Of a stretch of 33,528 nucleotides of DNA, positions 1 through 33,528 are shown piece by piece. The stretch covers positions 1 to 33,528 of the forward strand of contig JANTGG010000019.1 of the NCBI GenBank assembly GCA_024763035.1, read 5' to 3'. Each line of letters starts with the position of its first letter. The first letter of the stretch is position 1. The stretch is from Desulfocapsa sp. GTDB lineage: Bacteria > Desulfobacterota > Desulfobulbia > Desulfobulbales > Desulfocapsaceae. Made by a program: the position numbers and the translations under genes. Under the pieces are notes generated by a model. That model searched no databases. It worked only from the letters and a program-made list of their open reading frames with translations, and was not told the origin of the DNA.

Positions 1-1
1 A

Positions 2-1054
2 AAGGTGGAAGCAGGGGTACGACTTTCCTGTGACGATGGTGTGCGTCTCTTTAATTCTAACGAGATTCTTTCCCTCGGCTATATGGCGAATCTGGTAAGA
101 AACCGGATGAATAAGGATAATGCGTATTTTATATACAATCAGCATATCAATTACTCCAATATCTGTACCAACCTCTGTAAATTCTGTGCCTTTGGAAAGG
201 ATAAGGATTCCGAACTCGCCTACGAGATGGATCTTGATACCGTTAAGCAGAAGGTAAGAGATCGCCTTGATGAGCCGATAACAGAAATCCACATGGTTGG
301 CGGCATTCATCCGGATCTTCCTTTTTCCTATTACACGGATCTGCTCAAGGGTATCAAGGAAGTTCGTCCTGACGTTCATATTCAGGCTTTTACCTGTGTG
401 GAAATAGCCCATCTTGCGACCCTTGCCGACAAGCCTGTTGGTGAGACACTAGAAATCTTAAAAGAGGCCGGACTTGGCTCTATTCCCGGTGGTGGTGCCG
501 AAGTCTTTGCCACCCGTATCCGGGAGATCACCTGCGAGAAAAAACTTCCAGGGAAAGATTGGATAGAAGTTGCCAAAACTGCCCATCGTCACGGTCTGCA
601 CACAAATGCCACCATGCTTTATGGTCATATCGAAACCATGGAAGAACGTGTGGAACACCTTGATGCACTGCGTATGGCCCAAGATGAAACTAAGGGTTTT
701 CTTGCCTATATCCCCCTTGCCTTTCACCCTAAAAATACTGAAATGGATAATCTGGCCAGAACCACCGGTATTGATGATCTGAAAAATATTGCTGTTGCCA
801 GGCTGATGCTTGATAATTTCCCGCACATTAAAGCGTACTGGGTTATGATCGGTCCAAAACTTGCCCAGGTAGCACTCTCCTTTGGTGCCGACGATATGGA
901 CGGTACTGTGAAGGAGGAAGTTATCACCCATATGGCTGGGGCAGACACCGAACAGGCCATTGGTTCTTCAACTCTTGTAAAGCTTATCAAAGAGGCAGGA
1001 AGAATCCCCATTGAAAGGGATACTCTGTATAACACCATTCAGAATCACGCGTAA
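2..1054 (+). CDS. mqnE: Aminodeoxyfutalosine synthase MqnE (5' end outside window)
   Basis: Radical SAM enzyme of the futalosine menaquinone pathway. The family joins 3-(1-carboxyvinyloxy)benzoate to the adenosyl part of SAM, giving 6-amino-6-deoxyfutalosine. The radical SAM cluster motif CxxxCxxC is visible at C54, C58 and C61, counted from the GTG at 5, followed by the conserved MVGGIHPDLP stretch and, later, the GGGAE stretch typical of the MqnE/MqnC/CofH group. The frame is open to the first base. The N-terminus normally carries a few more residues before the AGxRLS segment, so the true start is probably just upstream of the window; GTG at 5 is only the first possible start here. It heads a same-strand cluster with mqnC 14 nt downstream. 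Assignment to MqnE rather than MqnC or CofH rests on sequence character and on the adjacent mqnC paralogue. Confidence 0.9.
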   Translation, partial: KVEAGVRLSCDDGVRLFNSNEILSLGYMANLVRNRMNKDNAYFIYNQHINYSNICTNLCKFCAFGKDKDSELAYEMDLDTVKQKVRDRLDEPITEIHMVGGIHPDLPFSYYTDLLKGIKEVRPDVHIQAFTCVEIAHLATLADKPVGETLEILKEAGLGSIPGGGAEVFATRIREITCEKKLPGKDWIEVAKTAHRHGLHTNATMLYGHIETMEERVEHLDALRMAQDETKGFLAYIPLAFHPKNTEMDNLARTTGIDDLKNIAVARLMLDNFPHIKAYWVMIGPKLAQVALSFGADDMDGTVKEEVITHMAGADTEQAIGSSTLVKLIKEAGRIPIERDTLYNTIQNHA

Positions 1055-1068
1055 GTCGAGGTGTCGGT

Positions 1069-2145
1069 ATGCAGGATCAGGAATTTAACGTCATAGAAAA
1101 AAAGGTTCTTGCCGGAGATCGCATCAGTGATCAGGAGTTTCTGGACCTTGCTCAGGATGCGGATCTGTACCAGCTGGCATTTCTTGCTAATGGTGTCCGG
1201 GAACGATTGCATCCGGAAAAGCTGGTAACCTATGTCATTGACAGAAATATCAACTATACCGATATCTGTATCTCAGCCTGTAAATTCTGTGCATTTTTCA
1301 AAGCTCCCGAAGATAAAGATGGCTATCTGCTCAGCCATGAGGAACTTGGTGAAAAGATAAAAGAGACTCAGGATCTTGGTGGAACACAGATCCTCCTCCA
1401 GGGCGGGCTCCATCCCGATCTTGAGCTTGAATATTATGAGGATATGCTGCGCTTTATGAAAGGGACAGGTATTCATATCCATGGTTTCTCCCCGCCTGAA
1501 ATTTTTCATTTTGCAGAAATATCAAAATTACCCATAAGCCTTGTTATTGAACGGCTGATTGCTGCCGGGCTTGACTCCATTCCCGGTGGCGGCGCCGAGA
1601 TCCTGAGTGATCGGGTACGAGAGTCAACCGCACCTCGTAAGTGCACTGCAGATCAGTGGCTGGAGGTGATGGAAGAAGCCCATTCTCAGGGACTGCGAAC
1701 ATCTGCCACCATGATGTTCGGGCATGTGGAAACCCTTCAGGAACGTTTGGAACATCTGCGCAGGCTTCGTGATCTGCAGGATAAAACATCCGGCTTTACT
1801 GCCTTTATTCCCTGGCCGTTCCAGCCTGATCACACAGCCTTAACCGAACAGCTCACCATCGAAAAGACCACAGGTTTTGCCTATTTGAAAATGCTTGCCC
1901 TGTCCCGTATCTATCTGGATAATTTTGATAATGTACAGGCATCCTGGGTTACCCAGGGACCGAAGATCGCCCAGCTTTCCCTGTTTTTTGGAGCGAATGA
2001 TTTTGGCTCCACCATGATAGAAGAAAACGTGGTCGCTGCTGCCGGAGTCAGTTTCCGTCTTTCAGAAAAAGAAATCCGCACCCTTGTAACCGATGCCGGT
2101 TTTCAGCCGCATCAGCGTTTGATGGACTACACCCTCGTCTCCTGA
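1069..2145 (+). CDS. mqnC: Cyclic dehypoxanthinyl futalosine synthase MqnC
   Basis: Second radical SAM enzyme of the futalosine route. The family cyclises dehypoxanthine futalosine to the spiro compound that MqnD later cleaves. The 358-residue product has the CxxxCxxC motif at C67, C71 and C74 (CISACKFC), the QGGLHPDLELEYYEDM stretch typical of MqnC, and SIPGGGAEIL further on. Length is normal for the family. The ATG at 1069 follows a GAGGTG ribosome-binding site with about 6 nt spacing. The gene lies 14 nt after mqnE and 9 nt before mqnX, which implies one transcript. It resembles mqnE throughout (same fold, shared SIPGGGAE segment), and the two are best told apart by the segment after the cluster motif. 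Confidence 0.93.
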   Translation: MQDQEFNVIEKKVLAGDRISDQEFLDLAQDADLYQLAFLANGVRERLHPEKLVTYVIDRNINYTDICISACKFCAFFKAPEDKDGYLLSHEELGEKIKETQDLGGTQILLQGGLHPDLELEYYEDMLRFMKGTGIHIHGFSPPEIFHFAEISKLPISLVIERLIAAGLDSIPGGGAEILSDRVRESTAPRKCTADQWLEVMEEAHSQGLRTSATMMFGHVETLQERLEHLRRLRDLQDKTSGFTAFIPWPFQPDHTALTEQLTIEKTTGFAYLKMLALSRIYLDNFDNVQASWVTQGPKIAQLSLFFGANDFGSTMIEENVVAAAGVSFRLSEKEIRTLVTDAGFQPHQRLMDYTLVS

Positions 2146-2154
2146 AGTGAAGTC

Positions 2155-3402
2155 GTGGTCTCAAACTCTCTGCAAATATACAGAGCGCCCTGGGTTGTTC
2201 CCGTGTCTGCGCCCGTCATTGCCGACGGAGCAATTGTAACCGACGGGCAACACATCCTCTCTGTTGCCTCCTGGTCTGCTGTCCGTACAGACTACCCTGA
2301 TATTCCCGTTTGTTTTTTTGATGGTGTTTTCCTTCCTTCCCTGGTGAACAGCCATATTCATCTGGATCTTTCTGTTCTTGGCACGATAGCACCCAAAAAT
2401 CCTGAAGATCCCATGTGTGACTGGATTCGCAGTCTGATGCAGAGACGGATGGGTGCTGATTTCTCAAGGGATGATATGCAAAAGTCCGCAGAAGCTGTCA
2501 TACAGGATCAGTACCAATCCGGAGTGGGAATCATGCTGAATATCAGTAACGCTGAGATTCAGCATGAGAACCATCCCCTGGAGATCATATCACTTCTTGA
2601 ACTCCTTGCTCCTACAAAGGCTGGTCAGCAGGCAGTCATTGAATCGATCAGAACAGAAGATGGAAACAAACAGCTTACTGCCCATGCCCCTTATTCCACA
2701 GGCCCTGAGCTCCTTTCCTTTATCAAAAAACATTGTAAAAAACAAAATTCCCTGTTTTCCCTGCATCTTGCCGAAAATGAAGATGAATATGCACTGCTGG
2801 CAGATGGTGAGGGATGTTTTGTTGGCTTTTTACAGAACCTTGGAGCAATGGATGGGACCTTTCCCATTCCCATCGTAAAAAAGAAGGGAATGCTTGCCTA
2901 TCTGGATGATCTGCAACTGCTCGATGAAAAAACCCTCTGTGTTCATTGTGTGCATCTGGATGAAGAAGAGATTGCACGCCTTGCAGAAACGGGTGCCCAT
3001 ATCTGTCTTTGTCCCGGAAGTAACAAATTTTTAAATGTGGGGAGCGCAGCCGTTGAGTCAATTCTGGCAGCAGGTGTTACCCCTGCAATAGGTACCGATT
3101 CCATTGCCTCAAACCCAAAACTGGATCTTTGGCAAGAGATGTCTATTATTGCCCGGGAGCATCCACAGGTCGGAGCAGAAGATATCATCCGGATGGCAAC
3201 TGTAAATGGGGCAGAAGCCCTTGGGGTTCAGGATACATATGGCTCTCTTGCATCCGGAATGGGAGCGCGATTTATTGGGCTGAAATCTTCTGTTTATGAA
3301 ACTGCAAAAAGTGTTGATGAACTTCTCGGATTACTGGTGTCCTCCGGACGGCCGGAAGAGATCGTCTGGCTGGGAAGTCCCGACCGGGAAGGGATGCGGT
3401 AG
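2155..3402 (+). CDS. mqnX: Aminodeoxyfutalosine deaminase MqnX (amidohydrolase family)
   Basis: Metal-dependent amidohydrolase of the ATZ/TRZ-cytosine deaminase group. Visible landmarks are the HxH metal site in NSHIHLDLS (H67, H69), a third histidine in SLHLAENEDEY, a histidine in CVHCVHLDEEE, and the aspartate in IGTDSIASNPKLDLW. In this operon the natural role is deamination of 6-amino-6-deoxyfutalosine to futalosine, the step between MqnE and MqnB. That role is inferred from the neighbours, because the family also contains guanine, SAH and other deaminases. Translation appears to start at GTG 2155, nine bases after mqnC, with only a weak purine-rich site before it. The 415-residue length is normal. 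Its TAG stop overlaps the GTG start proposed for mqnA, consistent with translational coupling. Confidence 0.8.
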   Translation: MVSNSLQIYRAPWVVPVSAPVIADGAIVTDGQHILSVASWSAVRTDYPDIPVCFFDGVFLPSLVNSHIHLDLSVLGTIAPKNPEDPMCDWIRSLMQRRMGADFSRDDMQKSAEAVIQDQYQSGVGIMLNISNAEIQHENHPLEIISLLELLAPTKAGQQAVIESIRTEDGNKQLTAHAPYSTGPELLSFIKKHCKKQNSLFSLHLAENEDEYALLADGEGCFVGFLQNLGAMDGTFPIPIVKKKGMLAYLDDLQLLDEKTLCVHCVHLDEEEIARLAETGAHICLCPGSNKFLNVGSAAVESILAAGVTPAIGTDSIASNPKLDLWQEMSIIAREHPQVGAEDIIRMATVNGAEALGVQDTYGSLASGMGARFIGLKSSVYETAKSVDELLGLLVSSGRPEEIVWLGSPDREGMR

Positions 3403-4253
3403 TGACCATGGAACAGGAATTGCGACAAATTCAAATTGGGATGGTTAATTTTATAAATACTGCTCCCATCTATGAAACCTGGAAAACCCGCCCCCATCCC
3501 CCAAACTGGAATGTCGTTGAAGCCCCGCCTGCAGTTCTTAATCATATGCTTGCCGCAGATAAGCTGGATCTTGGCTTTGTTTCTTCCTATGAGTACTGTA
3601 TCCGTCCGGATAAATATCGAATCCTGTCCCGCTTGTCCATCAGTGCCAATGGTTCCGTGGGCTCGGTGTTTCTATTTCTTCGTACTGATCCTGAGCGGTT
3701 GAACGGCAGAACGATCCTTCTCAGCGGGCAGTCTGAAACGTCCATCTGTCTGGTGAAGATTATCCTCGAAGAATTTTACAAGGTTTCGCCGCACTATATT
3801 GTGGGTGATGTGAACAGCGAGCAGGCAGAGGAGGTCGACGGGATTCTGGCCATAGGCGATGAAGCCCTTCGACTTTCCTCGGGCAAGGAATTTATGCATC
3901 AGCTGGACCTTAGTGAAATATGGTGCAGACACACAGATCTTCCCTTTGTTTTTGCAGTTTGTGCTGTGCGCGAGGAATTTTATCAGGAGTTTGGCGACAC
4001 TGTTGCTGCCATCCACCACGAATTTCTAAACTGCAGGGAAGAGGGGAGGGTGAACCTTGAATATATCTGCAGCGATGTCGCGCCGCGTATTCCAATGCAT
4101 CCCGACGAATGTTATGTGTATCTGCGTGCAATAGAGTATGATCTTTCCCAAAGAAAACAGCTTGCCCTGGAAACATTTTTTCAGTATCTGATTAAACGAA
4201 ACGAAGCCGATCCCGCATCACTCCCATTAAAAATAATAGAGAGCAGGCAGTAA
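3402..4253 (+). CDS. mqnA: Chorismate dehydratase MqnA
   Basis: First committed enzyme of the futalosine pathway: it dehydrates chorismate to 3-(1-carboxyvinyloxy)benzoate. The protein has the MqnA/MqnD periplasmic-binding-like fold, recognised from the N-terminal IGMVNFINTAPIYE segment, the LDLGFVSSYEY stretch and a DEALRL segment. At 283 residues it has the usual size. Two starts compete: GTG 3402, overlapping the mqnX stop, and ATG 3408. A purine-rich GGGAAGGGA at 3386-3394 lies 7 nt before the GTG but 13 nt before the ATG, so the GTG is preferred. The choice adds only two residues. MqnA is separated from its MqnD paralogue, which is not in the window. Confidence 0.88.
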   Translation: MTMEQELRQIQIGMVNFINTAPIYETWKTRPHPPNWNVVEAPPAVLNHMLAADKLDLGFVSSYEYCIRPDKYRILSRLSISANGSVGSVFLFLRTDPERLNGRTILLSGQSETSICLVKIILEEFYKVSPHYIVGDVNSEQAEEVDGILAIGDEALRLSSGKEFMHQLDLSEIWCRHTDLPFVFAVCAVREEFYQEFGDTVAAIHHEFLNCREEGRVNLEYICSDVAPRIPMHPDECYVYLRAIEYDLSQRKQLALETFFQYLIKRNEADPASLPLKIIESRQ

Positions 4254-4259
4254 TAAATC

Positions 4260-4829
4260 GTGAAAAAGAAAAAAATTCTTATCGGTGTTACCGGTGCTTC
4301 AGCAATGCTGTTTCTCCAGTCATTTCTTGAGATGCTTGCAGGAGAAGATGTTCTGCTGCATGGAGTTTGCTCAGAAGCCGGGGAAAAGGTGCTGGGACTG
4401 GAACGGGAATGTTCTTTTAAGGATCTTCCTGCGGTTGTAAAATGGTTCGATGAAAAGGATTTCACAGCGCCTCCTGCGTCAGGTTCTTCCGGGTACGATG
4501 CTATGGTGATTATTCCCTGTTCCATGGGAACCCTTGCCTCCATTGCTTCCGGTATCAGTGCGAATCTCATTCACCGTTCTGCAGATGTCCTGTTAAAAGA
4601 ACGAAAACCGCTGCTCCTTGTTGTAAGGGAAACACCACTCAACAGAACGCATCTGCAGAATATGCTCACCGTTCACGATGCAGGTGCAACCGTATGTCCG
4701 CCGCATCCCGGCATGTATCTGAAACCTGCAAGCCTTGAGGATGCCGCCAGAACATTCTCCTGGCGGCTTGCAGATCAGCTCGGAATACAAATAAATGAGA
4801 GAAAACGATGGGGACAGGAGCAGAGCTGA
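4260..4829 (+). CDS. ubiX: UbiX-family flavin prenyltransferase (menaquinone cluster member)
   Basis: Member of the UbiX/Pad1 flavoprotein family, which prenylates FMN to make the cofactor of UbiD-type decarboxylases. Diagnostic segments are the N-terminal IGVTGASA, the PCSMGTLASIASGISANLIHRSADV stretch (read in two parts: PCSMGTLASIASG and ANLIHRSADV), VVRETPLN and PHPGMYLKP. The 189-residue length is typical. The start is GTG 4260, six nt after mqnA, with no good ribosome-binding site, suggesting coupling. In this operon it presumably supplies prenyl-FMN to the UbiD-like decarboxylase that acts on prenylated dihydroxynaphthoate. That decarboxylase is not in the window. Its TGA stop overlaps the mqnP start as TGATG. 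Confidence 0.85.
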   Translation: MKKKKILIGVTGASAMLFLQSFLEMLAGEDVLLHGVCSEAGEKVLGLERECSFKDLPAVVKWFDEKDFTAPPASGSSGYDAMVIIPCSMGTLASIASGISANLIHRSADVLLKERKPLLLVVRETPLNRTHLQNMLTVHDAGATVCPPHPGMYLKPASLEDAARTFSWRLADQLGIQINERKRWGQEQS

Positions 4830-5683
4830 TGCTTAAAAAAATTGCTGTTCTTCTTGAGATGATCAAGTTCAAGCTGACCATCTTTGCCATGCCCTTTGCC
4901 TTTATGGGGACATTTCTTGGAGCACGAGGTATTCCTGCATTACGAGTGTTTTTGCTTGTTATCCTTGCCATGGTCGGAGCAAGGACCTGTGCCATGGGAT
5001 TTAATCGTATTGTCGATGCCAGATTCGACAAGGCAAATCCCCGTACTGCAAACAGGGCAATTCCCGCCGGCAGTGTCAGTATGGTTGAAGCATGGAGTAT
5101 GGTGATAATCGCCGGGCTTTTATTTTTTACTGCCGCCTGGATGTTAAATCCACTGACCTTAAAGCTTGCTCCATTTGCCCTTGGCCTTACCCTTTTTTAT
5201 TCACTCACCAAACGATTCACATCCTTTTGCCATCTGATACTCGGTGTGGCCCTTGCCTTTTCTCCTCTGGGCGGATGGGTTGCCGTTCGTGGAAGTGTTG
5301 CCTTTTTCCCCTGGGCGTTGTCTGCTGCCGTGCTTTTCTGGGTTGCAGGCTTTGATACCGTCTATGCCTGTCTGGATGCAGAGTTTGATAAAAAAACAGG
5401 GCTGCATTCACTTCCTTCTGCCATCGGTTCAAAGAACGCCTTTCGGCTTGCTGCTGTTTTTCACTGTATTGCATTTGCCCTGTTCCTATATACAGGGATA
5501 CAGGCAGAACTGAATGCAGCCTATTTTGTTGGTGTCGCTATTGCGGCGGGAGCTCTTTTTTACCAGCACCGGATTGTTAATCCTGACGATCTGTCCAGGG
5601 TACAGGGTTCGTTTTTTTCCATGAACGGTTTTATCAGTCTTGTCCTCTTTTTTGCAACCTGGCTTGCCCTTATCACCGGATAA
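4829..5683 (+). CDS. mqnP: UbiA-family 1,4-dihydroxy-6-naphthoate prenyltransferase MqnP
   Basis: Integral membrane prenyltransferase that attaches the polyprenyl tail to the naphthoate ring late in the futalosine pathway. The two acidic motifs that bind the prenyl diphosphate through Mg2+ are visible: NRIVDARFD near residue 55 and DAEFD near residue 180. Most of the rest is hydrophobic, with about eight likely membrane helices. The start chosen is ATG 4829, because AGGAG at 4816-4820 sits 8 nt upstream and the product then begins MLKKIAVLLEMIKF, as family members do. The in-frame ATG at 4808 would add seven residues without a ribosome-binding site. It overlaps the ubiX stop by one base. The MqnP rather than UbiA role is inferred from the mqn neighbours. 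Confidence 0.88.
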   Translation: MLKKIAVLLEMIKFKLTIFAMPFAFMGTFLGARGIPALRVFLLVILAMVGARTCAMGFNRIVDARFDKANPRTANRAIPAGSVSMVEAWSMVIIAGLLFFTAAWMLNPLTLKLAPFALGLTLFYSLTKRFTSFCHLILGVALAFSPLGGWVAVRGSVAFFPWALSAAVLFWVAGFDTVYACLDAEFDKKTGLHSLPSAIGSKNAFRLAAVFHCIAFALFLYTGIQAELNAAYFVGVAIAAGALFYQHRIVNPDDLSRVQGSFFSMNGFISLVLFFATWLALITG

Positions 5684-5685
5684 GA

Positions 5686-6555
5686 ATGAAAAGCCATTCC
5701 CTCTCTCCGCTGCTGACGATCTGCTTTCTCTTTTTTTTTCTGCCGACAGCTCTGCATGCTGCAGATTACCCGCAGGGGGAGATTGACCCGGCTCTTGCAC
5801 CGGGCTTTTTCAAAAATGAGGAAAAACTCAGCTATTCCCTGTCCTGGTCGGGAGGTATAAAGATAGGGGAACTGCACATGGACGTTATCAGGATTGATGA
5901 AACTGCACAAAAATATGAAATACGGGTTCGCGTTAAAGATTCTGGACTTTTCCACTTCTTTTATCCCGTTGATGATACGTTTGTAACCATGGTTGAGGGA
6001 AGCGAAGGACTCCCCGCATCCTATCTGGTTCATCAAAAGGAAGGGCGTGGCTACACTGCGAAAAGGCATACGCTATACAATCAGAAAACCGGCGTGATTG
6101 CCTATCAGAAAAATGAGCAGCCCGTGGAATTTTTCCAGGTACAGGGAAAGGTTCATAACGAATTTTCGTCCTTTTTCTTCACCCGCTTTCTTAAACTTGA
6201 TGCAGCCAGTCCTGTCACTGTCCCTGCTTTTGCCGATGGAAAGCGTCATCAGGTGGTGGTACAAACAGAAGAGCTAACCCGTTTTTCAGATACCCTGCTG
6301 GGTGATGTGAATGTGATTCCGGTTATGCCGCTCATAAAATTTAAAGGACTCTACGATAAGGACGGTAATACGGTTTTCTGGCTGACAGATGATGAGTGTC
6401 GAATTCCTGTGAAGATTAATTCTAAATTGACCATTGGCTCACTTACTGCCGATCTTGTCTCCTATACCAATCCCGGATGTGCTGACCAATCTGCACATCA
6501 CAGGAAAAAGCCTCAGAATTTTCTGAAAAACAGCCAGCTGGATCTTGGAGACTGA
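5686..6555 (+). CDS. Secreted DUF3108-type protein
   Basis: The 289-residue product has a classical signal peptide (about residues 1-25, ending LHA-AD), so it should be exported to the periplasm. The mature part resembles DUF3108 proteins: an early LSYSLSWSGGIKIGELHMDV segment, then a beta-rich region with short repeated strand patterns, ending with the conserved PVKINSKLTIGSLTADLV. Proteins of this family have no firmly established biochemistry; a lipid or envelope role is often suspected. It starts only 2 nt after the mqnP stop, so it is part of the menaquinone transcript. The last ~25 residues are polar and low in structure. Family assignment is by sequence character and function is unknown. 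Confidence 0.72.
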   Translation: MKSHSLSPLLTICFLFFFLPTALHAADYPQGEIDPALAPGFFKNEEKLSYSLSWSGGIKIGELHMDVIRIDETAQKYEIRVRVKDSGLFHFFYPVDDTFVTMVEGSEGLPASYLVHQKEGRGYTAKRHTLYNQKTGVIAYQKNEQPVEFFQVQGKVHNEFSSFFFTRFLKLDAASPVTVPAFADGKRHQVVVQTEELTRFSDTLLGDVNVIPVMPLIKFKGLYDKDGNTVFWLTDDECRIPVKINSKLTIGSLTADLVSYTNPGCADQSAHHRKKPQNFLKNSQLDLGD

Positions 6556-6702
6556 TTGGTGTTTTCCACTCTGTTCTACGCTTTTTTCTGGCATGAATTT
6601 CAAAATTGACTATATTGTGCTCCTTTTGGAGTAGATGAATAAAATAACAAAAATACAAAAAACTCTGCACCCTGCAGAAAAATATTAGATAAGGAGAATG
6701 GA

Positions 6703-7350
6703 ATGAAACTGATTCTTTTAGGTGCCCCCGGTGCCGGTAAGGGGACTGTCGCAAAATTACTCACTGCCATCGATGGTTCTGTACAGATTTCAACAGGCGA
6801 TATTCTGCGTGGTGCTGTTACAGCAGGCACTGATCTTGGAAAAGAGGCAGAAGGCTATATGAAAAGAGGAGACCTTGTGCCTGATTCCCTTATAATGGGA
6901 ATCATGGAGGAACGTCTTCAGGAACCGGATTGCGAGAAAGGTTTCCTCCTTGACGGGTTCCCCCGTACCATTCCCCAGGCGGAAGCACTTACTGAGCTTC
7001 TCAAAAAACTGGATATCCAACTGGATATGGCCGTTGAAATCGATGTGCCAAAAGATATTATCCTTGACCGCCTCTGCACCCGCCGAACCTGTGAAAACCC
7101 TGAATGTCAGGCTATTTACAATGTAAAATCCAATCCGCCCAAGGTGGAAGGTATCTGTGACAAATGCGGTTCCAAAGCGATCCAGCGTGAGGATGAAACT
7201 GAGGAGGCTATCAGCCACCGTCTTGCCACCTACAATGAGAAGACAGCTCCCCTTATTGGCTTTTACAAAGATGCCGGTCTGCTTTTAAGTGTACCCGCAA
7301 CCTCAAGTGATGCCGTTATTGAAGCTGTAAAAGAAAAACTGAATTTATAA
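6703..7350 (+). CDS. adk: Adenylate kinase
   Basis: Interconverts ATP + AMP and 2 ADP in the cytoplasm. The P-loop GAPGAGKGT lies at residues 7-15, followed by the AMP-site segment QISTGDILR and DGFPRTIPQAE. The lid carries a structural zinc site with cysteines at 130, 135, 152 and 155, so this is the long, zinc-containing form common in Gram-positive and many anaerobic bacteria. The 215-residue length fits. ATG 6703 follows AAGGAG at 6691-6696 with 6 nt spacing. A 147-nt gap separates it from the preceding gene, so it probably has its own promoter; TTGACT at 6606 could be a -35 box, but I see no convincing -10. A strong terminator follows. Confidence 0.96.
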   Translation: MKLILLGAPGAGKGTVAKLLTAIDGSVQISTGDILRGAVTAGTDLGKEAEGYMKRGDLVPDSLIMGIMEERLQEPDCEKGFLLDGFPRTIPQAEALTELLKKLDIQLDMAVEIDVPKDIILDRLCTRRTCENPECQAIYNVKSNPPKVEGICDKCGSKAIQREDETEEAISHRLATYNEKTAPLIGFYKDAGLLLSVPATSSDAVIEAVKEKLNL

Positions 7351-7365
7351 GAGCAGTTACTTCCG

Positions 7366-7404
7366 GGATACTGTCTGACACCTGTCAGACAGTATCCTTT
7401 TTTT
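7366..7404 (+). terminator. Rho-independent terminator after adk
   Basis: A perfect 15-bp inverted repeat (GGATACTGTCTGACA at 7366-7380 and its complement at 7383-7397) is separated by CC and followed by seven T. It separates adk from purC. The purC ribosome-binding site begins right behind the T run, so purC transcription must start upstream, read through this hairpin, or use a leaderless-like start. Confidence 0.92.
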
Positions 7405-7420
7405 GCCTGGAGAATCTATT

Positions 7421-8311
7421 ATGAGTGGTGCGGTAAAGGATACTGATTATACAGGACTTGAGCTTGTTCACCGTGGAAAGGTACGTGATATGTACGTGCT
7501 TCCCGGACATGACGACAAGCTCCTGATGGTGGCCACGGATAGAATTTCCGCCTTTGATGTGGTAATCGATGCGATTCCCGGTAAGGGCAGGATACTCACT
7601 CAGCTTTCATTGTTCTGGTTTGATCTGCTCGCTGATGTGGTTGATAATCATCTGATTACCGCAAATGTGGACGAGTATCCTGAAAGCTGCAAACCTTACG
7701 CGAAAGAGCTTGATGGACGTTCCATGCTTGTCCATAAGACTCAGCCGCTTGATGTGGAATGTATTGTGCGTGGATATATTTCCGGTTCTTTCTGGAAAGC
7801 ATACCAGAAAGACAGGAACGTGTGCGGATTTACCTTTCCTGAAGGCATGCAGGAATCTGAGAAATTCCCCGAAGTGCTGTTCACTCCTTCAACCAAAGCC
7901 GAGCTTGGCGATCATGACGAGAATATTTCCGTTGACAAGATGATGGAAATGCTTGGTGAAGAGAAGACAAAACAGATTGCAGATATCAGTATTCAACTCT
8001 ACAGCCGGGCAGCCGACTATGCCCGTTCCAAGGGTATTATCATTGCGGACACAAAGTTCGAACTTGGCATGCTCGGTGACAAACTGATTCTTATCGATGA
8101 GGTGCTGACACCTGATTCGTCAAGGTTCTGGCCGCTTGACGAATACAAGCCGGGACAGGGGCAGCCAAGCTTTGATAAACAGTTCCTTCGTGATTATCTC
8201 TCCACTCTGGACTGGGATAAGAACCCTCCACCTCCCCCGATTCCCGGGAAAATTATCGAGAAAACCAAAGCTCGTTATGAAGAGGCTCTGGAAAAAATCA
8301 CGGCAAAATAG
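7421..8311 (+). CDS. purC: Phosphoribosylaminoimidazole-succinocarboxamide synthase PurC
   Basis: Purine biosynthesis enzyme that couples CAIR and aspartate using ATP to form SAICAR. Typical segments are LVHRGKVRDMY, ATDRISAFDVV, VECIVRGYISGS, IIADTKFELG and DEVLTPDSSRFWP. At 296 residues it belongs to the longer PurC subgroup, related to the yeast Ade1 type, rather than the ~240-residue E. coli type. ATG 7421 is chosen because GGAGA at 7409-7413 is 7 nt upstream. The in-frame TTG at 7403 lies inside the adk terminator T run and is not a credible start. The gene is convergent with the histidine kinase gene that ends 106 bp downstream. Confidence 0.95.
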   Translation: MSGAVKDTDYTGLELVHRGKVRDMYVLPGHDDKLLMVATDRISAFDVVIDAIPGKGRILTQLSLFWFDLLADVVDNHLITANVDEYPESCKPYAKELDGRSMLVHKTQPLDVECIVRGYISGSFWKAYQKDRNVCGFTFPEGMQESEKFPEVLFTPSTKAELGDHDENISVDKMMEMLGEEKTKQIADISIQLYSRAADYARSKGIIIADTKFELGMLGDKLILIDEVLTPDSSRFWPLDEYKPGQGQPSFDKQFLRDYLSTLDWDKNPPPPPIPGKIIEKTKARYEEALEKITAK

Positions 8312-8417
8312 GCGGGTCGAGATCCTTGTTTTACAAAGTGTCTTTGCTGTTTTGGCAGGAAAAGGAGAAAAGAATCCGGACTGCCAGAAGGTGATCAGGG
8401 GAATAGAAAAACGATTA

Positions 8418-10664
8418 TTAATCACTTCTCTTTGGACACATGTCACAGATGAGAACTGTCAGTTCATTCAGAGCTATGGGCTTTGTTAAAAAACCATCCA
8501 TTCCCACCTGCCTGCATTTTTCTTCAAAATCATAGGATGATTCTGCTGTCAGGGCAATAATCGGAACCCGGGGCTGACCGTTCTTAGTCTCAATCGTTCT
8601 GACCTGCTTTGTTGCTTCAATACCGTCAAGTATCGGCATTCTGATGTCCATCAATATGATATCAGGTGTTTCCTGCTTCAGCTGTTCAAGCAGGACAACC
8701 CCATTCTCGCAGATCCCCACACTTGCTCCATACTCTTCAAGGAATGCGGAAATGATTCGTTGATTGATAAAGTCATCTTCGGCGAGCAGTATTCGAATTC
8801 CGGAAAGCTTCTGCGGTATGGCGTGTGTTTCTTCTGACGGTTCCTGCAAAATTTCAGGATTTTCTGTTTTACATTGAATTGTAAAACAGAATACAGAGCC
8901 GTTTTTATCGCTTTTTTCCAGCCATATCCTGCCCTGCATATAGCTGACAAATTCCTTACTAATCGCAAGCCCTAAACCGATACCATCAGCGACCTTGGCT
9001 GAGTCGAGCTGTCCACGTTCGAAGGGGTCAAATATTGTTTGCCACAGTTCATCTGAAATACCTGAACCGCTGTCTTTAATGGTAAAGAGAATAGTAACGG
9101 CATCGGCAGCGGGAGTATCCTTTAGAGCCGCCTGCACCGAGACAGTTCCCCTGCTGGTGTGTTTGATTCCGTTGTTGATAAGGTTGATGAGGATTTGCCT
9201 GATTCGTCCGCTGTCGCCTTTGAGCGTGTCGGGTATATTTTCATCCTGTTCAAAAGAGAGTGCGATCTCATTATTATTTGCTGAAAGCTGCATCAATTGC
9301 ACAACTTCCTTGAGGAGTGCTGAAAGAGAAAAGGTGGAGATATGAAGTTTGATTTTACCGGATTCAATAAGAGAAAGTTCGAGAAGAGAATCAACAATAG
9401 TCTGGAGCCGCTGTCCGGAAAGGGCGGCAATGGACAATAACTCTTCCTGTTTTTTGTTAAGCGATTGTTCTTTTAACAGATCCATAAGCACTATCATTGC
9501 CTGCAGTGGTGTCTTGACTTCATGGCTCATATTGGAGAGAAATATAGACTTGGCCTGATTTGCCTTTTCAGCGTCGATCTGCGCCTGGATCGCGATCTTC
9601 TCATTCTTTTTTCGAAGCTCAATCTCTTTTTTCAGCAGATCGTTTGATTCCTGCAGTTTTTTGTTCATACTCTGCATGGCAAGAGCGACGTTTTCCATCT
9701 CGACGTCACCATTTGGCTGGGATTCTGGATTTTCCGGCGGGAGGGTGGCTGAAGAACGTGAGAGCTTCTGCAGAGGCAATATAATGTATTTATTAGTTTT
9801 CCATCCTACAAACATTGCCATAAGGAGCATGAGCAGCACTGGCATAAAAAGAAAAAGGAGTGGAGTCTCGGATTGTGCAAGGGCTGTTTTCTTACGAACA
9901 ACGGTAAGGACTTCCAGTTGATTCTCGTAAACATCCACGGTGGTAAAGGCGGTTAGATACTCTGTGGAACCGATGCTTCGTTCCCTGTTCCAGTTTTCCT
10001 GGAGGTTGAAGGTTGAAAGCGGAAAATCAATCACTCCTTTTGTGGCAATGATTCCACCATTACTATTGAGAATATAAACCTTTTCTGCATCCGGAATAAT
10101 CAATGGATCAATAATATCCTGAAACCTGGAACAGGGAACCACAGCACTGATAACACCGATAACATAAGAACGGTCGAGGAAATAAACGGGGACATTGATT
10201 GCAAGAAAGCGCTGATCAGGACTCTCATTTATCTGAGTCACATAAACTCTACCGCTGTTGTAGGGGGTATCGAAAAGATCCTCATGGAGGAAAACGTTGA
10301 GAATGGAATCTTTGGATTCGCCTGCGATAGAAACCTGAATAGTGCCATTTATATCATAGAAGGCAAGGGCGGCAAAAGACGGGTTGCTTTTTTTCAGGTT
10401 GGAGAGGAGATTGTACTGCTGGTATGGCTTGATCGCCATACGCTCAATCTGCTGACTGGCAATATACACTTCACGGATTGTATTCTTCCAATACGTCTCT
10501 ATCCGGCTGCCAAGCGAAGTCGTGATGGTCTGCAGATGATTCTGGTATTGATCGCGTTGGATCTGGTAATGGCGTGTGAGAAAAAAACTGCCGAGCAGCA
10601 GTGTCTGGACAAGAGCAACTCCGATAAACAGCAGCAGAATACGAGTGCGGATTGTTATACGCAT
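8418..10664 (-). CDS. Hybrid sensor histidine kinase with C-terminal receiver domain
   Basis: Inner-membrane two-component kinase of about 748 residues. Order of parts: a first membrane helix near residues 8-30; a periplasmic sensor region of ~240 residues resembling double-Cache/PDC domains; a second membrane helix with LLFLFMPVLLMLLMAMFVG; a HAMP-like/coiled linker; a HisKA domain with the phosphorylated histidine in SNMSHEVKTP (about H381); a HATPase with GSGIS and GIGLGLAI; and a receiver domain with LAEDD, phosphoacceptor aspartate in LMDIRMP (about D673) and the FLTKP lysine. No response regulator is adjacent, so it is an orphan hybrid kinase and its output is unknown. ATG 10664 is preferred over in-frame TTG 10703, which lies inside a terminator hairpin. 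No clear ribosome-binding site precedes either start. Confidence 0.9.
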   Translation of the reverse strand: MRITIRTRILLLFIGVALVQTLLLGSFFLTRHYQIQRDQYQNHLQTITTSLGSRIETYWKNTIREVYIASQQIERMAIKPYQQYNLLSNLKKSNPSFAALAFYDINGTIQVSIAGESKDSILNVFLHEDLFDTPYNSGRVYVTQINESPDQRFLAINVPVYFLDRSYVIGVISAVVPCSRFQDIIDPLIIPDAEKVYILNSNGGIIATKGVIDFPLSTFNLQENWNRERSIGSTEYLTAFTTVDVYENQLEVLTVVRKKTALAQSETPLLFLFMPVLLMLLMAMFVGWKTNKYIILPLQKLSRSSATLPPENPESQPNGDVEMENVALAMQSMNKKLQESNDLLKKEIELRKKNEKIAIQAQIDAEKANQAKSIFLSNMSHEVKTPLQAMIVLMDLLKEQSLNKKQEELLSIAALSGQRLQTIVDSLLELSLIESGKIKLHISTFSLSALLKEVVQLMQLSANNNEIALSFEQDENIPDTLKGDSGRIRQILINLINNGIKHTSRGTVSVQAALKDTPAADAVTILFTIKDSGSGISDELWQTIFDPFERGQLDSAKVADGIGLGLAISKEFVSYMQGRIWLEKSDKNGSVFCFTIQCKTENPEILQEPSEETHAIPQKLSGIRILLAEDDFINQRIISAFLEEYGASVGICENGVVLLEQLKQETPDIILMDIRMPILDGIEATKQVRTIETKNGQPRVPIIALTAESSYDFEEKCRQVGMDGFLTKPIALNELTVLICDMCPKRSD

Positions 10665-10693
10665 CAATATACAGAAGGAGAAGGGGTTAGGGA

Positions 10694-10740
10694 AAATCAG
10701 CAAAGTGTATGATGGGCTGCATCATACACTTTGCTGATTT
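10694..10740 (-). terminator. Terminator hairpin directly after tRNA-Leu(UAA)
   Basis: A perfect 21-bp inverted repeat (10694-10714 and 10720-10740) with a 5-nt loop. On the minus strand it starts at the last base of the tRNA and is followed by a short U stretch, UUUU at its base. It should end the tRNA transcript and form the tRNA 3' trailer. It lies only 30 bp before the proposed kinase start, so read-through from the tRNA promoter may be what expresses the kinase. Confidence 0.8.
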
Positions 10741-10825
10741 GGTGCCCGGAGCGAGAATCGAACTCGCACACCTAAAAGGCGAGGGATTTTAAGTCCCTTG
10801 CGTCTACCAGTTCCGCCATCCGGGC
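10740..10825 (-). tRNA. tRNA-Leu (anticodon UAA)
   Basis: Type II (long variable arm) tRNA read on the minus strand. Acceptor stem GCCCGGA pairs with TCCGGGC. The anticodon arm is AGGGA-CTTAAAA-TCCCT, giving UAA for the UUA codon. The T arm contains GGTTCGA-type GTTCGATTC. The 3' CCA is encoded (10742-10740). Confidence 0.96.
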
Positions 10826-10970
10826 TTGCTCTGTTTGTACCATAGAGCTGATTTGTTTGTCAATTGTCAAAAGAGGTGTGCCAAAGGTTGTTAAGTGTGT
10901 ATAATTTACACTGTTTAGAATGATGAAGAAAATTATTTAAAACTGTAGAGTAACTGGTATTTGGAACGAA

Positions 10971-11966
10971 ATGAATGAAATCCTGAAAAAGGTGCTGAAA
11001 GGGGCTCTGGTACTGGCGGCGATTATTGTCACCGGGACTGTCGGGTATATGCAGTTTGAGCATATAGATTTCCTTGATGCGCTCTATATGACCGTAATCA
11101 CCCTCACCACTGTCGGGTACGGAGATATGGTACCGGTGCAGACTGCCGGTAAAGTGTTTACCATGTTTCTGATCCTTGGAGGTGTGGGATATGTCATGTT
11201 TATGTACACTAAAATTTCGGAGACTGTTCTTGAGGGCGGACTTCGTGATATCCTTGGGAAGAGATATATGGAAAAGGAACTGGCTCGTTTAAGTGATCAC
11301 TACATAATCTGTGGATATGGCCGCATAGGCAAGATTATCTGTAAGAATTTCCATGAGAGTAAAAAGAGTTTTGTTGTAATCGAATCAGATCCTGCCGAGA
11401 TTCAGGAAATCATCAAAAAAGGATATCATGAAATCGAGGGGGATGCTTCAGAAGATGATGTTTTGGTCATGGCAGGTATTCATCGGGCAAAAGGACTGAT
11501 TGCCGTGGTTTCAACAGATTCTGATAATGTTTTTATCACACTTACGGCAAGGGGGCTGAATCCGAATATTGATATTCTGGCACGCTCAAGCGGAGCAGTG
11601 GGATCAAAACGAAAGCTGAAACGGGCAGGGGCGAATCATGTTATCTCCCCATATTCCATCGGCGGCTTGCGCATGGCTCATTCCATCCTCCGTCCCAATG
11701 TTATAGATTTCCTGGAAACCACCATGCGCGTGGATGAAATCAATCTGCAGATGGAAGAGGTTACCATTGGTGAGGATGCTGAGTTGCTGGGGAAGACCCT
11801 TATGGAATCCAATATACGCAAGAAGTTTGATATTATTGTTATAGGAATCAAACGGCAGGACGGAGAGATGCTCTTTAACCCGAAACCCGATACCCAAATT
11901 CTTGCAAAGGATATCTTGATTGTCCTTGGTAAAAAAGCACAGATCGAGGCACTGAAAAAAATATAA
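10971..11966 (+). CDS. Two-helix potassium channel with RCK (TrkA-N/TrkA-C) domains
   Basis: MthK-like K+ channel subunit of 331 residues. A first membrane helix (about residues 10-27) is followed by the pore loop with the selectivity filter TTVGYGD at 46-52 and a second helix (about 60-82). The cytoplasmic part is an RCK/TrkA-N Rossmann domain beginning YIICGYGRIGKII, with an acidic residue after the second strand (VIESD) suiting NAD or nucleotide binding, then a TrkA-C domain in the last ~80 residues. The channel would be a tetramer gated through the RCK ring by a nucleotide, Ca2+ or another ligand, which cannot be read from sequence. It is a single gene flanked by a divergent tRNA and a convergent operon, so it is probably transcribed alone. 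Confidence 0.9.
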   Translation: MNEILKKVLKGALVLAAIIVTGTVGYMQFEHIDFLDALYMTVITLTTVGYGDMVPVQTAGKVFTMFLILGGVGYVMFMYTKISETVLEGGLRDILGKRYMEKELARLSDHYIICGYGRIGKIICKNFHESKKSFVVIESDPAEIQEIIKKGYHEIEGDASEDDVLVMAGIHRAKGLIAVVSTDSDNVFITLTARGLNPNIDILARSSGAVGSKRKLKRAGANHVISPYSIGGLRMAHSILRPNVIDFLETTMRVDEINLQMEEVTIGEDAELLGKTLMESNIRKKFDIIVIGIKRQDGEMLFNPKPDTQILAKDILIVLGKKAQIEALKKI

Positions 11967-12032
11967 TATCAGCGACGCTCAGATACGGACAAAATGGAAC
12001 TGCAGGCGCCCGTCTCCGCGAGCGACCACTTG

Positions 12033-13229
12033 TCAGAAAACCATTGAGGCATCACGAACAATGGCCTTCATTTCCCGCACGGCCTGATCCAGTCCGACAA
12101 AAACTGCCCGTGTGATGATTGCATGACCTATGGAAAGCTCTTCTATGGTGTCAAGAGCAGCAATACGTGCTGTGGTCTGATAGTCAAGACCGTGACCGGC
12201 ATTGATGCGTAAGCCCATCTGGTAAGCAGCTTCTGCGGCTTCTGCAATTTGCTGATACTCATTCTCCTGTGTTTCCTCACTCACAGCGTCACAGTATTTG
12301 CCGGTGTGCAGCTCAACATAGGTCGCTCCAATATCGAGTGATGCCTTTACCTGTTTGCGCTCGGGATCAATGAAGAGTGAAACAGGGATGCCAGCCTTTG
12401 TGAATCTGGCGATGGTTTTGGCAAGCTTCTTTTTTTGTCCGGCAACATTCAGCCCGCCCTCTGTGGTCAGCTCCTGACGTTTTTCAGGAACCAGGGTTAC
12501 CATATCCGGTTGAAGATCAAGGGCAATACGGATAATTTCCTTGTTTGCACCCATTTCCAGGTTCATTCTGGTTTTTATGGTCTGCCGCAGCAGCCGCACA
12601 TCCCGGTCGTTGATATGACGTCTGTCTTCACGAAGATGGACAACAATTCCTGCAGCACCGGCTAATTCACAAATAGATGCTGCAGCCACCGGATCCGGTT
12701 CGGTGATGCCTCTAGCTTCTCGTATGGTGGCTACGTGGTCGACATTAATTGCGAGTTGGGTCATTTGTGTACTCCGGGATGTGTATAGCTCTTGCATGAG
12801 ATCCGCTTCCAGATCCCACATTTCTTCAGCTTCTTTTTCCGATCGCTCATGGTCGTATCCAAGTAAATGGAGGAGTCCATGGGTGATAAGCCATGTCAGC
12901 CGGTGGTGCAGGCTAACGTCCATCTCTACTGCTTCTTTTTGGGCGGTTTCCACGGAGATGATAATGTCGCCGAGCTCCCGTTCAGAAATTGTGTTTAAAA
13001 GCAGAGAGTCCTGGTCGTTCAGGGGAAACGAGAGAACATTTGTGGCTCCGTCCCTGTTCCGATACTGCTTGTTCATCCAGCCGATTTCCTGATCATCAGT
13101 AAAGAGGATGGAAACCCCATGGTCGGCAGTCTGTAATTTCTCCATCAGTAAAGCGGTACGTCGCTGCAGGAGTTTTTTGCAGAGATTGAATTTTGCTGGA
13201 TCTCTGTTGAATGTAAATACAGCAGTCAT
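12033..13229 (-). CDS. ybeY-pdxJ: YbeY-PdxJ fusion: rRNA maturation endoribonuclease + pyridoxine 5'-phosphate synthase
   Basis: One uninterrupted frame encodes two normally separate proteins. Residues 1-155 are YbeY, a zinc endoribonuclease of 16S rRNA maturation, with the metal motif HGLLHLLGYDH. Residues 156-398 are a full-length PdxJ, which makes pyridoxine 5'-phosphate from deoxyxylulose 5-phosphate and aminoacetone phosphate, starting MTQLAINVDHVATIREARG with later VVHLREDRRHI and GHGLDY. There is no stop or linker between them. The PdxJ part keeps its own ATG at 12764 with CGGAG and 7 nt spacing, so free PdxJ may also be made. ATG 13229 gives a normal YbeY N-terminus, while the frame's upstream TTG at 13292 would overlap phoH. 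It follows phoH by 25 nt in the common phoH-ybeY order. Confidence 0.88.
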   Translation of the reverse strand: MTAVFTFNRDPAKFNLCKKLLQRRTALLMEKLQTADHGVSILFTDDQEIGWMNKQYRNRDGATNVLSFPLNDQDSLLLNTISERELGDIIISVETAQKEAVEMDVSLHHRLTWLITHGLLHLLGYDHERSEKEAEEMWDLEADLMQELYTSRSTQMTQLAINVDHVATIREARGITEPDPVAAASICELAGAAGIVVHLREDRRHINDRDVRLLRQTIKTRMNLEMGANKEIIRIALDLQPDMVTLVPEKRQELTTEGGLNVAGQKKKLAKTIARFTKAGIPVSLFIDPERKQVKASLDIGATYVELHTGKYCDAVSEETQENEYQQIAEAAEAAYQMGLRINAGHGLDYQTTARIAALDTIEELSIGHAIITRAVFVGLDQAVREMKAIVRDASMVF

Positions 13230-13234
13230 GGTTT

Positions 13235-13264
13235 GCAGTTTATTTTTTTGCAGTTTATTTTTTT
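13235..13264 (-). repeat. 15-bp tandem duplication at the phoH/ybeY junction
   Basis: On the minus strand the unit A7-TAAACTGC occurs twice exactly, head to tail. The first copy contains the phoH stop codon, and the second lies between phoH and the ybeY start, adding a second TAA in the phoH frame. It displaces the ybeY start from phoH and removes any obvious ribosome-binding site. Confidence 0.85.
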
Positions 13265-14211
13265 TCGTAAGCGGCGATGATTTTCTGCACAAGTGGATGC
13301 CTCACCACGTCATGTCTGGAAAAATGACAGAAACCGATGCCGTCAATTTTTTTAAGAAGATTCTTCGCCTGCAGCAGTCCGGAAACCTCTGGACGCGGCA
13401 GGTCAACCTGGGTGACATCACCTGTGATTACGGCGGACGAATCGAATCCTATTCTTGTGAGAAACATCTTCATCTGCTCCCTGGTGGTGTTCTGTGCTTC
13501 GTCAAGAATTATAAATGCATCATTTAATGTCCTTCCTCGCATAAAGGCAAGCGGGGCAATTTCGATAATTCCCTGTTCCAGCATACGTTCACTTTTCTCA
13601 GATCCGAGCATATCGCTGAGAGCATCATAGAGTGGCCGCAGGTAGGGGTTGACTTTCTGGGCAAGATCACCCGGAAGAAACCCGAGCTTTTCACCTGCTT
13701 CAACGGCGGGACGGGTGAGGATTATGGATTTGACCTGACCGCTGGTGAGTGCGGAAACAGCCATGGCAACGGCAAGATAGGTTTTGCCGGTACCGGCAGG
13801 TCCGATACCGAAGACAATATCTCGGTTGCGGATGGCGTCGATGTAGGTTTTCTGATTTTGGGTTTTGGGAGAGATTATGCGGTTTTGGGCAGTGATGTAA
13901 ACCTTGTCCAGAAAGATCTTGTCGAGTTTGCACGCGGGTGCTTTTTCAAGACAGCGCAACCCGAAGGAAAAGTCGGAACTGTATACCTGAAATCCTTTCC
14001 CGATCAGGGAATAGAACTGTTTGAGCAGATTGGCAGCAAGATCAACCTCATGCCCAAGGCCAACGATATTGATACCGTGACCCCGGACATGGATCTGAAC
14101 TCCTGTGTTCTGTTCAATCAGCAGGAGATTTTTGTTGAACTCTCCGTACAGAACTCCGGCAAGGGTGTTGTCCGGAAAGGAGAGCTTCCTGCTCACTTCT
14201 GTTACTGCCAT
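13255..14211 (-). CDS. phoH: PhoH-like NTPase
   Basis: Cytoplasmic ATPase of the PhoH family, thought to act in RNA metabolism. The 318-residue protein has an N-terminal KH-like RNA-binding segment (about residues 25-90), the Walker A motif GPAGTGKT near residue 137, TRPAVEAGEKLGFLPGD, the Walker B region FIILDEAQNTT and the sensor-type VITGDVTQVDLP. Its ATG overlaps the stop of the upstream Dsb gene as ATGA, with AAGG a few bases upstream, so translation is coupled. The phoH-ybeY neighbourhood is common in bacteria and supports a shared rRNA or ribosome-quality role. Function beyond that is inferred. Confidence 0.92.
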   Translation of the reverse strand: MAVTEVSRKLSFPDNTLAGVLYGEFNKNLLLIEQNTGVQIHVRGHGINIVGLGHEVDLAANLLKQFYSLIGKGFQVYSSDFSFGLRCLEKAPACKLDKIFLDKVYITAQNRIISPKTQNQKTYIDAIRNRDIVFGIGPAGTGKTYLAVAMAVSALTSGQVKSIILTRPAVEAGEKLGFLPGDLAQKVNPYLRPLYDALSDMLGSEKSERMLEQGIIEIAPLAFMRGRTLNDAFIILDEAQNTTREQMKMFLTRIGFDSSAVITGDVTQVDLPRPEVSGLLQAKNLLKKIDGIGFCHFSRHDVVRHPLVQKIIAAYEKK

Positions 14212-15083
14212 CAGCCTTTTTTCTTATCGGCAAGCTGTGCGTCAATAAGTTTCTGGATAGCCGGCAGGGTACGGGTTTTGAGCTTGATTCCGTTAATAAA
14301 GATGGTTGGTGTACCGGTAACCCCGGCTTCTCTTGCGTCACGCAGATCCTTGTTGAGTTTCTGGGCAAGTTTCTGGGATGCCACATCTTTTTTAAACTTA
14401 TCAGTATCAAGTTTAAGGTTTACCGCGATGGTATCGATGGCTTCCTGACTTAGCTTCGGAAGTGCAAAAAGTTCATCATGAAATTCCCAAAACTTCCCCT
14501 GTTCCTTGGCTGCTAATGCGGCAAGGGCTGCGGGCGCTGCCATCTTATGAAAATTAAGCGGCATATTTTTAAGAACGATTTTAACTGTATCGGGATTATT
14601 CTCGAGCACCTGCTCAAGTAGTGGCACTGCTTTGCCACAGTGAGGTCACTCAAAGTCCGTGAATACAGCAATGGTAACCGGCGCATCAACCTTTCCAACA
14701 AAGGGCGAACCTGTGATGTCAATATCTGCAAAAAAACTTATGGAAAGGTCGGTGAAGGTTTTGGCATCCTGGTCGATCAGGTATAATTTTTCACCACGGG
14801 GGGCAATGTCAATGGCTGTCACGCCACTGTTGACCGGGATTTCACCAAGAAGATTGCCTTTTGCCGTATAGACCATTACCTTCTGGTTTTCAGTGAGAAT
14901 GAAAACCCGTTTCCCGTCAAGGGAGTGAACGATATCCAGCGGCTTGGCTGACAACTTCCAGTCTCTTTCCACTTCCCACTGAATTTTGGACGAATCCGAA
15001 GCGGCGGAACTCGCAAAACTGTGTAGAGGTGAGAAAGAAAGCATGAGCAGACTGCATACAGCTACGCAATATTTGAGCTTCAT
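14211..15083 (-). CDS. DsbA/DsbG-like thiol-disulfide oxidoreductase, probable selenoprotein (Sec-Pro-His-Cys active site)
   Basis: Read through one in-frame TGA (14648-14646), this is a 290-residue protein. A signal peptide (about residues 1-25) is followed by ~100 residues with beta-propeller-like repeats (LDIVHSLDGKRVFIL, AIDIAPRGEKLYLI), then a DsbA-like thioredoxin fold: APVTIAVFTDFE, the UGA, PHCGK, and the cis-proline segment TGTPTIFING near the C-terminus. The UGA sits exactly where the first cysteine of a CPHC motif belongs, so Sec146 is expected. Both halves are incomplete alone: the upstream ORF stops at the active site and the downstream one lacks a signal peptide and the first strand. 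Hairpins downstream of the UGA could be the SECIS. ATG 15083 has GAGG upstream. It heads an operon with phoH. Confidence 0.85.
14601..14638 (-). promoter_or_regulatory. Candidate bacterial SECIS region
   Basis: Two possible hairpins lie just downstream of the in-frame UGA. The first (14638-14621) pairs GUGGCA with UGCCAC around a 6-nt loop, starting 7 nt after the UGA. The second (14618-14601) pairs CUUGAGC with GCUCGAG (7 bp including one G-U) around an AGGU loop, about 34 nt after the UGA. An apical GGU/GU is typical of bacterial SECIS loops, which favours the second, though its distance is at the upper end of the usual range. Which of them SelB reads cannot be settled from sequence. Confidence 0.5.
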
Positions 15084-15200
15084 AAATTCCTCTGTTTAAT
15101 TGGTGGATAGCAGGGATCAACGACCTGTTGCCAGTGGGGCAACTATGATGCTGCCGGAAAATCATTAAGACAAATGCACACTTTCTCTTAACGACCATAG

Positions 15201-15229
15201 ATAATAGTGTGCCAATCAGCATTTGGCAA
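15201..15229 (-). promoter_or_regulatory. Promoter with overlapping palindrome upstream of the Dsb-phoH operon
   Basis: On the minus strand TTGCCA (-35) and TATTAT (-10) are separated by 17 nt, about 110 nt before the Dsb start. The palindrome TGCCAA-N7-TTGGCA (15210-15228) covers the -35 and spacer and looks like an operator for a dimeric regulator. No factor can be named. Confidence 0.5.
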
Positions 15230-15440
15230 GCAGGCAGTTCAAAAAAAATTACCGGTCATTCCAGGCCTGTTATAATGAAAATAACAGATTATTTTCGTTC
15301 ATAGACGTATCAGTCTTGACTGAAAGGCATATGTGAATTAATTACTATGAAATTGGTATTTCTTTGTATCTGGTGGATTGTTTCACGTTCAGCTTGAACG
15401 TCCCGTTGAGTAACAGGATTCTACCTGTCCAGGAGCTTGG

Positions 15441-15563
15441 CTGAGAATAGGCATTTCGTTCAAAATCGAGGCATTTTCAAAATTTTACCGCAGGCATATA
15501 GTTAATATTCTGAGGATAAAATTTTGAAAATAACGAAGAGTTTGGGCGAAAGGGCATTCTCGG
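15441..15563. repeat. Long imperfect palindrome before tRNA-Leu(UAG)
   Basis: The core is a perfect 14-bp inverted repeat, TTTTCAAAATTTTA at 15474-15487 against its complement at 15517-15530. The outer flanks also pair: GAGAATAGGC and TTTCG on the left with CGAAA, GGGC and ATTCTC on the right. The centre can pair further (GCAGG/TTCTG, ATAT/ATAT), so nearly all of ~120 nt can fold into one long hairpin. This resembles a dispersed palindromic repeat or miniature non-autonomous element, but other copies cannot be seen here. Confidence 0.65.
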
Positions 15564-15584
15564 ACATCCTCCTTGGATTACATT

Positions 15585-15668
15585 GCGAGGGTGGCGGAAT
15601 TGGTAGACGCACTGGTCTTAGGAACCAGCGCCTTGTGCATGGGGGTTCGAGTCCCCCCTCTCGCACCA
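15585..15668 (+). tRNA. tRNA-Leu (anticodon UAG)
   Basis: Type II tRNA with acceptor GCGAGGG pairing CTCTCGC (one G-U). The anticodon arm CTGGT-CTTAGGA-ACCAG gives UAG for CUA. The T arm has GGTTCGAGTCC and the CCA end is encoded. It sits 46 bp before the trigger factor start. Confidence 0.96.
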
Positions 15669-15714
15669 TATTTTATCATTAATCGATCATGAAAATTACT
15701 AAAGGATGAACAAG

Positions 15715-17040
15715 ATGGAAGTCGTCGTTGAAGAAGTTAGTGCGCTCACCAAAAAGCTTACTATTACACTGCCCGAGAAAGATGTTCAGAAGAAGCTGAA
15801 AAAAGCATATGATAAGCTTCAGCGTGAAAGCAAGATGAAAGGCTTTCGTCGTGGGAAAGTGCCCCGTTCCATTATTGTAAAAAGCTATAAGCACGAGGTT
15901 GAAGCTGAAATCGGAGAAAAGCTGGTCCAGGAGAGTTATTTCGATGCGGTTGAACAGGAAAATATTGACCCCGTCGTCCATCCCGATATCTCCGCTCCCC
16001 GGTTCAAAGAAGATGGTACTTTTGAATATGTGGCAAATGTCGATATACGCCCCGAGTTTGAGCTTGGAGAGTATAAAGGACTTGAAGTGGAGGAAATCTC
16101 CTCCGAGGTGAGTGATGCTGCCGTGGAAGTTGAAATCGAAGAGCTGCGGCGCAGCATGGCTCCCCTGAAAACAGTTGCTGACAGAGCCATAGCAGAAGGT
16201 GATGTTATCGTTGTTGATTTTGAAGGTTTTCACAATGGAAAGGCAATGAAAGAGGTGAAAAACGATAACTATTCTGTAGATGTGGGCAGTGGAAAGCTCA
16301 GTCCTGAGTTTGAAGAAAAACTTGTTGCAATGAACAGTGGAGAAGAGGCAAATCATGAAGTTGATTTTCCTGCAAACTATGCCAACCCTGTACTTGCCGG
16401 GAAAAAAATCGAGTTCCGGGTGAAAGTTAAAGAAGTAAAGGAGCGTGTTCTACCCGAGCTGAATGACGAATTTGCCAAAGATGTGGATCAGGCTTATGAG
16501 ACATTTGCAGATTTACAGAATGCCATTCGTGAGCAGCTTCAGGAGCAGAAAGAAAGTAAGGCTGAGGGAGACCTCACTGACCGCATTATGCTGAAACTCC
16601 TTGAAAATCATGAATTTGAAGTCCCCGAGCGCCTTGTTCGTTATGAGGTGGAGGAGATGATCAAGAATACCGAAAAGTCTCTTGAAGAAAGCGGCATGGA
16701 TTTGGAATCCGCCGGGATAAATCGTGAAGAACTTGCTGAACGCAGCAGGGAGACAGCTGAAAAACGAGTCCGCGGAGATTTCGTTCTGAAAAAGATCGCT
16801 GATGTGGAAGACATCAAAGTAAAAGATGAAGATATGGATCGTGCTTTCAAACGCATTGGCGACCAGTATAATATGCCTGTTGCCCAGGTAAAAGAATACT
16901 TCGGTAGTCGTGATGATCTGCTTCCGTTCATGAACGAGATTCTCAACGAGAAAATTCTCACCTTTCTCCGCGAAAATGCCAAATTTGTAAAGGCTGCCTC
17001 TGCTGAGACAACGGAAAATGCAGCAGAAAATGCAGAATAA
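15715..17040 (+). CDS. tig: Trigger factor
   Basis: Ribosome-bound chaperone with peptidyl-prolyl isomerase activity. The 441-residue product shows the three-part layout: an N-terminal ribosome-binding domain with the signature FRRGKVPRS near residue 45; a central FKBP-type domain (about 150-245) containing GDVIVVDFEGFHNGK and FEEKLVAMNSGEE; and a long helical C-terminal chaperone domain rich in Glu and Lys, ending in an acidic/Ala tail. ATG 15715 is preferred over ATG 15706 because AAAGG at 15701-15705 touches the first but is 9 nt from the second. It begins the common tig-clpP-clpX-lon order and is probably co-transcribed at least in part with clpP. Confidence 0.95.
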   Translation: MEVVVEEVSALTKKLTITLPEKDVQKKLKKAYDKLQRESKMKGFRRGKVPRSIIVKSYKHEVEAEIGEKLVQESYFDAVEQENIDPVVHPDISAPRFKEDGTFEYVANVDIRPEFELGEYKGLEVEEISSEVSDAAVEVEIEELRRSMAPLKTVADRAIAEGDVIVVDFEGFHNGKAMKEVKNDNYSVDVGSGKLSPEFEEKLVAMNSGEEANHEVDFPANYANPVLAGKKIEFRVKVKEVKERVLPELNDEFAKDVDQAYETFADLQNAIREQLQEQKESKAEGDLTDRIMLKLLENHEFEVPERLVRYEVEEMIKNTEKSLEESGMDLESAGINREELAERSRETAEKRVRGDFVLKKIADVEDIKVKDEDMDRAFKRIGDQYNMPVAQVKEYFGSRDDLLPFMNEILNEKILTFLRENAKFVKAASAETTENAAENAE

Positions 17041-17113
17041 TGTTCATGCATTCAATTTCCTGCTATGATACAAAAAACATAGAGGAAAGGTGTTTATTAT
17101 TAACTGTCTGATT

Positions 17114-17156
17114 ATACGACTGCAGTGCCGGATTTATCCTGGTTCTGCAGTCGTAT
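17114..17156 (+). promoter_or_regulatory. Hairpin in the tig-clpP gap
   Basis: A perfect 12-bp inverted repeat (ATACGACTGCAG at 17114-17125, complement at 17145-17156) encloses 19 nt that can pair further (GGAT/ATCC). It ends 6 nt before the clpP ribosome-binding site. The following bases are TTATTTAAGG, not a real U-tract, so it may be an mRNA stabiliser, processing site or weak attenuator. An extended -10-like TGCTATGAT lies upstream at 17061-17069, so the hairpin may sit in a clpP leader. Confidence 0.6.
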
Positions 17157-17174
17157 TTATTTAAGGAGAAAAGG

Positions 17175-17777
17175 ATGAACCTTGTACCAATGGTAGTGGA
17201 GCAAAGTCCTCGCGGGGAACGTGCTTTTGACATTTATTCCAGATTGTTACGTGAGAGAATTATATTTCTTGGTACAAGTGTCGGGGATGAAGTTGCAAAT
17301 TCCATAATTGCTCAGCTGCTGTTCCTGGAAGCAGAAGACCCTGATAAAGACATCACTTTTTATATTAATTCTCCTGGTGGTTCGGTGACTGCAGGGCTGG
17401 CCATTTATGATACCATGCAGTACGTGAAAAGTGATATCGCAACCCTCTGTATGGGGCAGGCCGCCTCAATGGGTGCCTTGCTGCTCGCAGCCGGGACTGC
17501 CGGAAAGCGGTACTCCCTCCCCAATTCCCGTATAATGATTCATCAGCCCATGGGCGGATATCAGGGACAGGCAACTGAGATAGATATTCATGCCAAAGAA
17601 ATTCTCCGTATGCGGGATGATCTCAATAAAATCCTTGCTCAGCATACAAAGAAAACTATAAAAAAGATAAAGACAGATACAGATCGTGATAATTTTATGA
17701 GTCCGGTGGAGGCGAAAAAATATGGCATTATTGACGAAGTGCTTGAAAAACGCCTTGAACCGGTAGAGGCAGAGTAA
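17175..17777 (+). CDS. clpP: ATP-dependent Clp protease proteolytic subunit ClpP
   Basis: Serine protease that forms the double-heptamer degradation chamber used by ClpX and ClpA/C. The catalytic triad is visible: Ser98 in GQAASMGA, His123 in IMIHQPMGG and Asp172 in DRDNFMSP. The conserved [19 protein letters not shown] segment lies at about 63-81. At 200 residues it is full length with only a short propeptide-like N-terminus (LVPMVVEQS). ATG 17175 has AAGGAG at 17163-17168. clpX begins one base after its stop, a strong sign of co-expression of the protease with its unfoldase. Confidence 0.97.
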
Positions 17778-17778
17778 C

Positions 17779-19053
17779 ATGGATGAATTTGAAGGTAATG
17801 AGTCTGCATCACACTGTTCTTTCTGTGGAAAGAGACAGGATGAAGTGGCTAAATTGATTGCCGGACCAAATGTATATATATGCGATCAGTGCATTGAGCT
17901 GTGCAATGAGATTGTAACAGATGATGACCATGCTGAGGCTGCGGATCAGGAAGGCTTCACTGCCGGCAACTTAAAGCCTATGGAGATAAAGGATCATCTC
18001 GATGAGTATGTTATCGGGCAGGAATTTGCCAAGAAGGTACTGGCAGTTGCTGTTCATAATCACTACAAGCGTATTGAGGCACCTCAGGATGATGATACCA
18101 TTGAGCTGCAGAAGGCAAATATCATTCTCATCGGTCCCACCGGAAGCGGTAAAACACTCGTCGCGCAAACCCTTGCCCGTGTTTTAAATGTGCCATTTTG
18201 TATGGCGGATGCCACCACGCTCACCGAAGCCGGGTATGTGGGGGATGATGTGGAAAATATTCTGGTGAATCTGCTGCAGGCTGCTGATTATGATATTGAT
18301 CGAGCAGAACGCGGTATCATCTATATAGATGAAATTGACAAGATCGCCCGGAAGTCAGACAGTGCGTCCCTCACCCGTGATGTTTCCGGTGAAGGGGTTC
18401 AACAGGCATTATTGAAGATAATTGAAGGAACGGTTGCCTCCATTCCCCCTAAAGGCGGTCGTAAACATCCGCAGCAGGAACTTGTAAAGATCGATACCAC
18501 CAATATACTTTTTATCTGCGGTGGTGCATTTGTGGGGCTTGATACTGTCGTGAAACGTCGCAAGGGGACAAAGTCCATGGGCTTTGGAGCCAAAGTTGTC
18601 AGTGACAAGAACCTGAAAATTGGTGATCTGCTCGAATCAGTACAGCCTGAGGATCTGCTCAAGTTTGGTCTTATTCCAGAGCTTGTTGGACGGTTGCCGG
18701 TGATTGCCACCATGCAGGAACTGGTCATCGAAGACCTTGTCCGCATCCTCACAGAACCCAAAAATGCTTTGACCAAACAGTATGAGAAACTGTTTTCCTT
18801 TGAGGGGATCCAGCTCAGATTTACAGAAGGGGCGCTTTCTGCCATTGCCAACAAGGCACTCAGTAGAAAATCAGGTGCCCGCGGACTGCGGTCAGTGATG
18901 GAAGCCGCCATGCTTAATGTCATGTATGAGCTGCCTTCGAAAGAAGGCGTGCAGGAATGTGTGATCAGTGAACAGGTTATTACTGAAGGTGATTATCCGG
19001 TCATTCTTTATGAAAAGGCAGCCGAAGAAAAGCACCTAAAAAATGCCTCATAA
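17779..19053 (+). CDS. clpX: ATP-dependent Clp protease ATP-binding subunit ClpX
   Basis: AAA+ unfoldase that feeds substrates to ClpP. The N-terminal zinc-binding domain has C13, C16, C35 and C38. The AAA+ core has Walker A GPTGSGKT near residue 118, Walker [11 protein letters not shown], the pore-1 GYVGDD motif and GGAFVGLD, then the arginine/sensor region [14 protein letters not shown]. The 424-residue length is standard. The start lies one base after the clpP stop. lon follows after a short gap, so tig-clpP-clpX-lon forms one proteostasis block. Confidence 0.97.
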
Positions 19054-19099
19054 CTGCCCGAACAGAAAACATCTACTACTCTAACAGGTGACTCGTTTT

Positions 19100-21496
19100 A
19101 TGAAAACAGATCTTTTCCCACTCATGTCCCTGCGTGACATCGTTATTTTCCCGCACATGGTAGCTCCTCTGGTTGTCGGCAGGAGTAAATCCATTAAGGC
19201 CCTGGAAGATGCCATGGAAAAACGCACTGAAATCTTCCTTGTAACCCAGCAGGATTCAAAGGTAGACGACCCCGGAGAAAGTGATATCCATAAGGTGGGA
19301 ACGCTTGCTGTGGTGATGCAGCTGCTTCGTTTGCCTGATGGTACCATCAAGGCTCTTGTGGAAGGCAAGAGACGCGCAGAAGTGGTCTCTTTTCTACACC
19401 ACGAAGAATTTGTACAGGTGGAAGTAAGCTATCGTGATGACGTGGAAACAGAAAGCCCTGAGACCGTTGTTTTTGTCAGACAGTTGCGTGATCTTTTTCA
19501 GCAGTTTGCCGCCCTGAATAAAAAGATTCCAAGGGAGGTGCTGAAAACCATAAAGACCATCGAGGATAATGCAAAACTCGCCCATGTTGTCAGTGCCCAC
19601 CTGCCGTTGCAGTCTTCAGAAAAGCAGAGCATTTTGGAGATTGACTCCATTCCCCAAAAGATTGAAAAACTCCTTGAGTTTATCAACAGAGAAATTGAAC
19701 TCGCCAACCTGGAAAAGGATATCAACGCCAGAGTAAAAAAGCGGATGGGGAAAACCCAGCGGAATTATTTTCTTGGTGAAAAAGTCAAAGTAATTCAGAA
19801 TGAAATTGGTCAGAATGAGGAAGGTCTGGATGAACTTGGCGAGCTAGAACAATCCATTGAAAAGAAGAAACTTCCTGTAAAAGTACGCAAACAGGCGACA
19901 AAAGAGTTTAAAAAACTGCGCAACATGCCGCCCATGTCTGCTGAGACCACAGTGGTCAGGAATTATATCGACTGTATTCTCACCTTGCCGTGGAATAAGA
20001 AGAGCAGAGCCAGACTTGACATTAATAAGGCAGAGAAAATTTTAAATGAAGATCATTATGGTCTCGACAAACCAAAAGAACGAATCCTGGAATACCTTGC
20101 CGTTTCGGCACAGGTAAAAAAACTGCAGGGGCCTATCATCTGTCTCGTCGGGCCTCCAGGTGTGGGGAAGACCTCAATCAGCCGATCTATTGCCAGGGCC
20201 ATGGGGCGCAAGTTTGTTCGGTTATCCCTTGGTGGTGTTCGTGATGAAGCTGAAATTCGCGGGCATCGCAGGACATACGTCGGGGCAATGCCCGGTAAGA
20301 TCATTCAATCCATGCAGAAGGCTGGTGTTGCAAACCCTGTTTTTTGTCTCGATGAAGTCGACAAGATGAGTACCGATTTTCGCGGTGATCCCTCATCTGC
20401 CCTCCTTGAAGTATTAGATCCGGAACAGAACAACGCGTTCAATGATCATTACCTTGATCTTGACTACGATTTGTCCGATATCTTCTTTATCACAACTGCC
20501 AATAATCTTGAGGGAATACCTCTCCCGCTGCAGGATAGAATGGAGATCATTCGCTTAAACGGCTACACAGAAGAAGAGAAGAAAAATATTGCTGAACAGT
20601 TCCTTATTCCTAAACAGCTGAAGTTGAACGGTTTCAAACCTGACGATATCTCTTTCACAAATGGAGGTATTTTTGATGTTATCCGCCGTTACACAAGAGA
20701 AGCCGGAGTCAGGAATTTCGAACGAACCATTGCCTCAATATGCCGAAAGGTGGCAAGGGAGAGGTTAAAGTCTGGCAGGAAGGATAATACCTACAGGATT
20801 GCAGCAAAGTCTGTCGTGAAATATCTTGGCACTCCAAAGTATCGCTATGGTCTTGCAGAGGTGCGGGATGAGGTAGGGCTGACCACGGGTCTTGCCTGGA
20901 CCTCTGTCGGGGGGGAACTGCTGCAGGTGGAAGTGACGATTATGCCCGGAACCGGGAAGATGATTGTTACCGGAAAACTAGGAGAAGTCATGCAGGAATC
21001 TGCACAAGCGGCCCTTAGTTATGTCCGTTCGCGTGCCATGCTGCTTGGTCTAGAACCGGATTTTTATCAAAAAATAGACATCCACATGCATGTACCCGAA
21101 GGGGCCATTCCAAAAGATGGACCATCGGCGGGGATCACCATTGCCACAACGCTTGTTTCTGCAATTTTAAAGCTTCCGGTACGTCATGAGCTGGCGATGA
21201 CCGGTGAGATAACGTTGCGGGGCAGGGTACTTCCCATTGGCGGCTTAACCGAAAAACTGCTTGCCGCAAAACGTGGAAAAATTAAAGAGGTTATTATCCC
21301 GAAAGAGAACAAGCGAAATCTTTCCGATGTTCCGGATAAAATTAAAAAGAGCTTGGTGATCCATTGCGTTGAGAATGTCGACGAAGTGCTTGAAAAATCG
21401 CTTATTGTAAGAAAAGGTGAAACACTGTTCAAGGATGTGCCTATCACCACAGTGTATAGCGATATTACCCTCTCAACACATAATACACCACACTGA
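19100..21496 (+). CDS. lon: ATP-dependent Lon protease
   Basis: Cytoplasmic AAA+ serine-lysine protease. The 798-residue chain has the N-terminal substrate domain starting with [14 protein letters not shown], a helical linker, Walker A GPPGVGKT, Walker B FCLDEVDK, and the protease domain with the dyad Ser676 in KDGPSAGI and Lys719 in [11 protein letters not shown]. These positions match E. coli Lon closely. ATG 19100 is chosen because AGGTG lies 9 nt upstream, whereas GTG 19088 overlaps that same site and adds only MTRF. The C-terminus runs ~25 residues past the last conserved helix. It lies 46 bp after clpX and is followed by tRNA genes with their own promoter. Confidence 0.97.
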
Positions 21497-21505
21497 CTTT
21501 TTTGC

Positions 21506-21534
21506 TTGACGCCTGACAGGCTACCTGTTAAATA
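21506..21534 (+). promoter_or_regulatory. Likely promoter of the tRNA-Val/tRNA-Asp unit
   Basis: TTGACG (21506-21511) and TAAATA (21529-21534) are spaced by 17 nt and placed ~22 bp before the tRNA-Val 5' end. The small GCCTG-A-CAGGC hairpin in the spacer could also serve as a weak end for lon, but it has no U-tract. Confidence 0.5.
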
Positions 21535-21555
21535 GTTCTCCACATTGATTGCGGG

Positions 21556-21631
21556 GGGCGGTTAGCTCAGCTGGGAGAGCATCGGCCTTACAAGCCGAGG
21601 GTCACAGGTTCGATCCCTGTACCGCCCACCA
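21556..21631 (+). tRNA. tRNA-Val (anticodon UAC)
   Basis: Acceptor GGGCGGT pairs with ACCGCCC. The D arm has AGCTCAGCTGGGAGAGC, the anticodon loop CTTACAA gives UAC, the T arm is GGTTCGATCC, and CCA is encoded. The length is 76 nt. Confidence 0.97.
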
Positions 21632-21659
21632 CTCAATTGATGTAAATTTTATCTAACAC

Positions 21660-21736
21660 GGAGCGGTAGTTCAGCTGGTTAGAATACCGGCCTGTCACGC
21701 CGGGGGTCGCGGGTTCGAGTCCCGTCCGCTCCGCCA
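21660..21736 (+). tRNA. tRNA-Asp (anticodon GUC)
   Basis: Acceptor GGAGCGG pairs with CCGCTCC and the discriminator is G. The anticodon loop CTGTCAC gives GUC, the T arm has GGGTTCGAGTCCC, and CCA is encoded. The length is 77 nt. It lies 28 nt after tRNA-Val in one transcription unit. Confidence 0.97.
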
Positions 21737-21751
21737 GATATAATAAAAAAA

Positions 21752-21786
21752 GGGTTTCAGCCTCACAGGTTGAAACCCTTTTTTTT
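21752..21786 (+). terminator. Terminator of the tRNA-Val/tRNA-Asp unit
   Basis: GGGTTTCAGCCT (21752-21763) pairs with AGGTTGAAACCC (21767-21778) through 12 bp including one G-U, with a 3-nt loop. It is followed by eight T and preceded by a run of A, so it could work in both directions. Confidence 0.92.
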
Positions 21787-21956
21787 ATTCTCCCCACACT
21801 GATCCCACCCTTGCAAAGACCATCAAATGTGATGGCATCGTAAAGACTCTCCTCCATTCATTACGGTTTTCAGGCTTGTGGTTTTATGATGCAAGTCTTT
21901 CTCTCAGTACGTTTACACCATGGAATTTCACCTGCCACATGTTTTGCAGATAATCC

Positions 21957-21984
21957 TTTACCTTTTGGAATTATAGGATATTAT
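21957..21984 (+). promoter_or_regulatory. Candidate cooS promoter
   Basis: TTTACC (21957-21962) and TATTAT (21979-21984) are separated by 16 nt, ~63 bp before the cooS start. The rest of 21787-22047 shows no gene; it holds only the tail of the tRNA terminator and AT-rich leader. I cannot identify a CooA/CRP-type operator with confidence. Confidence 0.35.
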
Positions 21985-22047
21985 TTACATTACATAGCAA
22001 CAAATCTCTGCCCGATTCATTCAAAACAAACAGAAAGAGGATACAAA

Positions 22048-23922
22048 ATGCCCGAGAAAAACCAAAATATTGATGAGATGACGATTTGGGAAGATGCTAA
22101 ACAGATGCTGCGTAAAGCAGAAAAAGAAAACATTGAAACCGCGTGGGACAGGCTTCAGAAACAGACCCCCCACTGTCAATTTGGAGAAGGGGGAATCTGT
22201 TGCCGGATATGTACCATGGGGCCCTGTCGCATCGGAAAAAAAGCATCCAGGGGAGTATGCGGTGCCGACGCCGATGTTATCGTTGCGCGCAATTTCGGAC
22301 GTTTTATCACCGGTGGTGCAGCCGGTCACTCCGATCATGGCCGTGACTGCATTGAAGCATTGCACGCAGTGGCACATGGAGAAACAAAAGATTACGAGAT
22401 TAAAGATAAAGAGAAGCTCCTGAGAATAGCAGAAGAAGTCGGTATCAACACCAATGATCGTGATTATCTCGATGTTGCAAAAGACCTTGCTGCAGAATTT
22501 TTCGAAAATTACGGAACCACCAAAGGAGCAGTCTCCTTTGCCTCACGGGTCCCTGAAAAGAGAAAGGAGCTGTGGAGCAGTCTCGGTATTACCCCACGTG
22601 GTGTTGACAGAGAGATTGCCGAAATGATGCATCGAACCCACATGGGATGTGACAATGATGCTGCCAACACCATGCTCCATGCCGCACGCACCTGTCTTGC
22701 AGATGGTTGGGCGGGGTCCATGATTGCCACTGAAATTTCAGATATATTGTTTGGTACGCCAAGCCCCCGCAAGGCAAAGGTGAATCTTGGAGTATTAAAA
22801 GAGGATCAGGTTAATATCCTTGTTCATGGACACAATCCCATCGTTTCCGAGAAAATCCTGGAAGCCGTTAATGATCCGGAGCTCGTAGCACTGGCAAAAG
22901 AAAAGGGTGCTTCCGGAATTAATCTTGCTGGTCTTTGTTGCACAGGTAATGAGCTTATGATGCGTCGTGGCATCCCGATGGCAGGGAATCATCTTATGAC
23001 TGAGCTCGCCATTATAACAGGAGCCGTGGAGATGATCATTGTCGATTACCAGTGCATCATGCCAAGTCTTGTCCAGGTGGGATCCTGCTATCATACAAAA
23101 ATGATCACCACTGCAGATAAGGCGAAATTCACCGGTGCTGAGCATGTTAAATTCGAGATGCATAACGGGATGGAACAGGCACGAAAGGTTGTCAGAAAGG
23201 CTGTCGAGCTGTACGAGTTCCGGGATCGAAACCGTGTGCAAATCCCTGGTGAACCGGTGGACATAATGACCGGATTTTCAAATGAAGCGCTTCTCCAGGC
23301 CTTGGGCGGATCGCTCACACCGCTGATAGATGCCATCAAGGCGGGCAAGGTACGCGGTGCTGTCGGTATCGTTGGCTGTAACAACCCCAAATACAAACAT
23401 GATCACTGCAATGTCAATCTGGCAAAAGAACTGATTAAGCGTGATATCCTTGTACTTGCCACAGGTTGCGTGACCACTGCTACAGGAAAGGCCGGCCTGC
23501 TTGTTCCGGAAGCCATTGATACAGCAGGACCTGGACTGAAGGAAGTTTGCGGTTCTTTAGGTATTCCACCGGTACTGCATATGGGAAGTTGTGTGGACAA
23601 TGCACGGATTCTTCAACTCTGTGCTCTGCTTGCCAGTGAGATAGGTGTCGATATCTCCGATTTGCCGGTGGCTGCGTCCTCGCCGGAATGGTATTCCGAA
23701 AAGGCTGCCGCAATAGGAACCTACGCAGTTGCATCCGGAATCTATACACACCTCGGACACCCGCCAAATATAACCGGCTCAAAACTGGTTACCAATCTCG
23801 CATTATCCGGTCTCGATGATCTGCTGGGTGCCTGCTTTGTTGTAGAACCCGATCCGTTTAAAGCGGCAGAACTGATAGATAAAAGAATTGGTGCCAAACG
23901 GACAGCTCTTGGACTTGTATGA
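22048..23922 (+). CDS. cooS: Anaerobic Ni-Fe-S carbon monoxide dehydrogenase catalytic subunit CooS
   Basis: Oxidises CO to CO2 or runs the reverse, as a homodimer. Iron-sulfur ligands are visible: C43 and C51 for the bridging D cluster, and C52, C55, C60 and C71 for the B cluster. The Ni-Fe-S C-cluster ligands appear in order as the histidine of HGHNPIVSEKI and cysteines in GLCCTGNE, DYQCIMPS, VGCNNPK, ATGCVTTATGKAG and MGSCVDNARI. The 624-residue length is typical. ATG 22048 is chosen because AAAGAGG lies 7 nt upstream; the 54 residues in frame before it have no family character. No cooF, cooC or acs genes adjoin, so electron partner and nickel-insertion helper must be elsewhere. A terminator overlaps its stop codon, making it monocistronic. 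Confidence 0.95.
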   Translation: MPEKNQNIDEMTIWEDAKQMLRKAEKENIETAWDRLQKQTPHCQFGEGGICCRICTMGPCRIGKKASRGVCGADADVIVARNFGRFITGGAAGHSDHGRDCIEALHAVAHGETKDYEIKDKEKLLRIAEEVGINTNDRDYLDVAKDLAAEFFENYGTTKGAVSFASRVPEKRKELWSSLGITPRGVDREIAEMMHRTHMGCDNDAANTMLHAARTCLADGWAGSMIATEISDILFGTPSPRKAKVNLGVLKEDQVNILVHGHNPIVSEKILEAVNDPELVALAKEKGASGINLAGLCCTGNELMMRRGIPMAGNHLMTELAIITGAVEMIIVDYQCIMPSLVQVGSCYHTKMITTADKAKFTGAEHVKFEMHNGMEQARKVVRKAVELYEFRDRNRVQIPGEPVDIMTGFSNEALLQALGGSLTPLIDAIKAGKVRGAVGIVGCNNPKYKHDHCNVNLAKELIKRDILVLATGCVTTATGKAGLLVPEAIDTAGPGLKEVCGSLGIPPVLHMGSCVDNARILQLCALLASEIGVDISDLPVAASSPEWYSEKAAAIGTYAVASGIYTHLGHPPNITGSKLVTNLALSGLDDLLGACFVVEPDPFKAAELIDKRIGAKRTALGLV

Positions 23923-23956
23923 TACGTCTGTTATACAATTTTCTTTTCTTTTTTTT
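23915..23956 (+). terminator. Terminator overlapping the cooS stop codon
   Basis: TTGTATGATA (23915-23924) pairs with TGTTATACAA (23929-23938), 10 bp with two G-U pairs, around a 4-nt loop. It is followed by an 18-nt stretch of almost pure T. The cooS TGA (23920-23922) lies inside the left arm, so translating ribosomes could disturb folding. Confidence 0.8.
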
Positions 23957-24032
23957 ATTGTGAATGGAGGGCAATCTGCCAGATATCTTTTTAGCCGGCA
24001 GGGGGCTTACCTTCCATCACCGATATCAGGTT

Positions 24033-24299
24033 CTATTCCTCTCTTTTATGACAGAACAGACAACGGTATTTGGGAGGGTGATCCTCAGGGAGTGCCATAT
24101 CCTCTGGATTATGGCACTCGGTGCAGAATTTTTCTGCCGCCTTCTTTTTCATACCAAAAAAACGCGTGTGATCCCCGTCATGGGGAAGTCGTGCGGTGGT
24201 TTCTGCGGGAGCCCGCATTAAAAAGGCAACCAGGGCTACAGACATAACGATAAATGCTATATTTATAAAAATGGTGTTTTTCTTTTTAGGTGTTGTCAT
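24033..24299 (-). CDS. Small membrane-anchored diheme cytochrome c
   Basis: The 88-residue protein has an uncleaved-looking N-terminal membrane helix (about residues 9-28) after a Lys-rich start (TTPKKK), which orients the rest to the periplasm. Two c-type heme sites CTECH (59-63) and CLFCH (80-84) follow, with extra histidines in LPHDGDH and EDHPP that could be distal ligands. It resembles small NrfH- or NapC-like or Fe-S/cytochrome shuttles only in having an anchor plus hemes; no named family is clear. It is the last gene of the frdCAB-reductase unit, 30 bp after the flavoprotein. No ribosome-binding site is visible before ATG 24299. The overlapping + strand ORF lacks any such signature. 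Confidence 0.75.
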   Translation of the reverse strand: MTTPKKKNTIFINIAFIVMSVALVAFLMRAPAETTARLPHDGDHTRFFGMKKKAAEKFCTECHNPEDMALPEDHPPKYRCLFCHKREE

Positions 24300-24329
24300 G
24301 GGGTGTTGAGTGTTGGGTTTGGTTGGCTT

Positions 24330-25361
24330 TTATATAGCCATTTCCATTTTGTTGAATTTGATCATACCTGATCGCAGCCCCAGTGTCATTAGTTCTGCCA
24401 AAAATGCATTCAGGAGACCGCTTTTTCCACTGATTGTCACCATCCGGCTGTGTTTTGCGTGACGCTCCACCAGTTGTGTCATTATAGTGCTTGTGTAGTG
24501 TGGATCGCAGATACTGCGGGCGGTTTCTTCTCCGGAAATAATGGCAGGATAGATGCCTTCCCCTGTGAGTCCCGACGCTAGTCCCGCTGCATCACCTACC
24601 AGATAAACCTTCTTGAAGCACCAGCCTTGATAGTCATAGTTTATGTATTCGGCATGGGCCTTATGCTGTGTGAGTTGATAGCCCTGTTTTTTCGCCCAGA
24701 ATAAAAGATTCTTTTTCAGTTCGGCAGCGCCCAGGCTTGCACGGTCGGCATAGGCGCCAATGGAAAGAGTCCTGGAATGGGGGAAAATCCAGGCGTAACC
24801 GTTCTTAAACAGTGCATTGCTTAAATGCCATTCCATCTTATCGACGTCTCCGGGAATCTGGTAGTTTATCCCGATTCCAAGACGAGTGCTCGGGATTCCA
24901 AGGGAGCGGCGGACAAGGGATGATGAGCCGTCAGCACCGACCAGATAGTCAAAGCTTATCCACTCTTTCTTATCGCTGCTTTTATCATGCAGCAATGCTT
25001 TTCCGGTATCAAGCTGCACAACAGCTGTGGCAGTGCGGATGGATGCCCCGGCGTTTTTTGCCTGTTCAGCCATTTGCTGTCCAAGGCGTTTACGGTTTAC
25101 TGTGGCAATGATAGGGTCTTTTTCTTTTATGGAAATGGATTGCAGGGGGGATTTGATATACTGTACGGGAAACGATTTTTCAGCAAGATTTGCCGGAACA
25201 CGACTGATAAGACCACTCCAGGTAATACCGCCGGCACAAACCTTGGGACCGACAACTTTTTTTCGTTCTGTGACGAGGACGTTTTTACCATTTTTGGCAA
25301 GAACTTCCGCACAGGCGAGTCCGCCGGGACCAGCTCCGACTATAAGGGTATGAACGTGCAT
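24330..25361 (-). CDS. Geranylgeranyl-reductase-family FAD-dependent oxidoreductase
   Basis: Flavoprotein of 343 residues. The FAD-binding GAGPGGLACAEVLAKNG begins near residue 8 with an acidic end of strand 2 (VTERK). The reductase-family cysteine motif appears as GPKVCAGGITWSGL, there is a central YLVGADGSSSLVRRSLG, and the FAD-ribityl motif is GDAAGLASGLTGEGIYPAI. The family hydrogenates isoprenoid chains (chlorophyll, archaeal lipids, menaquinone tails). Lying directly behind frdB in a quinone-dependent operon, it may saturate menaquinone or polyprenyl tails; that is inference. The start ATG 25361 is 13 nt after the frdB stop. The last ~30 residues contain a hydrophobic helix that could dock on the membrane. 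Confidence 0.82.
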   Translation of the reverse strand: MHVHTLIVGAGPGGLACAEVLAKNGKNVLVTERKKVVGPKVCAGGITWSGLISRVPANLAEKSFPVQYIKSPLQSISIKEKDPIIATVNRKRLGQQMAEQAKNAGASIRTATAVVQLDTGKALLHDKSSDKKEWISFDYLVGADGSSSLVRRSLGIPSTRLGIGINYQIPGDVDKMEWHLSNALFKNGYAWIFPHSRTLSIGAYADRASLGAAELKKNLLFWAKKQGYQLTQHKAHAEYINYDYQGWCFKKVYLVGDAAGLASGLTGEGIYPAIISGEETARSICDPHYTSTIMTQLVERHAKHSRMVTISGKSGLLNAFLAELMTLGLRSGMIKFNKMEMAI

Positions 25362-25374
25362 GAAAACCGGGCAA

Positions 25375-26127
25375 TCAACTGAAAAAAGATGCCTTGAAAT
25401 ATTCGCTGTTCATCCGGGCAATATTTCGGATGGAGATACCTTTGGGACAGACCGTCTCACATTCCCGTTCGTTGGTGCAGTTGCCGAATCCTTCATTATC
25501 CATGGCAGCAACCATGGAAAGAGCACGTTCTTTTCGTTCCTGCTGCCCCTGGGGCAACAGGCTCAGTTGTGCAATTTTAGCACCGGTAAAGAGCATAGCA
25601 GCACCGTTAGGACAACTGGCGACACAGGCACCGCAACCAATGCAGGCGGCGGCGTCCATGGCAAGTTCTGCGGTGGTCGATGGAACAGGGATAGCATTTG
25701 CATCGGGCGTACCACCGGTATTAACGGAAACATAACCGCCTGCCTGGATAATACGGTCAAAGCCGCTGCGGTCAACCATCAGGTCTTTTATAGGAAGAAA
25801 GACCCTGGAACGGAATGGTTCGATGACGATGGTATCACCACTCTTGAAATGACGCATATGCAGTTGACAAAGTGTGGTCTCAGGTTCCGGACCGTGGGCA
25901 ATGCCGTTTACAACAGCTCCGCACATACCGCAGATTCCTTCACGGCAGTCATGGTCGAAGGCAACCGGATCTTTCCCTTCACGGGTAAGCTGCTCATTTA
26001 AGACATCAAGCATCTCCAGAAAAGACATATCCGTTGAGATCCTTTGCAGGCTGTATGTTTCAAACACACCGGAGGCGAGGGAGTCTTTCTGCCGCCAAAT
26101 TTCCAGACTGATATCAATTTCACTCAT
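25375..26127 (-). CDS. frdB: Fumarate reductase/succinate dehydrogenase iron-sulfur subunit
   Basis: Carries electrons between the FrdA flavin and the quinone site in FrdC. Cluster motifs appear in order: [2Fe-2S] in [13 protein letters not shown] with a further cysteine in TTLCQLHM, [4Fe-4S] in [13 protein letters not shown], and [3Fe-4S] in [17 protein letters not shown]. The 250-residue size and the order C-A-B match type-B, menaquinone-linked complexes such as those of epsilonproteobacteria and Bacteroidetes. It is separated from frdA by ~100 bp filled by a heptamer repeat, unusually wide for this operon. Direction of reaction cannot be told from sequence, so the symbol frdB rather than sdhB is a convention. 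Confidence 0.92.
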
Positions 26128-26157
26128 AGTACAATAAAACCCCGGTAAAAAATTTCA

Positions 26158-26230
26158 TCCAAAACCCAAAACCAAAAACCCAACACCCAAAACCTAAAAC
26201 CTAAAACCTAAAACCTAATACCCAATACCC
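26158..26230 (-). repeat. Telomere-like heptamer repeat between frdA and frdB
   Basis: Read on the coding (minus) strand, this 73-bp tract consists of units such as TTTTAGG, TTTTGGG and GTTGGG. Four exact copies of AGGTTTT (AAAACCT on +) lie at 26189-26216, flanked by degenerate copies. The mRNA would be G-rich with at least eight GG/GGG runs, able in principle to form two-tier G-quadruplexes. It fills most of the frdA-frdB gap. Confidence 0.85.
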
Positions 26231-28159
26231 TTATTTATAACTACGCTGACTGGGCACAATATCCTCAAAGACAAGGGGTTCCTTATGCAGTGCAGGAGGA
26301 ACCCCAGCTCCTTTATGTTCCCAGACAGACACATAGCTGAAGTTTTCATCATCACGTTTTGCTTCATTTTCAGCAGTTTGACTTTCTTCGCGCAGGTGGC
26401 AGCCGCAGGATTCTGCACGGTCAAGGGCGTCATGGATCATAATTTCTGCAAATTCAAGAAAATCGGCAACCCGCCCGGCACGTTCCAGCGATTGATTGAG
26501 CTCCTTGCCGGAACCGGGAATATAGACATCGTTCCAGAACTTCTTTTGAATTGCCGGAAGTTTTGCAAGGGCCAGTTCTAATCCCTGTTTATTCCGTGCC
26601 ATTCCGCAGTGGTCCCAGAGTAATAATCCCAGCTCTTTATGTATTTCGTCTACGGTGACCTTTCCTGCAGGACCGTTTTTACTGCTGCGAAGAAGCTTTT
26701 CAATCCTGTCATCCACACCGTTAAGAGCTTTTGTAAATTCCGGCTTGTCTGCTGCAACATGACCAAGGGAAGTCGAACCTAGATAATTGGCTACTGCCGT
26801 ACCAATAATAAAATAGCCGTCGGCAAGCCCCTGCATAAGGGCACTGGCTCCCAGGCGGTTTGCGCCATGGTCGGAAAAATTACATTCACCAACGGCAAAA
26901 AGACCGGGAATAGTGGTCATCAGATTGTAATCAACCCATAGCCCGCCCATGGTATAATGGACAGCAGGATAGATCATCATCGGTTCATGGAGCGGGTTAC
27001 TGTCGGTAATTTTCTCATACATCTGAAAAAGATTGCCGTATTTCTTCAGGATGCTTGCCTCTCCGTCACGTTTGATGGCTTCAGCAAAATCAAGATAAAC
27101 AGCAAGCTGCGTGTTACCCACGCCTTTTCCGGCATCGCACTGTTCTTTTGCATTGCGTGAGGCCACATCCCGGGGCACAAGATTTCCAAAGCTGGGATAT
27201 TTGTTTTCCAGGTAATAATCGCGATCTTCTTCGGGGATGGAGGCAGGCGGTCTGCTGTCGCCGGGTTTCTTCGGCACCCATACCCTGCCGTCATTACGCA
27301 GCGATTCACTCATCAGGGTAAGTTTGGACTGATAATCACCATGCACCGGAATACAGGTTGGATGAATCTGCACAAAACAGGGATTGGCAAAGCCGGCTCC
27401 CTTTTTATGGGCTCTCCAGGCGGCAGTTACATTGGATGCCATGGCATTGGTGGAAAGAAAATACGCATTCCCGTAGCCTCCGGTGGCTAGAATCACCGCA
27501 TCAGCAGCGTGTTTTTCTAGTTTCCCGGTGATGATGTCGCGGGTGATGATTCCCCTTGCTTTGCCGCCCACAAGGACTATATCCATCATCTCCTTTCTGG
27601 TATGCATGCTTACTTTCTTTGCCTTAATCTGTCGTGACAGCGCAGAATAGGCACCAAGGAGCAACTGCTGTCCTGTCTGACCTCTGGCGTAAAAGGTTCG
27701 TGAAACCTGTGCTCCGCCAAAAGAGCGATTGGCCAGCGTTCCGCCGTATTCACGGGCAAAGGGAACACCCTGGGCTACACACTGATCGATAATGGAGTTA
27801 GAGACCTGGGCGAGTCGGTAGACATTTGCTTCCCGGGAGCGAAAATCGCCGCCTTTGATGGTATCGTAAAAGAGACGTCGGATGGAATCGCCGTCATTCT
27901 GATAGTTTTTTGCGGCGTTAATCCCGCCCTGTGCAGCAATGGAATGGGCACGGCGTGGACTGTCCTGAATGCAGAAGGAATCAATATTATAGCCCTGCTC
28001 TGCCAGGGTGGCAGCGGCGGATGCCCCGGCGAGTCCTGTTCCAACGATAATAATCTTATATTTCCTGCGATTTGCCGGGTTGACAAGTTTTGAGGAAAAA
28101 CGATGATTGTCCCATTTTTCAGCGAGAGGGCCTTCCGGGACAGCGGAGTTCAGTTCCAT
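26231..28159 (-). CDS. frdA: Fumarate reductase/succinate dehydrogenase flavoprotein subunit
   Basis: Catalytic subunit interconverting succinate and fumarate. The FAD-binding [17 protein letters not shown] begins near residue 40; the histidine that binds FAD covalently is H72 in [11 protein letters not shown]. The active site region shows HPTCIPVHG and later [17 protein letters not shown]. At 642 residues with an N-terminal extension before the Rossmann motif, it is the long type-B form. AAAAGG lies 7-8 nt before ATG 28159. It follows frdC by 27 nt. The enzyme would work on the inner membrane with menaquinone, matching the menaquinone genes at the start of the window. Confidence 0.94.
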
Positions 28160-28186
28160 AGGTGTACCTTTTAGTAAAGAAGGGGC

Positions 28187-28825
28187 TCAGTTGCCGCTCC
28201 CGAAGAGAAAGAGGAATGGAATTGCACCAAAAAGAAGGAGAAAAAAGAGTGGGACGGCGTAGGTTATTTTATGGATAATCCAGGTATATCGAGGGTGGTT
28301 GACACCAAAGGTCTGCAGCATTGACCATAATCCATGACTTATATGGAGGGCGAGAACAACAAATGCGACAATGTAGAACATGGAAAGAACAAACGAGGAA
28401 AACATGGTGCTGACTGTGTGTGCTATAACGCCATGATCACCAAAGGAGACGGCAGCAGTGTGGATAACTGCAAAAAGAAGTATAAACAGACCGCTATAGA
28501 TCATGGTGCGTGAAGCTATGGAATTTTTGAAGGCTCGTTTATGCACTTTGTATTTTTGTGGTCGTGCCTTACGGTTTTGCAGGAAAAGCAGAATGCCTGT
28601 GATGATATGGATGGCAAAAACAGCAAAGAGTCCTTTACTGAACAGGGAGACGATCAGGGGGTGACTGTGCAGTTGGTCAGCGTAGGACTGGAAGAGGGAC
28701 GTGGAATAGAAGAGAGTCGCATTCCCGGCGGCATGACTGAATAAAAAGAAGATCAGGCAAAGTCCTGTGCATGCCATAACCCATTTTTTGCCGATGGATG
28801 ATTTGAGAAAAATTATAGGCCACAT
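28187..28825 (-). CDS. frdC: Fumarate reductase/succinate dehydrogenase cytochrome b subunit (type B)
   Basis: Single membrane anchor of 212 residues with five predicted helices. Four histidines placed to bind two b-hemes are H31 (FSHAAGN), H73 (AIHIITG), H122 (VIHTAAV) and H161 (LALHISHG), the pattern of Wolinella FrdC. The N-terminal SSIGKKWVMACTGL is typical of the family. A diheme type-B anchor implies electron transfer across the membrane to or from menaquinone. It is the first gene of the minus-strand operon. ATG 28825 has only a weak TGGA upstream. Its promoter should lie in the 285-bp gap shared with the divergent phosphatase gene. Confidence 0.92.
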   Translation of the reverse strand: MWPIIFLKSSIGKKWVMACTGLCLIFFLFSHAAGNATLFYSTSLFQSYADQLHSHPLIVSLFSKGLFAVFAIHIITGILLFLQNRKARPQKYKVHKRAFKNSIASRTMIYSGLFILLFAVIHTAAVSFGDHGVIAHTVSTMFSSFVLSMFYIVAFVVLALHISHGLWSMLQTFGVNHPRYTWIIHKITYAVPLFFLLLFGAIPFLFLFGSGN

Positions 28826-28912
28826 AGTAATTTATCCAGGTTGGTTGACTGTCATGTTTGCAAGTCATAACTGTAAGATAAAATCGCGAAAAAAAACAGC
28901 GTTGATTTACAG

Positions 28913-28941
28913 TTGTTCGATATTTTTTCTGATGCTATGTT
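28913..28941 (+). promoter_or_regulatory. Candidate promoter in the frdC/gph divergent gap
   Basis: TTGTTC and TATGTT are spaced by 17 nt, pointing to the phosphatase gene. A second option, TTGACT at 28841, has a poorer -10. I could not identify a clear minus-strand promoter for frdC. Confidence 0.3.
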
Positions 28942-28970
28942 GCGATCTGCAAATCAGGAGACCATTACTA

Positions 28971-29075
28971 CCAGTGATAAACGCTAACACCGGTGATGAA
29001 CGGTAAGTCGGCATAAGTACCTTATTAGAAATTTTCTTGCGAAAAAAACAAGAAAATTATCTGTAAGGTTCTAAT
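28971..29075 (+). repeat. Imperfect direct repeats and hairpin upstream of gph
   Basis: Two 17-nt direct repeats (28971-28987 and 28990-29006; 14 of 17 identical, consensus CCRGTGATRAACGSTAA) are 2 nt apart, with a partial third copy near 29078. They are followed by a hairpin with arms AATTTTCTTG (29030-29039) and CAAGAAAATT (29049-29058). ATTAGAA/TTCTAAT (29024-29030, 29069-29075) and ACCTTA/TAAGGT (29019-29024, 29064-29069) give alternative outer pairings. These could be operator sites plus a leader structure. Confidence 0.55.
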
Positions 29076-29110
29076 AGCGGTGATGACCAACAAAGGCAAG
29101 GTGACAAAAG

Positions 29111-29764
29111 ATGACATGGAAAGGGGTAATTTTTGATCTTGATGGAACACTTCTCGATACCTTAAGGGATCTGGCTGAAGCTGCCAATACGGCACTGGCT
29201 TTCTTTGATTATCCTGTCCATAATCAGGACGAATATCGATATTTTGTGGGGGAGGGATTGAAAACTCTGACCCGGCGAATTCTTCCCGATTCCGTTTCCG
29301 ATGAGAATGATATACTCCTCTATATGAAAAAATTCGAGGAAGTGTATAAGCAAAACTGGAACAAACACTCAGCCCCTTATCCGGGGATTCCTGAAATGCT
29401 TGCAGATCTCAAAGAAAATGGTATGCAGCTTGCTGTGCTGTCTAATAAACCACATGAATTTACAAAAATCTGTGTGCATGAATTTTTTCCTGAAAATACC
29501 TTTTCTTATGTGTATGGACAGAGGGATGGTGTGCCAAAAAAACCGGATCCCGCCGGGGCCGTTGAACTTGCCCGGCGGTTGGGGATTGATCGTGAAGAAA
29601 TTTTATATGTAGGGGATACCGCAACAGATATGCAGACCGGAAACAGTGCCGGAATGAAGACAATAGGAGTGCTCTGGGGATTTCGTAATCGCCGGGAGCT
29701 TGAAGAAAACAATGCCTGGAAAATTGTAACTCACCCGGAGGAAATAGTACGTTATGCCGCTTAG
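29111..29764 (+). CDS. gph: HAD-family phosphatase, phosphoglycolate phosphatase-like
   Basis: Cytoplasmic HAD hydrolase of 217 residues. Motif I DLDGTLLDT supplies nucleophile D9 and acid D11, motif II is in VLSNKPH, motif III includes the lysine of KKPDPAG, and motif IV is GDTATDMQTG. The cap inserted after motif I is the small helical type of the Gph/PGMB group. Detoxification of 2-phosphoglycolate is the family's best-known role, but the substrate range is wide and the gph name is provisional. ATG 29111 has AAGG 9 nt upstream. Its end overlaps the DUF445 gene by 11 bp, so the two are co-translated. Confidence 0.85.
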   Translation: MTWKGVIFDLDGTLLDTLRDLAEAANTALAFFDYPVHNQDEYRYFVGEGLKTLTRRILPDSVSDENDILLYMKKFEEVYKQNWNKHSAPYPGIPEMLADLKENGMQLAVLSNKPHEFTKICVHEFFPENTFSYVYGQRDGVPKKPDPAGAVELARRLGIDREEILYVGDTATDMQTGNSAGMKTIGVLWGFRNRRELEENNAWKIVTHPEEIVRYAA

Positions 29765-31364
29765 TCCTGACACCGTACAGATTTTACATTACGCAGCTCC
29801 GCCCGCCCTTGGTGCCTTTATCGGCTACCTGACAAATAAGGTGGCGATCAAGATGCTGTTTCGCCCCCTGGAGGCAAAGTATATTTCAGGCGTTCGTGTA
29901 CCCATGACACCTGGTGTTATCCCGTCCAAACGCCGTGAACTTGCCGCAAATATCGGGGAAATGGTTGGCAGTCATCTGCTTACAAGTACTGAAATCGGCA
30001 ACGCCCTGGAAAAGGAGAGCTTCCAGAAGACCCTGTACGCACTTATCGAAGAACGAGGTGAAAAACTGCTGCAAAAAGATCTTGAATCGGTTCGACACAT
30101 TATCCCTGATTCCTACCAGAGCTACTATCAAGTTGGTGTGCAGGCAATATCCTATCAGGCACAGCAGTCTATTCACGCGTTTATAGAATCGGAAAACTTC
30201 CAAACCATCCTTGAAGAGACCATTGATACACAGTTTCAGCGAATTCTGGAAACAGATTTGCAGACTTTTCTGCCTGGGGAGGATCGTGAATCTGCTTACG
30301 CTTTTATCGAAAAGAGTGTCGGCAGAATGCTTGCAAGCCCGGCCATGGATGAATGGGTGGAAGGTTTTGTCCGGCAGAAGGTCTATGGCAGTCTACAGCA
30401 GAAAAAATCTCCTGCAGATATCCTGCCCCATTCACTTCAGGAACTCTTGATTGCAAGTATAGAAAAACAGACCCCCAAGCTTCTGGAAAAACTTGCCGCT
30501 ATCATTTCAGAGCCGGAAATCAGAGATCGTATTGTTGTCGGTGTCCGGATGGGGGTTGAATCATTTGTAGAGGGTCTGGGACCGATGGCTGCGCTTGCCA
30601 GTGGCTTCCTCACTCCGGAAGTGGTTGAAGGGAAGGTTCGTGAGTATCTTGAGGAAAAAGAAGAGGAAATCGTAAGCTGGCTGCAAAATGATGAGGTACA
30701 GATACGCGTTTGCGCAACACTGCGGGAACGAAGCGACGCATTCCTGCAGACTCCTGTTGTTGATATGATGGGAGAGGATCACACTGACACCGTGGAGACA
30801 TTTTGCACCCATCTGAGCAGTCAGTTGACTGCACTTCTGCAGGAACCGGAAACAACGGCAGCCTTTTCCTCCATGATTAAAGAAAATATAGAGACTCATA
30901 TAGAAGGCGGGCAGCTGCCGCTTGGTGAAATTCTTTTTGATCTGCTGGGTGATGAGGGAATTGAGCGTGGGAAAACCTGGCTGAAAACCGAAGCTTTTTC
31001 TGTTTTACGTTCTGAAAAGAGTAAAAAAACATTGAATAGTATGGTTGAGAGCCTTCTGGAAAACCTGCTCAACCATCGGGTTGGCAAATTAGGACGACTG
31101 ATTCCCGGCGGTGTGCGGCATGGAATTTATGATTCCATGCGTAAAATGTCGTCTGCCATGCTCGCAGTTGAAGTCCCAGGTCTTGTAGATTCCTTAAATA
31201 TTCAGAAAATCGTCCAGGATAAGGTGAACTCCCTCGATCTGATGCGTCTGGAACGGCTGCTGCTTTCCATCATGGAAGAGCAGTTTAAATATATCAACCT
31301 TTTTGGAGCATTACTCGGCTTTTTGATCGGCTGCCTGAATTTGTTTTTTATGGGTGTTGGATGA
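29754..31364 (+). CDS. DUF445 family membrane protein
   Basis: The 536-residue protein has membrane segments only at its ends: PPALGAFIGYLTNKVAIKMLF near the N-terminus (read as PPALGAFIGYLTNK and VAIKMLF) and INLFGALLGFLIGCLNLFFMG at the C-terminus, separated by ~450 mostly helical, acidic residues. The early motif YLTNKVAIKMLFRP followed by PGVIPSKRRELA is characteristic of DUF445 (YheB-like) proteins. Function is not established; the long middle could form a rod or coiled structure in cytoplasm or periplasm. ATG 29754 lies inside the end of gph, with GGAGG 12 nt upstream. The pairing with gph is tight and may be meaningful. Confidence 0.85.
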   Translation: MPLSPDTVQILHYAAPPALGAFIGYLTNKVAIKMLFRPLEAKYISGVRVPMTPGVIPSKRRELAANIGEMVGSHLLTSTEIGNALEKESFQKTLYALIEERGEKLLQKDLESVRHIIPDSYQSYYQVGVQAISYQAQQSIHAFIESENFQTILEETIDTQFQRILETDLQTFLPGEDRESAYAFIEKSVGRMLASPAMDEWVEGFVRQKVYGSLQQKKSPADILPHSLQELLIASIEKQTPKLLEKLAAIISEPEIRDRIVVGVRMGVESFVEGLGPMAALASGFLTPEVVEGKVREYLEEKEEEIVSWLQNDEVQIRVCATLRERSDAFLQTPVVDMMGEDHTDTVETFCTHLSSQLTALLQEPETTAAFSSMIKENIETHIEGGQLPLGEILFDLLGDEGIERGKTWLKTEAFSVLRSEKSKKTLNSMVESLLENLLNHRVGKLGRLIPGGVRHGIYDSMRKMSSAMLAVEVPGLVDSLNIQKIVQDKVNSLDLMRLERLLLSIMEEQFKYINLFGALLGFLIGCLNLFFMGVG

Positions 31365-31711
31365 CTTTGGAAGTTACGTGGGTTTAAAAAGTTACTGACT
31401 TACATATTTTCCCCCCATTCAGGGGGGCTTCAGTAAACTTCATAATTTTCGGATTTCCGGTTATACCGGGATAGAATTTTTGCCAGGGCCGTTGTCCACC
31501 AACAAGGATAAACCAATTTCCCATCTTTTGAGTGGTGATGTATGCAAACCCTGCTTGACGAAACCAAGATGCTTCCCTGCTTCTTTCTTTTGTATACCCA
31601 ATACTATTCACAATTCGCCACCTACGCTGGACAATAGTATCACATTTATGTATTATGTAAAATACAGTATTCCTTTTTTTAGTCTACTTTATTATACAAT
31701 AAGGATAAGTG
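31365..31711. other. Intergenic stretch with hairpin and a doubtful minus-strand ORF
   Basis: It holds a perfect CCCCCC-ATTCA-GGGGGG hairpin (31411-31427) soon after the DUF445 gene, without a following U-tract. A minus-strand frame 31611-31384 (75 residues, GTG start, GGTGG upstream) has no recognised motif; its aromatic-rich middle (WFRQAGFAYITTQKMGNWF) could be a remnant. The last 50 bp are AT-rich and probably hold the promoter of the ATPase gene. Confidence 0.4.
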
Positions 31712-32929
31712 ATGCGTGATTTAAGTGAATTGTTCAGCCTTCAAAATCTTCTCTTCAAACATACCACCGACAAACCGGTACGGTTTTTATATGATAAAAT
31801 AGACTGGAGAAATCGTCTTGCGGGTATCGTCGGGGGACGTGGAACCGGCAAAACAACTCTACTGTTACAGCATTTAAAAAAAGAAAAAAAGGCCGGGCAA
31901 AATGTTCTCTATATTTCTGCTGATCATATCCGGGTGGAAGCCTTAGGTTTATATGAAATCGGTTCGTCGTTCTTCAAGACCGGCGGCAATATACTGGCGA
32001 TTGATGAGATCCATAAATATCACAACTGGGCACAGGAGATAAAAAATCTATATGATTCATTCCCCGATGCCTCACTTTTATTTTCAGGGAGTTCTGCTCT
32101 CCACCTTCAGCTTGGCAGGTCAGATTTATCGCGACGGGCTGTCTACTATACAATGCCGATTCTGTCCTTTCGAGAATATCTTCTCTTTAATGAGGGATAT
32201 AGTCATCCCGCCTGTTCTTTACGGGAAATACTTCAGAATCATATGGAGCTTGCAGAAGACATCCAACCCTCAAAAAAGATACTTGGCAGCTTTGCAGAAT
32301 ATCTGAAGACCGGTGCCTATCCTTTTTTTCTCGAAGGTCTTGAGGAATATAATGGAAAACTGGAGAATGTTATAGCAAAAGTACTTTATGAGGATATTCC
32401 TGCCACAGAGGGAATTCGTTTCAATGGGATCCCTGCTCTAAAAAAGATCCTCTTTGAAGTCGCAACTTCTCCTCCCTATGAGCTGAATATTGAAAAGATG
32501 TCAAGCCATCTGGGCATTGCCAGGACAACTGTTTACGCATACCTGGAACACCTTGAACAAGCCGGATTAATAATAAAAGTCATGCCGCTGGGTTCAGGCA
32601 GCAGGCTTACCAGAAAACCAGCAAAGCTTTTTATGGCCAACACTAATTTACTGCGAACAGTTGGCGGACCTTTACAACTGGAAGACCCTATCGGCACTGT
32701 GCGTGAGAATTTCTTTGTCAGTCAGCTTATCGGAACGAAGAAATATAATGTTCGGGCAGCTCCAAAAGGAGATTTTATAATCGATGAAGAATATCTGTTT
32801 GAAGTTGGCGGCAGGTCGAAATCACAGCATCAGATACAAGAATATCAAAATGGATTTATCGTAAAAGATGACATCGAAATGGGCCATAACAATATCATCC
32901 CGCTGTGGATGTTTGGTTTTCTGTACTGA
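31712..32929 (+). CDS. AAA ATPase with DUF4143-type C-terminal domain
   Basis: The 405-residue protein belongs to the ATPase group found as scattered single genes in bacteria and archaea. Walker A is GGRGTGKTT near residue 41, Walker B is ILAIDEIHKY near 94, and sensor-1-like LLFSGSSALHL follows. The middle contains a winged-helix-like segment (KMSSHLGIARTTVYAYLEHLEQAGLI). The C-terminal part, with ENFFVSQL and a later FEVGGRSKS, resembles the DUF4143/PD-(D/E)xK-like domain. Cellular role is unknown; such genes are often horizontally transferred. ATG 31712 has AAGGA 6 nt upstream, making the GTG three bases earlier unlikely. No partner gene adjoins. Confidence 0.82.
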   Translation: MRDLSELFSLQNLLFKHTTDKPVRFLYDKIDWRNRLAGIVGGRGTGKTTLLLQHLKKEKKAGQNVLYISADHIRVEALGLYEIGSSFFKTGGNILAIDEIHKYHNWAQEIKNLYDSFPDASLLFSGSSALHLQLGRSDLSRRAVYYTMPILSFREYLLFNEGYSHPACSLREILQNHMELAEDIQPSKKILGSFAEYLKTGAYPFFLEGLEEYNGKLENVIAKVLYEDIPATEGIRFNGIPALKKILFEVATSPPYELNIEKMSSHLGIARTTVYAYLEHLEQAGLIIKVMPLGSGSRLTRKPAKLFMANTNLLRTVGGPLQLEDPIGTVRENFFVSQLIGTKKYNVRAAPKGDFIIDEEYLFEVGGRSKSQHQIQEYQNGFIVKDDIEMGHNNIIPLWMFGFLY

Positions 32930-33258
32930 AATATGAACTCAAGCAAAACTGACGTGATATAAATGTTGCTGTTTTAAGCGGAGGATTTATGCGGGAATAT
33001 ATTAGATATTTGACTGCACTACTAGAAGCAAAATCTAAATCCTGAGACTGGAACTATCGATACTACCTTATCAGGAAGAATCTTAACCTATCCATACCAT
33101 ACACCCTTTAACCTTGCCAGAGCGAAACTCTTAAATTCTTCCTTGTAAATATCATCGTACAAGCAAGCAACCACTTGCAGTTCTGATATGTATTAAACCG
33201 CATAATTTCATACTCTGTATTGGTTGCAAACTGCATGGACACTATTGCGACCATTTTT
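32930..33258. other. Spacer with fragmentary coding-like sequence
   Basis: No intact gene was found. A + strand 18-codon ORF (32989-33045) has a good GGAGG just upstream but stops at once. Another + frame is open from 33026 to 33148 without a start. The minus strand carries the frameshifted frame listed separately. Together this suggests decayed genes rather than a designed regulatory region. Confidence 0.35.
33088..33236 (-). pseudogene. Possible frameshifted small gene remnant
   Basis: From ATG 33236 the minus strand reads MQFATNTEYEIMRFNTYQ. Shifting the frame near 33183 continues as LQVVACLYDDIYKEEFKSF and ALARLKGVWYG before a stop, about 49 residues in all. Composition is protein-like in both parts, but no family is recognised and no ribosome-binding site is clear. 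The + strand is also partly open across the same bases, so this could be chance. Confidence 0.22.
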
Positions 33259-33259
33259 C

Positions 33260-33302
33260 TTGTTCTCTTTTGCCATGGTTGTTATAATGACTATAATAAC
33301 AA
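33260..33302 (+). promoter_or_regulatory. Antitoxin promoter and palindromic operator
   Basis: Two overlapping promoters fit: TTGTTC (33260) with TATAAT (33283), 17-nt spacing, and TTGCCA (33270) with TATAAT (33292), 16-nt spacing. Perfect 7-bp arms TTGTTAT and ATAACAA (33279-33285, 33296-33302) flank 10 nt and cover both -10 boxes. This is where a Phd-type antitoxin would be expected to bind its own promoter. Confidence 0.65.
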
Positions 33303-33314
33303 AGGAGAAATGCC

Positions 33315-33528
33315 ATGACTGAAATCAACGCTTACATGCCGATCACCAAAGCCAAAACCCAGCTGCTGGATATGGTCCGGTCATTGAAAACCAAAAATGA
33401 TACTATTGCCATTACCAAGAATGGTGTACCTGAGGCTGTGCTCATTAGTATGGAGGCTTATGAAAACCTCATGGAGACAGTCGAAATTCTGGCAGACCAA
33501 GGTGCTATGGCTATTCTGAAAGCTTCAG
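33315..33528 (+). CDS. Phd/YefM-family antitoxin (3' end outside window)
   Basis: The first 71 residues are seen. ATG 33315 follows AAAGGAG with 7 nt spacing; the ATG at 33310 reads into a stop at once. The N-terminal half, INAYMPITKAKTQLLDMV followed by DTIAITKNGVPEAVLISMEAYENL, is the Phd/YefM DNA-binding fold with its typical NGxPxAVLxSxxxYExL pattern. Such proteins repress their own operon and neutralise a RelE/ParE- or Doc-type toxin usually encoded next. The toxin gene would lie beyond the window and cannot be confirmed. Confidence 0.88.
   Translation, partial: MTEINAYMPITKAKTQLLDMVRSLKTKNDTIAITKNGVPEAVLISMEAYENLMETVEILADQGAMAILKAS

Follow-up and report, generated by a model that had tools for sequence, protein, structure and literature searches.

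Selenoproteins of the DsbA-like and DsbG-like types, which carry selenocysteine (Sec) in a UxxC motif, have been on record since 2005–2006, the DsbA-like members (PF01323) being described from the Sargasso Sea in 2005 (PMC1088965), in a 2006 survey (PMC1794560) and in reviews (PMC9312934 and PMC13188914). In the published model of the bacterial SECIS element (PMC13188914), a stem of 4–16 bp carries a loop of 3–9 nt with a G in one of the first two loop positions, lies 16–37 nt from the UGA and has an MFE of −7.5 or lower. ScsC of P. mirabilis and C. crescentus and alpha-DsbA2 of Wolbachia are trimeric DsbA-like isomerases, in which N-terminal extensions join the subunits. Here we describe a gene from Desulfocapsa sp., located in a 33,528-nt stretch of DNA (contig JANTGG010000019.1; the window), which combines a UPHC active site with a predicted N-terminal two-blade propeller-like domain. 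The evidence, drawn from sequence comparison, favours a genuine selenoprotein gene over a pseudogene or a sequencing error.

Gene organisation and domain architecture

The initial annotation had placed the gene at the correct coordinates with its strand unstated; it lies on the minus strand, with the following features.

14211..15083, minus strand: selenoprotein gene of 290 codons with stop TGA, encoding a signal peptide, a two-blade propeller-like domain and a DsbA-like thioredoxin-fold domain
15012..15083, minus strand: probable signal peptide, residues 1–24, judged by eye
14742..14942, minus strand: two-blade propeller-like domain, residues 48–114, seven predicted strands
14214..14726, minus strand: DsbA-like thioredoxin-fold domain, residues 120–290
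14646..14648, minus strand: in-frame UGA, codon 146, putatively read as Sec (UPHC)
14637..14639, minus strand: Cys149, the C of UPHC and second active-site residue, unchanged in all 52 aligned rows
14307..14309, minus strand: Pro259, preceded by Thr258, invariant in 52 of 52 rows and taken as the cis-proline by homology

Reading TGA as U from the ATG at 15083 down to 14214 gives 290 codons with a single internal TGA at codon 146 (14648–14646) in the context TDFE-U-PHC, which places it, as had been proposed, at the first position of a CPHC-type site; the TGTPTIFING motif reported earlier is present in the same translation. The terminal TGA (14213–14211) overlaps the ATG of phoH. Under translation table 11 the gene is broken into two ORFs, 14646–15083 (145 aa) and 14211–14627 (138 aa), just as had been predicted for a standard gene caller. 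The further claim that coding continues on both sides of the TGA stands insofar as the frame is open on either side and Pfam Thioredoxin_4 spans the codon (read as C; 87.8 bits, residues 126–282), scoring higher than PF01323 (DSBA), which also crosses it (65.8 bits against a cut-off of 25.6). The open frame taken alone is weak evidence: the window holds 17 TGAs flanked on either side by 70 or more open codons. The signal peptide of the initial annotation is probable, and residues 1–28 of the structure model have pLDDT values below 50. Alignment A2, consisting of 52 of 71 distinct proteins with fragments and domain-only rows left out, contains 22 invariant columns, 17 of which fall on the UGA codon or downstream of it. 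Five N-terminal parts were scanned against Pfam, and no family scored over its cut-off.

Recurrence of the UGA codon and the selenocysteine machinery

A survey of 81 loci (30 from a search of the order, own copy included, and 51 from genome contigs) followed up the proposal that homologues should carry Cys or Sec at the aligned position. Codon 146 aligns with TGA in 52 loci and with a Cys codon (TGC or TGT) in the other 29, nothing else being observed; some genes entered twice, once from each of two collections, leaving 71 distinct proteins. A set of 90 distinct proteins, for which L085–L101 were left out and 40 picked stretches added, has 59 TGA, 24 TGC and 7 TGT codons. Because the added stretches were hand-picked (20 with TGA, among them L121, which has Cys at codon 146, and 20 without), the Sec:Cys ratios in this set and in the 88-protein tree below are not frequencies. 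L085–L101 are 17 loci, namely 16 Cys versions whose matches begin at residue 96 or beyond, plus the Sec row L086; together with L102–L109 they are omitted from the 90-protein comparison, the tree, the hairpin-constraint test and the Sec/Cys models.

The frame reaches its normal end in the Sec relatives that were read, except in the contig-cut L067 and L069 and the shorter L086, and the Cys versions retain the full-length protein. L121 carries TGA at the end of its match and TGC at codon 146, and in L108 a further TGA is found close to where the match ends on the C-terminal side. L109, for which one TAG was reported, proves on alignment to be an intact Cys version. Eleven named loci share at least 63% identity, eight of them labelled Desulfocapsa, and the genomes G126 and G070 both have the Sec form.

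The initial annotation had named selA, selB, selC and selD as genes to look for and their absence as an argument against Sec. All four are present in the genome above their family cut-offs: tRNA-Sec (selC) at 74.8 bits (cut-off 47), selA at 596.9 bits (267.9), selB at 370.4 bits (242.25) and selD at 377.4 bits (125). Since TGA recurs at the same codon in the assemblies of many other species, a sequencing error is very unlikely, and the comparisons indicate that codon 146 is almost certainly decoded as Sec.

The selD gene (L018, G000:C25:2835-3770, minus strand) itself has one in-frame TGA and is therefore probably a selenoprotein gene too.

Matches to the DsbA-like protein at E <= 1e-10 were found in 247 of the 257 genomes of the order, some of which will be other DsbA proteins; the Sec forms are likely to be mis-annotated because a table-11 ORF finder splits the gene. 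A plasmid search matched 1652 records, in none of which the match extended over 80% of the query.

A candidate SECIS hairpin downstream of the UGA

14601..14618, minus strand: candidate SECIS hairpin with a 7-bp stem, loop AGGU and 34 nt from UGA to loop, identified by rule match, covariation and consensus fold

The hairpin at 14618–14601 lies within every limit of the bacterial SECIS model, with a 4-nt loop (AGGU), a 7-bp stem, a distance of 34 nt and −8.6 kcal/mol. In a scan of the window for perfect stems, the TGA of codon 146 is the only one among 17 TGA-split frames to pass the rule; over all TGAs in any frame on either strand 38 of 1306 pass, and the terminal TGA of the selenoprotein gene fails. 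Across 42 distinct Sec rows 96.6% of cells are paired and three of the seven pairs have changed on both sides, as compared with 17–52% paired in registers slid by 1–3. An unguided consensus fold recovers six of the seven pairs. Speaking against the element are one mismatch in the Sec row L075 and the outermost pair, which fails in 9 of the 42 rows.

Six or seven of the seven pairs are kept in all 59 Sec rows, and the 31 Cys rows of the same architecture keep 4.06 on average. Synonymous-codon draws, using the codon usage of 11 window genes for every row, gave 4.22 expected pairs for Sec rows (6.61 observed) and 3.63 for Cys rows (4.06 observed). Because pairing in the Sec rows exceeds that of the draws, the RNA, not just the peptide, is constrained where UGA is used; judged from the same alignments, the hairpin is largely eroded in the Cys relatives.

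A nearer hairpin on the minus strand (14621..14638), between the UGA and the SECIS hairpin, was also considered as the element. It pairs in 71.8% of cells across the 42 Sec rows, but registers slid by −3 and +3 pair in 68.3% and 61.5% with higher covariation scores, and this hairpin is not conserved and probably not the element. Searching the window against Rfam at gathering thresholds returned four tRNAs and nothing else.

Exchange of selenocysteine and cysteine

A midpoint-rooted tree of 88 of the 90 proteins (57 Sec and 31 Cys; the short rows L067 and L122 left out) gives 17 Sec/Cys changes, at least 14 of which are forced by well-supported branches. A loss-only model with a Sec root reached a lnL of −50.4 and a two-way model with a Cys root −51.8, whereas a gain-only model with a Cys root reached −66.3, about 16 log units worse than loss-only. 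Because the loss-only and two-way models both beat gain-only, Sec-to-Cys replacement is needed with either root state, a result limited by the balanced choice of rows and the midpoint root. The Cys genes L033 and L038, from the genus group, keep all seven SECIS pairs (P = 0.006 and 0.008, respectively, in the synonymous-codon test); these are clear SECIS remnants, likely of recent Sec losses. This is less clear for the Cys rows L049, L143 and L144, whose six remaining pairs (P = 0.09, 0.11 and 0.05) are not clear of chance.

The 2006 survey (PMC1794560) describes mostly Cys-to-Sec changes, with few Sec-to-Cys events, mainly in FdhA and SelD; the repeated Sec-to-Cys replacement suggested here differs from the trend given there. 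Such a mixed Sec/Cys family lends itself well, as a natural comparison, to the question of what advantage selenium brings to disulfide exchange.

The two-blade propeller fragment

The N-terminal part was modelled and searched separately; fold searches with the whole model gave mainly the thioredoxin part. Monomer models predict seven beta strands forming two blades per chain, which gives substance to the propeller-like segment of the initial annotation, and both sequence and fold match beta-propeller (WD40/YVTN-like) blades, the E-values of the repeat sequence matches being summed over repeats. The first Foldseek match of the N-terminal domain was 6R5X (E 4.4e-4, TM 0.68 by target), an entry absent among the 50 matches listed by VIA-align. 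As described (eLife 2019, PMC6805158), 6R5X is a tetrameric propeller of four two-blade chains; those chains are laboratory constructs derived from WD40 propellers, whereas the fragment here is natural and was modelled as a monomer.

The present protein is probably oligomeric. With two blades per chain, a closed propeller of at least four blades would take several chains, and to such a multi-chain ring we give somewhat less than an even chance; if formed, the ring would differ as an oligomerisation device from the helical extensions described for ScsC and alpha-DsbA2.

Genomic neighbourhood

13255..14211, minus strand: phoH, whose start codon overlaps the stop of the selenoprotein gene
12033..13292, minus strand: ybeY-pdxJ, one open frame
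15706..17040, plus strand: tig (trigger factor), divergent neighbour

Upstream of the selenoprotein gene the divergent tig is followed by clpP, clpX and lon. Among the 51 loci L021–L071, phoH adjoins the gene in 48 and tig is present in 39, several loci ending too soon to include it; neither was seen in the 30 loci L072–L101. The YbeY-PdxJ junction aligns without a stop in 16 of 17 relatives checked, L052 having one stop. Elsewhere in the window, 1069–5683 (plus strand) holds genes matching CofH/MqnC, amidohydrolase, VitK2_biosynth, Flavoprotein and UbiA, which resemble a futalosine-type menaquinone cluster, and 21886–23922 (plus strand) encodes an anaerobic carbon monoxide dehydrogenase catalytic subunit (725.3 bits).

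Proposed function and alternative explanations

Taken together, it is probable that the gene encodes a Sec-containing disulfide reductase or isomerase, produced through UGA decoding and carrying a ring-joining propeller fragment. Its product would be a periplasmic selenoprotein. SelB and tRNA-Sec would decode the UGA of codon 146, directed by the hairpin 34 nt downstream, a step with strong sequence support. In the C-terminal DsbA-like domain, fold and motif suggest that Sec146 would attack or accept disulfides and Cys149 would resolve them. The N-terminal two-blade fragment would most likely join subunits into a ring, by analogy with the extensions of ScsC and alpha-DsbA2, and the enzyme would more likely reduce or isomerise disulfides than make them.

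The last step draws on the redox partners. No match to DsbB or VKOR was found at E <= 0.001 in the own genome (a 92%-complete assembly), which thus shows no quinone-linked partner of the classical DsbA-DsbB or DsbA-VKOR kind, the relatives being mixed in this respect; a DsbD_TM (CcdA-type) protein is encoded beside an apparently exported thioredoxin. Because of this combination, disulfide reduction or isomerisation appears likelier than disulfide making, and we lean modestly towards a reductase or isomerase over an oxidase. Among 93 family genomes, 89 match the DsbA-like protein at E <= 1e-10, not all necessarily with the same subfamily; neither DsbB nor VKOR scores over its cut-off in 64, and 21 genomes have VKOR only below the cut-off.

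The alternative that survives best is a true Sec protein acting as a disulfide-making oxidase of the DsbA type, reoxidised by another membrane partner, which we regard as a serious contender with roughly one chance in three. In its favour are the CPHC-type motif, which is that of E. coli DsbA, BdbD among the closest folds of the structure model and a Sec paralogue in the genome G143 (L104) that adjoins a cytochrome c assembly gene and dsbB. Against it stand the lack of DsbB and VKOR matches in the own genome and, over cut-off, in those 64 family genomes, as well as Thr258 before the conserved Pro259, as in the isomerase CcScsC with its Thr191-cis-Pro192 (PMC8900818). 'DsbA-like' should not be taken here as 'oxidase'.

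It is very improbable that the UGA serves mainly as a stop or selenium-dependent switch, yielding a propeller-only exported fragment with Sec read-through as a secondary outcome: UGA decoding as Sec is inefficient in bacteria, yet most invariant columns (17 of 22) fall on the UGA or downstream of it and the Cys versions are full-length. More improbable still is a pseudogene or a sequencing or assembly error, in which TGA would stand for a misread or mutated TGC or TGT, or a pair of separate genes, since the two table-11 ORFs that speak for it are outweighed by the recurrence of TGA at codon 146 (52 of 81 loci, many of them in other species' assemblies), the covarying hairpin, phoH adjoining the gene in 48 of 51 loci and the normal frame ends of Sec relatives apart from the three rows named above.

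For the Sec-dependent reductase or isomerase, one joint reading may be offered tentatively, and as a whole it is rather unlikely. The two-blade fragment would self-assemble, from four chains into eight blades or from three into six, into a ring presenting several Sec DsbA domains, which together would make a selenium-based periplasmic disulfide isomerase in anaerobes often without DsbB or VKOR; Sec would have been replaced by Cys many times independently, leaving decaying SECIS elements in the Cys genes.

Two neighbourhoods of Sec-containing homologues were observed in addition. The paralogue in L104 (495-4371) lies between the cytochrome c assembly gene and dsbB, after which follow a second DsbA-like protein and an AhpC-TSA/Redoxin-type protein, possibly forming a disulfide and cytochrome c maturation cluster. 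In L068 (2605-3646) the neighbours of a Sec homologue are NosL (121.8 bits) and a protein of the AhpC-TSA type, a hint of some connection with copper sites or redox chemistry.

Comparison with known systems

As the initial annotation had recognised, bacterial thioredoxin-fold selenoproteins with UxxC are known, the DsbA-like ones in print since 2005 (PMC1088965), and the Sec part of the present protein is of this kind. Like them it has a predicted Sec where the first active-site Cys would stand, followed downstream by a SECIS element of the bacterial type, and it belongs with the PF01323 UxxC class by a score over the cut-off and by a UGA codon at the first CxxC position with Cys homologues. 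UxxC and domain type are also shared with Rcas_1661, the DsbG-like selenolipoprotein of NF041057 (PMC13188914), but 71.1 bits over residues 124–281 against a cut-off of 190 place the protein outside that equivalog. The selenoproteins of Desulfosediminicola flagellatus and Desulfolithobacter dissulfuricans have been counted (PMC12013277), and the gene may already be part of that count.

Less familiar than Sec are the propeller fragment, the lack of a DsbB or VKOR match together with DsbD_TM beside a thioredoxin, and the repeated Sec/Cys switches. In the open-licence papers searched, no propeller-bearing DsbA or Sec protein of matching architecture was found; the arrangement annotated as less familiar is so in this sense, but it is common to homologues in the order and beyond. 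A propeller part also occurs in Helicobacter DsbI, a membrane partner and a different protein. The printed descriptions of DsbA-like UxxC selenoproteins, as far as they go, name no propeller part, a distinction that holds between descriptions, not sequences. With ScsC and alpha-DsbA2 the protein shares the DsbA-like catalytic fold, whereas their oligomerising extension, as described, is alpha-helical and is replaced here by a predicted two-blade beta fragment, with Sec in place of Cys.
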